A stretch of DNA of 64,000 nt from an uncultured Verrucomicrobiota bacterium (GTDB lineage: Bacteria > Verrucomicrobiota > Verrucomicrobiia > Opitutales > Opitutaceae), in the NCBI GenBank assembly GCA_903906135.1, contig CAIVJE010000123.1, positions 1 to 64,000 of the forward strand, given 5' to 3'. Made by a program: the position numbers and the translations under genes. Position 1 is the first letter of the stretch, and the number at the start of each line of letters is the position of its first letter. The notes under the pieces are model-generated. The model had not been told where the DNA came from, did not search any database, and saw only the letters and a program-made list of their open reading frames with translations. Positions 1 to 64,000 of the stretch are shown in pieces.

Positions 1-2354
1 CCCCAGTCAGCAAATTTACCCAGCTTAATCGTTGCCGCTTCCATGTGTGGATTGAGCGCCAACAGCATCCGCTGTGGTCCTTGACTCCCATCTGCATTAT
101 AAACCGCCACCATGGCGGGTCCGTCGAGCTGAGCGAGGCATTGAAAAAATCCCTCGCTGGGCCGCGACCACTGGCGCAACAGGTGTCCGCGGGGCGAACG
201 CCGAAACGCAATCCAGTCAGCAAAATACTGATGCGTGGCGGCGAAACGGGTAAGCCGGTCGTAATCGAGCGCATTCAGATCTCCGCGCTGATAAGTATTA
301 GCTACGCCATATTTTGAACGTAAAAAATCTTGGCCGGCCGCCAGCAAGGGAATCCCAATCGAGGCAAAGAGAATCGCCGCCATCAAGTGCGTGCGTTGCC
401 GATCAGCCGTAGTCGGATCGCAGCCATTATGATCGCCGCACTCCGTGATCATATCCACCCACGTCCGATCGTCGTGCGACTCCGTGTAATTCACGGTCTG
501 GGCTGGCCAGTACGCAAAATGCCACGGCGAGCCCTTCAAAAAATATTCCATTTTTCCCGCCGTGCCCCGGCCGTGCACGTAAGCCCGCAAGAAATCCCGA
601 TACCCGTCATTCCATGAGGCATAGCCCGTGGGGCGCAAAGCCGCCGCACTGTGCCCCCGAAAACTCCAAGGCTCGGCAATTAAAATAACATCAGATTTCA
701 CTTTTTTAACCGCCACCTCAATCGTGCGCATTACGTCCACCCCGATCAATTCCGCTAAATCAAAACGAAAACCATCGACGCCATACACTTCGATCAAGTG
801 GATGAGACTATCGCTGAGGAGCCGCGTTGCCATCGCCGAGCGACAGCGGACATCATTACCACAACCGCTGCCGTTGGTGAGCCGCCCGTGATCATCGAGT
901 TCAAAATAGTAAAGCTTATCAATTAACTGCAGGTGGGCCGGTTCCCCCACATGATTATAAACGACATCGATAATCACCGCGATCCCTTGACGATGGAAAG
1001 CAGCCACGAGTGCTTGAAATTCTTTGACGACCTGAATGCTTCCCGGGATCAAACCATAACCGCTCGTCGGTGCAAAAAAATTGGTGGTCATGTAACCCCA
1101 ATGATAATCGGCCGGCTGCCCAGCATCATTCTGATGAATCGGCTGCAACTCGACCGCGTTCACGCCCAATTTTTTTAAATAAAAATCAGGGTGATTTACC
1201 CACTGCGTCAGACCGGCAAACCCTAAGCGCTCGTGCGCCGCGAGTGGGAGTGGCGCCTGCGCGACGAGATCACGCACGTGCGCCTCGGCGATCACCAAAT
1301 CCTGCCAGGGCGGCGTAGCCAACGATCGGTCCCCGCGCCCCACCCAAGCGGGATCGAGCACTATCCCTGGACCGGCGGGCCCCACTGCCGCCTGGGCATA
1401 GGGATCGAGCACCTTGTGACTGGGATGAAAACGACCAAAAAAATCATGGGGCCCATTGATTGAGTACCAATAATACCAGCCATGTAGATTTCGATCGAGC
1501 TGCGCTTCCCACACTCCGGACCAACGGCCGGCCTCGTGCCGTCGGTCTAATTCATAGCCAAAAGCGTGCTCCGGCTCAGTTGATTTTTCGCAAAGGAAAA
1601 GCCGCACATACTTAGCCCGGGGCGCAAAGAGCCGAAACGTCGTCCCGGCTTGATGCACCTGCGCGCCCATTGGCAGCGGACTGCTCATCTCATGGAAGAA
1701 CTTCCCCAAGCGCAGCCGAGTCTTCGGCGCGTGCCGACCATCCCGCACATGTATCACTGAATAAGTCTGCGTCAGCAGCAGCGGCTCAACGGTCGTAAAT
1801 TGAAATAAATTCCGCCCCGTGCGGTGAGGAAAAATCGCCCGATTTAAATACTCCTGACCCGCACTAACCCCATTGCTCGCCTCACGCGGCAACTCCAACC
1901 AACGACCTTCCGCAGTAATAAATTTAAATTGTTGCGGCGGCACGGTGAGCAAGGGCTCGGCGCGGGTCCGCCCAATCCAGACGGGCTGACCATTTAACAA
2001 GCTCAACTGCAAGCGCCACTCAGCCTGACCAATGGCCGCAGCCCAGCCATTGAAGCTACCCGCAACATAAACTGGCGTCGTGTTAAAATCGATCCAGCTG
2101 TAATCAACCGGATCGAGTACGAAAACCAATTGCCCCACCTCATCAACGTAGTACGCCGCCTCTTCGGCATAGAGTGACGGCGGCGCCGGACCCAAATCAG
2201 CAAAAGCAAAATTCGGCTCACCTGGCGCCAACAGCGGGAGCGCATCGCCGTGCCAATCGACATCAAGCGCAATCACGCCCGAAGAAGTTGAATTCAACCA
2301 AGCGCGAACAATGCGATGAGGATAATCAACCATTGGCGACACCCGATTCGTCAT
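1..2354 (-). CDS. Type I pullulanase-like glycoside hydrolase family 13, C-terminus truncated by window edge
   Basis: Reverse-strand open frame starting [23 protein letters not shown] at 2354; contains GH13 motifs DVVYNHVGEP, GVDGFRFDLAELIG, ILIAEPW, NYTESHDDRTW; open to position 1. Not in ORF track because it lacks a stop inside the window. Confidence 0.9.
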   Translation of the reverse strand, partial: MTNRVSPMVDYPHRIVRAWLNSTSSGVIALDVDWHGDALPLLAPGEPNFAFADLGPAPPSLYAEEAAYYVDEVGQLVFVLDPVDYSWIDFNTTPVYVAGSFNGWAAAIGQAEWRLQLSLLNGQPVWIGRTRAEPLLTVPPQQFKFITAEGRWLELPREASNGVSAGQEYLNRAIFPHRTGRNLFQFTTVEPLLLTQTYSVIHVRDGRHAPKTRLRLGKFFHEMSSPLPMGAQVHQAGTTFRLFAPRAKYVRLFLCEKSTEPEHAFGYELDRRHEAGRWSGVWEAQLDRNLHGWYYWYSINGPHDFFGRFHPSHKVLDPYAQAAVGPAGPGIVLDPAWVGRGDRSLATPPWQDLVIAEAHVRDLVAQAPLPLAAHERLGFAGLTQWVNHPDFYLKKLGVNAVELQPIHQNDAGQPADYHWGYMTTNFFAPTSGYGLIPGSIQVVKEFQALVAAFHRQGIAVIIDVVYNHVGEPAHLQLIDKLYYFELDDHGRLTNGSGCGNDVRCRSAMATRLLSDSLIHLIEVYGVDGFRFDLAELIGVDVMRTIEVAVKKVKSDVILIAEPWSFRGHSAAALRPTGYASWNDGYRDFLRAYVHGRGTAGKMEYFLKGSPWHFAYWPAQTVNYTESHDDRTWVDMITECGDHNGCDPTTADRQRTHLMAAILFASIGIPLLAAGQDFLRSKYGVANTYQRGDLNALDYDRLTRFAATHQYFADWIAFRRSPRGHLLRQWSRPSEGFFQCLAQLDGPAMVAVYNADGSQGPQRMLLALNPHMEAATIKLGKFADW

Positions 2355-3313
2355 GGAGCAGGGGGATTAATCAAGGCCGCTAACACCGGGCGACCATCAA
2401 AATACGGTAGCTGGGATAAACCTAATAAGTAACAGGCCGTCGCACAGGTATCTTCTGTATTAACCACCAAATCAGCGTCGCGGGTGAGGTCACCCGGCTG
2501 GACGTGCGGCCCTACCATAATCCAAGGAATATGCCGACTCCGCGGATCATCCTCCTGCCCGTGCGTCTTACCCGCCCCGCCATGGTCGGACGTCAGCATC
2601 ACCACGGTGCGCTCCGTCAAACCCGCCCGCGCCAGCGCGGTAAAGATCCGCTGCACCTGGCCATCCGCCTTTTCGATGGTAGCTAATTGCTCGACCGAAG
2701 CCCAACCATATTTGTGGCCAGCGTAGTCCACCGCGGGAAAATGTATAAATAAAACCTCCGGCTGGTGCGCGGCGATCATGTTCTCCGCTGCGACGACGAC
2801 GGACTCATCCTCGGCCTCGTCTTTACTGGATACATCAACAAATTGAATCGTGCCGGGCTTGTTGAGGCCATTAAACTTAGTTTTCCCCGCTGCCAATGCG
2901 GTCGTGTAACCCGCACGACGCGCCTGCTCAAACAGCGTCGGATAATTGGGGTATATCGCTGCCTTCAGCGGTAAATCTGTATTCCATAAAATGCCGTGCT
3001 TACGCGGCTTCACCGCCGTCAGCATGCTGATATGCGATGGCAAGGTAGTGCCCAAGGCCGTGGTTTTTGCCCAAAAAGTATAGGCGCCGCGAGCGATGAG
3101 ACCGCGCAGGGTCGGCGTGTTGGCCAACAAGAGTCGATCCGGCCGCAGTCCATCGATACTGATGATGACTACGTGATCGATATCGGGGTAAGGTCGGACC
3201 GGCCGGGCCGATGTTCGCGCAGGAATAGCTAAAGGCGTAGCCGCCGTAGGCGTAAATGTTTCTGCCCGCATCGTGATCACCACAAAGCACAGGCTGATGA
3301 TAAAAGATCGCAT
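2351..3313 (-). CDS. Alkaline phosphatase/nucleotide pyrophosphatase-phosphodiesterase family protein (exported)
   Basis: Signal peptide; [14 protein letters not shown] metal site, [23 protein letters not shown]; type I phosphodiesterase pattern. Confidence 0.85.
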
Positions 3314-3438
3314 TCCCTGAAGCTAAGCCCCCGCCCTCATCTGTAAAGCATCACCGCGCGCAGCATAATATGCGGGGTGTCGGATTGTCCCGCGCAGGTG
3401 GATTGACAAAAAGCCCGCGCCTCGAACTGCTTGAGCAG

Positions 3439-4557
3439 ATGGAACGTATCTTAGTCGCCATGTCCGGCGGCGTCGACAGCAGCGTCGCCGCTCTCCTCCT
3501 GAAGCAACAAGGCTTCACGGTAGTCGGTGCGTACATGAAAAACTGGATCAATGAAGATAACGTGATCGGCCACTGCCCCTGGATGCAGGATATCGCTGAT
3601 GCCCGCGCGGTAGCGGATCAACTCGGCATTGAATTTCGCGTCGTCAATCTCATGGACGACTACCGCCGACTGATCGTGGATTATCTCCTCGAAGGCTACC
3701 AGCACGGGCTCACCCCCAATCCTGATGTGATGTGCAATAGTCGTATTAAATTTGGCGTCCTCCGCGCCTATGCCGAAGCGGAAGGCTTCACCGCCCTTGC
3801 GACTGGTCACTATGCCCAACGCATCGCGATCGCTCCGGATCATTATATTTTAAAGGAAGGGCTCGATAAAAATAAGGACCAATCCTACTTCCTCGCGCTC
3901 CTGACGCAGGCGCAGTTGCGTTTCGCCCGCTTTCCCATTGGGCATCTGCCTAAGCCCGAACTGCGGCAGATCGCCGCCGCCGCCCACCTCGCGACGGCGG
4001 ATAAAAAAGATAGCCAGGGCATCTGCTTCATTGGGGCCGTGAAGATGGCTGATTTTCTCTCGGCGTACGTCCCCGATCACCCCGGTCCTATTGTGCGCGC
4101 CACGGATGGCCAAATTCTCGGCGAACATCGCGGGCTTCACTATTACACCATCGGCCAGCGCCGGGGGATTCGCATTCCGTCCAACACGGACGATCAAGCT
4201 TATGTCGTCACCGGCAAACGCGTCAGCGATCACGCCTTACTCGTCGCTTTCGACAGCCCGACTGCACCTGGCCTATGGACCAACGAATGCCAAGTTCACA
4301 GCCTCAGCTTCATCGGTGAGCCCATCACGCCATCGAATGCGAGCTCACCGCAAGCCATCGAATGCCGGGTGCGCTACCGCGACCCGCGCGTCGCGATCAA
4401 TTTTTATCCGACCATAGAAGCAGGCGATCCCGCCGTGCCGCCAACAATCAGGTCCGCCCGAATCACTTTTACCCAACCGCAACGCGCGCTCGCCTCCGGC
4501 CAAATCATGGCGCTCTACCGTGGCGAGCAACTGCTCGGCGGCGGCGTATTTGCCTAA
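3439..4557 (+). CDS. mnmA: tRNA-specific 2-thiouridylase MnmA
   Basis: [27 protein letters not shown]-loop, [32 protein letters not shown] opens at 3370 but the family start is probably 3439. Confidence 0.95.
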
Positions 4558-4641
4558 GTCCGCCTGATTGACTCACGCGCCCTCGCTGGGGCGACCATTC
4601 CTGCTCTTGCCTCCTAGCTGCTCTTGCGCAAATTTTTCACC

Positions 4642-5412
4642 ATGAAGCGCCCCCCCTCCGCTGCCCTATTTTTATTTTCGTGCCTAGCTGGATTGACCCA
4701 CGCCGAAAATCTCCCGCCCCCTGAAGTGACGGAATATTGGCAGCCCGTACCAGCGGTAGTCACGGCAACCGCGGGCCTCGTTCCCTCCGACGCCATTGTA
4801 TTATTCGATGGCACCTCCCTCGCGGCATGGGAACCACTCAAGGCTGACGGCCACCCTTGGCGCATTGAAGCTGGCGCGATGGTGGTGGCGACTCAGCCCG
4901 CCCCCGCTCCCACGTATGATCAACGGACGAAACAATCTTTCGGTGATATTCAGCTGCATCTCGAATTTCGCACTCCGGCCCAAGTCGTTGGTTCTAGTCA
5001 AGGGCGCGGCAACAGCGGAGTATTTTTCATGGGACTCTATGAATTACAGGTGCTCGATTCGTATAATAACCCCACGTACGTTAACGGCCAAGCTGGCTCA
5101 ATTTATAAACAGCATCCCCCGCTCGTAAATGCCAGCCGCCCCCCCGGCGAGTGGCAGACCTATGAGGCCGTCTTTATCGCCCCGCGCTTTGCGGCGGATG
5201 GCACCCTGATCAGCCCCGCGCGGCTGACGGTTTTGCATAATGGCGTGCTCGTGCAGCACGATGCGATCATCCGCGGGCCGACGGCTTGGCGCGGCGAACC
5301 CAAGTATGTTCCGCATGCCGCTAAACTTCCGCTCATGCTGCAGGATCACCGCAATCCCGTCGCGTTTCGCAATATCTGGATCCGCGAACTCACCTTGCCG
5401 ACTCATCCCTAA
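4642..5412 (+). CDS. DUF1080 / 3-keto-disaccharide hydrolase domain secreted protein
   Basis: Signal peptide MKRPPSAALFLFSCLAGLTHA; FDGTSLAAWE, GNSGVFFMGLYELQVLDSYNNPTY, laminin-G-like fold typical of DUF1080. Confidence 0.85.
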   Translation: MKRPPSAALFLFSCLAGLTHAENLPPPEVTEYWQPVPAVVTATAGLVPSDAIVLFDGTSLAAWEPLKADGHPWRIEAGAMVVATQPAPAPTYDQRTKQSFGDIQLHLEFRTPAQVVGSSQGRGNSGVFFMGLYELQVLDSYNNPTYVNGQAGSIYKQHPPLVNASRPPGEWQTYEAVFIAPRFAADGTLISPARLTVLHNGVLVQHDAIIRGPTAWRGEPKYVPHAAKLPLMLQDHRNPVAFRNIWIRELTLPTHP

Positions 5413-5427
5413 GCTCGCCCTCCAACC

Positions 5428-6216
5428 ATGACGATTAGAGACCCAGAAAATTGTGATCTCAGTACGCCTTCAGGGCCCATGCGCACCGTCGTATTTCGTC
5501 CAACGGCGCCGGGGCGTTATCCGGGGATTTTACTCTACTCCGAAATTTTTCAAATCACTGGTCCGATCCGCCGCACCGCCGCCTTGTTGGCTGGTCACGG
5601 CTTCATTGTAGCGGTACCAGAAATTTATCACGAATTCGAGCCGGCCGGCACGGTGCTCGCTTACGATACCGCGGGGGCAGAGCGCGGCAATGCGCTCAAG
5701 ACGACTAAACCGCTGGCAAACTATGATGCCGATGCGCGGGCGGTAATCACCTATCTCCAAAATCACGCAGCCTGCACCGGCCGACTGGGGGCGCTAGGGA
5801 TTTGCATCGGCGGTCATCTGGCCTTCCGCGCGGCCATGAATTCCACCGTGCTCGCCACCGTTTGTTTTTACGCGACCGATATTCACAAACGCGGCCTCGG
5901 CCATGGGCTGAACGACAACTCCCTTGACCGCATTCCAGAAATCACTGGCGAACTGCTCATGCTCTGGGGCCGACAAGATCCCCACGTTCCCCTCGAAGGT
6001 CGGCAAAAAATCCACGCCGCCCTGCACGCCGCCGGGACCCACTTCACTTGGCACGAATTCAACGGCGCCCATGCCTTCATGCGCGATGAGGGCGCCCGTT
6101 ATGATCCCGAACTCAGCTTGCAGTGCTATGCCCTCGCGCTCGGACTTTTTCACCGCAAACTCGGCGCCGGAGATCAAGCCGCGGCTGTCACGGGCGCCAC
6201 GGAGACTAAGCACTGA
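5428..6216 (+). CDS. Dienelactone hydrolase family protein
   Basis: LGALGICIGGHLAFRAA nucleophile elbow with Cys, LMLWGRQDPHVP, FNGAHAFMRD. Confidence 0.9.
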   Translation: MTIRDPENCDLSTPSGPMRTVVFRPTAPGRYPGILLYSEIFQITGPIRRTAALLAGHGFIVAVPEIYHEFEPAGTVLAYDTAGAERGNALKTTKPLANYDADARAVITYLQNHAACTGRLGALGICIGGHLAFRAAMNSTVLATVCFYATDIHKRGLGHGLNDNSLDRIPEITGELLMLWGRQDPHVPLEGRQKIHAALHAAGTHFTWHEFNGAHAFMRDEGARYDPELSLQCYALALGLFHRKLGAGDQAAAVTGATETKH

Positions 6217-6230
6217 GCGGCACCCTCCCG

Positions 6231-7754
6231 ATGTCCAGCGCCCCAGCCCAACGCCCGGCGCTGATCCCAGCTTGGGTTTGGATCACCCTCCCCTTTTTAT
6301 TGGGCGCATGGTTGCGCACACGAAATCTCATGGGGCCCGCGCCTTTTGTCGATGAAGGCGCGAATATTTTAACCGCCCTAGACCCGCGCGTGCGGAGCGC
6401 CTTTGAGCCGCTGGCGCAAGGTCGGCCGTGGCTCATTTATTTATTTCAACCCGCGGGCTGGTGGCCCGCCCAGGCCCTCGCCACCGCCCGCCTCATGAGC
6501 GCGGGCGCGGGCCTCGCCACCATGGCTGCGCTGGGCTGGACCCTGTATCAGCTGGCCGGACGCACCGCGGCTTTATTCGGCTTATGGTTATGGGCGGTGC
6601 TTCCCTTGGCGGTTTTCCACGAACGCCTGGCCCTCCAGGATCCCTTCGTCACTGCTCTGCTGGCTTGGTCCGTGGCTTTGATGACGGCTGGTAGTTTAAA
6701 AAAATCAGTCCCGGCAATCTGGTCGATGGCCGCCGGTAGTTTATTCGGCACGGCATTTCTCCTGAAAATTTCCGCCCTCTTCGCACTGCCTTGGCTCGGT
6801 CTATTTTATTTTGCGCTGCAGCGTCAGGTCGGTCGACCCTCCCTTGATGGGCGCCTCAGCTACCTCGCCCTCGGCGCCTTTATTCCGCTGCTATCGCTCG
6901 GCCGAGACCTCCTCCAATTAGGGAGTCGGCTCGATCGTTACCACGCGCTGCCAAATTTCATGATGGCCGATACTCTCACCGCCGCAGCGGCGCGCCTGCC
7001 GGCTTGGCTCAGCTATTACTCGGGTTATCATGGCTGGCCCTTAATAATATTATGGAGCGCGGCAGCGGTGCTCGCCATTCGCCAGCGTCACCCGCTCGCC
7101 CTGGGCGCGGGCCTCGGCTGGTTGACTTCGCTCGTGGTCACGGCGCTCGGCTACCAACAAGTCTTTGCCCGCTACCTGCTACCTGATCAGTTGCCACTGA
7201 TTATTTTCTGGGCCCTCGCGGGCAGCGCGGGGGGAAAAGTAATCGGCCAATTTAAAATTCTCCTGCTCGGCCTCCTCGTGCTGGTGCTCGCCCTCTGGGG
7301 CCGCATCTCGTGGCAAATCGGCACGGAGCCACGTACGGCGAATATCCCGCCCACCGAAATCACCCAATACTTTACCGGCCCATGGAGTGGTCGCGGTCTC
7401 ACGGAAGTATGCGCCTATCTGCACACCTATGCAGACCAACACCAAGTGCGCTGCGTGGTCCTGACCCACCGCTACCTACGACCTGGGTGCTACGGTTTGC
7501 TCTTAGCCGAACGCGCTGATCCACGGCTCAGCATTGTGCCGTTTACCATTTACGAGCCCAGCGATTTGACGGCGACCCGAGCGGGGTTGCGGGCCGTGAC
7601 GGCCGGCCGGCCCGTGGCATTTTTTATTTTGTATGAAGGCAGTCTGTACCCACCCCCGCCCTGGCTCGAGGCCCCCGCTAGTCCCGCGCAACGCGTGGCC
7701 GTGGTCCCGCGCGGGCCCGGCGAGGCTTTCACGCTTTATCAATTTACGCCCTGA
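6231..7754 (+). CDS. Polytopic membrane glycosyltransferase (GT39/PMT-like)
   Basis: Multiple TM helices; LRTRNLMGPAPFVDEGANI acidic first loop typical of GT-C enzymes. Confidence 0.65.
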   Translation: MSSAPAQRPALIPAWVWITLPFLLGAWLRTRNLMGPAPFVDEGANILTALDPRVRSAFEPLAQGRPWLIYLFQPAGWWPAQALATARLMSAGAGLATMAALGWTLYQLAGRTAALFGLWLWAVLPLAVFHERLALQDPFVTALLAWSVALMTAGSLKKSVPAIWSMAAGSLFGTAFLLKISALFALPWLGLFYFALQRQVGRPSLDGRLSYLALGAFIPLLSLGRDLLQLGSRLDRYHALPNFMMADTLTAAAARLPAWLSYYSGYHGWPLIILWSAAAVLAIRQRHPLALGAGLGWLTSLVVTALGYQQVFARYLLPDQLPLIIFWALAGSAGGKVIGQFKILLLGLLVLVLALWGRISWQIGTEPRTANIPPTEITQYFTGPWSGRGLTEVCAYLHTYADQHQVRCVVLTHRYLRPGCYGLLLAERADPRLSIVPFTIYEPSDLTATRAGLRAVTAGRPVAFFILYEGSLYPPPPWLEAPASPAQRVAVVPRGPGEAFTLYQFTP

Positions 7755-7763
7755 GCCAGCGCC

Positions 7764-9152
7764 TCACTGTAATTTAAAAGGTAACCGCTGAAGCCGGGTA
7801 TAGGCTTCCGATAAAACGACGCTCGTCTTTGGCTCAGGATTTTCTCCGGTCTTCAGAATGTAAGCGGCCGTAAAATTACCGAGCACGGCGCAATAGTCGC
7901 TATTGACCATCATGCCAATCAGATCGCCCGTTTTGCTAAAAACGAGATCGCCGCGCTTGGGCGCGATTTCTCCGAATAGGCGCGTGGTAATTCGGTTGTC
8001 GAGCTTCACGTAGCTGGCGTTAGCTGCGTCGATGCGGAAGGGCGTCTCCCCGTAACGACCGTCATCCGCGCGCACCAAGACAGCTTCGGGAAATTTAAAA
8101 GGCTCTGCCGCCAGCCGATAGATTTTCCCACCCATCAGGGCCGCCAGCGAGGCATCGATCGGCGCCACCATCACGCGCGGATCCAAGCGTAGAAAATGCA
8201 GCTCAGCCAAGGGGGCGCTGAAGGAACCCCGGGTCAGCCGACCCGCTACTTGATCATAATCGATCGCGATTTCGCCCAACACAAAAGGCGTGTCGCTCAA
8301 ATGCATCAGCGCATAAATTTGCTGACCGTCGCTCACCAAAATCGTTTGCGTGTTATGCTCCTTCACGGTCGGGCTAAATAGTCCTGGCCGGCGCGCAATA
8401 AATTTTGACTGCACCCGATTCGCCAAAAATTCGCTGAAAATAATATTGGGATTAATGGGCCGATTACTGCGAATCTCCTGACTCAGAGCGCCTGATTGCT
8501 GGGCCAATTGACCCACGCCCAGCGTCAGCTGCGAAGTTTGCTCCTGCACTTTAGCGCGCTCGAGTCGCTCGACTTCCACCTGCTGCTTGGCCTCGGTCAG
8601 ATTTTGACTAATCAGCTTTTTTTCCTGCTCGGCTACGCGCACGGCGACATTGAGATTTTCAATCCGCTGACGGGCTTCGGCATTTTGCCGATCCAAGCGC
8701 ACCAACTCAGCTTTCTGCCGTTCCGCCTCAGCGCGACGCTCTTCAAGTTCCCGCTGCATTTTGGCCAACTGTTCCTTGGACAAGGCCGCCTCCTGCGCGG
8801 TGGCCGTAAAACGTTTTTCTAATTCGCGGGTACTTGATTGGTTGGCCGCCAACGAATTTTCGAGCTGGCCCTTCTGCTGTTGCAACGCCGCCAGATTTTT
8901 CTCGCGCTCCGACAAAGAACCGCGCGTAGCGGCTAGCTGCGTGGCGAGTGCGTCGGAGGCAGTTTTTTCATCCTCGAGCGTGAGGCGCATCAACTCGACC
9001 ATGTCCGCATTGATGGCGGGCGCATTGACGGCTGAGCGCGGGGCGGCGGACTCGAGCTGCGTATGCGATGGCTCCGCCTTCTCCCAGCGCGTGAGCGCGA
9101 GGAGATTGAGCAACATAAAGTCGCACATGATTAATAAGAGCGTCTTGTTCAT
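7764..9152 (-). CDS. Single-pass coiled-coil protein with C-terminal globular domain; candidate MotB/ExbD-like subunit
   Basis: N-terminal TM MNKTLLLIMCDFMLLNLLALTRWE with buried Asp11; about 200 aa heptad-rich coiled coil; C-terminal region with GDLVFSKTGDLIGMMV. Confidence 0.6.
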   Translation of the reverse strand: MNKTLLLIMCDFMLLNLLALTRWEKAEPSHTQLESAAPRSAVNAPAINADMVELMRLTLEDEKTASDALATQLAATRGSLSEREKNLAALQQQKGQLENSLAANQSSTRELEKRFTATAQEAALSKEQLAKMQRELEERRAEAERQKAELVRLDRQNAEARQRIENLNVAVRVAEQEKKLISQNLTEAKQQVEVERLERAKVQEQTSQLTLGVGQLAQQSGALSQEIRSNRPINPNIIFSEFLANRVQSKFIARRPGLFSPTVKEHNTQTILVSDGQQIYALMHLSDTPFVLGEIAIDYDQVAGRLTRGSFSAPLAELHFLRLDPRVMVAPIDASLAALMGGKIYRLAAEPFKFPEAVLVRADDGRYGETPFRIDAANASYVKLDNRITTRLFGEIAPKRGDLVFSKTGDLIGMMVNSDYCAVLGNFTAAYILKTGENPEPKTSVVLSEAYTRLQRLPFKLQ

Positions 9153-9164
9153 CGCGCAGTCTCC

Positions 9165-10835
9165 TTAAACCGTCGCGGCGGTGCCCAGTGATTCCACAAT
9201 CAGTTTCCGTTTATAGGGTCGCACGTGACGGATCTTCACGAGGGCCACGCAGACAATGCCAAACAAGTTGGAGGAATAAGCCGCCAATAAATTCGCATCG
9301 ATGACACCGAGGACTTGCAGCACCAGGGCCGTCGCGGTGCCGGCGATGCCAAGGTAGAGGCCCCCATCAAACAGATTTTCCTCATTCTCCATGAGGCGGA
9401 GCTTAGCGGTGGCGACCAAGGCCTGCCGGTCGATCTCGGCGATTTTCAGCAAACAGATAACATACATGCCGACCTGCAAGCAGGCGAACAGCGTGATCGA
9501 GAGAATGGTGGAGAGGTCCATGGTGGTGGGGGTGGTTACAGCGCTCGTCACCGGCGCCGCCAAGGCGCCGATGACTGGAATAGTGAGTTTAATTTTATAA
9601 TCAGAAACGGGAGCAGCCTTTAACAAAAAAGGCTCGGAAAAGACAAAAAAGATAAAAGTGAGAATGAGCGCAATCAGGCCGCTACCCATGCGGGGAAAAG
9701 CACTGCGCAAGGTTGCTTCCACCGTAAAAAAAAGCCCCGTATCGACCGCCCGCAGCAGCAGAAAGATTCCTCCCAGAAAAGCAGTGTATTTTGCGAGGAG
9801 GGCGAGCTCAGGATGCCGCAGGGCAAAGGCGGCCCCCAATTCAAATTCTGGTCCCGCCCCACTCGTAACTGGCACTTGCCGTTGCACCAGTTGAACCACC
9901 GCTCCTTCGCCAAAAGCAAGCGCCAGTTGCAAGCTATCGACGCCCCGCCGGCCATAGGTAATGAGATAATGCGCGACGGTGTCGGCGGATTTAGCCATCA
10001 AGGCCGCCGTGTAAATAATCGGCAGATGCTCCGGGGCCATGCGCGTCAAATGCGCAAATTGCCCCACCGTTCCAAGACTGCCCGTCGTGCGCAAAAGCTC
10101 CGCCAACTGAATCCAATTCAGCCGCTGACCCAGCGTAAGAATATCCAGATAAAAATCTTCCAACTCGCCCATCTGACCTGACTGGATCGCGCGTTCCGCG
10201 AGAGCCCGCACCTCACGCTGCAGGGGAGCCGAGAGATGCTCGGTCTGCCAAAGATAAGCCGTGAGTAAAATAACGGCTTCCAGCGGTTGTCCGCCCGGAC
10301 GATTGGCTGGCACAAAGCGCTGCGTCGTAGTCAGGGCTGCCGTCTTCAGCAAAGTCTGGACCGCTGGTAAGCGAGAGCCGGTCAGATAACGCCGGAGATT
10401 ATCGCGAGCCTGCGGCAAGACCATAAACTTGAGCACCGGTTGCGAAGCGGCCGAAGCGGCGGCGTTGCGGTTGGCCAGCAAGGGCTCCAGCGCGACATCC
10501 CATCCTCCCCAGGGCATCATCTCACGATGCTGACGGGCAAAATTATCGATGATCACCTCGAGAGCGCCCGCACCACTATCGCCCGTTTTTTTCGCCGCGG
10601 CTAACACCAGCGCGGCGGGGCCGGGTTTATCTAATTCGAGCAAGTCGCGCCCAAAACCTGCGACGCTGGGGGTCCCCCGGCCGGCCTCACGAAGCAGCGC
10701 GACATTGAGCGATTTTACATTTACCGGGAGCAACCAAGCCACGGCCAACAGCCCTACGCCCAACCCCAGCCAGAGCTGCCAGGGAGCAGCCCGAACAACG
10801 GTTGATCGGGAAATGATGGACATGGCCGAAGACAT
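9165..10835 (-). CDS. Polytopic membrane protein, candidate MotA/TolQ/ExbB-like subunit with large soluble helical region
   Basis: N-terminal TM, about 300 aa soluble region, then about 5 TM segments ending LGIAGTATALVLQVLGVIDANLLAAYSSNLFGIVCVALVKI; ORF opens at 10883, plausible starts at 10835 or 10823. Confidence 0.55.
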   Translation of the reverse strand: MSSAMSIISRSTVVRAAPWQLWLGLGVGLLAVAWLLPVNVKSLNVALLREAGRGTPSVAGFGRDLLELDKPGPAALVLAAAKKTGDSGAGALEVIIDNFARQHREMMPWGGWDVALEPLLANRNAAASAASQPVLKFMVLPQARDNLRRYLTGSRLPAVQTLLKTAALTTTQRFVPANRPGGQPLEAVILLTAYLWQTEHLSAPLQREVRALAERAIQSGQMGELEDFYLDILTLGQRLNWIQLAELLRTTGSLGTVGQFAHLTRMAPEHLPIIYTAALMAKSADTVAHYLITYGRRGVDSLQLALAFGEGAVVQLVQRQVPVTSGAGPEFELGAAFALRHPELALLAKYTAFLGGIFLLLRAVDTGLFFTVEATLRSAFPRMGSGLIALILTFIFFVFSEPFLLKAAPVSDYKIKLTIPVIGALAAPVTSAVTTPTTMDLSTILSITLFACLQVGMYVICLLKIAEIDRQALVATAKLRLMENEENLFDGGLYLGIAGTATALVLQVLGVIDANLLAAYSSNLFGIVCVALVKIRHVRPYKRKLIVESLGTAATV

Positions 10836-10914
10836 AACGGTTAAGCTGACAGAAACAAATTTATTTGCCGCGCACCGGCACAAACAAATACACTGGTGAA
10901 CTTAACTCAGACCA

Positions 10915-11484
10915 ATGCCGCTGCCAATTGTTCATTATAACCATCCGATTCTGCGCAAGAAAGGCGCTAAGGTCACCGCATACAACGCTCACCTGCGCCA
11001 CTTGGCTGCAGCGATGATTGAGACGATGCACTCAGCCGAAGGGATCGGTCTGGCCGCTCAACAAATCGGCGAAGCCCTTCAGCTCTGCGTCGTCGACCTC
11101 AGCGGGGTCGAAGCAAAATTTAAGTGGACCTACGATGGCACCCATCTGCCGCTGGATCTGTTTATGCCACTGGTGTTGGTTAATCCCGAAGTAACCCCGG
11201 TGCTTGAACCCACGGCCATTTCAGAGGAAGGCTGTTTGTCTTTTCCTAAAATTCGCGGGGATGTGGTGCGACCTGAGACCATTACCGTAATATTTAAGGA
11301 TACCGCCGGCCACGATCACACGCTCCATTGCAATGGCCTGTTGAGTCGCTGCGTGCAACATGAGGTCGATCACCTGAATGGCGTGCTCTTCATCGATCGC
11401 ATGACCAAGCCAAGCTTGGACGCCATCGATCTTCAGGTAAAAGCTTTGAAAAAGCGCACCCGTAAATTGGCTGAAAAATCATAA
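10915..11484 (+). CDS. def: Peptide deformylase
   Basis: GIGLAAQQIG, EEGCLSFP, CVQHEVDHLNGVLFID motifs. Confidence 0.95.
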   Translation: MPLPIVHYNHPILRKKGAKVTAYNAHLRHLAAAMIETMHSAEGIGLAAQQIGEALQLCVVDLSGVEAKFKWTYDGTHLPLDLFMPLVLVNPEVTPVLEPTAISEEGCLSFPKIRGDVVRPETITVIFKDTAGHDHTLHCNGLLSRCVQHEVDHLNGVLFIDRMTKPSLDAIDLQVKALKKRTRKLAEKS

Positions 11485-11485
11485 T

Positions 11486-12034
11486 ATGTCCGACGCGCCC
11501 CCTGCTCGCTCCATCGCTACGCGCACCGGCGATGATGGCACCACCAGCCTGCTTTACGGGCAACGGGTGCCTAAAAATCATCCCCAAATCGAGGCTGTAG
11601 GGGTACTGGATGAACTCAACGCCGCTTTGGGTTTCGCGAAAGCCACCCGCCCGACAGGCACGAGCGACATCGCGATCGAACGAATCCAACGTGAACTCGT
11701 TGGCCTTATGGGCGAACTCAGTTGCGCGCCGAGTGACGCCGCCCGTTACGCCGCTTCCTCTTTTGCAAAAATCGGCGAAGCCGAGTTAGCGAACCTCGAT
11801 GCCGCGATCGCCGTGATCGAGGCCCGCCAACCAAAATTTGATGGTTGGGCCACACCAGGTGCGAACGTGCATGCCGCGGCCCTCGACCTCGCCCGCACCG
11901 CCGCGCGCCGCGCTGAGCGCCAACTCATTGGGCTGGGGACGCCCGTCCCCACCGTGCGACCCGTGCTTTTGCGCTATGTTAATCGCGTGTCTGATCTGCT
12001 GTGGTTGATGGCGCGTGAGGCCGAACAAATCTGA
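11486..12034 (+). CDS. Cob(I)yrinic acid a,c-diamide adenosyltransferase (PduO type)
   Basis: TRTGDDGTTSLLYGQRVPKNHPQIEAVGVLDELNAALG; ARRAERQ; YVNRVSDLLWLMARE. Confidence 0.93.
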   Translation: MSDAPPARSIATRTGDDGTTSLLYGQRVPKNHPQIEAVGVLDELNAALGFAKATRPTGTSDIAIERIQRELVGLMGELSCAPSDAARYAASSFAKIGEAELANLDAAIAVIEARQPKFDGWATPGANVHAAALDLARTAARRAERQLIGLGTPVPTVRPVLLRYVNRVSDLLWLMAREAEQI

Positions 12035-12087
12035 ACCGCGACCGAAATAATCTGTGCATCCGATCATTTGTGTCTAAATTCATCACC

Positions 12088-12699
12088 ATGCGCATTGCCG
12101 TTATTCTACTCGTGCTGGCCGCACTCACGCGACTCGCTCCGACGATTGATCCGTCCCTTGTTAATTTCTCTCCGGTCATGGCAATTGCTTTTTGTGGCGG
12201 CGTTTATTTTCGCCCAGGCTGGCGCTGGGCACTTCCTTTTGGCGCGCTCGCTCTGTCTGATCTTTACCTCAATCATTTTTACGCCCGCGAATATGGCTTC
12301 CACTGGTCCCTCGCCGGCCTGGGGGCGCGCACCGCTTGTTTTGGCGGCGCACTGCTCATCGGCGCGTGGGTGCGTTCCCGCAAATCTTGGCTCAATCTAC
12401 TCAATGGAGGCCTCCTCGGGGCGATTATTTTCTACCTCGTGACCAATACTCAATCGTGGGCTGGGGACGTCTTCTACGCGAAAACCTTGGCCGGCTGGTG
12501 GCAGGCGCTGACCATTGGCCATCCGGAATATCCACCCACCATTTTCTTTTTCCGCAACACGCTTTTCGGCGATCTCATGTTCACAGGACTTTTTGCCGGT
12601 ATCATGGAATGGCTGGCCCACCGCCAAGCGAAACCCAGTCTCTGGGATGAAGAGTCCGCGCCAACCGGCGAGCCCGTCGTCGCCGAGACTGAAGAATAG
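12088..12699 (+). CDS. DUF6580-like integral membrane protein, possible ECF S-component-type vitamin transporter
   Basis: About 5-6 TM helices; NFSPVMAIAFCGGVYFRPGWRWALPFGALALSDLYL; ORF opens at 12070. Confidence 0.65.
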   Translation: MRIAVILLVLAALTRLAPTIDPSLVNFSPVMAIAFCGGVYFRPGWRWALPFGALALSDLYLNHFYAREYGFHWSLAGLGARTACFGGALLIGAWVRSRKSWLNLLNGGLLGAIIFYLVTNTQSWAGDVFYAKTLAGWWQALTIGHPEYPPTIFFFRNTLFGDLMFTGLFAGIMEWLAHRQAKPSLWDEESAPTGEPVVAETEE

Positions 12700-12767
12700 C
12701 CCATCCGCCATTTTGCAACCCTAGCGCGGCGCGCTCTCCGAGCCCCTCTTTTGCGCCAGCCGACTAA

Positions 12768-14645
12768 ATGTTCGCGCGGAGCCCCATGAAATTAACGAGC
12801 TCATCGCCGGTCACCAGCCCCGACCGATTTACTATCCTGGGCGGGGCGCTAATCGTGGCGGCTCTGGTCGCGGCCTGGAGCAATAGCTTCACGGGCCCCA
12901 TGGTGTTCGATGATCTCCCCTCGCTGCAGGACAATCCGAGTATCCAGCATTGGAGCACCGCGCTCACCCCACCCAATGGGGGATTTACCGTGAGCGGCCG
13001 ACCATTATTAAATTTATCCTTTGCGCTCAACTATCACCTGAGTGGCACCAAGGTCACCAGTTATCACGTAACTAATCTCATTCTGCACGGCCTAGCCGCC
13101 CTCGTTCTTTTTAGTTTAGTCCGTCAGACGCTGAGCCAAGGGCGACCGCCCATCAGGACCGCGCAAGCAGCTCATTGGGCCGCGCTCGCCAGCGCCCTGC
13201 TCTGGGCGGTCCATCCGCTGCAAACTGAATCGGTAACTTATCTCGTGCAACGCGCCGAATCACTCGCCGGCCTCTGCTACCTTTTGGCCCTCTATAGTTT
13301 TGCCCGCAGCGCCCCATCGGCCACCCCGCAACGCTGGCTGGCCGCCAGTATCGTGAGTTGTTGGCTTGGCGCGCTCACCAAGGAAAGTGCCGCAACCGCT
13401 CCTTTGCTCATCTTGCTCTACGATCGCACTTTTATCAGCGGCTCCTTCCGCGCTGCGTGGACACGCCACCGCCTTTATTACGGCGGTTTAGCGGCCAGCT
13501 GGATCGTCACGGGTTGGCTAATTTTTTCCAACCCGAGCCGAGGAGGCACCACCGGATTTGATACTCCGGTGTCCGCCGGTGAATATGCTTTCCTCCAATT
13601 ACAGGCCGTAAGCCACTATCTTCACTTATCACTCTGGCCGCAATTTTTGGTCTTTGACTATGGCCCGTACCAAGCGGGCGCCGCCGGTTCAGCCCTAGCG
13701 AGCGCCCCCATCATCGGGATCGTCCTCGGGCTAACTGGCTGGGCCCTCCGATATAAACCAACCTTAGGTTTTCTGGGAGCAGCTTTCTTTATCCTCCTCG
13801 CCCCCAGCTCGAGCTTCTTGCCGATCGCCTCGCAGATTATGGCGGAACATCGGATGTACCTCCCCCTCGCGGCCCTCGTCATTTTATTCGTCCTCATCCT
13901 CCAACGCTACCTTGAACGAGGCTTTCTCTGGCTTATTTTAATCCTGGCGTTGCTAAGCGTAGCCCGCACGGCGCAACGCAATGGCGATTATCAATCGAAT
14001 CTCAAATTATGGACGGTCACGGTGCGGGATTGCCCCACTAATCCGCGTGCGTGGCTCAATCTTGGCCAGGCTTATGCAGTGGAAAAACAATGGGCCGAGG
14101 CCGCGCACCAGTATGAAACCGCCCTGCGCCTGCAGCCTAATTATGTTTTAGCTCACTATAATCTCGGTCTAACTTATTTGGAATTACGGCGCCCCCGTGA
14201 AGCGAGTGAGCATTTTGCGACCACCCTCCAACTGAATCCCACGTTCGGGGAAGCCGCTTACAACTGGGGCAACGCCCTCGCCGCGCTCCAGCAACCCGCG
14301 GCAGCCTGCGTCCGCTATGAATATGCGCTCCACCTTCAACCGCACCATCCACGCGCGCATTATAATCTCGGCAATACCTTAATCGAACTTGGCCGCTTGC
14401 CCGAGGCCATTGTCCATTATCAGGAAACTATTCGGCTCAACCCGACGCACCTAGCCGCCCATTTCAATCTCGGCAATGCCCTGAGCCAAATGGGGCGCTT
14501 CACCGAAGCGATCGCCGCTTACCAAGCGGTGCTGCAACTCGCGCCCCATGACGCTGAAGCTGCGCGCAACCTCGCCAGTGCCCAACAGGCCGTCGCGGAC
14601 CAAGCTGCGCGCGAAAAATCCCCCCTTGCACACCGCGTAAATTAG
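12768..14645 (+). CDS. TPR-repeat membrane protein (TMTC/PMT-like N-terminus plus C-terminal TPRs)
   Basis: N-terminal polytopic region with FDDLPSLQDNPSIQHW; at least four C-terminal TPR units (AWLNLGQAYAVEKQWAEAAHQYETALRLQPN etc.). Confidence 0.85.
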   Translation: MFARSPMKLTSSSPVTSPDRFTILGGALIVAALVAAWSNSFTGPMVFDDLPSLQDNPSIQHWSTALTPPNGGFTVSGRPLLNLSFALNYHLSGTKVTSYHVTNLILHGLAALVLFSLVRQTLSQGRPPIRTAQAAHWAALASALLWAVHPLQTESVTYLVQRAESLAGLCYLLALYSFARSAPSATPQRWLAASIVSCWLGALTKESAATAPLLILLYDRTFISGSFRAAWTRHRLYYGGLAASWIVTGWLIFSNPSRGGTTGFDTPVSAGEYAFLQLQAVSHYLHLSLWPQFLVFDYGPYQAGAAGSALASAPIIGIVLGLTGWALRYKPTLGFLGAAFFILLAPSSSFLPIASQIMAEHRMYLPLAALVILFVLILQRYLERGFLWLILILALLSVARTAQRNGDYQSNLKLWTVTVRDCPTNPRAWLNLGQAYAVEKQWAEAAHQYETALRLQPNYVLAHYNLGLTYLELRRPREASEHFATTLQLNPTFGEAAYNWGNALAALQQPAAACVRYEYALHLQPHHPRAHYNLGNTLIELGRLPEAIVHYQETIRLNPTHLAAHFNLGNALSQMGRFTEAIAAYQAVLQLAPHDAEAARNLASAQQAVADQAAREKSPLAHRVN

Positions 14646-14683
14646 CGTCGATTAGCGACTCATTCTCCCCCACTTAATCACGC

Positions 14684-15583
<900 letters not shown>

Positions 15584-15637
15584 CCTCCAGCTGATCCAAG
15601 CTATATGCCCCTTCCGCCAGACCAAGCTTGGTTTCCC

Positions 15638-15871
15638 ATGAAGACCCTCGGTTGGGGCTGGGGCTTACCCCGGCGTTGGGAGGGCTGGGTCGTGTTCGTA
15701 GTCTATCTGGCGGGGCTCTTGGCCGGCACGCGTTTGATCAATCGGTCGCACGCTTATTTCCTAACCTACACCGCCGCCCTCAGCACCGTCCTTATCTTCA
15801 TCTGCTGGTGGAAAGGGGAAGCGCCCCAATGGCGCTGGGGTCCCAAGGACAGTCCGCCTAATAATAAATAA
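15638..15871 (+). CDS. Small two-TM membrane protein, conserved-looking
   Basis: MKTLGWGWGLPRRWEGWVVFVVYLAGLLAG ... CWWKGEAPQWRWGPKD; tight spacing after lipA; ORF opens at 15605. Confidence 0.6.
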   Translation: MKTLGWGWGLPRRWEGWVVFVVYLAGLLAGTRLINRSHAYFLTYTAALSTVLIFICWWKGEAPQWRWGPKDSPPNNK

Positions 15872-15965
15872 ACCCACCCCGCGCATCTCCGCGGGATGAC
15901 TGGCACGATCAACGCGGCGGGAATTGAGGTTTTGATTTTGCCCCCGGAGATGCTTTGCTCCGGCC

Positions 15966-17333
15966 ATGAAACTGCGCGCATTTTTTTTGTTCGTTGTCAG
16001 CTCTGCCCTGCTCCTCGCTCGAGTCGAGGCCGTGGGCACCTTAGTCTCCGGACCGATGCTCGGCTATCAAGCGCACCGGGAAGCCTTGATCTGGGTGGAG
16101 ACGAAAAACGCCCAGCAAGTAACCCTAGATTACTGGCGCCGCGGCCAGCCGGAAACCAAACAGAGCATTATCAAAACCAATTTAAGTTCGACGCCGATCG
16201 GTGGACAGATTTCACATTTCCGCCCCAGCTTACTCGCGGTCGGGACGCCGTATGAGTATGCGATTAGGATTGATGGCGTGGAGCAGACGTTGCCCTTTCC
16301 CGCCCAATTCAAAACGAGCCCGCTCTGGGAGTGGCGGACCCCAGCCCCTGATATTAAATTCATCTTCGGGACCTGCGCCTACTTCAATGAACCAGCCGCC
16401 GATCGGCCTGGTCCGGGCTACGGAAAAACGATGGAAACTTTCCGCCTCATGGCCGACAGCGGGGCTGACTTCATGCTCTGGGGTGGCGACAATTGGTATT
16501 ATCGCGAAACGGATTTTGATTCAGTCAGCGGCCTCTGGTACCGCGCCCAACTCACCCGCGCGCAGCCTGAACTGCGTAAACTTTTCGCCGTCATGCCGCA
16601 TTACGCCACTTGGGATGACCACGATTACGGCTCAAACGATGCGAACAAGAGCTTCGAGTTCAAAGATGAGACGCTACGAATCTTCAAAGCTTACTGGGGC
16701 AATCCGATGTACGGCGAGTCGGGCCATCCCGGAGTTTACCAAAAATTTTATCAAAGCGATGCGGCCTTCTTCGTCATGGACAACCGCTGGTCCCGCGATG
16801 ACGACCACCTCATCGACGCGCAGAATCCCCAGAAATCGCAGTACGGTGCGCACCAATTCGATTGGCTCAAACAATCCTTACTCCAAGCTCAAAGGCTCAA
16901 CCACTTTACCTTTAAATTTATCGTTACGGGCGGGCAGGTGGTCACCGACTTTGGCGGTGTGAGCGAGACCTTCGCGTACTATCAACGGGAACGGGAGGAA
17001 TTGCTGAAATTTATTCAAGGCCACCACATCACCGGCGTCATCTTTCTAACCGGCGATGTGCACTTCACTGAACTCGCCAAGAAAAATATCGGGGGCACGC
17101 ACTGGGTCTATGAATTAACCTCCTCACCCATCAGCAGCGGCGCTTCGCCACTCGGCCGCACCGAACGCGCCCAGGATCCGCAGCGCATCGAGGGAACTTT
17201 GGTCAGTGATCAGAATTTTTGCACCCTCGCTTTGCATGGGCCGAAGGGAGCGCGGGTTGTTACGATTACCTGCATCGACAAGCAGGGCGTGGCGCGCTGG
17301 ACGCACGATATCACCGCGCAAGATCTGCGCTAA
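15966..17333 (+). CDS. PhoD-like alkaline phosphatase family protein
   Basis: Signal peptide; FGTCAYFNEP, LWGGDNWYYRETDF, WDDHDYGSND, TGGQVVTDFG, TGDVHFTEL. Confidence 0.92.
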   Translation: MKLRAFFLFVVSSALLLARVEAVGTLVSGPMLGYQAHREALIWVETKNAQQVTLDYWRRGQPETKQSIIKTNLSSTPIGGQISHFRPSLLAVGTPYEYAIRIDGVEQTLPFPAQFKTSPLWEWRTPAPDIKFIFGTCAYFNEPAADRPGPGYGKTMETFRLMADSGADFMLWGGDNWYYRETDFDSVSGLWYRAQLTRAQPELRKLFAVMPHYATWDDHDYGSNDANKSFEFKDETLRIFKAYWGNPMYGESGHPGVYQKFYQSDAAFFVMDNRWSRDDDHLIDAQNPQKSQYGAHQFDWLKQSLLQAQRLNHFTFKFIVTGGQVVTDFGGVSETFAYYQREREELLKFIQGHHITGVIFLTGDVHFTELAKKNIGGTHWVYELTSSPISSGASPLGRTERAQDPQRIEGTLVSDQNFCTLALHGPKGARVVTITCIDKQGVARWTHDITAQDLR

Positions 17334-17387
17334 GGTTGTTAGCTTTTCCATTTGCGCTGCATATAATTTCGCGGACGCTGTCCCAAC

Positions 17388-19403
17388 ATGTTCAAAAATA
17401 TCAGTCGCATCGTCACGCTGACGGTCATCATTTTATCCTCTCATGCACCGCGCCCAGCCGGAGCGGCAGAAGTTGTTGTTCTCCCCACTCTCTCAGTCAC
17501 CGACCAGCTGAGTTTCAATTCCAACGCCACCACGGTCGTCCGCACAAAATCGGGCCCAACCTTTGCGGAAGCTTGGCACGATCTCGCGCAGCAGACGGTG
17601 GGCTTAGCCGTCAATGATGCCGGCGCGCGCGGTTTCGGTACCACCACCACCTTGCGCGGATTAGGCAATACGCCGTTCTTCAGCGATGCCTCGGCTCCCG
17701 TTTACCTCGATAACATTCCGCTGGCGACGGCCTTCACCTTTCCGACGGAGCTTTATAATTTTAGCCAGATGATCATCTATCGTGGACCGCAAGCCGCGGC
17801 CCAGTTTGGTCGCGCCGGTGATGCGGGCGTGATTCAGTTTACCTCGGCGACGCCTGGTCCAAAAAACCTCGCTCACGTCGGGGTGGCCCTAGGGTCGGCC
17901 GGCCAAATGAGCTTCACGGCTTCCGCGCAATCCGCGCGGACTGAAACGAGCGATGCAGCCCTTCACTTCGGCACGAGCCAACGCGATGGCTATGTCTATA
18001 ATACTCAACTCAAGCAGACCGTCGACGATCGCCAAGCTGTCTTCGGCCGAATCCAACTGCATTATCGGCCCCAGCAAGATCTCGAACTTTCCGTGCATCT
18101 CCTCACCCAGCGCTCCCGCGATGGCGCGCAAGCGCTGGTGCCACTAGGCGAGTCTTTCACAGCCGTCAGTCGAAGCAAGGAAGGCCAAGCCGACACCGAT
18201 TTCACCGCGCTGGCGGTAGGACTTTCCCAACGCCTTGCCACCGCGACCCTCACCGCCACCACAAGCTATACGGACTGGGATTTGTCACCGTACGCCAATC
18301 GCCTCGTGGTCTTTGGCGGCTTCAACTTCGACTCCGTATTGACGCAGTTGCAACGCACCTTTAATGAAGAAGTGCGTTACGTGAGCGATTGGTTCACCGG
18401 TGGGATATTTTACTCACATGCCCGCACCCTCGGCGGTGCCAGCCGAGCCTTTAGCGGCTACACGATTGAAAATTCTAGTTTTCAACAGACGAGTTCGACC
18501 TGGGCCTTTTTCGGCCAAGGTAATTTTAAGCCCACCACGAACTGGCTGATCACTCCGGGTTTGCGGTTGGAACGTGCGGTCAAGACCTTCACCCGAACGG
18601 AGATCGTACCAACCTCAGCGGTTAATCATCAAGCCGACGACTGGAATGCCCTGCTGCCAAGCGTCTCGGCCACGCGCCATTTAAACCGCAGCACTGATGC
18701 CGTCTTCACGCTAGCGCGCGGTTTCAAGGCCGGCGGCTACTCGGCCTACACCGGTCGAGCCGACCTCGCCGGTTATGATCCGCAGCGGACTTGGGGCCTC
18801 GAAGCTGCCCTCACCACGACTGACACTACCGCGGGTTGGGCTTTCACCTCACGGGCCTACGCTTATCGCGTCAGCGGCTATCAAATCGAGCGCTCTTTCG
18901 CCGTACCAGCTACCTCCACGGATGAGTATCTCGTGGTCAATGCCCAACGCGCTCACGTGCTCGGGGCTGAATTGGAATCGTTGTGGCGGCTGAGCCCGAC
19001 GTTTACTCTCCGCGCAATCGCGGGGTTAACTCAGGCCACCCTCCAACATTTCACCGATCCCTTTACCGGGGTGAGTTATTCCGGCAACCGTGCACCTTAT
19101 GCGCCTAGCGGTAACGCCGCGCTCCAACTTGATTATGTTGCGGCGTCAGGATTCTTCTGCGGTGCCGGCGCAACGTGGACGGGCCGAACCTTCTACGATG
19201 AACAAGAGTCCGCCTCTTTTGCCCAAGCTGGCTACACTTTGCTGGAAGCTCGGGCCGGCTACACTTATGGTTGTGTTGAATTTCGGACCTTTGGCCGCAA
19301 CTTGACGGGGCAAAAATATTACAGCTCCATCACCCCAGGCGTTTTCCACGGCACCCCCGGGGCCCCGGCCACGTGGGGCTTCGAAGTCAGCAGTCGGTGG
19401 TAA
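17388..19403 (+). CDS. TonB-dependent outer-membrane receptor
   Basis: Signal peptide; plug-like TLRGLGNTPFFSDASAPVYLDNIPL and GDAGVIQFTSA; long beta-barrel ending in aromatic residue (EVSSRW). Confidence 0.88.
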   Translation: MFKNISRIVTLTVIILSSHAPRPAGAAEVVVLPTLSVTDQLSFNSNATTVVRTKSGPTFAEAWHDLAQQTVGLAVNDAGARGFGTTTTLRGLGNTPFFSDASAPVYLDNIPLATAFTFPTELYNFSQMIIYRGPQAAAQFGRAGDAGVIQFTSATPGPKNLAHVGVALGSAGQMSFTASAQSARTETSDAALHFGTSQRDGYVYNTQLKQTVDDRQAVFGRIQLHYRPQQDLELSVHLLTQRSRDGAQALVPLGESFTAVSRSKEGQADTDFTALAVGLSQRLATATLTATTSYTDWDLSPYANRLVVFGGFNFDSVLTQLQRTFNEEVRYVSDWFTGGIFYSHARTLGGASRAFSGYTIENSSFQQTSSTWAFFGQGNFKPTTNWLITPGLRLERAVKTFTRTEIVPTSAVNHQADDWNALLPSVSATRHLNRSTDAVFTLARGFKAGGYSAYTGRADLAGYDPQRTWGLEAALTTTDTTAGWAFTSRAYAYRVSGYQIERSFAVPATSTDEYLVVNAQRAHVLGAELESLWRLSPTFTLRAIAGLTQATLQHFTDPFTGVSYSGNRAPYAPSGNAALQLDYVAASGFFCGAGATWTGRTFYDEQESASFAQAGYTLLEARAGYTYGCVEFRTFGRNLTGQKYYSSITPGVFHGTPGAPATWGFEVSSRW

Positions 19404-19483
19404 GCCAGCAAGGCGCAGGCTGACCCTTTTGAAATAACCTCGCCACCTGAGGCCCCAAGTCGTTTTTTAAGCACCTCACTCCT

Positions 19484-20254
19484 ATGGAGACCAAGAAGAA
19501 AATTGTCGAAAATTGGCTGCCGCGGTACACGGGGGTGCCGCTCAAAAATTTTGGCCGTTACGTTCTGCTCACCAATTTTCAGCATTACGTGCAGCTCTTT
19601 GCACAGTGGCATCGCGTCCCCGTCATGGGCAAAGACAAGCCGATGCCCAGTGCGACCGCGAACGGGATCACAATTATTAATTTTGGCATGGGCAGCGCAA
19701 CCGCTGCGACCGTGATGGATCTACTCAGTGCAATTAAGCCGAAAGCTGTGCTGTTTCTCGGAAAGTGCGGCGGCATCAAACACCGCGCGGAAATTGGCGA
19801 CTTAATCTTGCCCATCGCGGCGATTCGCGGCGAAGGCACGAGCAACGATTACTTTCCCCCTGAAGTGCCCGCGCTCCCCTCCTTCGCCCTGCAAAAGGCC
19901 ATCTCTACCACCATTCGCGATCATCGCCGCGACTATTGGACCGGCACGGTCTACACGACCAATCGCCGCGTCTGGGAGCACGATCTGAATTTCAAAAAAT
20001 ATCTCCGCAAAATTCGCGTCATGGCGGTCGATATGGAAACCGCGACCATTTTCATCACCGCTTTTGCCAATGAGATCGTCGCCGGAGCCCTCCTCCTCGT
20101 CTCCGACCAACCCATGACTCCAGAAGGCGTGAAGACCCATGCCAGCGATCAGAAAGTGGACACGGAGTACGTCGAAATGCACCTTCACATCGGCATCGAT
20201 TCACTCAAGCAGCTCATCAACAAAGGCGTGACGGTTAAGCACCTAAAATTCTAA
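19484..20254 (+). CDS. amn: AMP nucleosidase (short, catalytic-domain form)
   Basis: INFGMGSATAATVMDLL, FLGKCGGIKHRAEIGDLILP, VMAVDMETATIF, SDQPMTPEGVKT; 256 aa. Confidence 0.88.
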   Translation: METKKKIVENWLPRYTGVPLKNFGRYVLLTNFQHYVQLFAQWHRVPVMGKDKPMPSATANGITIINFGMGSATAATVMDLLSAIKPKAVLFLGKCGGIKHRAEIGDLILPIAAIRGEGTSNDYFPPEVPALPSFALQKAISTTIRDHRRDYWTGTVYTTNRRVWEHDLNFKKYLRKIRVMAVDMETATIFITAFANEIVAGALLLVSDQPMTPEGVKTHASDQKVDTEYVEMHLHIGIDSLKQLINKGVTVKHLKF

Positions 20255-20378
20255 TCGGCGCCGAAGGGATACGGCTAAAGATCGCGAGAACCTCCAGCGA
20301 CCGAACACGACAAGTCATCCCTCTTAGCGCGATACCCAAAGTCTGAAGCGCGCCACTGCTGACATTACGCCGATCTAA

Positions 20379-21071
20379 ATGTTAATCAGAATTAAATGCG
20401 CGATCTCCAACTGCTACCTGCTGCTCGGTGAGCGGCCGGTGCTCGTTGACACGGGGGCGCCCGGCGATCTGCAGCGCATCCTGCATGCCCTGAAGATTCA
20501 TGGCATCGAACTAAACCAAATTGCTCTGATTCTTTTGACCCACGGGCATAGTGACCACGCGGGCGGCGCGGCGGAACTTCGCCGGCGCAGCGGCGCAAAA
20601 ATTGCGCTGCACAGCGGCGATGCTGGTCTCGCCCGCTCAGGGGAAAATGGCGTCCTGGCCGCGCAGGATCAATTCGGGCGTCTCGTGCGTCCCTTCGTGG
20701 ATGAACCCTTTGAATCGTTTGAACCCGACCTCATTTTCCGCGACAGCTTTTCCCTCACACCCTACGGAATCAAAGGGCGCGTGATGGCCACTCCTGGCCA
20801 TACGTTAGGATCTGCCTCGGTCGTGCTCGACTCCGGCGAAGCGATCATCGGCGATGTTCTGCGGGGCAGCATCCTCTGGCCCAATCGCGCCACTCCCCAT
20901 TTTTTCTGCGCCGATCCCGAAATGAATACGCGGAGTATCGTCCGTCTAGCGCGCGAGGGCTTGTGGCGTTGTTATCCGGGAAATTTTGGCAGTTTTCCTG
21001 GCGCGCAATTGGGAAGATTTTTAACCACTGGCACGGGCAAAGTAATGCAACTGGCCGGCGAGCCCGTGTAA
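20379..21071 (+). CDS. MBL-fold metallo-hydrolase
   Basis: LTHGHSDHAGGA HxHxDH motif; TPGHTLGSASVV. Confidence 0.9.
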   Translation: MLIRIKCAISNCYLLLGERPVLVDTGAPGDLQRILHALKIHGIELNQIALILLTHGHSDHAGGAAELRRRSGAKIALHSGDAGLARSGENGVLAAQDQFGRLVRPFVDEPFESFEPDLIFRDSFSLTPYGIKGRVMATPGHTLGSASVVLDSGEAIIGDVLRGSILWPNRATPHFFCADPEMNTRSIVRLAREGLWRCYPGNFGSFPGAQLGRFLTTGTGKVMQLAGEPV

Positions 21072-21098
21072 GGCGCCGCCATTTAAGTTCGCCGCTTT

Positions 21099-22007
21099 TC
21101 AGGGCAGAACATCGATCCAAAAAGGCGCGAAGATTTCCTGCCCCGCGATCATGACCTGACTCCAAATGACGTAGCGACCGGGCTGCGGGATAGTTAATTT
21201 GAACGTCAACTCAGGACGCACGGGATCCAAGGCTTGGGTCAAATCAACCTGCGCCGGATGCAGGTGCGCAAAGCCACTGCGCCCTTCATCAAAGGCCACC
21301 AAATGCGCAAAAGCCCCCATCACCGGTTGCAACTGCGTCGCCCCACCACCGCGTTGACTCACCCGAAACCCCAAATCAATCGGCTGCCCGGCCCGGAAAG
21401 GTTGCGCCGCGGCCAAGGTAAATTCGAATTCGCCGACCGTGTAAGTGAGATTTGGTGAGCGCGCCAGTCGCGCAACCGATCCCGGCACATTGAGTTCAAC
21501 CACCCCGTAAAGCCCGCGACCGGTGGCCACCGGCGTGAAGTCGGCAAAGATGCGATAAACTCCCGCACGCTGCGGAGTCAACGTGAACACCCATTCGCCG
21601 GGGCGTTTGCCCGGCTCGGGATGCACATGCTGATAATCTTCGAGGGTAGGATCGACAATCAGCAGGTGCAATTTGCGCGTGTGCGCCAGTTGCAAATCCT
21701 CAGGCGCGATGGGCTTGCCGCGCGCCGTTTGGAGCGTGAGCGTCAGAGCCACCGACTGATCGGGCACCACGCTGGTTGTCGCCTTAAGCCCGAGCACCAC
21801 CGGCGAACGCACCTGCACGACGGGAATGAACTGCGGATTGTTGGCGTCACACATTTCCAAGGCCCCCTTTCCCTCCGTCCGAAAATCCATGTGATTTAGA
21901 TTCGTGCCCGTCGGCAATGCCCGCACCAAAAAATAAAGCCCTAGCGCCACCGCGGTGATGATCAACACCGAGCGATTGCGCACGTAATTTTTGTCGGGTT
22001 GCTTCAT
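21099..22007 (-). CDS. Membrane-anchored protein with duplicated His-rich domain
   Basis: N-terminal TM; two related segments AHTRKLHLLIVDPTLEDYQHVHPE and AFAHLVAFDEGRSGFAHLHP; overlaps upstream SCO gene by ATGA. Confidence 0.65.
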   Translation of the reverse strand: MKQPDKNYVRNRSVLIITAVALGLYFLVRALPTGTNLNHMDFRTEGKGALEMCDANNPQFIPVVQVRSPVVLGLKATTSVVPDQSVALTLTLQTARGKPIAPEDLQLAHTRKLHLLIVDPTLEDYQHVHPEPGKRPGEWVFTLTPQRAGVYRIFADFTPVATGRGLYGVVELNVPGSVARLARSPNLTYTVGEFEFTLAAAQPFRAGQPIDLGFRVSQRGGGATQLQPVMGAFAHLVAFDEGRSGFAHLHPAQVDLTQALDPVRPELTFKLTIPQPGRYVIWSQVMIAGQEIFAPFWIDVLP

Positions 22008-22921
22008 GCTTTTTTCAAGCGCCGCACAAAATCGTCCACCGCCCAAGCGCTGCCGTCGGCTCGATAAATAATTTTACCCTGCGGGTTAATCAACACGGTC
22101 GCGAGGGTATGCTTAATCGTGGCGCCTTCAAATTCTCGAATCACCCCCAACTGCGCGAGCAGTTGACGCACCGCCGCATCAGGTCCGGTTAGAAATGAGA
22201 AATTCACCAAATTAATTCCCCGCACTTCGGCGTATTCTTTTAACACTCCGGGGGTATCGAATTCTGGATCGAGAGAAATTGACACCAATTCTAAGTCGGT
22301 GACGCCCGCCGCGCGGGCCGCCTGTTGCAGTTCCTGCATACGCAGAGTCGAGGCTGGGCACATGGTGGCGACGGGGCAGCGGGTGAAAATAAAATTGAGC
22401 ACCACCTGCTTACCGCGAAAGCGGCTCGGTGAAACCGCGCGGCCCGCTTGATCAAGCAGGGTGAATTCGGGCAGCGTCTCCCCGATTTCCCGATAAGCTG
22501 ACTTTCCGCGCATGGCGGTATCTTGCGCCAAACTTTGCGCCGCCGCCACCAGAGCCCGTTCGGTCACGGCGTCTGCTGGCCAAATTTTTTCGAGAGAAAA
22601 CTCCGTGCCGCGGACCACCAACTCGGCCCGAATATGCTGGCCGGGTTGCGCATTCTCCAAATCACCGCGGGCTGCCTTAAATTCCATGGTCATACCCGGC
22701 ATGTAGCCTTTAATTTCATCATGCATCACGACCAGGGTCTGACTAGCCCGCTGCACCTCGATGATTTCACCCGTCAACGGATAGCGTTGCTCAGTGGGCG
22801 CCGCCACCGTCAGGGGAACCGCTGCCGCTGGCTTCGCTTTGGCGCAGCCAGCCCCTAGGCCGACCGCCATTATTAGCAAACCTGCAGCCCAACGGCGGAC
22901 GAGCGAATAACAAGGCGTCAT
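22004..22921 (-). CDS. Lipoprotein: CusF-like copper-binding domain fused to SCO1/SenC-type thioredoxin-like domain
   Basis: Lipobox-like VGLGAGC; MHDEIKGYMPGMTMEF (CusF-like); NFIFTRCPVATMCPAST and IKHTLATVLINPQGKI (SCO-like). Confidence 0.85.
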   Translation of the reverse strand: MTPCYSLVRRWAAGLLIMAVGLGAGCAKAKPAAAVPLTVAAPTEQRYPLTGEIIEVQRASQTLVVMHDEIKGYMPGMTMEFKAARGDLENAQPGQHIRAELVVRGTEFSLEKIWPADAVTERALVAAAQSLAQDTAMRGKSAYREIGETLPEFTLLDQAGRAVSPSRFRGKQVVLNFIFTRCPVATMCPASTLRMQELQQAARAAGVTDLELVSISLDPEFDTPGVLKEYAEVRGINLVNFSFLTGPDAAVRQLLAQLGVIREFEGATIKHTLATVLINPQGKIIYRADGSAWAVDDFVRRLKKA

Positions 22922-23017
22922 AGGCTTCACCCATTTGCCAAAGTCAGAAATTGTCAAAAGGTTTGCGCTGCCCATCGGGCAAGTATCACTTCCTGTTTCT
23001 CCCGCCAATCTCATCTC

Positions 23018-23989
23018 ATGTCGCGCACCGCCCATTATAAATTCGGCCTCGCCGCCTTCGCGGCGCTGGGCAGTGGCTGGGTTTTTGTTCTCGTCGCACT
23101 GGGCGCATTCACCACGAGCATCGGCGCCGGCATGGCTTTTTCCGACTGGCCGCTTTCCAATGGGTCGATCAACCCCTTGGGCTGGTTAACAGAAATCGAT
23201 AAATTTGCCGAGCATTCGCATCGCCTCAGCGCCAGCCTGATGAGCTCGATTACCATCATTCTCGCGGTTTGGTTGTGGCTCACCGAAGAACGCACCTGGC
23301 TGCGGCGCCTCGGCTATTTTGCCGTTGGCCTCGTCTTAACCCAAGCCGCGGTGGGCGGACTCCGCGTCTTGTTCGATCACCAGCACATCGACCTCGTCAA
23401 CACCAGCCTCGGCCGCCTATTTGCGATGCTGCATGCGGTCTTGGCTCAAGCTTTCGTTTGTACGCTCTTCGCCATTGCGATCGCCAGTTCGCGTCCGTGG
23501 ATTGAAGGCAGCAGCGGTTGGACCGGAGTTTCCTCCCAACGACTGCGGCAACTTGGGGCAGTCTGCGTCGCCTTGCTGTTTGTCCAACTTTCCATCGCCG
23601 CGATCGTTCGGCATAGTTTTGCCGGACTCGCCATCCCCACCTTCCCGCTCTCGACCCCCGAGGGCAATCTGCTCCCCGCGCTCTGGGATTTTCGCGTGAG
23701 CATTCACTTTGCGCATCGCGTGATGGCTGGCGTGGTGTCGCTCGCCCTAGTCGCTTTTGTGCGACAGCTCTGGCGCGAGCCCTCGGCCCCAACGGCCTTG
23801 CGTTGGCTGGGGATTGGGCTGCTTGGTCTTATTAGTTTACAAATTTATCTAGGCGCACAAATCATCTGGACAGGCCGCAGTGTGTCGATGACGACGGGGC
23901 ATGTGATCATCGGCGCCTTAACGCTGGCGGTAACATTTCTACTGACCTGCTTCACTTACCACGGCTCCGTTAAAACCAATCCCGCATGA
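23018..23989 (+). CDS. ctaA: COX15/CtaA heme A synthase family protein
   Basis: GAFTTSIGAGMAFSDWPLSNG, EHSHRLSAS, QAAVGGLRVLFDH, FAHRVMAGVVSL, GRSVSMTTGHVIIGA. Confidence 0.9.
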   Translation: MSRTAHYKFGLAAFAALGSGWVFVLVALGAFTTSIGAGMAFSDWPLSNGSINPLGWLTEIDKFAEHSHRLSASLMSSITIILAVWLWLTEERTWLRRLGYFAVGLVLTQAAVGGLRVLFDHQHIDLVNTSLGRLFAMLHAVLAQAFVCTLFAIAIASSRPWIEGSSGWTGVSSQRLRQLGAVCVALLFVQLSIAAIVRHSFAGLAIPTFPLSTPEGNLLPALWDFRVSIHFAHRVMAGVVSLALVAFVRQLWREPSAPTALRWLGIGLLGLISLQIYLGAQIIWTGRSVSMTTGHVIIGALTLAVTFLLTCFTYHGSVKTNPA

Positions 23990-24903
23990 TCCCCGCCCCA
24001 GAGCAGAGCCTTCCCGGTAATAGCGCCCAGCCCACGCCGGCGACTTGGCGCCATTATCTTGAGCTAACCAAACCGCGCCTGAGCATGCTGTCGGTCACCA
24101 CCGCTATGGTCGGGTACCTAGCGGCCGTTCCTTATTTGGAATGGTCGCGCACTTTCTTTCTCATGGCCGGCACTGCCTTGTGCGCGGGCGGCGTGGCGGC
24201 CCTGAATCAGTGGATGGAGAGCGATCGCGATGCCTTAATGCAGCGCACCAGGGATCGCCCGATTCCGCAGGGCATCATTGCCCCCGGTTCCGCCTTTGTT
24301 CTTGGCTGGATCCTATGTCTGACCGGCCTCAGCTTACTTTTTAAGCAAGTAAACGGACCTTCCGCTTTTCTCGGTCTAGCGACGGTGGTCGCCTACCTCG
24401 CCATTTACACCCCCGCCAAGAAATGGTCGCGATGGTCAACGGAGATTGGGGCGGTCAGCGGCGCCCTGCCCCCGATGATTGGTTGGGCGGCAGCGGGACG
24501 ATCGAATCCGGCACTCGGTTGGACGCTCTTCGCCATTTTGTTCACGTGGCAAATGCCCCACTTCTTTGCCTTAGCTTGGACCTACCGCAAAGACTATGCC
24601 GCGGCCCACTTCCCGATTTTATCGGTCGTCGACCCCAGTGGCCGTCGCGTCTCCCGCCGGGCCTTCATCTGGACCGTGCTGCTCCTCGCCGCCAGTGGGA
24701 TGCCGACGCTCCTCGGCTATTGTTCGTGGTATTATTTCGCTGGGGCCGTGGCGTTAGGAGGCTGGATTCTCTGGTCTGCCTTTATTTTTCTGAATCCGGA
24801 CCGGCGAGAAACCGAAGCGCGGCGGCTATTTCTCATTTCGATTGCTTATCTCCCGCTGCTACTCGGCCTGCTGGTCGCGGACCGGCTGATCTTTAAACTT
24901 TAA
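23986..24903 (+). CDS. ctaB: Protoheme IX farnesyltransferase (heme O synthase)
   Basis: LTKPRLSMLSVTTAMVGYL, NQWMESDRDALMQRTRDRPIPQG, WQMPHFFALAWTYRKDY. Confidence 0.95.
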   Translation: MIPAPEQSLPGNSAQPTPATWRHYLELTKPRLSMLSVTTAMVGYLAAVPYLEWSRTFFLMAGTALCAGGVAALNQWMESDRDALMQRTRDRPIPQGIIAPGSAFVLGWILCLTGLSLLFKQVNGPSAFLGLATVVAYLAIYTPAKKWSRWSTEIGAVSGALPPMIGWAAAGRSNPALGWTLFAILFTWQMPHFFALAWTYRKDYAAAHFPILSVVDPSGRRVSRRAFIWTVLLLAASGMPTLLGYCSWYYFAGAVALGGWILWSAFIFLNPDRRETEARRLFLISIAYLPLLLGLLVADRLIFKL

Positions 24904-24945
24904 TTGACCTAACCAGCGGGCGCTGCGTTGGATTATTTTCCCCCC

Positions 24946-25389
24946 ATGACAATTCAAGACATCCCGACCCTGAATGCGGCGCTTAATGCCACCGCCACCG
25001 TATTGATTACGCTTGGCTTCATTTTTATCAAACAAGGTAAACGTGAAGCACACCGGGCCAGCATGCTTACCGCAGGATTTGTTTCGGCTATTTTTCTGGT
25101 GGGTTACGTGACGCATAAAATCCTGATGAAGGGCGTCCACACGCCCTTTGGCGGTGAAAGCCCCGCGCTCCGCGCCTTCTATTATACGATGCTGATTTCG
25201 CACATCATCCTCGCTATCTCGATCGCGTACCTAGTGCCCCGCACCTTCCTTTTTGCCATCAAAGGTGATTTCGAAACCCATAAACGCTGGGCTAAATTCA
25301 CCTTTCCCATCTGGTATTATGTCTCGGTGACAGGCGTGCTCGTCTACTTTTTTCTCTATATGTGGTGGCCAAGCGCCCCAGCGGCCTAA
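24946..25389 (+). CDS. DUF420 family membrane protein
   Basis: 4 TM helices with LPTLNAxLNAxxxxLI-like start (IPTLNAALNATATVLITLGFIFIKQGKREAHRASM) and KRWAKFTFPIWYYVSVTGVLVYFFLYMWWP; located in cox cluster. Confidence 0.85.
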   Translation: MTIQDIPTLNAALNATATVLITLGFIFIKQGKREAHRASMLTAGFVSAIFLVGYVTHKILMKGVHTPFGGESPALRAFYYTMLISHIILAISIAYLVPRTFLFAIKGDFETHKRWAKFTFPIWYYVSVTGVLVYFFLYMWWPSAPAA

Positions 25390-25442
25390 ATCGCGGTAGT
25401 CGTAAAAAAAGCTGCAGCCCGCCCTGCCGTTGGCCCCAACAA

Positions 25443-25468
25443 AAAAGCCGAGCTTTCGCTCGGCTTTT
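25443..25468. terminator. Bidirectional rho-independent terminator
   Basis: AAAAGCCGAGC TTTC GCTCGGCTTTT perfect 11-bp stem with A/T tracts on both sides, between convergent DUF420 and cupredoxin genes. Confidence 0.92.
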
Positions 25469-25512
25469 GCATTAATCGCCGCCCACTCTCAGCAGGCGCG
25501 CCAACAAAAACG

Positions 25513-25995
25513 TTACTTAACGACCAGTACGCCTTTCATGCCCGAGAGATAATGGGCCGGAAAAGTGCAGAGGTAGACATATTCGCCGGGCTCGGTGGGG
25601 GCCTTGAACTTGAGCTCCTCACTTTGCTTAGGTCCGAGCAATTTGGTATGGGCAATAACTTGGCCAGCTAAAGCTACCGGAATATACTCGGTAGCAGCAG
25701 CCATGATGGCGGCATCGGTAAAGGCCTTAACATCGGTTCCTTTTTTAAGCAAAACCCAGTTATGACCCATTGCGACCTTAGGCATATTGCCCATATTAGT
25801 TAAGCTAACAGTTACCTCCTGCCCCGCGGTAACCTCAAGACGGGTGAGGTTAAATTTCATGGAATCGTTAGCCGTCAGCTCAAAAGACGCCCCAGCAGGA
25901 GCGCTTGCGACCACGGCGGCTGATTCATTTTTTTGACCACAGCCCACGAGCAGAAAGCTCGCGGTTAAGAGCGAAAGTAGGAGATATTTTTTCAT
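25513..25995 (-). CDS. Azurin/auracyanin-like blue copper lipoprotein
   Basis: Lipobox LLVGC; MGHNWVLL, AHTKLLGPK, YLCTFPAHYLSGMKGVL with His, Cys, His, Met ligand set. Confidence 0.92.
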   Translation of the reverse strand: MKKYLLLSLLTASFLLVGCGQKNESAAVVASAPAGASFELTANDSMKFNLTRLEVTAGQEVTVSLTNMGNMPKVAMGHNWVLLKKGTDVKAFTDAAIMAAATEYIPVALAGQVIAHTKLLGPKQSEELKFKAPTEPGEYVYLCTFPAHYLSGMKGVLVVK

Positions 25996-26209
25996 AAGAG
26001 GTGGATTATTACACACCGCCCAAGGGAGCGCAATGACGCAGGTCAAGGTTGCTAAATATCTAATATCGATCCCCGTAGAGATTATACCTCAGGCGGGAGC
26101 AGATAGCGCATATCTTGCGGTGGTTTTATAGTTGAAATGACTGATTATTTGCAAACGGTATCACGACTTTAATGCCCCAGTGCTTCCCGCTGAAAAATTA
26201 CCGTCATAC

Positions 26210-27505
26210 ATGACCCGCATCCGCTTCGATCATCGCCCTTTTTCGCGCGCAACTCGCGCCTTAGTCGCTGGGCTTGGCCTAGTGCTTTTGTCCAGCTGTA
26301 AGCTGGCAGATATTTTCGACCTGAGTGGCAATCAGTCCACCATGCTCACCGCAGGTCCCGTCGCCAAAGCGCAATGGGACTTATTCATGGTAACGGTGTA
26401 TGTTTGCACTTTCATCTTCATCGTGGTCGGCGCGATTTTGGCCTACGCCCAGATCAAGTTCCGCGCTCGCTCGGAGTCCGATGAGCATGCCGAGCCACCG
26501 CCTGAGGCGCACGGCAATCCTTTTGTAGAAATCGGCTTAATCGCCGCTTCGGTCGCTTTGTTGGTCATCATCGCCATTCCCACCTTGCGGGATATCTGGT
26601 ACACGCACGATGTACCCGAAGACGAGAAGGGTAACGCCATGGAAGTCGTCGCCACGGGTTATCAATGGTGGTTCAAATTTGAGTATCCCACGGAACTCGT
26701 GAAGCTGCCCAACGGCGGCGAAGCTCCTTTAGTGACCGGCAATGAACTGGTCGTCCCCGCCGGCACCCCGATCCGGGTCCAGCTCCGCACCATCGATGTG
26801 ATTCATAGTTTTTGGGTGCCAAAGCTCGCTGGGAAAGTTGATATGATGCCGAATCGCGCGAATTTTCTTTGGTTCAAAGCTGACAAACCGGGCTACTATT
26901 ATGGTCAATGCGCTGAATTTTGCGGTGAGTCGCATGCGATCATGCGTTTTCGCGTAATCGCTCTGTCGCCCCGAGAATATTCCCAATGGCTGGAGAATCA
27001 AAAATCACCAGCGCGCACAGTTACGCCAGCGCTGTTGGCTAGCGCGGTTGATCGCAGCGCCCATGTGCAATTTGCGGCGATGAAGCTAAATCCCGGCGAA
27101 GCACTGGCCGCCTCCCCAGCTTTCGATGCCGACCCCCTGAATGCCTGGCGGGAGATGCAGCATCCTGAAGCAGGTGAAGACGCTCCATTGATCGCTCAAG
27201 GCCGCCAATTATTCTCGGCCAAGACTTGTGTCAGCTGTCACAGCATCCGGGGCCATGAAGGCGTTGGCATCAGTGGTCCCGACCTGACGCGCGTCGGCGC
27301 CCGCTCCACGATCGCCGCTGGCGTATTGGAAAACACCCACGAGCGGATGCACGCTTGGATTAAAAACCCCAATCACTTTAAGCCCGGCAACAAGATGTGG
27401 TTTGGTGGCTACAACGTAAAAGACGGCGATAACTGGAAGCCAAACTTCACCATGAATGACCAAGAAATCAACGCCCTCGTCGCTTATCTGCACAGCCTAA
27501 AATAA
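26210..27505 (+). CDS. coxB: Cytochrome c oxidase subunit II with C-terminal cytochrome c domain (caa3-type)
   Basis: QCAEFCGESHAIM CuA motif; CVSCH heme c motif; lipobox-like LLSSC; ORF opens at 26180. Confidence 0.95.
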   Translation: MTRIRFDHRPFSRATRALVAGLGLVLLSSCKLADIFDLSGNQSTMLTAGPVAKAQWDLFMVTVYVCTFIFIVVGAILAYAQIKFRARSESDEHAEPPPEAHGNPFVEIGLIAASVALLVIIAIPTLRDIWYTHDVPEDEKGNAMEVVATGYQWWFKFEYPTELVKLPNGGEAPLVTGNELVVPAGTPIRVQLRTIDVIHSFWVPKLAGKVDMMPNRANFLWFKADKPGYYYGQCAEFCGESHAIMRFRVIALSPREYSQWLENQKSPARTVTPALLASAVDRSAHVQFAAMKLNPGEALAASPAFDADPLNAWREMQHPEAGEDAPLIAQGRQLFSAKTCVSCHSIRGHEGVGISGPDLTRVGARSTIAAGVLENTHERMHAWIKNPNHFKPGNKMWFGGYNVKDGDNWKPNFTMNDQEINALVAYLHSLK

Positions 27506-27600
27506 TTGCGACCGCAGGGTATTAGACCCCACCAGCCAAACGCCCAGCGCAATCCCTTCCCTTTTTCTCAACTTTTCGCTCCCCCTTCACCCTCATATTT

Positions 27601-29607
27601 ATGGCAGAAGTAATCGCCCAGTCCGGTTTCACCGGCAAGCAAACAGCCCAACCAGCTACCACCTTCGCTCTTTTCCCGCGCCCGACCGCAAAAACGGGGA
27701 TCGTCAGCTGGTTGACGACCGTCGACCACAAAAAGATCGGCATGCTCTATGGCGGCTTCGCCATTTTGTTTTTCCTCATCGGCGGAATCGAAGCCCTAAT
27801 GATTCGCACGCAGCTCATGGTGCCGAATAATCGCTTCATCAGCGCGCAACTCTACAGTGAGTTGTTCACGATGCACGGCACCACGATGATCTTCCTTGCC
27901 GTCATGCCCCTCAATGCGGCGTTTTTCAATTTACTCATCCCCATCCAGGTGGGCGCCCGCGATGTCGCGTTCCCCCGCCTCAACTCTTTTTCCCTCTGGG
28001 TCTGGGTTGTCGGGGCCATTTTGCTCAATGTCGGCTGGATTTCCCACTTCGTGCCGAGCTGGAATTTTGGCGGCGCTCCTGATGTTGGTTGGTTCGGCTA
28101 CGCACCGCTGACCTCTAAGAGCTTCACTCCTGATCTCTCGACCGATTTTTGGGTGCTCGGTATTCAGGTTCTAGGCATTTCCTCCATCGTGGCCTCACTG
28201 AATTTCATCGTCACAATCATCAACTTGCGGGCGCCCGGCCTCACGATGATGCGCTTACCCGTATTCACCTGGATGGCCTTGGTTACGAGCTTCCTGCTGG
28301 TGCTCGCCCTGCCGGCCATCGCCATCGCACTGATCATGGTCATGTTTGATCGCAACTTCGGGACCAATTTCTTCGAGGTCTCTGGTGGCGGCCAGCCGAT
28401 CCTATGGCAGCATCTCTTTTGGGTCTTTGGTCACCCTGAGGTCTATATTCTTATTCTGCCCCCGATGGGCTATGTTTCAGAAATCCTCCCCACCTTTGCG
28501 CGTAAACCCCTCTTTGGTTATCCCATCGTGGTATTCTCGGGCGTCGCCATCGGCTTCATCGGTTTCGGCGTGTGGAGTCACCATATGTTCACCACCGGGC
28601 TCGGGACGGTGGCCACGGCCGCCTTCGCGCTAGCGACGATGGCGATCGCGGTGCCGACCGGCGTAAAAGTATTCAACTGGATCGGGACCCTTTGGGGCGG
28701 CCGAATCGTCACCCGCGTGCCGATGATGTTCGCTCTCGGCTTTATCTGGATGTTCATGATGGGCGGTCTCTCGGGCATCATGCATTCCGCAGCTCCGGCT
28801 GATGCCCAGCAGCAAGACAGTTACTTTGTTATCGCTCACTTCCACTACGTCCTCATTGGCGGGGCTACCTTCGCCCTGCTGGCGGCCATTCATTTCTGGT
28901 TTCCAAAATTCTTCGGCCGCATGGTGCCGGAGTTCTGGGGTAAAGTTTCCTTCTGGATTATCTTTGTCGGCTTCAACGCGACCTTCTTCCCGATGCATTT
29001 CTTGGGCTTGAACGGCATGCCGCGCCGGACCTGGACCTATGATTCTAATATGGGCTGGAACGAGGGCAACCTCTTCGCCACGTATGGAGCCTATCTGCTG
29101 GGCCTTGGTATCTTTACCTATTTCGCCGTGTTAGTTTGGGCCTATTTCAAGGGCGAGAAATGCGGCAACGATCCTTGGGATGCCCGCACCTTAGAATGGT
29201 CCATTCCCTCGCCGCCCCCTGAGCATAATTTCGCCGCCATCCCGACCGTCCATGCTCGCGATGCTTGGTGGTATGAGAAAACGCATAAAGAAGAGATCGC
29301 TCAAGAAAAGGCCGCGCATATCAAGGCCGAGGAATCGCACGGGGGCATTCATATGCCGGACCAATCGTGGTACCCCTTATTCGCAGCCATCGGCCTGCTG
29401 GTGGGCGCGTATAATTTCGCCCAACTCCATTACCCCGTGACGATGTTCGGCCAGCAAGTCCTCGCTTCTCACCTGCCCCTCGCAATCACCGGCCTCGGCC
29501 TCATGGTCGCCGCTTGCTATCTGTGGGCCCTCGAAGGCCCCGGCGGCTACCATCTTCATATCGACGCAGAAGGCAAAGTTACCGAGTCCCGCGGCGATCA
29601 CCACTAA
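27601..29607 (+). CDS. coxA: Cytochrome c oxidase subunit I
   Basis: WQHLFWVFGHPEVYILILP, VWSHHMFTTGLG, HFHYVLIGG; 668 aa. Confidence 0.97.
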   Translation: MAEVIAQSGFTGKQTAQPATTFALFPRPTAKTGIVSWLTTVDHKKIGMLYGGFAILFFLIGGIEALMIRTQLMVPNNRFISAQLYSELFTMHGTTMIFLAVMPLNAAFFNLLIPIQVGARDVAFPRLNSFSLWVWVVGAILLNVGWISHFVPSWNFGGAPDVGWFGYAPLTSKSFTPDLSTDFWVLGIQVLGISSIVASLNFIVTIINLRAPGLTMMRLPVFTWMALVTSFLLVLALPAIAIALIMVMFDRNFGTNFFEVSGGGQPILWQHLFWVFGHPEVYILILPPMGYVSEILPTFARKPLFGYPIVVFSGVAIGFIGFGVWSHHMFTTGLGTVATAAFALATMAIAVPTGVKVFNWIGTLWGGRIVTRVPMMFALGFIWMFMMGGLSGIMHSAAPADAQQQDSYFVIAHFHYVLIGGATFALLAAIHFWFPKFFGRMVPEFWGKVSFWIIFVGFNATFFPMHFLGLNGMPRRTWTYDSNMGWNEGNLFATYGAYLLGLGIFTYFAVLVWAYFKGEKCGNDPWDARTLEWSIPSPPPEHNFAAIPTVHARDAWWYEKTHKEEIAQEKAAHIKAEESHGGIHMPDQSWYPLFAAIGLLVGAYNFAQLHYPVTMFGQQVLASHLPLAITGLGLMVAACYLWALEGPGGYHLHIDAEGKVTESRGDHH

Positions 29608-29625
29608 GCTTTACCGAACCATCTC

Positions 29626-30462
29626 ATGAGCAGTCCTGCGGCTAACGGTCATCTCGACCACCATCACGATCACACGACCTCCACCGGCATTCCGAACAAG
29701 AAGCTCCTTTGGTGGGCCTTCCTCGCTTCGGACTGCATGTTTTTCGGCGCGCTGATCTCGTCTCATCTCGTCTACCGCCTTAACCCGCCCCCAGGGAATG
29801 CGGTCCCAACGCAGATTTTCGACATCGAGCTAACGTCTTTCTCGACGTTCATCTTGCTGATGTCGTCGCTGCTCATGGCTCTCGCGGTGAACGCCATCCA
29901 GAAGGGTAACGTGAAGAGCACCCGCACGATGCTCCTCGGCACGATCTTCTTCGGCTGCATCTTCCTCGGCGGCCAGGTGTTTGAGTTTACGCATTTCGTG
30001 GCCGACAAGCACATGACGCTATCGAATAGCATCTTTGGCTCCACGTTCTACACCCTCACCGGCACCCACGGCACCCACGTTGCCATCGGCGTACTCTTAC
30101 TGGGCATGATGTATGTGCGGACCTTTAAGCCAACTCACGGCGGCAGCTTGGGCCGAAACTTCCTTCACCTGCTGGCCTTCGCCGTAGCGGCAGGCGTGGC
30201 GTTTCTTTTCTTCGTCCCCGGCCTGCTGGAAGTAATCGAGGGCGAGAGCTTGAGGGCCATGCTTAGCCACGATGCCAAGCCGCTCATCCTCGGGGCCATC
30301 GCGTGCGCGGCCCTCTTTTGGTTTGCCCGTACGAGCGACCCAGCGGTGGAATTCGGCGAGAAAAACGCCATCGATGTTGAAGCTATCGGCCTCTATTGGC
30401 ATTTCGTCGATATCGTCTGGATTATCATTTTTACCGCCGTCTATCTCCTCGAGTACCTCTGA
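29626..30462 (+). CDS. coxC: Cytochrome c oxidase subunit III
   Basis: KLLWWAFLASDCMFFGALISSHLVY, TGTHGTHVAIGV, YWHFVDIVWIIIF. Confidence 0.95.
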   Translation: MSSPAANGHLDHHHDHTTSTGIPNKKLLWWAFLASDCMFFGALISSHLVYRLNPPPGNAVPTQIFDIELTSFSTFILLMSSLLMALAVNAIQKGNVKSTRTMLLGTIFFGCIFLGGQVFEFTHFVADKHMTLSNSIFGSTFYTLTGTHGTHVAIGVLLLGMMYVRTFKPTHGGSLGRNFLHLLAFAVAAGVAFLFFVPGLLEVIEGESLRAMLSHDAKPLILGAIACAALFWFARTSDPAVEFGEKNAIDVEAIGLYWHFVDIVWIIIFTAVYLLEYL

Positions 30463-30499
30463 GCCTAAGCTCAGCTCATAACTTTTCGCTCTACTGCCC

Positions 30500-30874
30500 A
30501 TGTCCGCACCCACCGCACCCACTGCTTCCGCCCTTGTCGCCGGCCACCACGAGCCGAGCAAATTTCATTTCTATATCCAGATCGCGATGATTCTGGCGGT
30601 TATTACCGGCATCGAGGTCGTGCTGATCTACCTTCCGATCGTAAAGTGGCTGGTTGTCACGACGCTCATTGTGCTCTCCACGGTGAAGTTCATGTTCGTT
30701 ATCTTTTACTTCATGCATCTGCGGTGGGATAAAGTATTCTGCACGATTTTGTTTTTCATCGGACTGGTGCTCGCTGGTTTCACCATGTTTGCCCTCATGG
30801 AGCTGTTTGCCTCTGATGCCGGCAAACCGCTGACGGCCGCAGCCCTAACCTTCGCCCGCACCACGCTCGGTTAA
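30500..30874 (+). CDS. Cytochrome c oxidase subunit IV family protein
   Basis: Three TM helices; IVLSTVKFMFVIFYFMHLRWDKVF; follows coxC. Confidence 0.9.
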   Translation: MSAPTAPTASALVAGHHEPSKFHFYIQIAMILAVITGIEVVLIYLPIVKWLVVTTLIVLSTVKFMFVIFYFMHLRWDKVFCTILFFIGLVLAGFTMFALMELFASDAGKPLTAAALTFARTTLG

Positions 30875-30895
30875 ACCAGACTCAAGGTGGAATCT

Positions 30896-30924
30896 AAGCC
30901 GCGCGACCCTGCGCGGCTTTTTTA
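30896..30924 (+). terminator. Rho-independent terminator after cox operon
   Basis: AAGCCGCGC GACCCT GCGCGGCTT followed by TTTTATTTT. Confidence 0.9.
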
Positions 30925-31019
30925 TTTTACTCGGGCCGCCAGATTACGCGCAAAATACTGCGTCCGTTTTTCGCACTTTTGGTGGCCATTCCGCTACGAG
31001 TTAATATAGGTTAACCGCT

Positions 31020-31820
31020 ATGATCGACTGGACCCATTGGCACAATGAGCCGTTCCTCATTGGCGGGCTTATTTTCCTAGGCTGGCTTTATACGATTCTC
31101 GCCGGGCCATGGCGTGAGCGACTCGCGCCAGGAACGCCTTATCCCCGCCGCCACGCGCTCAAGTTTTACGCGGCATTATTATGTTTCTATCTCGGGGTGG
31201 GCTCCCCGCTCGATCAAATCGCTGAACGCTTTCTGCTCAGCGCGCACATGCTGCAGCACCAGATCCTGATCTACCCGGCCGCCATCCTATTTTTAAGCGG
31301 ATTACCTGACTGGATGATCCGTCCCCTCACCAGTCAAGCGAGGCTCCAAGGGCCGCTCAGAATTTTAACCCACCCCCTGGTCTGCGGCGGCATCTACACG
31401 GCCGTGTATTCTGGCTGGCACCTACCCTTACTCTACGACTGGGCCCTGCAAAACCGCGCGATCCACATTACCGAACATTTTATGATGTTCGGCGCTGCGC
31501 TCTTTTATTGGTGGCCGCTGCTCAGTCCTTCAAAAGAATTTCCGCCCGCCAGCTACGCTTGGCAGATGCTTTACCTCGTGGCTGTCGTCATCGCCATGAC
31601 GCCCGTATTTGCCTATATCATGTTTTCTTCCGACGTGCTCTACCCCACCTATGAATATGCCCCGCGCATTACGAGCCTGACCGCCGCCGCTGATCAACTG
31701 TTGGCTGGAGCAATGATGAAACTCATCGGGATGTCCGTCGCCATGATCGCTTTCGGCGTCAGCTTCTACCGATGGTATCAATCGGACGCGAAGCCCGGCG
31801 GCCAGCCCAGACGCGCCTAA
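31020..31820 (+). CDS. ctaG: CtaG family cytochrome c oxidase assembly membrane protein (caa3 type)
   Basis: Multi-TM; LLSAHMLQHQILIYPAAILFLSGLP, ITEHFMMFGAALFYWWPLL. Confidence 0.9.
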   Translation: MIDWTHWHNEPFLIGGLIFLGWLYTILAGPWRERLAPGTPYPRRHALKFYAALLCFYLGVGSPLDQIAERFLLSAHMLQHQILIYPAAILFLSGLPDWMIRPLTSQARLQGPLRILTHPLVCGGIYTAVYSGWHLPLLYDWALQNRAIHITEHFMMFGAALFYWWPLLSPSKEFPPASYAWQMLYLVAVVIAMTPVFAYIMFSSDVLYPTYEYAPRITSLTAAADQLLAGAMMKLIGMSVAMIAFGVSFYRWYQSDAKPGGQPRRA

Positions 31821-31868
31821 CCGCTCGCGCCGTGTGTTGGGTAGAACTAAATTTTAAGCGCTGACTGA

Positions 31869-32852
31869 TCAGCTCCCCGCTGGCGCCAGCAGATCGTCGA
31901 GCGAGTCGCTCTCGACGCTGATATCAGCAAACAGCCAAGTGGATAAATAGCGTTCGCTGCTCGAAGCAATAATCACGACGATTTGCTTGCCCTTATTTTC
32001 GGGCCGCTTGGCGAGCTGAATGGCAGCCCAGACCGCGGCTCCCGAAGAAATACCGATCGGGATACCATCGAGTTGATTAACCTGCTTCGACACCGGACCC
32101 GAATCAGCCTCCTTCACGCGGATAATCTCATCGTAAATTTTGGTGTTGAGCACCGCTGGCACAAAGCCGGCGCCGATGCCCTGCAATTTATGCGGGCCAG
32201 GCGCGCCACCGGAAAGCACCGGGGAAGCATCCGGCTCCACCGCCACAATTTTTACCCCCGCTTTGCGCCCCTTGAGCACCTCACCGATACCCGTAATGGT
32301 ACCACCGGTGCCAATGCCCGAGACGATAAAGTCAACCTGGCCATCCGTATCCCGCCAAATTTCCTCGGCGGTCGTCTGGCGGTGCGCCGCTGGGTTAGCA
32401 GGATTGGCAAACTGCTGCAAAATAACTGCTCCAGGAATTTTTGCGGCTAACTCTTCGGCTTTGGCAATCGCCCCCTTCATCCCCTTGGGCCCCTCCGTGA
32501 GAATGAGCCGGGCGCCGAGGATTTTGAGCAGCTTGCGACGCTCGCTACTCATCGTCTCCGGCATGGTCAGGATGAGCTTGATCCCCTTGGCGGCCGCCAC
32601 AAAGGCTAGCGCAATCCCAGTGTTACCACTCGTTGGTTCAATCAGGACAGTGTCTTTATTAATTTTCCCTGACTTCAGCGCATCATCAATCATCGCAAAT
32701 CCAATGCGGTCCTTAACACTGGAAAGCGGATTAAAAAATTCCAGCTTAAGCAGGATATCCGCCTGGGCCCCGTGGGCTACGGCTGTGCGATTAAGACGCA
32801 CGAGCGGGGTGTTGCCGATCGTTTCAGTGATGTCGTTGTAGATTTTGGCCAT
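31869..32852 (-). CDS. cysK: Cysteine synthase A (O-acetylserine sulfhydrylase)
   Basis: [18 protein letters not shown] lysine, [40 protein letters not shown]. Confidence 0.96.
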
Positions 32853-32880
32853 GGTCAGAGCGGGTTTTTCACGAGAGCAA

Positions 32881-32932
32881 AAGATTTAAAATCTTAACCT
32901 AATAAGTTCACTATATTAAGTAGTAAAGATTT
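32881..32932. repeat. Palindrome AAGATTTAAAATCTT plus third AAGATTT copy in cysK/ssuC spacer
   Basis: Direct reading: 7-1-7 perfect inverted repeat at 32881-32895 and AAGATTT at 32926-32932. Confidence 0.8.
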
Positions 32933-32950
32933 CACCCAACCGGTAAAAGC

Positions 32951-33715
32951 TTATTTTTCTGTCCCCCAGCGGCGGTGCAAAAGTTTCTCCCAAGGCGAAA
33001 ATAGTAATTTATCAGCCGCTAAACCGATACATATGACAACCAACATGATACCAACTACCTGCTCCATAGCATTAAGCTCGCGTCCATAATGGAGCAAATG
33101 ACCCAAACCAAAACCAGTCAGAATAGTTACATAAATCTCTGCCGCCATTAATGACCTCCAAGCAAAGGCCCAGCCTTGTTTCATACCGCTCACGATAAAG
33201 GGCAAGGAAGCCGGCAGCATTACCCAAACCCATGTATGCAAACCATGCGAACCCATGGTGTGCGCCGCACGAATATAAATAGGATTCACGTTCCGGACCC
33301 CTGTTTCTGTAGCCAATATCACTGACCAGAGCGTCCCCATCACTACGACAAACAACATGGCGCCTTCCGTCTGCCCAAACCACAGCAGGGCCAGTGGAAC
33401 CCAACACACGCTGGGCAATCCTTGGAGCCCTAGTGCTACTACCCCTAAAGTATCTCGCATCGCCTGCACCCGCGCGGTCAAAAATCCCAGCGGGATTCCC
33501 GCAGCTAAACCAATAAAATAACCCGCGAGCAATCGCTTCATCGTCACAATGGTACTAGACCAAAGACTCCCATCCTGCAGTACTTCCCATAAATAGAGAG
33601 CAACGCTCGCGGGCGCAGGCACTAAAACGGGTGACCATATTTTAGCTTCGGCTACCCAGTGCCAAGCGGCGATCAGTACACAAATAAAACCGATGGCGGT
33701 AAGCGTGCGTTTCAT
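32951..33715 (-). CDS. ABC transporter permease (SsuC/TauC-like)
   Basis: ASLPFIVSGMKQGWAFAWRSLMAAEIY EAA-loop-like region; 6 TM helices. Confidence 0.88.
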   Translation of the reverse strand: MKRTLTAIGFICVLIAAWHWVAEAKIWSPVLVPAPASVALYLWEVLQDGSLWSSTIVTMKRLLAGYFIGLAAGIPLGFLTARVQAMRDTLGVVALGLQGLPSVCWVPLALLWFGQTEGAMLFVVVMGTLWSVILATETGVRNVNPIYIRAAHTMGSHGLHTWVWVMLPASLPFIVSGMKQGWAFAWRSLMAAEIYVTILTGFGLGHLLHYGRELNAMEQVVGIMLVVICIGLAADKLLFSPWEKLLHRRWGTEK

Positions 33716-34518
33716 GTTCCCGCCTCCTCTTGGCTTAAATGCCCCTTTAATGCGCTCATGATATCCGTCGCATAAGCCGCTAGTGGCACGCTATTAATGT
33801 CGCGAGGCCTCGGCAGCTTAATCTGAAACTCTTCACGAATGCGGCCGGGATGAGAGGAAAACAATAGCACGCGGTCCCCCAGACAGGCAGCCTCCCGAAC
33901 ATTGTGCGTTACAAAAACAATGGTCACTTTCCGCTGCAGCCAGATGCGTTGCAAATCACCATAGAGTTGCTCGCGAGTCAGAGCGTCGAGCGCAGCGAAT
34001 GGTTCATCCATAAGCAAAACGCGTGGATTGGGCGCCAGCGCTCGGGCCAAAGCGACCCGCTGCTTCATGCCGCCCGACAACTCATGGATGTAGGCGTACA
34101 TAAATTTTTCTAGACCGACGAGCTTAAGATAATATTCAGCAACTTCTCGGCGTTCCGCAGAAGTGAGCCCTGGTTTATGTTTTAGGCCGAACATCACATT
34201 GCTTAATACATCGAGCCAAGGGAAGAGCGCTGACTCTTGAAACATCATCATGCGTTCGCGACTCGGGGCGCGGATGGGCTGCCCGCCAGCCATCAGGGTG
34301 CCGGCACTCGGCATCTCTAATCCGGCGATCAGGTTGAGCAGAGTAGATTTACCGCAACCACTCGGCCCAAGTAAACAGACGAACTCCCCGCTCGCCACCT
34401 GCAAGCTGACCCGATCCAGGGCCTGCACGCGACCATGCCCAGTCTCAAACCATTGAGTGACCTGATCAATCGCCAGATGCGTCGGGGGCAAATCAGTGAA
34501 TTCTGCGGGATTGCTCAT
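33712..34518 (-). CDS. ABC transporter ATP-binding protein (SsuB/TauB-like)
   Basis: LLGPSGCGKSTLL Walker A, LSGGMKQRVALARA signature, VLLMDEPFAALD Walker B. Confidence 0.93.
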   Translation of the reverse strand: MSNPAEFTDLPPTHLAIDQVTQWFETGHGRVQALDRVSLQVASGEFVCLLGPSGCGKSTLLNLIAGLEMPSAGTLMAGGQPIRAPSRERMMMFQESALFPWLDVLSNVMFGLKHKPGLTSAERREVAEYYLKLVGLEKFMYAYIHELSGGMKQRVALARALAPNPRVLLMDEPFAALDALTREQLYGDLQRIWLQRKVTIVFVTHNVREAACLGDRVLLFSSHPGRIREEFQIKLPRPRDINSVPLAAYATDIMSALKGHLSQEEAGT

Positions 34519-35573
34519 TGGGGAAAAGTGAAAAGCTGATCGAGGGGAATAGCATTACGCATAAACCCAGCCAGTTGAGCGTCAGCGACTAGGCTCTGCA
34601 ATTGCTCAGCGGTTATCTGGTCCGTAAATTTCAGACGCCGCCAAGCACTCGCGATAAGCTCCGCCGGTATCTCTCGCTTAGCTTCAGCACTGAGCCCAGC
34701 TCGAACGAGCCCTTGCGCCTCAGCCGGGTGAAGCTGCAACCAGTTGGTCAACTCAAGGTGCGCGCGACAGAACTTCTCAGCTATCAGCCGATGAGTTTTT
34801 AAAAATGCGACCCGGCCTACCAACAGGGTGGTAATGGCCTCAGATTGCTCCAACCACACCTTGCCCCCAGCCTCTAGCTCAAGCCGAGAAACCCAAGGCT
34901 CTACCGTCCACACGGCATCAATTTTACCCTGCTGAAAGAGCGGCAATTGATCCGCATTGGCAGTGGGAATTACGGCAACATCACCACCGGTTAAGGTAAT
35001 CTTGAATCCTTGTCTTTTAAGCCAAACTCGAGCGGCCACATCTTGCGTATTGCCCAACTGCGGCGTGGCGATTCGCCGACCGCGAAAATCAGCCGCGCGC
35101 GTAATGCGCCCATCACTTGGAACCACCAGCGCCGCTCCACCAAGAGCCGCCCCCGCTAAGAGCCGAATTTCTTCGCCTTGCGAACGAACATAGGCGTTTA
35201 ACGCCGGATTAGGCCCGACATAAGTGAGATCAATTGAGCCGGCGAAAATTGCCTCCATCGCGCTCGGACCCGCATTAAAGGCAAACCACTGCAAAACCAC
35301 CTCTGGACCGAGGCGGGCCTCAAACCAGCCTTGCTGCATGCGCGTGGTATGACTCCCAATAATCGCCTGCGCGTGGGTCACATTGGGGAAATAGCCAATC
35401 CGGATTGTAATTTTCTCGGCCGGCGCTTGTGCACAATAAAAAATTGCGACCAGACCAATTGCAAAATGGCGTAAGCCACGCGCCCATCGAGACCGCCGCC
35501 CAGCCCCCCTCGCCCATGGCTCCGATTGAACATGATTTGCCGGCAACTTAGCTGATAATCTATTAAAATTCAT
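34515..35573 (-). CDS. ABC transporter substrate-binding protein (SsuA/NMT1-like aliphatic sulfonate type)
   Basis: IRIGYFPNVTHAQAIIGSH, FNAGPSAMEAIFAGSIDLTYVGPNPALNAY; ORF opens at 35594. Confidence 0.88.
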   Translation of the reverse strand: MNFNRLSAKLPANHVQSEPWARGAGRRSRWARGLRHFAIGLVAIFYCAQAPAEKITIRIGYFPNVTHAQAIIGSHTTRMQQGWFEARLGPEVVLQWFAFNAGPSAMEAIFAGSIDLTYVGPNPALNAYVRSQGEEIRLLAGAALGGAALVVPSDGRITRAADFRGRRIATPQLGNTQDVAARVWLKRQGFKITLTGGDVAVIPTANADQLPLFQQGKIDAVWTVEPWVSRLELEAGGKVWLEQSEAITTLLVGRVAFLKTHRLIAEKFCRAHLELTNWLQLHPAEAQGLVRAGLSAEAKREIPAELIASAWRRLKFTDQITAEQLQSLVADAQLAGFMRNAIPLDQLFTFPQ

Positions 35574-35574
35574 A

Positions 35575-36150
35575 TCACAGATAATTCCAGCCATTGACGA
35601 ATGCGGCTGACTGCTGGGCTCCGCCGGATGACCCGAGAAATAATTCTATCATTTTTGATCGCCCATTCCGGCTGACCGCAGCCCACCCACTACAATGGAG
35701 CGGACGAGCACTCTTGATTATCTTGCGAGTAATAGTTTCAGCCACCGCGGCCAGTGTGTAACGATCAAGAATTCCGGCAATCGTATTACGGGCATCAAGC
35801 ATTACCATGCGTAAGCCACCTTGGGCCTCATCAGGGCAACTCCAGGGCGCGTAGGCGCTCTGACTCACACCGCCAATGGGAGCCAAAGGGCCTTCAATAA
35901 AATGCCCCCCTTGTCCGACTATAATTGTATCAGCTGATTTGCCTAAGCGATACCCACCGCACTTGCCGCGGGCACTCTGCAGAAAGCCGCCCGGGCGAAG
36001 TTGCGACAAAATTTGCTGCAAAAACTTGATTGGGAACTTCTCGGCTCTGGCTAATGCGGTCACAGGCCCCATGGGGCGCCCTACCTTGGCTGCAATACCG
36101 AGGCTAATCATGGAACGCAGGTCATATTCACCACGTTTCGAGAGTATCAT
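35575..36150 (-). CDS. Rrf2 family transcriptional regulator (IscR/CymR-like)
   Basis: MILSKRGEYDLRSMISLG, IPIKFLQQILSQLRPGGFLQSARGKCGGYRL-like winged helix (sequence: FPIKFLQQILSQLRPGGFLQSARGKCGGYRLGK). Confidence 0.88.
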   Translation of the reverse strand: MILSKRGEYDLRSMISLGIAAKVGRPMGPVTALARAEKFPIKFLQQILSQLRPGGFLQSARGKCGGYRLGKSADTIIVGQGGHFIEGPLAPIGGVSQSAYAPWSCPDEAQGGLRMVMLDARNTIAGILDRYTLAAVAETITRKIIKSARPLHCSGWAAVSRNGRSKMIELFLGSSGGAQQSAAFVNGWNYL

Positions 36151-36167
36151 TTTATCGGACTATCCTG

Positions 36168-36191
36168 AAGTACATTAGTAAAGTACATTAG
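36168..36191. promoter_or_regulatory. Tandem direct repeat AAGTACATTAG x2 upstream of the Rrf2 gene, candidate operator
   Basis: AAGTACATTAG at 36168-36178 and 36181-36191, immediately upstream of the start codon at 36150 (-). Confidence 0.5.
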
Positions 36192-36239
36192 ATTAGTATG
36201 ATTTAAACAAGCGTGTTTTCTTGATCGCCCAAACTGCCC

Positions 36240-37019
36240 TCACAGCGCCAGTCGCAATCCGTCATATGCTAGGTGGACCCTCGGGGGCAATTTGGCGCTC
36301 CACACGACGTGGCCAATCCGGTGCGTGAGATGAGTTAAATAACTAATCGGCGCGCCAATCTCTGCCGCGGCAGCACATGCTTCGGCAATATTCATATGGG
36401 TAGGATGAGGCTCAACGCGTAACCCATCGAGCACGACCACATCCGCCCCACGCGCCAAAGCCACGGCCGCCGGCGGCACCTGCTTGCAATCGTTGTAATA
36501 GACAAATTTCTTCCCCGAAGATTTTTCCTCAAAAATTAAGCCGAGGGTATTAATCCCGCCATGCGGCAGCCGAGTCGATCGGATCGTCCCTTGAGGCAAC
36601 TCAAGCACGGCGGGCATCGCCTGCAGCTTAAAAGCTGCATAACCCGCCGACACCGGGCGGTCCGCGATCGCGTAGGGAAACACCGCTTGCGTGCGGCTCG
36701 CCCCCTCCTCGGTCGTGTAAACCGTCAACGCGCTCCCGCCGAGCAGATCACAGAACCGCCGCAAATCGTCCATTCCGTTAATATGATCAGCGTGACCATG
36801 CGTCAGAATAAAAAAATCCACCCAGGAAATTTTTTCCCGCAAGCACTGGAGCCGAAACTCGGGCGCCGCATCAATCTGAATATGCAACCCATCCATCACG
36901 ACATGCAGACTAGACCGCGTGCGCTGATCCCGCGGGTCAACCGACCGACACACCGCACAATCACACGCAATCATCGGCACCCCTTGCGATGTGCCCGTAC
37001 CCATAAAAATTACTTCCAT
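36240..37019 (-). CDS. MBL-fold metallo-hydrolase (PhnP-like phosphodiesterase)
   Basis: MGTGTSQGVPMIACDCAVCRS, LTHGHADHINGMDDLR, THMNIAEA, YLTHLTHRIGH. Confidence 0.88.
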   Translation of the reverse strand: MEVIFMGTGTSQGVPMIACDCAVCRSVDPRDQRTRSSLHVVMDGLHIQIDAAPEFRLQCLREKISWVDFFILTHGHADHINGMDDLRRFCDLLGGSALTVYTTEEGASRTQAVFPYAIADRPVSAGYAAFKLQAMPAVLELPQGTIRSTRLPHGGINTLGLIFEEKSSGKKFVYYNDCKQVPPAAVALARGADVVVLDGLRVEPHPTHMNIAEACAAAAEIGAPISYLTHLTHRIGHVVWSAKLPPRVHLAYDGLRLAL

Positions 37020-37281
37020 ATGGACAGAGGAAATACCTGAATAAACCGAAACGAAAGATGAAAGACCAACGAGCCTCCTTGTAGCAATGACGCGGGGCAG
37101 TCGCGACAGGGTGATGAACGGCTGGATAGGAAACCTCCTACCTCACAGACTAACCAACACCCAGCGCGAAATAGAAAGGGGCGGCATGAATAAATCACCA
37201 AGACAAGAATGATTAATTAAACGCCAAATTTCTCTAGGGTCCGGCTAGACCCAATGAGTTCTAGTGCTTGAAAGCTGAGAA

Positions 37282-39480
37282 TTATTGCCAAGCCGCGCTC
37301 GGTCGCAGCAGCTGCTGCAGCCGAGCTTCATCGATCATCGTCACCCCGAAAGCCGCGGCCTCAGCCAACTTTGCGCCACCACCTTCTCCCACGATCACAT
37401 AATCAGTGCGCCGACTTACCTTGGCCTCAACCGTGCCGCCGGCCGCCATAATTAACGCCGTGGCCTGCGCTCGCGTTAGCCGCTGGAGCGCCCCCGTCAG
37501 AACAAATTTTTTGCCCCGCAATAACTGGTCAGCCCCACCCGCCGCCGGTGGATTATTCGGCCGAACGCCGAGGACTACTAAGTCGATAAGTAATGCTTGG
37601 TGATTGGGCTCACTGAAATATTCCTGAACCGCTTGAAGGCTAGCTTCGCCTAAATCTCCTTTTTTTCCCCACGCCGCCGCGGTCTCCGCGTCGTGAAACA
37701 CTCGCGCTAATGCCGCGAGTCCCCCGCTCTGCCGCGCCAAAGCTCGCGCGCCCACTTCCCCCACTCCGGGAATGCCGAGCCCGTTGATAAACCGCCACAG
37801 TTCCGCTTGCTTACTTTGGGCGATGGCGCGGAGTACTCGCTCCGCAGTTTTGCCATTGCCGGCGGGGAAATCTTCCCGCCGCAAGCGGTAAAGATCAGCC
37901 GCCGTTTTAACCCGCCCCGTACTCACTAATTGATCGATCAGCGCCGGCCCAAGACCAGCAATATTGACGCCTGCGCGAGAGGCAAAATGCTCCAAGCGGC
38001 GCCGCACCTGCGCCGGACAATCGCGGTTAAGACAGCGTACCGCGGCCTGCTCCGGTGATTGCTGCAACTGGCCCTGGCAGGATGGACAGCTCACCGGAAA
38101 GATATAGGCGGGAACGCCCGCCGTGCGCCGACTGCGATTTACGCCGCTGATAGCCGGAATAATTTCTCCGGCTTTTTCGACGTACACATAATCACCCACC
38201 CGAATATCTCGCCGCGCAATTTCGTCCCGATTATACAGCGAAGCACGTCTCACGGTGACCCCACCAAGCGGCACCGGCTGCAACTCCCCCACGGGCGTCA
38301 ACACCCCAGTGCGTCCGACTTGCAGGGTGATCGCCAGCAACTTGGTCTGGGCCCGCTCGGGGGTAAACTTGTAAGCTAGCGCCCAGCGCGGGGCCTGGTG
38401 GGTTACACCCATTTGCTTTTGCAGAAGGCCTTCATCCAGCTTCACCACGGCGCCATCCGTGGGAAAGAGATAATTTTCCCGCTCTCGACCAACGGCTTGT
38501 ACGGCCGCCCACAGCGCATCGGCTCCCTGGACCACTCGCGGATTTTCAACCGTCGGCAAGCCCCACGCACGCAGCTGCTGCAGCCAATTTTGCTGCGAAA
38601 CAGGCCGGAGCGCGGCGGGTTGACAGTCCCCGTAACCATAAAAAACCATCGTTAATTTCCGCGCGACTACAGTGCTGGCATCCAACTGCTGCAGCGTGCC
38701 CGCCGCCAAATTACGCGGATGACTAAAAGGCGGCTCACCGGCCTTGCGCCGCGCCTGATTAATTCGCGCAAACTCCGCGAGTCCTAGATAAATTTCTCCC
38801 CGGACTTCCAGCACGGCCGGAATCCCTGGCGCGCTCCCCGTCGGCGCCGCTCCGCGCAACATTTTCGGCAGCGTCGTAGTGGCGAGCACATTCGCCGTGA
38901 CGTCATCCCCCACTTCGCCGTCACCGCGCGTCACCGCCCGAACGAGTCGGCCGTTTTCGTAAGTCACACTAAGCGCCAAACCATCGTACTTGGGCTCTAC
39001 TACATAAATTAAATTCTGCCGCCCCAACTGCCGCCTGATCCGCTCATCGAAGGAACGTAATTCTAGCTCCGAGTAACTTTTAGCTAGGCTCAACATCCGC
39101 TCACGATGGCGATAAACCGGCCGCAGCCCCGTCCGATCATCGACCCCCAACCCATCGCTGGGCGCGGTACTCAGCGCAGGGTAACGGCCCTCCCACTCCG
39201 TTAGCTCACGCTTCAGCTGATCATAAGCGGCGTCACTGATAACCGGCGCGGCGTGTTTAAAATAAAGCTCATCATGATGGGCCACTTCCGCCCGCAGCGC
39301 AGCGATGCGCTCGCGTACTTCCGCCAGTGGCAACGACGCCATCTCGGTGGCCGTCGCCACCTCGGCCGCATAATTGACCGAGCCGCCCCCAACTACCGAT
39401 TGATATGAAAATCCAATGATAAAAAACCAACGGCGCGCCCCAATCAGGCGAGGCAGCAATACGGTATCAGGTGTGGCCAT
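37282..39480 (-). CDS. ligA: NAD-dependent DNA ligase
   Basis: VVEPKYDGLALSVTYENG KxDG motif, CPSCX14CX4C zinc finger, HhH motifs, C-terminal BRCT; true start probably internal (near MASLPLAEVRERIAALRAEV). Confidence 0.96.
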   Translation of the reverse strand: MATPDTVLLPRLIGARRWFFIIGFSYQSVVGGGSVNYAAEVATATEMASLPLAEVRERIAALRAEVAHHDELYFKHAAPVISDAAYDQLKRELTEWEGRYPALSTAPSDGLGVDDRTGLRPVYRHRERMLSLAKSYSELELRSFDERIRRQLGRQNLIYVVEPKYDGLALSVTYENGRLVRAVTRGDGEVGDDVTANVLATTTLPKMLRGAAPTGSAPGIPAVLEVRGEIYLGLAEFARINQARRKAGEPPFSHPRNLAAGTLQQLDASTVVARKLTMVFYGYGDCQPAALRPVSQQNWLQQLRAWGLPTVENPRVVQGADALWAAVQAVGRERENYLFPTDGAVVKLDEGLLQKQMGVTHQAPRWALAYKFTPERAQTKLLAITLQVGRTGVLTPVGELQPVPLGGVTVRRASLYNRDEIARRDIRVGDYVYVEKAGEIIPAISGVNRSRRTAGVPAYIFPVSCPSCQGQLQQSPEQAAVRCLNRDCPAQVRRRLEHFASRAGVNIAGLGPALIDQLVSTGRVKTAADLYRLRREDFPAGNGKTAERVLRAIAQSKQAELWRFINGLGIPGVGEVGARALARQSGGLAALARVFHDAETAAAWGKKGDLGEASLQAVQEYFSEPNHQALLIDLVVLGVRPNNPPAAGGADQLLRGKKFVLTGALQRLTRAQATALIMAAGGTVEAKVSRRTDYVIVGEGGGAKLAEAAAFGVTMIDEARLQQLLRPSAAWQ

Positions 39481-39594
39481 ATTATTTTCTCCAATTAGCC
39501 CTGGCCCGGGCGGTTGCTATTTACACTGCCACCTACGAAAACCCCCGCGGCGACGGCGTCAAGCTCGCGCACTCCCCCTCGGCGACCGCTGATT

Positions 39595-40446
39595 TCAGAT
39601 GCGGTAGAAAAACTCCGCGTTACTCACGTACAATTTGCGCAACTCCTGGGCTGAGCTACCCGCCAGCGCTGCATCCAGGGTACTAACCCAGCGCGGATAA
39701 GTGGTCGCTTGGGTTGAAACGGGCCAATCACCACCGAAAATGATGCGCTCAAAACCAAAACAATTAACGACATGATCAATATAGGGCTGTAACTGGGTCG
39801 CCGCCCACTGCGTGTGATCTGCTTCCGTGACCAGCCCAGATAACTTGCACCATACATTGGGCAACGCGGCCAACTCGCGCATTTCCGCCCGCCAAGGATC
39901 TAGTTGGCCGGTTTTGATGTCTGGCTTGGCAATATGATCCATAATAAATTTCACGTTAGGACACTGGCGAACCAACTGCAGCGTATTCGCCAACTGGGTG
40001 TGATTAATACACAGATCAAAACTGAGTCCATACCGCGGCAGCAATTGTACCCCGCGAATAAATTCTGGCCGCAGACAAAAAGCGGGGTCGGCCTCGAATT
40101 GAATAATCCGGCGGATGCCTTTGACCAAGGAATTCGCTGCTAACGGCGCAAGCTCAGCCGCAGCGGCCTCGCCCAGCTCAAGTGGAGCCCATGCCACGAT
40201 ACCCCGCAAACGCGGCTCGCTCTGGGCTAATTCGGTCACCCACGCGGCCTCCGCTGAGGCCTGCGTCGGATCGCATTCGCATTGCACGAAGACCATTTTA
40301 GCTACCGCCACCGCCCCGCACGCCGTCCGATAATCAGCGAGCGAATGATTCCGATTCAAAGCGGGCACGCTGCTTAGCCACGGATAGCGCAGCCGCTGAA
40401 GGTCCCAAACATGCAAATGCGTATCGATGATCGGATAATTTGGCAT
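39595..40446 (-). CDS. Amidohydrolase family protein (COG3618/fuconolactonase-like)
   Basis: PIIDTHLHVWDLQRLRYPWL, KFIMDHIAKPDI, CKLSGLVTEAD, RIIFGGDWPVS. Confidence 0.88.
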   Translation of the reverse strand: MPNYPIIDTHLHVWDLQRLRYPWLSSVPALNRNHSLADYRTACGAVAVAKMVFVQCECDPTQASAEAAWVTELAQSEPRLRGIVAWAPLELGEAAAAELAPLAANSLVKGIRRIIQFEADPAFCLRPEFIRGVQLLPRYGLSFDLCINHTQLANTLQLVRQCPNVKFIMDHIAKPDIKTGQLDPWRAEMRELAALPNVWCKLSGLVTEADHTQWAATQLQPYIDHVVNCFGFERIIFGGDWPVSTQATTYPRWVSTLDAALAGSSAQELRKLYVSNAEFFYRI

Positions 40447-40472
40447 GAGATGAAATGCTGAAGCTTCCGCTA

Positions 40473-41429
40473 TTAATTAACGCAATTTTTCAAAGGTTCA
40501 CCCCGCCAGCAACGCACGACTTCCTCCGCCGCCAATTGCTGGAGACGGGGAATACTACTCTCGCTATACCAAGCGACGTGCGAAGTGAGCAAAGCCCGCG
40601 GAGCCGTGCGGATCGGATGATCAGAGGGCAATGGCTCTACTTCGTAAACATCCAGACCCGCTCCAGCAATCGTCCCCGCCTGCAAGGCGGCCGCCAAGGC
40701 CATGGTATCAATCAGCGAACCGCGCGCTGTATTCACGACGATCGCGGTAGCCGCCATCGTATTGAGCCGGGCCGCATTAACGAAATGACGAGTCTCGGGA
40801 GTCAGCGGCAAATGCAGCGAGAGAATGCCAGCCCGGCTAAATAATTCTGCAATCCCCACCGACTCCACGCCCTCAGCGGCCATCGCCTCAGCTGATACAT
40901 AGGGATCATAAGCAATGCGGGGACCACCAAACCCCGCCATCATGCGATGAGCCGTGCGCGCAATTCGCCCGAAACCGGCAGTGGCAAAAGTCGTCGTGCG
41001 CAAAGCGGGCATCGGCCGATCCGGCGTGATTTTCCAAGTGCCACTCCGCAAACGTGCATCGATCGGAGCCACTTGTCGCGCCAAGGCGAGCGCCAAGGCC
41101 ACCGCATGCTCCGCCACTTCATGCACCCCGTAATCTGGAACATTACAAACGGCGATGCCCTTTGCGCGCGCTGCCACCAGATCAACATTATCGACCCCGA
41201 TCCCGTAACGTACGATCACGCGACAGCGATCCAATCGCGCGATCACCGCGCTCGTAACTGGCGCCCATTGCACCAGAAGAGCATCAGCGCCCCGCGCGGC
41301 CACCATGACCTGCTCCGGTGTTTTACATTGAGCCACCGTCAAATTAAGCTCGGCCTGAGCAAATACGGCCTCTTCCTGCTGCAGATTGGGGAAACCGTGA
41401 TCAGTGATCACTACGCGAAATTGATTCAT
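40473..41429 (-). CDS. D-isomer-specific 2-hydroxyacid dehydrogenase (CtBP-like)
   Basis: VRYGIGVDNVDLVAARAKGIAVCNVPDYGVHEVAEHAVAL; FATAGFGRIAR; VVNTARGSLIDTMAL. Confidence 0.9.
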   Translation of the reverse strand: MNQFRVVITDHGFPNLQQEEAVFAQAELNLTVAQCKTPEQVMVAARGADALLVQWAPVTSAVIARLDRCRVIVRYGIGVDNVDLVAARAKGIAVCNVPDYGVHEVAEHAVALALALARQVAPIDARLRSGTWKITPDRPMPALRTTTFATAGFGRIARTAHRMMAGFGGPRIAYDPYVSAEAMAAEGVESVGIAELFSRAGILSLHLPLTPETRHFVNAARLNTMAATAIVVNTARGSLIDTMALAAALQAGTIAGAGLDVYEVEPLPSDHPIRTAPRALLTSHVAWYSESSIPRLQQLAAEEVVRCWRGEPLKNCVN

Positions 41430-41453
41430 AAATATGCTAATTAGAGAGGGGGA

Positions 41454-42284
41454 TCAGTGCGATCCCGCGATTTTAGTATTCTGCCCCAACCCTTCAGGTC
41501 CTAGGCCATTGTAGCCGCCATCAACCGGTAAATCGGAGCCGGTAATAAAAGAGGCATCATCGCTCAGCAAGAAAAGCACTGGTCCCGCGATTTCTATCGG
41601 TAAGCCCATGCGACGCAGCATATGAAATTGCCCCCAAATGGGATCATAAGTCGCCCGATCACCGCCCGCAGCTTTGTCGACCTCCCGCGTCCAAATCCAA
41701 CCAGGACTAACGCTGTTCACGCGAATTTTGTGCGGCGCAAGATCCAGGGCCGCACAACGCGTGAGCTGGGTGACCGCACCTTTAGCTGCATTATAAGTCC
41801 AACGATTCGGTTGGGCGATTTTAGCAGAAATACTAGAAACATTAACAATCGCCCCGCCCCCCACCCGCTTCATTGGCTCCGCGACTAACTGTATGAGTCG
41901 CGCAAACGCGACTGGCCCGACACTCAAACTCCGCAGAAAATCCTCGCGCGTCGCGTCGAGCCCTTTCGCGATAAAAGAAAATGCATTATTCACGAGATAA
42001 TCCAAACGCCCATGCCGCGCGAGCGCTGCCGCCACCAACTCATCACAAAAAGCCTCGCTGGCTAAATCACCTGTCACCACGAAAGGTGTGAAGCCAGCAG
42101 CCGCAAAGGCGTGCTCACCTTCGGCCCCATCCGCCGGCAATCCACTCACGACGACCTGCGCCCCTTCGCGTAATAATTCGAGCGCGATCGCATAGCCAAT
42201 CCCGTTAGTCCCGCCCGTCACGAGGGCCACTTTGCCTTGAAAACGTCCCACAAGCGGGCGGCGAGAGTGCGTTGTTGTTATCAT
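41454..42284 (-). CDS. SDR family oxidoreductase
   Basis: ALVTGGTNGIGYAIALELL, YNAAKGAVTQLTR, GSDLPVDGGYNG. Confidence 0.93.
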   Translation of the reverse strand: MITTTHSRRPLVGRFQGKVALVTGGTNGIGYAIALELLREGAQVVVSGLPADGAEGEHAFAAAGFTPFVVTGDLASEAFCDELVAAALARHGRLDYLVNNAFSFIAKGLDATREDFLRSLSVGPVAFARLIQLVAEPMKRVGGGAIVNVSSISAKIAQPNRWTYNAAKGAVTQLTRCAALDLAPHKIRVNSVSPGWIWTREVDKAAGGDRATYDPIWGQFHMLRRMGLPIEIAGPVLFLLSDDASFITGSDLPVDGGYNGLGPEGLGQNTKIAGSH

Positions 42285-42295
42285 AAATCAGCAGA

Positions 42296-43315
42296 TTAAT
42301 TTGGGCAGAGAACGGCTTTAAGATCAGTGCCTTGGGCCGCCAACATGCGGCGAAAAGCGACCGCCCCTTCCTCGAGCGGAAAGGATTGCACCCAGGACAA
42401 GGCATCGACTCGACCTGTAGCCATTAAATCTAGCGCTTGGCTTAACTCATCCAACTTGGCCGCATAGGTACCAAACACCTGTTTCTCCGGCAAGGTGATC
42501 GCGTAGGAATCGAGCGTCAGCTCATTCGCGTGCAGGCCAATCCACACTGCGGCGCCACCGGGACGAAGGGCTTCGAGCGAAACTTGCTTGGTGACCGCCG
42601 CCCCGACGGCATCAACCGTAAGATCCGCCCCCTCGCCCCCCGTTATCTCTGCGATAACTTGCGCCACATTTTCTACACGAGAATTAATCACCCGCGAAGC
42701 GCCGAGGCGTGTGGCTACAGCCAACCGTTCCGGACTTAAATCAGCCACAATCACGCGCGCCCCACGCGTCACCTGCAAAGCTTGCTGGCAAAATAAGCCG
42801 ATCGGACCCGCGCCAATCACCAAGACCGTCTCGGCCGGGAGGTGTTGTGTGAGGCGCGCAACGTGTAAGCCGTTTGCCAACGGCTCCGCCAAAGCCGCCG
42901 CCGCCGCGGGCACTTGCTCTGGCCAAGGAATTAAACAACGCGCCGGCACATTAACCTGTTCAGCAAAAGCGCCGGGGCGGTGCATGCCAAAAACTTGGCG
43001 TTGTGCACATAAGTGGGTATCACCGCGGTGGCAGCGCACGCAATGTCCACAGGGCACCAGCGAATTACTGACGACCCGCGCGCCCACCTTCCAGTCACGC
43101 ACCGCCGGCCCTACTGTTTCAATTATTCCGCAAAACTCGTGCCCCATCACCAACGGTGGCGGCCGCCGCGGGCTGCGGTTCTTGAAAGATTCCAGCTCAC
43201 TCCCGCAAATACCGCACGCCGCGACGCGCAGCCGAACTTCATCCGGACGAAGGGGAGCTGGGTCGCAATCAGCGATCTCTAATTGATCAAAAGCCGGATA
43301 ACGCAGTACACGCAT
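42296..43315 (-). CDS. Zinc-binding alcohol dehydrogenase family protein
   Basis: CGICGSELESF, GHEFCGIIETVG, CGHCVRCHRGDTHLC, VLVIGAGPIGLFCQQ. Confidence 0.92.
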   Translation of the reverse strand: MRVLRYPAFDQLEIADCDPAPLRPDEVRLRVAACGICGSELESFKNRSPRRPPPLVMGHEFCGIIETVGPAVRDWKVGARVVSNSLVPCGHCVRCHRGDTHLCAQRQVFGMHRPGAFAEQVNVPARCLIPWPEQVPAAAAALAEPLANGLHVARLTQHLPAETVLVIGAGPIGLFCQQALQVTRGARVIVADLSPERLAVATRLGASRVINSRVENVAQVIAEITGGEGADLTVDAVGAAVTKQVSLEALRPGGAAVWIGLHANELTLDSYAITLPEKQVFGTYAAKLDELSQALDLMATGRVDALSWVQSFPLEEGAVAFRRMLAAQGTDLKAVLCPN

Positions 43316-43480
43316 AAGACTTGCTCTGGGTGCCAGACGCCGATGAGCAGCGCAAGGGTGGACGTGATGAAAATTCAGTCGTGGCTACCCCGCGGCGCAC
43401 TCGCCACCCCGCATCGACCGCCGCATATTTTTATATTCCCTGTTGCCGAGGTTCCAAACAGATTAGCTGCAATATTTATT

Positions 43481-43894
43481 ATGAAAAAACTTTTATGCCT
43501 ACTGGCTGGCTTGCTGTGCTGGCCTCTCGCCTACGGGGCACCCGAGAAAGCCAACACCGTCCTGATTCACCCCGGCGAAACCATCTACGTGCGCTTCACC
43601 CAGCTGGGTAAAAAAATTAAATTGGCCCAAGTTTCCCAGACCCTAGATCCCGAAGCCCAAGTTATTCTCACCCTTGATCCCACTGATCCGACGAAGAAAA
43701 AACTCTTCCTCAACCTAAAAGTAGAAAACAAATTTTCGCAGGACCTCATTTACAAAGCACAGCTGAGATTGCTGACCGAAAATCGAAAAATAATGGCTCC
43801 CGTTTATCCCGTCGTGGCGGGCAAGATATCGCTGGTGACCTTCCCGCCCCGCGTGGAAGAAATCGCGATCTTTGGCTACGAACTGGAACGTTAA
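43481..43894 (+). CDS. Exported protein of unknown function
   Basis: Signal peptide MKKLLCLLAGLLCWPLAYGAPE; ORF opens at 43283 but start at 43481 gives a clean signal sequence. Confidence 0.6.
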   Translation: MKKLLCLLAGLLCWPLAYGAPEKANTVLIHPGETIYVRFTQLGKKIKLAQVSQTLDPEAQVILTLDPTDPTKKKLFLNLKVENKFSQDLIYKAQLRLLTENRKIMAPVYPVVAGKISLVTFPPRVEEIAIFGYELER

Positions 43895-43906
43895 ACCCTC
43901 CGATCG

Positions 43907-44143
43907 ATGACGAACGCTTCCGCTAACGACCCCCTGCATGGCGTCACGCTTGAGATGATTCTCGAGGCCTTATCGGCTCACTACGGCTGGGCGGAACTCG
44001 GCCGGCGCATCGACATTCGCTGCTTCAATTTTGACCCCAGCGTCAAATCCAGTCTGCAATTTCTCCGCCGGACGCCTTGGGCGCGAGCGAAGGTTGAAGA
44101 ATTGTATCTCTACTATCGCCGCACGACTCCCCCGGCGAGTTAA
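43907..44143 (+). CDS. VF530/DUF2132 family DNA-binding protein
   Basis: [61 protein letters not shown]. Confidence 0.85.
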
Positions 44144-44204
44144 GCGAGGAACGCCCAACGCAGGTCGCGGCCAATTATTTTTGGCCGACCCCAAGTTGGC
44201 CGTA

Positions 44205-45380
44205 TTAGCTTTTCAGCTTTCGAACGCGCCGGTGCTTCTGAGGAAATTGCAGCGTCACCACCGTGCCAACGCCTTCTTTGCTTTCAATCCCGACCTGCCC
44301 GCCATGTTCGCGCATGATGCGCTGTACAATCATCAGACCCAAACCGTGCCCACCGACTTTCGTGGTGTGATAGGGCGAAAAGAGCTTCGCCAGATCCTCC
44401 GGCTTAATGCCCACCCCCGCATCGGCGACGCGGACGAAAACAGAATCGTCATCCGCGCGGACCCGAATTCCCAGCATGCCACCGGGCTGCATGGCCTCCA
44501 TCGCATTTTTTAACAAATTGAAAAACACCTGCTTCAATTGATTACGATCCGCCATGATCAGCGGCGCACTCTCCGGCAACTTGCCTTCGATTTTAATTTC
44601 CCGGTCGGCAAATTCTTTCCCCTGAAAACGCAGAACGTCCTCAATAACCTCGACAATATTAACGTCCGCCAAATCCGGCGGGCGCGGGCGAATCGCTTCA
44701 AGGAAATTCTGAATAATGCCATCGAGACGCGTCACCTCCCCCTGACAAATCTGAATGGACTCCGTCAACGCCGTCGCCTCTTTAGCATCGCGCAATTTTT
44801 TCAACTTTCGCTCGATGAGCTGCAAATGAATCGTCAGCGAATTCAGCGGATTGCCCAGCTCATGGGCCACCCCAGCGGCGAGCAGCAAGACCGATGCAGT
44901 TCGTTCATTTTCAATAAGCTCCTGCGTAGACTTTTTCTCCCGCGTAATATCCGCCAAGATTATAACAAACCGCGCCTCGCCTTGTTCCCCTTCATGAAAA
45001 GGCACCATGTAGAGTCGCACCACCCGCGCCTGGGGGTACGTGAGTTCGAACTCCCGCGTAATTAACGGCGGCCCCACCGTCTGCCCACCAGCGCTTTCCC
45101 CTTCGAGGGAAGCCCGTAAACCTGGCACCAACCGCCATAGCGTGGCCGCCGCTCCGCTCTGATCTTTAAAACCGATCATCTGCGCCGCGGCATCATTGGC
45201 ATAATCAATCTCCCCATCAGCGGTGATCACCAGCACCCCCTCTTGCAAAATATTGAACACCGCATCGAGCATGGTCCGCTCGCGGGCTAAGCGCTGCACC
45301 AACGTCTGCAAACCAGCCACATCCAGTCGATCAAGCCGACCGAGCACTTTATCCAGTGAACTAAGTTTTTTGCCTGACAT
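44205..45380 (-). CDS. PAS-domain sensor histidine kinase
   Basis: VAHELGNPLNSLTIHLQLIE H-box; NQLKQVFFNLLKNAMEAM N-box; VADAGVGIKPEDLAKLFSPYHTTKVGGHGLGLMIV; ORF opens at 45413. Confidence 0.93.
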   Translation of the reverse strand: MSGKKLSSLDKVLGRLDRLDVAGLQTLVQRLARERTMLDAVFNILQEGVLVITADGEIDYANDAAAQMIGFKDQSGAAATLWRLVPGLRASLEGESAGGQTVGPPLITREFELTYPQARVVRLYMVPFHEGEQGEARFVIILADITREKKSTQELIENERTASVLLLAAGVAHELGNPLNSLTIHLQLIERKLKKLRDAKEATALTESIQICQGEVTRLDGIIQNFLEAIRPRPPDLADVNIVEVIEDVLRFQGKEFADREIKIEGKLPESAPLIMADRNQLKQVFFNLLKNAMEAMQPGGMLGIRVRADDDSVFVRVADAGVGIKPEDLAKLFSPYHTTKVGGHGLGLMIVQRIMREHGGQVGIESKEGVGTVVTLQFPQKHRRVRKLKS

Positions 45381-45409
45381 CAGAGAAAAGCCATAAGCGC
45401 TCCCGCCGT

Positions 45410-46171
45410 TCAATCAAACAGTATCATCTGTCCCTCCAAATCACGCGGCTGGGCATAGAGTTTGCGTAAGAAACTATCCCGATGCACCGCACAGCGCCCC
45501 AGCTTCAAGATCGCCGCCCGATGCTCCTCGGTCCCATAGCCTTTGTGCTGCGCAAAACCATAGCCAGTATGGTGGCGATCGAGTTCATCCATTAAGCGAT
45601 CGCGCGTGACCTTCGCAATAATTGAAGCCATCGCGATACAGAGTGAGCGCCCGTCACCGCTGACAATGCCTTCGTGCGGATACGGAAAATTCCGCAACGG
45701 CAAACCATCGATCAGAATGCGACAAGCGACCGTGGGCTGAAATGATTTCTTCTCTGCCTCACTGGCAAAAAGATCGGGCTCTACTTTGCGCGCAAATGCC
45801 GTCGCAGGATAGATGCCCTCAAGCGCCCGACGCATCGCGAGTTTGGTGGCACCGAGAATATTGACGGCCTCAATTTCTGCCACGCTGGCCGTTCCGTAAT
45901 TAGCATGGATCTGCCCTTGCTGCACCAAGTCTTCAAATTCCAACCACAACTCAGTGCGCTCGAGCGCGCTGAGTTGCTTCGAATCATTCACCCGACTGGA
46001 TTTACTCACCGCCCAGCGACCTTCGAGAAATTCAGGGGTGACCAGCACCGCGGCAGCGACCACGGGTCCCGCCAGCGCACCACGACCGGCCTCATCGACC
46101 CCGATAAGACTGCCTAAGCTAAATATCTGCTTAAGATCGAATCCACGAAGCTGACGGCGCTTAGTAGCCAT
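45410..46171 (-). CDS. rnhB: Ribonuclease HII
   Basis: LIGVDEAGRGALAGPVVAAAV; SLCIAMASIIAKVTRDRLMDELD; GYGFAQHKGYGTEEH. Confidence 0.95.
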   Translation of the reverse strand: MATKRRQLRGFDLKQIFSLGSLIGVDEAGRGALAGPVVAAAVLVTPEFLEGRWAVSKSSRVNDSKQLSALERTELWLEFEDLVQQGQIHANYGTASVAEIEAVNILGATKLAMRRALEGIYPATAFARKVEPDLFASEAEKKSFQPTVACRILIDGLPLRNFPYPHEGIVSGDGRSLCIAMASIIAKVTRDRLMDELDRHHTGYGFAQHKGYGTEEHRAAILKLGRCAVHRDSFLRKLYAQPRDLEGQMILFD

Positions 46172-46229
46172 GGGCTTTGAGCAAAGGAGGCAGGTTAGCG
46201 CCGCCCTGGGAGTTGAACCAACCAACCGC

Positions 46230-47240
46230 TCACCGTTTCCACTCCGTTTTTTCCTTGGGTTCTTTCAGCGGTAACTCGGCTAATTTGCCCGCTGCCGCGA
46301 CCACTTCATAGCAGGTCCGAAAATGCAGCTTAGCAAAATGCCCGAGCGAGCGAGCCCCTAATTTTTCAATTAGCAAGCTAGCCTGCGCCTTGGCCGGTGC
46401 GCCGGCCCCTTTCTGGAGCTTGTCCCCGAACTCGCGCGAGAGCGCATGCATCAGCCGAACGAATTCTGCGCGGGCCACAATGGAAGCCGCGGCAACCACC
46501 GGATCCTCTTCGGCCTTTGTCCGCATTTGCAGATCAAATCGCTCCAGCCCTTTTTTCTTCATCACCCGCTGCACCAGCGGCTCCTTGGAAAATTGATCGA
46601 GCAGCCCACGCGGTACCCATTTTTTCTGCAACGCAGCATCCAGCGCATCAGCATGGTGCTGCGCCAACAAACGATTAAGACTAGCAAAGGGTTGTAACAT
46701 GGTCCGGTTATATTCGGCCATATCCAGATGACGCACCTCCACCACGACACCCGGGGTAGCGCGGATCAGATCGTCCAATTTTAAAATCTGCGCATCAACA
46801 ATCGTCTTACTATCCCGCACGCCCGCCGCGAGCCAGCTGCGCACGGCCTCACCCTCCGCAATGACGGTCGCCGCCACGACGGGCCCGAATAAGTCGCCCT
46901 TGCCGCTCTCATCCAGACCAGCATGCGGCTCAAACCAATCAGGATGAAGGACTTCATCGTACCCGAGCTTCGGCGCCCCAGTCACCTCAGCTTCGATGAC
47001 ATTTTGGACAAATTCTTCCGTCTCTTTACCCGCGACCACCACCTTGCCACTCGTGTAGGCGGTGACATTTACCTTGGGCCCCTTGAAGGCGAAACGCGTG
47101 TAAGGCACCTCCGCGGTCTCCCAGTGCTTGGCCGCGCACGCCGCCTGCAGCTTTTTCATCTGCGCGTCATCAAGCTTGATCGTATAGGAAGTGATCGCCT
47201 TGGGCTTCTTTTCCTCAGCGTCGTCGAACCGTTTGGGCAT
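46230..47240 (-). CDS. rnhC: Ribonuclease HIII
   Basis: N-terminal TBP-like domain; GLDESGKGDLFGPVVAATVIA; VRDSKTI; DPVVAAASIVARAEFVR. Confidence 0.94.
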   Translation of the reverse strand: MPKRFDDAEEKKPKAITSYTIKLDDAQMKKLQAACAAKHWETAEVPYTRFAFKGPKVNVTAYTSGKVVVAGKETEEFVQNVIEAEVTGAPKLGYDEVLHPDWFEPHAGLDESGKGDLFGPVVAATVIAEGEAVRSWLAAGVRDSKTIVDAQILKLDDLIRATPGVVVEVRHLDMAEYNRTMLQPFASLNRLLAQHHADALDAALQKKWVPRGLLDQFSKEPLVQRVMKKKGLERFDLQMRTKAEEDPVVAAASIVARAEFVRLMHALSREFGDKLQKGAGAPAKAQASLLIEKLGARSLGHFAKLHFRTCYEVVAAAGKLAELPLKEPKEKTEWKR

Positions 47241-47308
47241 AAGGAGGATTAGCCACAGAAAACCCTAAAAAGCACGCCGAGAAAACGCCTCTTTCCACTT
47301 CAGCTTTT

Positions 47309-48370
47309 ATGCTGTCTGCTGGTTATTTCGTGGCTCATTCCGCAAAGCTCATTGCTCAACGCCGCTCTTTTCAACGAGCGCTTCAGGCGTGGTACCGCGT
47401 GCATCAACGTCGGCTGCCCTGGCGCACGGCCCCTTCCCTCTACAAAACGGTCGTATCTGAGTTCATGCTCCAGCAAACTCAGGTAAAGACGGTCCTCCCT
47501 TATTTCGACCGCTGGCTACACGCCTTACCGGATTTTACCGCACTCGCGGCGGCCCCTGAGTCTCAAGTTATGAAACTTTGGGAAGGTCTCGGTTATTATT
47601 CGCGGGCGAGAAATCTGCATAAATTAGCCCAACAAATAACGGCGCAGCCCCAGCCGCCCCGCACGCCAGCTCAGTGGCGCGAATTGCCCGGCATCGGCCC
47701 CTACACCGCCGCAGCGATCACCAGCATCGCCTTTGCCGAACCGGCCGCCGTGGTTGATGGAAATGTCGTGCGCATTCTGGCCCGCCTCGCGGGTGAAGGC
47801 CGACTTTTTAGAGACGGCTCGGCGGCGGTAAAATATTTCACCCCACTGGCCGATGCCCTCGTTATGGCGAGCCAACCGGGCGAACATAACCAAGCGATGA
47901 TGGAGCTGGGGGCCACCGTTTGCGTTCGCCAAAATCCGCTGTGCTCAACCTGCCCAGTCGCCGATTTTTGTCAGGCGCGCTCCGATGGTCAGCCCGAAAA
48001 ATTTCCCCGCCTCCAGCCTAAGCAAATCGAGCACCGCGCCGTGACCCGCCTCTGGTGCGAATCTGGCGATCGGCTATTATTGCGGCGCGGCCATACTCAG
48101 GCCAAGCGTCTCGCCGGTTTGTACGAGCTGCCCGAAGCCGCGGATCTTAAGCGCTCCACCCCGAGCGCAAAATTTTTGATCGCGGTCAAGCGGCGGGCGA
48201 TCACGCGGTACCAGATCACTGAAGCCATTTACCGCGTGCCCCTGACCCCGACCATAAAAAAGAAAATCAAAGCCCAAGCTAATCTGGAGTGGATTCCTTT
48301 TGAGCAACTGCCGGTCCTCACTCTATCGGGTCCCCATAAACGATGGATTGAAGAATTACGCAAAAAATAA
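47309..48370 (+). CDS. mutY: A/G-specific adenine glycosylase
   Basis: VSEFMLQQTQVKTVLPYF HhH, LPGIGPYTAAAI, VVDGNVVRILAR, CX6CX2CX5C Fe-S ligands (CVRQNPLCSTCPVADFC). Confidence 0.95.
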   Translation: MLSAGYFVAHSAKLIAQRRSFQRALQAWYRVHQRRLPWRTAPSLYKTVVSEFMLQQTQVKTVLPYFDRWLHALPDFTALAAAPESQVMKLWEGLGYYSRARNLHKLAQQITAQPQPPRTPAQWRELPGIGPYTAAAITSIAFAEPAAVVDGNVVRILARLAGEGRLFRDGSAAVKYFTPLADALVMASQPGEHNQAMMELGATVCVRQNPLCSTCPVADFCQARSDGQPEKFPRLQPKQIEHRAVTRLWCESGDRLLLRRGHTQAKRLAGLYELPEAADLKRSTPSAKFLIAVKRRAITRYQITEAIYRVPLTPTIKKKIKAQANLEWIPFEQLPVLTLSGPHKRWIEELRKK

Positions 48371-48478
48371 TCCCTCTTAACTAACGCGGACGGTTCTCGC
48401 GCCCTGACATTGCTTTCGCGCCCGTTATCAGTTTATCCCTCGAGCCTCAATTTTCACCCCAGCCCCACTCCCAGTACC

Positions 48479-49405
48479 ATGCCTGTCTTCAAGTTTCACG
48501 GTCTCTGCCCAGCCACGCATACGCCTTTCCACGCCGATGGTTCGCTGAACCTAGCGGTCGTAGAAAAACAGGCGGCCTACCTCCAGGCGCGCCACATTAA
48601 CGCTGTCTTCATCGGTGGCACGACTGGCGAAAGCACTTCCCTCACGTTAGCTGAGCGCCTCGCTCTGGGTGATCGCTGGGCGCAAGTTGCTCAAACCAGC
48701 GGGATTCAGGTCGTCGTGCATGTCGGCGCCAACTGCTTGGCGGATGCGGCCACGCTCGCCGCCCAAGCGGAAAAAAACCACGCCGCCGCCATCTCGATGA
48801 TCGCGCCGTCTTATTTTAAGCCCCGCACCTTGGAAGATTTAGTCGGCTGCTGTGAACAAGTCGCGCGAGCCGCGGCGAGCACCCCTTTTTATTACTACGA
48901 CATTCCGGCCCTGACCGGGATTAGTTTTCCGGTGGATCAATTCCTCACCCTCGCCGCCCAACGGATCCCCAATTTGGCCGGAGTAAAATACTCCAATCCT
49001 GACCTGGGAACCTATCTCTTAGGCCGCCAATTGGCCGGAGGCCGCTTCGACTTACCCTGGGGCATTGATGAATACTTTCTTTCCGCCCTCGCCATGGGCG
49101 CTCAAGGCGGCATCGGCAGCACTTATAATTTTTCTGCCGGTCCCCTACACCGTATGATTGACGCTTTTGGCCGCAACGATTTGGCCACCGCGCAAATTGA
49201 ACAAGCGCGCCTGATGCAAGTTATTCGAATTGTCGCCCAACGCGGTTATCTAGGCTCAGCGAAAGCTCTCATGACACATCTCGGCGTGCCCGTCGGCCCC
49301 ACCCGACTGCCCAATGCCAATCCCGATGCCGCCAGCGTGAAAGCGATGCTCACTGAACTCGAGGCCATTGGTTTCTTCCAATGGAAGGATTACCGCAAAG
49401 ATTAA
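48479..49405 (+). CDS. Dihydrodipicolinate synthase/N-acetylneuraminate lyase family protein
   Basis: IGGTTGESTSLTLAER; FYYYDIPALTGI; LAGVKYSNPDL; ORF opens at 48410. Confidence 0.88.
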   Translation: MPVFKFHGLCPATHTPFHADGSLNLAVVEKQAAYLQARHINAVFIGGTTGESTSLTLAERLALGDRWAQVAQTSGIQVVVHVGANCLADAATLAAQAEKNHAAAISMIAPSYFKPRTLEDLVGCCEQVARAAASTPFYYYDIPALTGISFPVDQFLTLAAQRIPNLAGVKYSNPDLGTYLLGRQLAGGRFDLPWGIDEYFLSALAMGAQGGIGSTYNFSAGPLHRMIDAFGRNDLATAQIEQARLMQVIRIVAQRGYLGSAKALMTHLGVPVGPTRLPNANPDAASVKAMLTELEAIGFFQWKDYRKD

Positions 49406-49453
49406 CCGAATAACGGCCAGGGGGATGCGATCCATCCCGCCAACGGTCGCACC

Positions 49454-50422
49454 TCAAGGGAACCGCACGGCGAGCAGTGCCTCAACCTGCCGCTTCGAGG
49501 AAAGCACCTCAGCCGGCGTTAAGCGCGGGCTGAGCTCAATGACTAACGTGTGCTCAGGCTGCCAAAAGCTGCTGACCATATTAAAATCAATCTGCCCCGA
49601 GCCGATCGCTTGATGGTCACGACCATCAGCGCTGACATCATGCAGATGGAAGCCGATTGTATTGGCGGCATTCAGTGCCAGATGATCACGGTGCTTCAGC
49701 AAACCCATCCGGTCCTTAATTTGGGCGTGGCCAGTATCGTGCCAGTAACCACAGGCCTGCGGCTTACCCAGCGCCGCGATCAGCGCGGCGTGGTCCGCAT
49801 CGAGAGGCAGCTCTTCAAATTTCTCTCGATTTTCAAAACCTAACTTAACCCCTTTTTGCTCCGCATAAGGCAATAGAGTGGCCAAGCTCTCTTGGGTATT
49901 TTTCCAATAACGTGGGTGACGAGCCGCCAATCGCTTCAGCGATTTTGCCAAAATTTTCCGATAAACGGGATCCGCGGCTAGATCGACCCCGAGGTGATCT
50001 TGCGCGTAGCTATCCACTGGGCGGGCGGGGTTAAACCAGAAAAATTCCACCGCGCCAAGATGCAGGACGAGCTTGGTCGCTTGGACCTGATGAGCAAAAT
50101 CGATGGTCCGCTTACTTTGTCGCAGCCACATATCACGCTCCTGGGCATTGGTCGCCGACGGCATATAATGATTGGGCGCGGCATGCATGACCCCCGTTGG
50201 CAGTGGGCAAAAATTATGCACTGAGGCGATCTTCACTACTCCCTCGGCCACGGCTTTGAGAATACCTGGTACCAGCACAATTTTGATGCCGTGGCTCAAT
50301 TCCACCCACTCAAAACCCAGATCAGCTATTTCCTGCAGCATCGCGTAGCCATCTTGATGCCGATACGAACACCAGCAGGACGAGAGAGCTACGCGAGGTT
50401 TCATGACTGAATCAGTCTGCAC
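49454..50422 (-). CDS. Sugar phosphate isomerase/epimerase-like TIM-barrel protein
   Basis: LGFEWVELSHGIKIVL; VKLGFENREKFEELP; CGYWHDTGHAQIKDRMG; GFHLHDVSADGRDHQAIGSGQIDF. Confidence 0.85.
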   Translation of the reverse strand: MQTDSVMKPRVALSSCWCSYRHQDGYAMLQEIADLGFEWVELSHGIKIVLVPGILKAVAEGVVKIASVHNFCPLPTGVMHAAPNHYMPSATNAQERDMWLRQSKRTIDFAHQVQATKLVLHLGAVEFFWFNPARPVDSYAQDHLGVDLAADPVYRKILAKSLKRLAARHPRYWKNTQESLATLLPYAEQKGVKLGFENREKFEELPLDADHAALIAALGKPQACGYWHDTGHAQIKDRMGLLKHRDHLALNAANTIGFHLHDVSADGRDHQAIGSGQIDFNMVSSFWQPEHTLVIELSPRLTPAEVLSSKRQVEALLAVRFP

Positions 50423-50516
50423 GCCCCAGCGCCTGAATCAAGTCACCGCTCATAATAGCAGCCACTGCCCATTGAGGCATCAGCCGCTTAAATCCCAACA
50501 AGGCAGCCTTGGGGCA

Positions 50517-50550
50517 AGAAAAAGGCCGGTCATCCGCAGATGCCGGCCAT
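50517..50550 (-). terminator. Rho-independent terminator of rpsU
   Basis: Minus strand: AATGGCCGGCATC TGCG GATGACCGGCCTTTTTC, stem with one bulge then T-tract. Confidence 0.85.
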
Positions 50551-50573
50551 TGAAAATCAGCTAGTTCCGAGAA

Positions 50574-50771
50574 TTACTCAGCGTAACGACGGCGGAGCAT
50601 GCAGGTGAAGGCCATGACCTTCTCCTTGCGGCGACGGCGCTCTGAGGGCTTTTCAGCATAGCGCTTCATGCGGGCATCTTTAATGATGCACTCGCGCTCG
50701 AGCTTCTTCTTCATGCGACGCAGCGCACGATCGATCGGCTCATTTTTACGCATTTTGATCTCAATAGACAT
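50574..50771 (-). CDS. rpsU: 30S ribosomal protein S21
   Basis: MSIEIKMRKNEPIDRALRRMKKKLERECIIKDARMKRYAEKPSERRRRK. Confidence 0.95.
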   Translation of the reverse strand: MSIEIKMRKNEPIDRALRRMKKKLERECIIKDARMKRYAEKPSERRRRKEKVMAFTCMLRRRYAE

Positions 50772-50896
50772 GGGAAATAGACAGGTTGGCGTTGGAGAAA
50801 AGGAGGACGAAGCCAGCCGGTTCCGTCACCGTCAACCCCAATTTTTACCCGGCATCACCCGCTTGGCCAGAATCAACCCCCGCTTGCCCTGAAAGT

Positions 50897-50917
50897 TAAG
50901 GCGGGCATTCCGCCTTA
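50897..50917. other. Perfect inverted repeat in the rpsU/dnaE divergent spacer
   Basis: TAAGGCGG GCATT CCGCCTTA, extendable with a wobble pair; no T-tract. Confidence 0.7.
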
Positions 50918-50996
50918 GCTGGGTAAACTTCGGCACCAAATAACCTTACACTTTACTGCTTGATCGGTTTAGCCGACGGGATTCCCATGATTACCC

Positions 50997-53900
50997 GTGG
51001 GTTCCGTCGACCAAAATTTCGTTCATCTTCACGTCCATAGCGACTACAGCCTCCTCGATGGAGCCTGCCGTATCGACCGATTGATGGATCGCGCCACCGA
51101 ATTGGGGATGAAGGCCCTCGCCCTCACCGACCATGGCAATCTTTTTGGCGCGATCGAATTTTACAATCAGGCCAAGGCTAAAGGCATTAAACCACTCGTT
51201 GGCTGCGAACTTTACTTGGCAGCCGGCTCGCGCTTAGAACGCACCGCTCGCACCGATGAGGGGAAAAGCATTTTTCACCTCGGCTTGCTCGCGAGAGACC
51301 TCACGGGCTACCAAAATTTACTCAAGCTGGTCTCCGATGCCCATCTTAAGGGTTTTTATTATAAACCCCGAACTGATCTCGAGACGCTCGCCCGCCACGC
51401 TCAAGGCTTGATTGGCTTTACCGGCTGCCTCGCCTCGGTCGTACCCCAGCATCTGCTGCACGACCGCTTCGAAGAAGCTCGGCAAGCGTGCGGCCGCTTC
51501 GTCGAGATCTTTGGTCGCGAAAACTATTTCGTGGAAATTCAAGACCATGGCATCCCTGAGCAGCGGAAAATCATCCCCGGCCTACTCAAATTAGGTGAAG
51601 AATTCGGCCTGAAAGTGATTTGTTCAAACGACGTCCATTACGTCAATCACACCGACGCCGGCCCGCACGATGCGCTGCTCTGCATCCAAACTGGCTCCAA
51701 AATCGCCGAGACTGATCGGATGAAATTTAGCGGCACCCAATTTTACCTGAAGTCACGCGATGAGATGGCCTCGCTGTTCGCGGAAATGCCCGCGGCGGTA
51801 TTAAATACTCAGCTCGTGGCCGAGATGTGCGATCTCACAATTCCTTTCCCCAAGGGCTCCGAACGCTACCCCAAGTATCCGCTGCCCCCCGAAGTGAAGA
51901 CCGATCGCGCGGAGTACCTAAAACATCTCTGCCTTGGCGGTCTGCAACACCGCTACGGCGTCGATTACCATAAGCCCAAAAAAGCGCCCGACCCAGCACT
52001 CGCCCAAACGCTGATTGAGCGGATCGATTACGAACTCTCCATCATCACCAAAACCGGGTTCATCGACTACTTCCTCTTCGTGTGGGATTTTATCGACTGG
52101 GCCAAGCGCCAAGGCATCCCCGTCGGTCCTGGCCGTGGCTCGGGCGCCGGTTGCCTCGTCGCTTACTTACTCGGCATCACCAATCTCGACCCCCTTCGCT
52201 TTAAATTACTGTTTGAGCGCTTCCTGAATCCCGAACGCGTCTCGCCCCCTGACTTCGATATCGATTTCTGCATGCGCCGCCGCGGGGAAGTCATTGACTA
52301 TGTTCGTCAAAAATATGGCAACGACTGCGTCGCTAATATCATTACCTACGGCACCCTCGGCGCCAAGATGGTGATGCGGGATGTCTCGCGCGTCCACGAC
52401 CTGCCTTACGCCGAAGCGGATCGCTTGGCGAAAATGATTCCCGATGAACTCAATATCGAGCTGAAGACCGCCCTCGAAAAATCCACGGAACTCCGCAACG
52501 AATTCACCTCGAATCCCCTCGCCAAGAAAATTATCGATCAAGCCCTCGTCCTGGAAGGCATGGTCCGCAATACGGGTAAACACGCCGCGGGTATCATCAT
52601 CACGGATCGGCCCCTGGAAGAATTCGTCCCACTGACGCTCCAGGAAGGCGACGTCACCGTGCAGTACGACATGAATGCCGTCGGCAAGCTGGGCTTGTTG
52701 AAAATGGACTTTCTTGGCCTCAAAACGCTCACGGTTCTAGCAGATGCCGTGGATAACGTGCGCCGGACAGCCAACCCCCAATTCGATCTTGAGACGATCG
52801 GCTTTGAGGACCCCAAGACCTACGTTTTACTAAATTCCGGCCGTACCACCGGCGTATTTCAACTCGAGTCAGGCGGCATGCAGAATTTATGCCGACAGAT
52901 CGGCCTCTCCTCGATTGAAGAAATCGTGGCGCTCATTGCGCTCTATCGCCCCGGCCCCATGGAGTGGATTCCCGATTACGTGCGCGGCAAAAAAGAACCG
53001 AGCACGGTTACCTACCCGCACCCATTACTCGAAGAAGTTTGCCGCGAAACTTACGGCATCATGGTTTACCAAGAGCAAGTCATGGAAGCCGCCAAAATCA
53101 TTGCCGGCTACACGCTGGGCGGCGCCGACATGCTCCGCCGCGCGATGGGTAAAAAGGACGCGGAAGCCATGGCCAAGGAACGCGCCAACTTTGTAGCGGG
53201 CGCCAAACGGGTGAACAACATCGACGATAAAACGGCCAACTCGATCTTCGATATTCTTAATAAGTTTGCTGGTTACGGTTTCAATAAATCGCACTCCGCT
53301 GCTTATGCCGTCCTCAGTTATCAGACCGGTTACCTCAAAGCTAACTACCCGGTTGAATTCATGGCGGCGATGCTCAGCTCCGAATTGGGCAATTCCGAAA
53401 AAGTCGCCCACTTCGTCGCCGAGTGCGAAGCCATGGGCCTCACCGTGCTTGGACCGGATGTTAATGATAGTCGGGCCATGTTTACCCCCCTGCCCGCTCG
53501 CGCACCGACCGACGCAAATGCCGCCGGGGCCATTCGTTTTGGTTTAGCCGGCATCAAGGGCGTGGGCGAACAAGCGGCGCTCAAAATAATCACGGAGCGC
53601 GAAGCCCATGGTCCATTTAAGGACTTCCAAGATTTTATCGCGCGCGTTGATGCCCGTGCCCTCAACAAGCGCGTGCTCGAGCATTTAATTAAAACGGGGG
53701 CTTTTGATTTCTCGGGCGAACCGCGCGGCGCGTTGTTCGCGCGCATCGATGAAGCGCTCGCGGCCTCCGCCGCGCGGGCCCGCGATATTGCGGCGGGGCA
53801 GCATTCTTTTCTCGATGAACTCAACGAGCCCGCCCCGGTCGGCAAAACCAATGCGACGCCGGCGGGGACCGCGCGGCATCCCGATTTTACTCCCGCCGAG

Positions 53901-54578
53901 AAACTTCAGTTCGAGAAAGAACTGCTCGGATTTTATATTTCTGGCCACCCCATGAATGCCTACCTCGGTCTCGCCGAGGCGCTCACCACCCACACCGAGG
54001 AAAAAATCCTCCTCGAAGGGGACCGGATCGAATTCCGCCTCTGCGGCATCGTGTCCGGCATTACGAAAAAACTTTCGCGGCGGGATAATCGCCCCTGGGC
54101 TTTTTTCAACTTGGCTACCAAACGAGCAACCTTGGCCGTTAATATGTATGCGGAGGCTTACGAAAATTACGGGAAGAATTTAGTGGAAAATCAACCCGCG
54201 GTACTCCTGGGCACAGTTATGCGCGGAAATGACGGCGCCCGCCTCAACATCAAGGAATGCTATCCCCTCGATGCGTACCTGCCCGGTGCTATCCGCGAGA
54301 TCACGTGGCTCCTCCTCCCCGAGCATCCCGCCTTGCCCGATTTTTTGCAAAAACTCCGGACCACGATTATGGCCGCCGGCGGCGACACGCGCATTAAATT
54401 GGGCTTCATTTTCGACGGAAACGTAATGCCCCTCGCCGAAGCGCCAGGTAGCCTCAACTGGCGCGTATCGGCGACGGCCTTTCAGGAATTACGCAGCCAC
54501 CCCGCGGTGGCGGGAACGCAAGTGGAGGCACGCCGCCTCGAAATCAAAGAATCTCGACGCTGGAGCAAACGAACCTAA
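50997..54578 (+). CDS. dnaE: DNA polymerase III alpha subunit
   Basis: FVHLHVHSDYSLLDGACRID PHP domain; GPGRGSGAGCLVAYLLGITNLDPL; FDIDFCMRRRGEVIDYV; GFNKSHSAAYAVLSYQT; GTG start. Confidence 0.97.
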   Translation: MGSVDQNFVHLHVHSDYSLLDGACRIDRLMDRATELGMKALALTDHGNLFGAIEFYNQAKAKGIKPLVGCELYLAAGSRLERTARTDEGKSIFHLGLLARDLTGYQNLLKLVSDAHLKGFYYKPRTDLETLARHAQGLIGFTGCLASVVPQHLLHDRFEEARQACGRFVEIFGRENYFVEIQDHGIPEQRKIIPGLLKLGEEFGLKVICSNDVHYVNHTDAGPHDALLCIQTGSKIAETDRMKFSGTQFYLKSRDEMASLFAEMPAAVLNTQLVAEMCDLTIPFPKGSERYPKYPLPPEVKTDRAEYLKHLCLGGLQHRYGVDYHKPKKAPDPALAQTLIERIDYELSIITKTGFIDYFLFVWDFIDWAKRQGIPVGPGRGSGAGCLVAYLLGITNLDPLRFKLLFERFLNPERVSPPDFDIDFCMRRRGEVIDYVRQKYGNDCVANIITYGTLGAKMVMRDVSRVHDLPYAEADRLAKMIPDELNIELKTALEKSTELRNEFTSNPLAKKIIDQALVLEGMVRNTGKHAAGIIITDRPLEEFVPLTLQEGDVTVQYDMNAVGKLGLLKMDFLGLKTLTVLADAVDNVRRTANPQFDLETIGFEDPKTYVLLNSGRTTGVFQLESGGMQNLCRQIGLSSIEEIVALIALYRPGPMEWIPDYVRGKKEPSTVTYPHPLLEEVCRETYGIMVYQEQVMEAAKIIAGYTLGGADMLRRAMGKKDAEAMAKERANFVAGAKRVNNIDDKTANSIFDILNKFAGYGFNKSHSAAYAVLSYQTGYLKANYPVEFMAAMLSSELGNSEKVAHFVAECEAMGLTVLGPDVNDSRAMFTPLPARAPTDANAAGAIRFGLAGIKGVGEQAALKIITEREAHGPFKDFQDFIARVDARALNKRVLEHLIKTGAFDFSGEPRGALFARIDEALAASAARARDIAAGQHSFLDELNEPAPVGKTNATPAGTARHPDFTPAEKLQFEKELLGFYISGHPMNAYLGLAEALTTHTEEKILLEGDRIEFRLCGIVSGITKKLSRRDNRPWAFFNLATKRATLAVNMYAEAYENYGKNLVENQPAVLLGTVMRGNDGARLNIKECYPLDAYLPGAIREITWLLLPEHPALPDFLQKLRTTIMAAGGDTRIKLGFIFDGNVMPLAEAPGSLNWRVSATAFQELRSHPAVAGTQVEARRLEIKESRRWSKRT

Positions 54579-54624
54579 ACCCCACGCCACCTCGCCCCCA
54601 TCCGCGGGCCACCGCGGGATCCTC

Positions 54625-55749
54625 ATGGCTGAATCTTCTATCATCAACAACGCCGCGCGCGTCCTCCAACTCGTGGCGACGGGCACGCCCGCCGATCAAG
54701 CCCTACGCGAATCGCTCACGCAGAATCGCCTCTTCACCGCGCCCGGTGAACGTCGCGGGATCAGTCGAGCCGTCTTTGCTTATTATCGCTGGTGGCGCTG
54801 GCTGAATGAAAAAGATTCGCGGCAAGCTCAACTGATCGCCGCCCTCGACTGCCAACAGCGCTTTGATCATAATCCCGCGAGCTTAAAAGCGGAAACCCTC
54901 GCCGCACGCGCCGTCCCGGACTGGCTCAAAGCTGAAATGGACGTCGTCCCGCCCGCCATGCTCACGCAGTGGCAACGCGAACCCGCCCTCTGGATTCGGG
55001 CTAAAGCCGGCACCGGCAGCGCCCTCACCAAAAAACTGAGCCATTTCTTTCCGGCGCCGCAATCACCAGACGCCCTGCGCTACACTGGGATTACCGACCT
55101 GTACCGCACCCCAGAATTCCAAAGCGGGGAGTTTGAAATTCAAGACCTAGCTTCTCAACTCGTCGGCTTGGCGGCAGCCCCCCAACCAGGGGAAACGTGG
55201 TGGGATGCGTGCGCCGGTGAAGGCGGCAAGACGATGCATCTTTCCGATTTGATGCAGAACAAGGGTCTGCTCTGGGCCAGCGACCGCTCCCTTCGCCGGT
55301 TAGCTAAACTTAAAGAACGGGCGGCGCGGGCGCAGGTTTTTAACTTCCGCACCGTGCCTTGGGAAGGGACCGCGAAACCTCCCACGAAAACTAAATTTGA
55401 TGGCATTCTCGTCGACGCACCCTGCAGTGGCGTCGGGACGTGGCAACGCAACCCGCATGCGCGTTGGACCACCACCCCGCAAGATGTCCGCGAACTTGCG
55501 GCGGTGCAGCGCCAACTGCTTGATCATGTCACCGGCTCCTTAAAACCCGGCGGCCGCTTAATCTACGCCGTCTGCACCCTCACCCGCGCGGAAACCACCG
55601 CGCTAGCCGAGGCCTTCTCCGCGGCGCATCCAGAATTGGAACCATGCCCCCTCACTTCCTTGGGCTCACCCCTTTCCGCCCTGACCCTCTGGCCGCAAGA
55701 TCTCAATGCCAACGGCATGTTCATCGCCGCTTGGCGCAAGAAAATTTGA
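54625..55749 (+). CDS. RsmB/NOP family class I SAM-dependent RNA methyltransferase
   Basis: WWDACAGEGGKTMHLSDLM; DGILVDAPCSGVGTWQRNPHARW; IYAVCTLTRAET. Confidence 0.92.
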   Translation: MAESSIINNAARVLQLVATGTPADQALRESLTQNRLFTAPGERRGISRAVFAYYRWWRWLNEKDSRQAQLIAALDCQQRFDHNPASLKAETLAARAVPDWLKAEMDVVPPAMLTQWQREPALWIRAKAGTGSALTKKLSHFFPAPQSPDALRYTGITDLYRTPEFQSGEFEIQDLASQLVGLAAAPQPGETWWDACAGEGGKTMHLSDLMQNKGLLWASDRSLRRLAKLKERAARAQVFNFRTVPWEGTAKPPTKTKFDGILVDAPCSGVGTWQRNPHARWTTTPQDVRELAAVQRQLLDHVTGSLKPGGRLIYAVCTLTRAETTALAEAFSAAHPELEPCPLTSLGSPLSALTLWPQDLNANGMFIAAWRKKI

Positions 55750-55833
55750 GTAAGCGCGGCCGAGCTGACGGAAAATAATTCCGCCCACGCTTATTCGCGC
55801 AAAGTCCAAACGACCTTCGACCCTTAACTTTCC

Positions 55834-56631
55834 TTGGAACCTTCGGTAGAAAAAATCACCGCCGCGACCGTTTGCGCAGACTTTAATGCTATCAACACGG
55901 TGCTGCATTACACGCGCGCGGCACATTTTATTGGCTTGTGGAAATCAGAGCTGGTTTTGATTCAGAAATATTTCCCCGATCAAACGGTGCCGCTCTTGGA
56001 AGCCGGTTGCGGTGCCGGTCGCGTGGCCGTGGGACTTTGGCATCAAGGCTACCGGCAAATCACGGCCTTTGATTTCGCCTCTGAATTAATCGAACAAGCC
56101 ATCAATCTCGCCCAAGAGCAGGGTATCACTGGTCTCACTTTTTTGCCGGCCGATGCGACGCAACCGCTGACCAATCCTCCTTTCAATCACCAGCCCTACG
56201 GGGGCGCTCTGTTTATGTTTAACGGCTTGATGCAAATTCCCGGCCGCGCCCAGCGGCGCGCCGCCTTGACGGTGCTGCATCAGGCCTGCCGCCCCGACGC
56301 CCACTTTATTTTTACCACGCACGATCGCGAAGATCCGGCCGACCTGAAGGAGTGGGCGAAAGAAGCGGCGCGCTGGGCCCGCGGTGAACAAAATCCGCGT
56401 TTATTAGAATTTGGGGACCGCTATTTCAGCGATGAAACGGGCAACACCTTCATGCATCTCCCGGACCGGCGCGAAGTACTGGAAGATTTAGCCGCCACCC
56501 ATTGGGCGCACATTGAGGATGCCACCCGCAATGAACTCGCGAGCGAAACGCCAAAAGTGCGCAATTTTTCTGACAACTGCCGATTCTGGGTCGCGCAAAA
56601 ATCCATCACCCCAACGTCGCCCACGAGGTGA
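55834..56631 (+). CDS. Class I SAM-dependent methyltransferase
   Basis: VPLLEAGCGAGRVAVGLWHQGY motif I; TTG start proposed by the ORF. Confidence 0.85.
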   Translation: MEPSVEKITAATVCADFNAINTVLHYTRAAHFIGLWKSELVLIQKYFPDQTVPLLEAGCGAGRVAVGLWHQGYRQITAFDFASELIEQAINLAQEQGITGLTFLPADATQPLTNPPFNHQPYGGALFMFNGLMQIPGRAQRRAALTVLHQACRPDAHFIFTTHDREDPADLKEWAKEAARWARGEQNPRLLEFGDRYFSDETGNTFMHLPDRREVLEDLAATHWAHIEDATRNELASETPKVRNFSDNCRFWVAQKSITPTSPTR

Positions 56632-56694
56632 CTCGGCAATTAATTTTCTGCTGTAATCCTTGCGGCACAGGGCCCCTGCTGCCAAATTAATAAG

Positions 56695-57543
56695 ATGGCC
56701 CCACTTCTCACTGACCGCGCCCTCCTCTGGCTCGGCGCCCTCCTCTACCTCGCGGGTTTTCTCGTCGGCCTCATCGGACTCACGCGGCGGCATTCACCCG
56801 CGGGACTGCGGACGATGCTCAATATCCTGCTCATTGGCGGCTGGAGTTTCCAATGGCTCGGCCTGTACCAACGCGGTCTCGTGGGGCGGGGCTGCCCGTT
56901 GGGTAATACGTTCGAAATTGTTCAATTCGTCGCGTGGTCAGCGATGCTGGTTTATTTCTTCGTCGGCTCCACTTTTCGCGTTAGCCTGCTCGGGCTCTTC
57001 ACCGCTGGTTATGCGGCAACCCTCGCGCTTGTTTCGCTCCTGATTCCCCAGTGGGATTTAGTCCGCGGGCAGAAACTTTTCGGTAATAATCCGTGGATTG
57101 AAGCCCATGCGGCCCTCGCCGTTTTTAGCTACGGGGTTTTCGGTTTGCTCACGCTGACCTCCCTCATGCAGCTCCTCCAAAATTGGAGCCTCAAAAATAA
57201 ACGCCTCAATGGTTTATTTTGGTTTCTTCCCTCAGTCGTGCAACTGGAACAAATCAACTACCGCCTCGTTCTGCTCGGCGTTACCCTGCTCAGTATTTCT
57301 TTGTCGGTCGGCGCTGCTTGGTGGGTGCGCAATATTGAATCGGTGCACCTCCCCAAACTCATGGTCACCGTCGGCGTCTGGCTGGCTTACCTGACGGTCT
57401 TGCTCCTCCGTTGGCGTGGTCGGCTGGTCTCTGTTCGTTTCGCTTGGGTGTGTCTGATTCTCTTTGGCCTGGCCCTGCTCTCACTCGGGCCCGTCAACTC
57501 CAACCGCCACGGCTACCAGCCCGTCACCCTGACGCCCCGCTGA
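56695..57543 (+). CDS. Cytochrome c biogenesis protein CcsA/HemX-like
   Basis: 8 TM helices; NTFEIVQFVAWSAMLVYFFVG; WIEAHAALAVFSYGVFGL; upstream of hemA. Confidence 0.87.
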   Translation: MAPLLTDRALLWLGALLYLAGFLVGLIGLTRRHSPAGLRTMLNILLIGGWSFQWLGLYQRGLVGRGCPLGNTFEIVQFVAWSAMLVYFFVGSTFRVSLLGLFTAGYAATLALVSLLIPQWDLVRGQKLFGNNPWIEAHAALAVFSYGVFGLLTLTSLMQLLQNWSLKNKRLNGLFWFLPSVVQLEQINYRLVLLGVTLLSISLSVGAAWWVRNIESVHLPKLMVTVGVWLAYLTVLLLRWRGRLVSVRFAWVCLILFGLALLSLGPVNSNRHGYQPVTLTPR

Positions 57544-57546
57544 ACG

Positions 57547-58599
57547 ATGGCAACGCATCCCGCTATTCTATTTCAACTCGGCGCGAGCCATCATACCGCC
57601 CCCCTCGCGGTGCGCGAAAGATTGGCGATTGATGCCGCGCGCGCTAGTGACTTGGCGACCCGCCTGGGCCAGATCGCTGGGCTTAACGAATTTGCTCTCG
57701 TTAACACATGCAACCGCGTCGAGCTCTATGGCGTCGTCTCCACGTCCGATGCTTTCCCCGCTCTGCACGCGGCCTTGGGCGCCGTGACCGGCTGCACTCC
57801 AGCGGAATTAGATTCTGCTGTTACCTTGCGCCAAAACCATGCGGCCATCGGCCATTTATTCGCAGTCGCCTCAGGCCTCGATTCACAAATCGTGGGGGAA
57901 ACCGAAATTCTCGGCCAAGTTAAGCAGGCCTACGATGCGGCGCTCGCCCAGCATTGGACTGGTCCGGTCCTCAATCGTGTTTTCCAGAAAACATTCCAAG
58001 CCGCTAAACACATCCGAACCAATACCGGCATCGGCGCCGGTCAAATCAGCATTGCAACCGTAGCCGTCGATTTAGCCGGCCGCATCTTTGGCGAACTCGC
58101 CCAGACAAAAATCTTGGTCGTAGGCGCCGGCGACATCGGCCTCAAGACCGTGCAAGCCTTTCAGAGTCGCGGCGCTACCGCGATCACCGTGGCCAGTCGC
58201 ACCCTCGCTAAAGCCGAAGAGGCCGCCGCGCTCGCGGGAGGCTGGGCTTTAAGCTTGGCGGATCTTCCCGTGGCCATCGCCGAGGCCGACATTATCGCGA
58301 GCTCCACCTCCTCCCCTGATTTTATTCTCACGCGGGAGTTAATCGCGGCCGGCATCAAACGGCGCCCCGCGCGGCCGCTCTTCCTGATCGATCTCGCGCT
58401 GCCGCGGGATGTCGATCCCGCGACGGCGGAATTAGCGAATGTTTTTCTCTATAATCTCGATGACCTCGCGGAGATCGCTGAGGAGAATTTAGCTCAACGC
58501 GAGGCCGAGGTCGCCAAATGTCAGGCTATTCTGGCTGACCGTACCGCCGCCCTCTGGCCGCAAGTAGCTCACTCATTGAACGCCCCGCACGCGTCCTAA
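57547..58599 (+). CDS. hemA: Glutamyl-tRNA reductase
   Basis: LGASHHTAPLAVRERLA; LVNTCNRVELYGV; SQIVGETEILGQVKQAY; GAGDIGLKTVQ. Confidence 0.96.
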   Translation: MATHPAILFQLGASHHTAPLAVRERLAIDAARASDLATRLGQIAGLNEFALVNTCNRVELYGVVSTSDAFPALHAALGAVTGCTPAELDSAVTLRQNHAAIGHLFAVASGLDSQIVGETEILGQVKQAYDAALAQHWTGPVLNRVFQKTFQAAKHIRTNTGIGAGQISIATVAVDLAGRIFGELAQTKILVVGAGDIGLKTVQAFQSRGATAITVASRTLAKAEEAAALAGGWALSLADLPVAIAEADIIASSTSSPDFILTRELIAAGIKRRPARPLFLIDLALPRDVDPATAELANVFLYNLDDLAEIAEENLAQREAEVAKCQAILADRTAALWPQVAHSLNAPHAS

Positions 58600-59760
58600 C
58601 GAGCCACTGGCCAGCTGCCCAGCTAACCAAGCCGCGGCTGCTCCGGGTTTTGAGCCCTGTAATATTTGCCGCAAACGCACCGCTTGCGCTTGCGTCCGCT
58701 GCTGCCGCGCGGGCTGCTCTAAACTTGCGCGCAACTCCGCCGCAAGGGCCGCGGGGGTCGCGGCCCCTTGAATAAATTCGGGATACATCGACTCCTTGAG
58801 CAACAGATTCGCGATCCCAATAAACGCCACCTTCACCAGCCAGCGACCCAATAGATAAGTCACTGGGTCGGTTTTATAAGTGATGGCCCCCGGAATCCCC
58901 GCCAAGGCGCAGTGCATCGACATCGTCCCACTGGCCGTCAAGACCGCGGCCGCACCCACCGGTTCAGCTGATTCCCCCGTGCGACGGAATGTGACGTTAG
59001 CTGGTAATTGAGCCGCCTGTAAGCATGTGAGAATTTCCTCACTCGGGTAAAGCACCACGGCTGGTCGGGTGGTGCCCGACTGACGATAAGCCTCCAGCAA
59101 CAACGGGAAAATCCGGGCGACTACTTGTCGACGGCTCCCCGGTAACAATAAAACAGGCCCCATGGGGTCAAAGGCCACCGGAGCCAAATAATCGTCCGCG
59201 ACGAAGGGATGGCCCACAAATTCAACGGGCAACGCGGTGTCAGCATAACACGCCGGCTCGAAAGGAAAAATCGCCGCTAAGCTATCAAGTTGCGCCGCCA
59301 TTTTAAAACGGCGACCGGCCCGGGAGGCCCAGATTTGCGGACTGATATAATAAAGCGTCTTGGTCGGACCACCGGCCTTGGCCGAAAAACCACGAGTAAA
59401 TAAGCCCTGCGCGATACGCAGATTGAGACCGGATGAATCTACAAAACAAACGGCGCGGGGGCGCTGCACCCCAATCCAGCTCACTACCTCAGCAATCAAA
59501 GCACGGTAAAAAGAAAGTTTAGCTAAGACCGCCAGCCCCATGGAGGATGACGCCGTCAGATCGTAGAGGAGTTGAGCTCCGGCCGCCGCGAGTTGAGGAC
59601 CGCCCAAGGCACAAATACGGAGCGTCGGGTGAGTCACCCGCAAAGCCTGCACCAGCCGCGCCGCATGCTCATCTCCGGAATGTTCGCCGGCGACAATCAG
59701 CAGATCCACCGCACCTGGAGTGGGCAGCGGCAAGCGCATCGACGATGGGGAGTTACTCAT
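58573..59760 (-). CDS. lpxB: Lipid-A-disaccharide synthase
   Basis: LLIVAGEHSGDEHAARLVQAL; YYISPQIWASRAGR; PVEFVGHPFVAD; LLPGSRRQVVARIFPLLLEA. Confidence 0.94.
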   Translation of the reverse strand: MSNSPSSMRLPLPTPGAVDLLIVAGEHSGDEHAARLVQALRVTHPTLRICALGGPQLAAAGAQLLYDLTASSSMGLAVLAKLSFYRALIAEVVSWIGVQRPRAVCFVDSSGLNLRIAQGLFTRGFSAKAGGPTKTLYYISPQIWASRAGRRFKMAAQLDSLAAIFPFEPACYADTALPVEFVGHPFVADDYLAPVAFDPMGPVLLLPGSRRQVVARIFPLLLEAYRQSGTTRPAVVLYPSEEILTCLQAAQLPANVTFRRTGESAEPVGAAAVLTASGTMSMHCALAGIPGAITYKTDPVTYLLGRWLVKVAFIGIANLLLKESMYPEFIQGAATPAALAAELRASLEQPARQQRTQAQAVRLRQILQGSKPGAAAAWLAGQLASGSLGRVRGVQ

Positions 59761-60743
59761 TTTTTCGCCGCTCGCCGAATCTGCTCTGTGATGGTGATGG
59801 CAACTTCGAGCGCTGACTTACCGAGGGCGCCACCGACCTTAGGTTGCTTCGCTTCCTGCACGCTTTCGATGAAATGGGCTAACTCAATAGCCAAGGGCTC
59901 ACCTTTCTCGATCGGAATTTCGTGGACCGGAATCGAACTCGCGTCGCCCGCGGGCACGAGCCCGATCTTCATTTTCAAACCATAGGCAATGATATCGCTC
60001 TTTTTCACGAGGTGCCCTTTTTGGTTCATGAAATCTAGCGACAGATAGGCATTATCTTGGAAGACGCGGATCTCCCGGTTTTTCTTCAGGCTCATACGGC
60101 TCGCGCTGAGATTAGCCACGCAGCCATTTTCAAATTCAATACGCGCGTTGGCGATATCTTCAGTTTTTGAGAGCAGCGTAATGCCCACGCTATCGATCTT
60201 GCGAATCGGCGACTTCACCAAGGCTAGCACAATCCCAATATCGTGAATCATCAGATCGAGCACCACGCCGACCTCCGTGCCCCGCGGTTGATAAGGGGCC
60301 AGTCGCTCCGTGGTAATATATTGGGGATGCCCCGTGTGCTTTTCCAAATAACTCATCACCGGATTAAAGTGCTCGATGTGGCCAACCTGGACGAGACAGC
60401 GATGCTCCCGCGCCGCGGCGAGTACCTGCTCCGCTTCGGCCAGATTAGCGCATAAGGGCTTTTCGATGAGCAAATGACAGCCTTGCGCCAGTAACGGCAG
60501 GGCAACCTGCGCATGCTGATCCGTCGGGACGACCACGCTGATGGCATCACACGCCTCTCCTAATTCCGCAATTGTCGCAAAGCGGCGGCAATTATATTTT
60601 GCACAGATCTCCGCCGCGCGGGCGTCGCTCACTTCAAAAATACCGGTCAACTCTACCGCCGGCAAGGTCGCATAGATCCTCGCATGATGCTGGCCGAGCG
60701 AGCCCACGCCCGCGACGCCGCACTTGATCTTCGGTTTAGCCAT
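59757..60743 (-). CDS. Gfo/Idh/MocA family NAD(P)-dependent oxidoreductase
   Basis: KCGVAGVGSLGQHHARIYATLP; LIEKPLCANLAEAEQVL; HIEHFNPV; DLMIHDIGIVLAL. Confidence 0.92.
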   Translation of the reverse strand: MAKPKIKCGVAGVGSLGQHHARIYATLPAVELTGIFEVSDARAAEICAKYNCRRFATIAELGEACDAISVVVPTDQHAQVALPLLAQGCHLLIEKPLCANLAEAEQVLAAAREHRCLVQVGHIEHFNPVMSYLEKHTGHPQYITTERLAPYQPRGTEVGVVLDLMIHDIGIVLALVKSPIRKIDSVGITLLSKTEDIANARIEFENGCVANLSASRMSLKKNREIRVFQDNAYLSLDFMNQKGHLVKKSDIIAYGLKMKIGLVPAGDASSIPVHEIPIEKGEPLAIELAHFIESVQEAKQPKVGGALGKSALEVAITITEQIRRAAKK

Positions 60744-60849
60744 ATACCGATGCTCAATTCGTCTGCCCCATGAGGCAACAGCGATGTTCGGGCCTAGCCC
60801 AGAGCGATCCCTTGAAAATTTAAAATCTATCAATAATGATTAGCCAAGC

Positions 60850-62121
60850 ATGTCCCCACTCCACGCCCTTCTCTTTATTTCGCCGCCACGCTCGCTGCGT
60901 CCCATCGCCCTCTTGGTTGCGCTCAGCAGCATCTTACTCAACGAGGGAAGTTTGCTCGCCTATCAGACAGCCGATGCTCTCGGTGACCTCACCTTTAATC
61001 AGCCCCTCGGGCTAGCCGCCATCCCTGAGCAAAGTGATCGCCTCTTGGTCTTAGAAAAAAATGGCACGGTCCAACTCGTCACCGGCCTCCGCGCAAACCA
61101 GCCACGCAAACAACTTTTCTTCGACCTCACCCACCCCCGCGACGGCAAGTTTGAGAATGGCGGGGAGTGCGGCCTGCTCGGCCTAGCGGTGCACCCGCGC
61201 TTCGCCGAGAATCACCAAATCTACGTCTACTATAGTCTAAAAATTGATGGTAAGCTGCATCAGCGACTGGCCCGATTTAAAACGAGCGCTTCAGACCTTG
61301 GGTCGATCGATGTCGCCAGCGAGCAACCGCTCATCACGCAACTTGATCCAGCGGGTAACCATAACGGCGGCGACGTGCATTTCGGTCCGGACGGTTATCT
61401 TTATTTTTCCTGCGGCGACGGCGGAGCGGGCGGCGACGCTTTTGATCATGGCCGGCACATCGACAAAGGATTTTTTGCGGCGATCTTCCGCATCGATGTC
61501 GATCGTCAGCCGGGCAACCTTCGGCCCAACAACGATCCGGCCGTGCACTTAGATGCCTCCGGTGAAGCTTTTTACGCAGTGCCGGCCGACAATCCTTTCA
61601 TCGGAATACGGGCGCATCGCGGCAAGCCCATCGATCCGCTTAAATTAAGGACCGAAACTTGGGCGACTGGCCTCCGGAACGCTTGGCGCTTCTCCTATGA
61701 TGCGCCCAGTCACACTTGGATGACAGGTGATGTTGGCCAAAATCTGCTCGAAGAGGTCAATATCCTCAAACCCGGCCAAGATTACGGCTGGCCCCTGCGC
61801 GAGGGTAAACAAGCCTTTGGGAAAGCCCAGCCCAGCGCAGGTCTGGCTGAGCCCATCGCAGATTATGACCGCAAATTAGGAGCCTCGGTGACCGGCGGTA
61901 TCATCTACCGCGGACCAGCCTTGCCCGAACTCAGCGGCACCTATATTTTTGCTGACTTCGCCAGCGGGCGCATCTTTGCGCTCGAGCCAAAGTCGGCCGG
62001 TCGCTTCACCGAGATCGCTAAAGAGCCTAACGCGGTGGTTAGCTTCGGCAGCAATCCAGCCGACGGCGAATTGCTTTTTTGCAATCTCATCTCGGGCAAA
62101 GTGCGCCGGCTAACGCGGTAA
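60850..62121 (+). CDS. PQQ-dependent sugar (sorbosone/glucose-type) dehydrogenase family protein
   Basis: ENGGECGLLGLAVHPRFAENHQIYVYYS; NHNGGDVHFGPDGYLYFSCGDGG; WATGLRNAWRFSYD; GQDYGWPLREG. Confidence 0.9.
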   Translation: MSPLHALLFISPPRSLRPIALLVALSSILLNEGSLLAYQTADALGDLTFNQPLGLAAIPEQSDRLLVLEKNGTVQLVTGLRANQPRKQLFFDLTHPRDGKFENGGECGLLGLAVHPRFAENHQIYVYYSLKIDGKLHQRLARFKTSASDLGSIDVASEQPLITQLDPAGNHNGGDVHFGPDGYLYFSCGDGGAGGDAFDHGRHIDKGFFAAIFRIDVDRQPGNLRPNNDPAVHLDASGEAFYAVPADNPFIGIRAHRGKPIDPLKLRTETWATGLRNAWRFSYDAPSHTWMTGDVGQNLLEEVNILKPGQDYGWPLREGKQAFGKAQPSAGLAEPIADYDRKLGASVTGGIIYRGPALPELSGTYIFADFASGRIFALEPKSAGRFTEIAKEPNAVVSFGSNPADGELLFCNLISGKVRRLTR

Positions 62122-62341
62122 AATTTGTGGGGCAAGTCGGCCCCAATTGCGGCCCCCCAAAAAAAGCGGGTAGCCGCAAGCGAAGCCAGACTCGAGCGGG
62201 GCCGTACCCATAATATCGCGATTGCACTCAGCTAATGACTTAGCCTGAGAGAGTAACGTGTTCATTATTACAATCGCCCTCCACGGCGAAAATTTTGCAA
62301 AAATCTAGCAAACGTATCTGCTTCTGCCCAATACTTGTCCC

Positions 62342-64000
62342 ATGCAAAACTCCTCCCCTCGTTGGACCGCCTCCCTGGCCTCCTTGCTAGTAATCACCTT
62401 AACGCTGCCCACTTGCCTGCAAGCTGCCGACCCTGCTTCCGCCATGACCGATAACCCGCTCCTCACCGAAAGCCCGCTGCCCTTCCATTACCCGCAATTT
62501 GATAAAATAAAGAACGAGCACTTCGCTCCCGGCTTTACCCTAGGCATGGCGGCCCACCTAGAAGAAATTGCCCGCATTGCCAATAATCCCGCTGCGCCGA
62601 CTTTCGAAAATACCATCGTGGCTTTGGAGCAAGCCGGGGAGCTGCTCTCGCGCGTCAGCACGATCTTTGGGAGCCTAGCGAGCTGCCACACCAACCCCGA
62701 ACTTCAAAAACTTCAACGGACGCTTTCCCCGCAATTGTCGGCTCACTCAGACGCTATTCGTCTTAATCCCATTCTCTTTGCGCGCATCGAAGCGCTCTAC
62801 ACGACACGGGAAACCCTCGACCTCGATGCTGAGTCCCAACGCGTACTCTGGCGCTACTACAAAGATTTTGTTCGCGCCGGCGCCAAACTGGCTCCGGCCG
62901 ATAAAGAAAAATTAAAAGCCCTCAACAGTCAGCTGGCGACGCTCCAAACCAACTTTACCCAAAACACCTTAAAGGAAGTCGCTGCTTCCGCCGTGTGGAT
63001 CGACACGCGCGAGGAACTGAGGGGATTTTCCGAAGCAGAAATTACGGCGGCGGCTACCGCCGCTAAGGCTGACGGGCACGACGGTAAATATAAAATCCGT
63101 CTCCAAAATACAACCGGACAACCCCCGCTCACGTCGCTCACGAATCACACGACCCGCGCTAAAATCATGGCCGCCTCACTTGCCCGCGGCAGTCGTGGCG
63201 GTGAATTTGATAATCGTGCGATCGTCGCAGCCCTTGCCCAAAAACGCGCCGAGCGGGCCCGCCTCCTCGGCTACCCCACTTATGCGGCCTTTTCGCTCGA
63301 AGAGCAGACCGCTGGGTCAGTCGACGTAGTCAACCAATTGCTCGCCCAACTGGGGCCACCCGCTGTGGCCAACGCGCGCCGCGAAGCGGCCGACATCCAA
63401 GCCATCATTGATCATGAAAAGGGCGGCTTCGCTGTCGGCCCCGCCGATTGGCAATTTTATGCGGAGAAAGTTCGGCAGACGAAATATGATTTCGACGAGA
63501 CCCAACTCAAACCGTACTTCGAGCTAAACCATGTCCTGCTCGACGGCGTTTTCTTTGCCGCCGGCCAGCTTTACGGCCTCACCTTTAAGGAACGTCACGA
63601 TCTGCCGGTCTACGAACCGACGGTCCGCGTCTTTGATGTGTTCGAAACCGATGGCACCCAACTCGCCATCTTCATTGCCGATTTATACGCCCGCTCCAAT
63701 AAGAATGGGGGCGCCTGGATGAATGCCTACGTCTCGCAAAATGGCTTACGCGGCACCCGCCCCGTGATTGCGAACCACCTCAATCTCACCCAGCCCCGCG
63801 CTGGTGAACCGATGCTTTTGACGCACGATGAAGTCCGGACGGCCTTCCATGAATTTGGTCACGCCCTGCACGGCATGTTTTCCCACGTCAAATATCCGCG
63901 CTTTGCTGGCACCAGCGTGCCGCGGGATTTTGTCGAATTTCCCTCCCAAATAAATGAAATGTGGGCCGCTTGGCCATCGATCTTAGCGAATTATGCCAAG
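62342..64000 (+). CDS. M3 family metallopeptidase (oligopeptidase A/Dcp-like), 3' truncated by window edge
   Basis: ATG at 62342, signal peptide MQNSSPRWTASLASLLVITLTLPTCLQAAD; TFENTIVALEQAG; RTAFHEFGHALHGMFS (HEXXH); open through 64000; absent from ORF track. Confidence 0.93.
   Translation, partial: MQNSSPRWTASLASLLVITLTLPTCLQAADPASAMTDNPLLTESPLPFHYPQFDKIKNEHFAPGFTLGMAAHLEEIARIANNPAAPTFENTIVALEQAGELLSRVSTIFGSLASCHTNPELQKLQRTLSPQLSAHSDAIRLNPILFARIEALYTTRETLDLDAESQRVLWRYYKDFVRAGAKLAPADKEKLKALNSQLATLQTNFTQNTLKEVAASAVWIDTREELRGFSEAEITAAATAAKADGHDGKYKIRLQNTTGQPPLTSLTNHTTRAKIMAASLARGSRGGEFDNRAIVAALAQKRAERARLLGYPTYAAFSLEEQTAGSVDVVNQLLAQLGPPAVANARREAADIQAIIDHEKGGFAVGPADWQFYAEKVRQTKYDFDETQLKPYFELNHVLLDGVFFAAGQLYGLTFKERHDLPVYEPTVRVFDVFETDGTQLAIFIADLYARSNKNGGAWMNAYVSQNGLRGTRPVIANHLNLTQPRAGEPMLLTHDEVRTAFHEFGHALHGMFSHVKYPRFAGTSVPRDFVEFPSQINEMWAAWPSILANYAK

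Follow-up and report, generated by a model that had tools for sequence, protein, structure and literature searches.

A conserved gene pair of Verrucomicrobiota encodes a previously undescribed envelope system with an invariant membrane aspartate and a predicted HtrA-like arm

Ion motors built around an aspartate in a transmembrane helix drive flagella, the import of nutrients, the maintenance of the outer membrane, gliding and defence against phages. DegS, for its part, is a membrane-tethered stress sensor of the periplasm. The envelope biology of Verrucomicrobiota has been little studied. A single-pass partner carrying a mid-membrane Asp is a stated hallmark of the 5:2 motors (PMC9389320), and generic ion transporters of diverse kinds that carry extra domains have been noted (PMC12505986).

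Here we describe a pair of adjacent genes, A and B, in the window (the whole 64,000-nucleotide stretch of DNA that was analysed, from an Opitutaceae genome), which together form a previously undescribed inner-membrane/envelope system. The locus has the following parts:

9165..10835, minus strand: gene A, 556 aa from the ATG at 10835, a polytopic membrane protein
10722..10784, minus strand: membrane helix 1 of A, about residues 18-38
9876..10703, minus strand: all-helical repeat-like domain of A, residues 45-320, AF2 pLDDT mostly 85-93
9234..9812, minus strand: membrane core of A, residues 342-534, about five helices
9234..9365, minus strand: last helical hairpin of A, LYLGIAGTATAL...LLAAYSSNLFGI, the most conserved part of A
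7764..9152, minus strand: gene B, 462 aa, a single-pass protein, 12 bp 3' of A
9090..9143, minus strand: membrane helix of B, residues 4-21
9120..9122, minus strand: codon of B Asp11, residue 11 in 135 of 135 loci
8469..8987, minus strand: coiled coil of B, residues 56-228, hydrophobic period peak 3.5
7767..8450, minus strand: C-terminal domain of B, residues 235-462, predicted HtrA/DegS-like trypsin fold that lacks the catalytic Ser motif

A preliminary description of this DNA had reported two minus-strand genes 12 bp apart, a polytopic protein followed by a single-pass one, and both reading frames and the gap between them, which contains a GGAG ribosome-binding site, are confirmed. Comparison with homologues suggests that A may start at 10823, four codons past the ATG at 10835. 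About six hydrophobic helices are predicted in A, and the C-terminal pair quoted in that description is among them. Absent from it was the all-helical domain of roughly 275 aa that lies between helices 1 and 2; this domain (residues 45-320) is confidently modelled by AF2, the membrane part having a pLDDT of about 30-80. Foldseek returned no PDB match for the domain, which probably lies on the periplasmic side. The outline given earlier for B likewise holds: one membrane helix at about residues 4-20 with Asp11 inside it, a coiled coil whose periodicity over residues 56-228 peaks at 3.5 residues, as a coiled coil predicts, and a globular C-terminus that is neither OmpA-like nor ExbD and adopts an HtrA-like trypsin fold in the AF2 model.

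No Pfam, NCBIfam or PADLOC family matches A, and PDB sequence searches with the queries A1 and A3 gave no significant match. Matches of B in the same three libraries (SMC, tropomyosin, JetC, LmuB) were rejected as coiled-coil noise; sporadic weak matches to Sulf_transp, Vpu and Wzy_C_2 were rejected as effects of helix composition. Our literature search found no description of the A-B pair.

With B as the query, a protein search across 85,462 genomes gave 35 loci, all of them in Verrucomicrobiota and mostly in Opitutaceae, and A lies immediately upstream of B wherever the contig reaches. The best-conserved stretches in Opitutaceae are the first 24 residues of B and the last 65 of A; when 32 A proteins and 31 B proteins are aligned, D11 of B and Y494, G496, G499, T500, G526 and I527 of A are invariant. 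Profile searches covering Verrucomicrobiota genomes, with 'other classes' assigned from genome kinship labels, extended this range: an Opitutaceae A profile matches 69 of 291 genomes of the phylum, with only the last ~180 columns matched outside the home class, and a common-core profile matches 128 of 390, from at least 17 families in several classes. The core was not found in tested families of the same class such as f7, f8 and f9.

In the other classes A takes a minimal form of about 190 aa with four helices, equivalent to the last four helices of the core of the long protein. The ~275-aa all-helical domain is missing from minimal A and occurs only in the long forms, in Opitutales. The B that follows directly after minimal A, or overlaps it, is longer (570-680 aa), with an N-terminus of the form (V/M)N(R/K)(S/A)ILIVICDFLVSAML, a longer coil and the same terminal domain; profiles of the C-terminal domain from Opitutaceae and from the other classes match each other at E 3e-51.

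The order A then B is kept at nearly every locus, the two genes usually overlapping or lying a few bases apart. Co-occurrence had been set beforehand as a test of the preliminary description, and the pair clearly passes it: the A stop is followed, at -4 to +125 bases (median 8), by the start of a B whose N-terminus is hydrophobic at 135 of 140 loci, a count that includes some genomes fetched twice and is not one of 135 independent species. Among the other five, one ends with its contig, two have broken or divergent frames and two (L173, L174) are split pairs in whose genomes B is present elsewhere. Relatives without A were also without B in all 11 cases tested. A and B are thus an obligate pair, and since the arrangement is conserved in 35 Opitutaceae loci and far beyond, it is not due to chance. 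B begins MRRSILIVMLDVMVLSVLAL in families f17, f24 and f47 (L161, L164-L168), where the Asp is followed by Val and not Phe; in f17 and f24 the GL.GT of A is also changed, to GLLGSV, so that A and B differ together. A 226-aa ORF at L091 that joined A with a neighbour (a weak match) was not kept as a gene call.

The Asp in the helix of B is residue 11 in 135 of 135 loci, with the start of B picked by position and hydrophobicity alone, and so passes the test of conservation among orthologs set in the preliminary description. The residues around it vary, with Cys, Met, Ile, Leu or Val at position 10, Phe or Val at position 12 and Leu, Ile, Met or Val at position 13. Because residues 4-20 are the sole hydrophobic segment of B, Asp11 should lie near mid-membrane. 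B therefore shows a feature by which membership in MotB/ExbD/TolR is tested, namely one helix that has an unvarying Asp close to its centre. At E<=10, 25 diverse B N-termini matched no Pfam family, ExbD and MotB included, and an ExbD search of the same genome at this threshold returned five genes elsewhere, B not among them. Comparison of the helix around the Asp with ExbD flanks gave p = 0.33 (ten ExbD windows, one poorly anchored); as judged from these residues, the B helix appears no more ExbD-like than chance.

Across A, the hairpin has an invariant Tyr, Gly, Ala, Gly and Ile and a nearly invariant Thr. Among 39 aligned proteins, no acidic residue occurs in the second to last core helices, and the hairpin interior, its ends excepted, is without a basic residue. 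The only conserved basic residue there is an invariant Lys or Arg close to where the last helix ends on the cytoplasmic side. Given that the hairpin offers no basic residue at mid-membrane depth, a fixed salt bridge with Asp11 is unlikely, and the lack of a basic partner in A argues for an Asp11 that is protonatable or ion-binding.

The arm of B ends in a domain whose model (C-terminal 248 residues, AF2 mean pLDDT 88.8) gave 57 PDB matches at E<=0.001 in Foldseek, headed by Deg1, Deg2, DegP and DegS; the best 50 of the 57 are all trypsin-fold proteins and nearly all Deg/HtrA. The top figures are a probability of 1.00 and E 1.6e-5. Query TM-scores are modest (0.38-0.49), and we therefore regard the domain as a degenerate trypsin-type fold. 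At the sequence level, the profile of the other-class domain aligns end to end with Verrucomicrobiota HtrA at E 0.002; the corresponding alignment of the Opitutaceae domain is not significant. Thus the predicted structure, more than the weak sequence alignment, points to an HtrA/DegS-like trypsin fold for the C-terminus of B. The PGNSGGPLL of HtrA falls opposite PE.GDFVL of B, the aligned site reading (P)GDFVLT. No GxS(G/A) is present anywhere in 94 of 102 distinct B domains, and in two of the remaining eight a GESG lies in a different segment. With the catalytic-serine motif gone, the domain is predicted to be catalytically dead.

The preliminary description had found no neighbour that reveals a substrate. 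This stands for Opitutaceae and does not for the other classes, in which a Ser/Thr kinase gene lies directly 3' of B on the same strand at 21 loci: 18 of the 19 minimal-A loci of family f16 (L072, L074-L079, L081-L091; the exception is L073), together with L160, L171 and L175. The kinase starts about -57 to +87 bases from the end of B. All seven kinases checked with Pfam are Pkinase (E 1e-29 to 1e-37); several kinases have FGE-sulfatase-like C-termini and one has a PEGA domain. A, B and the kinase form a three-gene operon in these other classes. The Opitutales loci that were fetched lack such a kinase, as do families f17, f20, f21 and f24.

Two genomes of family f2 carry a PAS-domain histidine kinase after B in place of the Ser/Thr kinase (L092:1557-3533, minus strand; L093:8975-10960, plus strand), Pfam-confirmed in L092 only. 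On the other side of the pair, a peptide deformylase gene (10915-11484, plus strand) is divergent from A in the window. It is found next to A and B in 32 of the 35 Opitutaceae loci, and also at L060, L061 and L063-L065; being divergent from the pair, it is read as old synteny.

The preliminary description had likened the architecture of the pair to MotAB/ExbBD/TolQR/ZorAB, partly on a G-x-x-GT...A-x-SS flavour in the last two helices of A. Minimal A reads PLYVGLFGTVSAF...LIAYSSTLIGI, which strikingly recalls GLFGTV...ALLATAIGL in ExbB. For the penultimate helix column permutation supports the likeness: GLxGTV in core TM3 resembles the ExbB helix with p = 0.0002, for a motif that was spotted before the test. 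For the last helix it does not, the AxxxTxxG motif giving p = 0.87; the two A helices summed give p = 0.006. Searches at the level of families gave no such likeness. PF01618 was not matched at E<=1 by any of 39 diverse A cores, and a search of the same genome with it returned five genes elsewhere, A not among them. In hhalign, the A core scored 20.4 against 24 Verrucomicrobiota ExbB, 20.2 against reversed ExbB and 25.9 against the highest-scoring of 81 decoy membrane clusters; minimal A alone reached E 0.0015 against ExbB, in an alignment confined to the GLFGTV stretch. Foldseek of the A model, whose membrane part is only moderately confident, returned no MotA, ExbB, TolQ or ZorA, and the ZorA/ZorB profiles of PADLOC were without a match. 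Assignment of the pair to this family was thus not upheld, and we do not claim membership in MotA/ExbB, since the tests bear out one motif alone.

The conserved N-terminus of B might be merely a signal peptide, in which case B would be a lipoprotein or would be secreted and cleaved: the Cys10-Asp11 found in 49 of 63 distinct N-termini does resemble the Cys of a lipoprotein followed by Asp at +2. However, the residue before the Cys is Ile, Met or Leu and not Gly, Ala or Ser, the hydrophobic run ahead of it is too short, and Ile, Leu, Met or Val replaces the Cys in 14 of the 63 while the Asp is invariant. With the lipobox [LVI][ASTVI][GAS]C unmatched and its Cys variable, we consider this account very improbable and reject it. 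A could instead be an extremely divergent member of MotA/TolQ/ExbB, in which case B would descend from MotB/ExbD and have exchanged its periplasmic domain for another. The gene order, the Asp in the partner helix, a four-helix core with an N-in/C-in charge pattern, GxxGT in the penultimate helix with AxxxT/NxxG(I/L) in the last, and the TM3 permutation result are all consistent with such a descent; the decoy-level hhalign score, the Pfam and Foldseek searches and the ExbD flanks speak against it, and we hold it to be unlikely. A likeness in working is a separate claim from one in descent, and an ion-coupled transducer that works in the manner of MotAB/ExbBD/TolQR is the most likely reading of the pair.

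By analogy with the 5:2 ion motors, we tentatively propose that copies of A surround the single helix of B, so that Asp11 looks onto the polar conserved hairpin of A, which has Tyr, Thr and Ser and lacks a basic residue at mid-membrane depth. On being protonated or binding an ion, Asp11 would alter how A and B are arranged and so move the arm. B would act as the moving or transmitting element, made up of the Asp helix, a periplasmic coiled-coil rod and a dead HtrA-like tip, and the tip may bind an envelope protein or peptide. In the lineages with a kinase, the envelope event would probably also be signalled to the cytoplasm via phosphorylation. We infer from the predicted proteins the physical complex, its topology and stoichiometry, the ion coupling, the motion and the ligand; the earlier idea of a PMF-driven machine is accordingly a plausible one. 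A motor-like working is suggested by the A-then-B order, the invariant mid-membrane Asp without a basic partner, the polar conserved hairpin and the periplasmic arm, and is further favoured by the obligate pairing, the TM3 motif and the variable Cys10 beside a fixed Asp11. It is weakened by the missing profile or fold link, the last-helix and ExbD comparisons and the short cytoplasmic part. A close rival, which we regard as quite possible, is a passive envelope sensor or anchor, in which the tip of B has misfolded envelope protein, peptide or cell-wall material as its ligand and A passes the bound state of the tip across the membrane, to the kinase where there is one; Asp11 would then keep B within A through packing or hydrogen bonding, with no ion flow. 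An HtrA/DegS-like fold, shared with a known tethered sensor, the loss of the catalytic motif, the kinase directly 3' of B at 21 loci and the lack of detectable kinship with ion motors all fit a sensor. Yet it leaves unexplained an invariant acidic residue in the helix core without a basic partner in A, and most Opitutales loci are without a nearby kinase. The data do not separate the ion-motor and passive-sensor readings. That the pair represents a separate ion-driven motor class, restricted to Verrucomicrobiota as far as seen, with an Asp axle, a rod tipped by a dead protease and kinase reporting in several lineages, is possible and less likely than not.

Neither A nor B is recognised by any family library searched, and the pair offers precise residues for testing, namely Asp11 of B and Thr500 and Tyr494 of A. 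If it is a true motor, its unrelated arm would show how far the principle stretches, or that the same principle has two origins. As a passive sensor, the pair would still make up a phylum-level envelope system, with a dead protease as its base and, in several lineages, a kinase linked to it.

Set beside known systems, the pair is like MotAB, ExbBD and TolQR in the order of a polytopic and then a single-pass protein, in the mid-helix Asp of the partner, in the periplasmic arm and in a GLxGTV-like motif. Unlike theirs, the arm of B consists of a coil and a putatively dead HtrA-like domain rather than an ExbD or OmpA-like one, and the cytoplasmic part between the helices of A amounts to only about 25 residues, far fewer than in MotA or ExbB. 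KwaA of Kiwa resembles the A core in having four membrane helices and gave weak PADLOC matches; these concerned 2 of 39 cores (best E 0.0003), the next gene is not KwaB, and we treat them as chance. With DegS and HtrA, B shares a predicted trypsin-like fold and is membrane-tethered and probably periplasmic; unlike them, it is without the G-N-S-G-G-P motif, has no PDZ domain that we could see, sits on a long coiled coil and is paired with A. Zorya couples its motor pair to further proteins. With GldLM and ZorAB, the shared idea would be a small ring, here of A, that drives a long or elaborated arm, here B.
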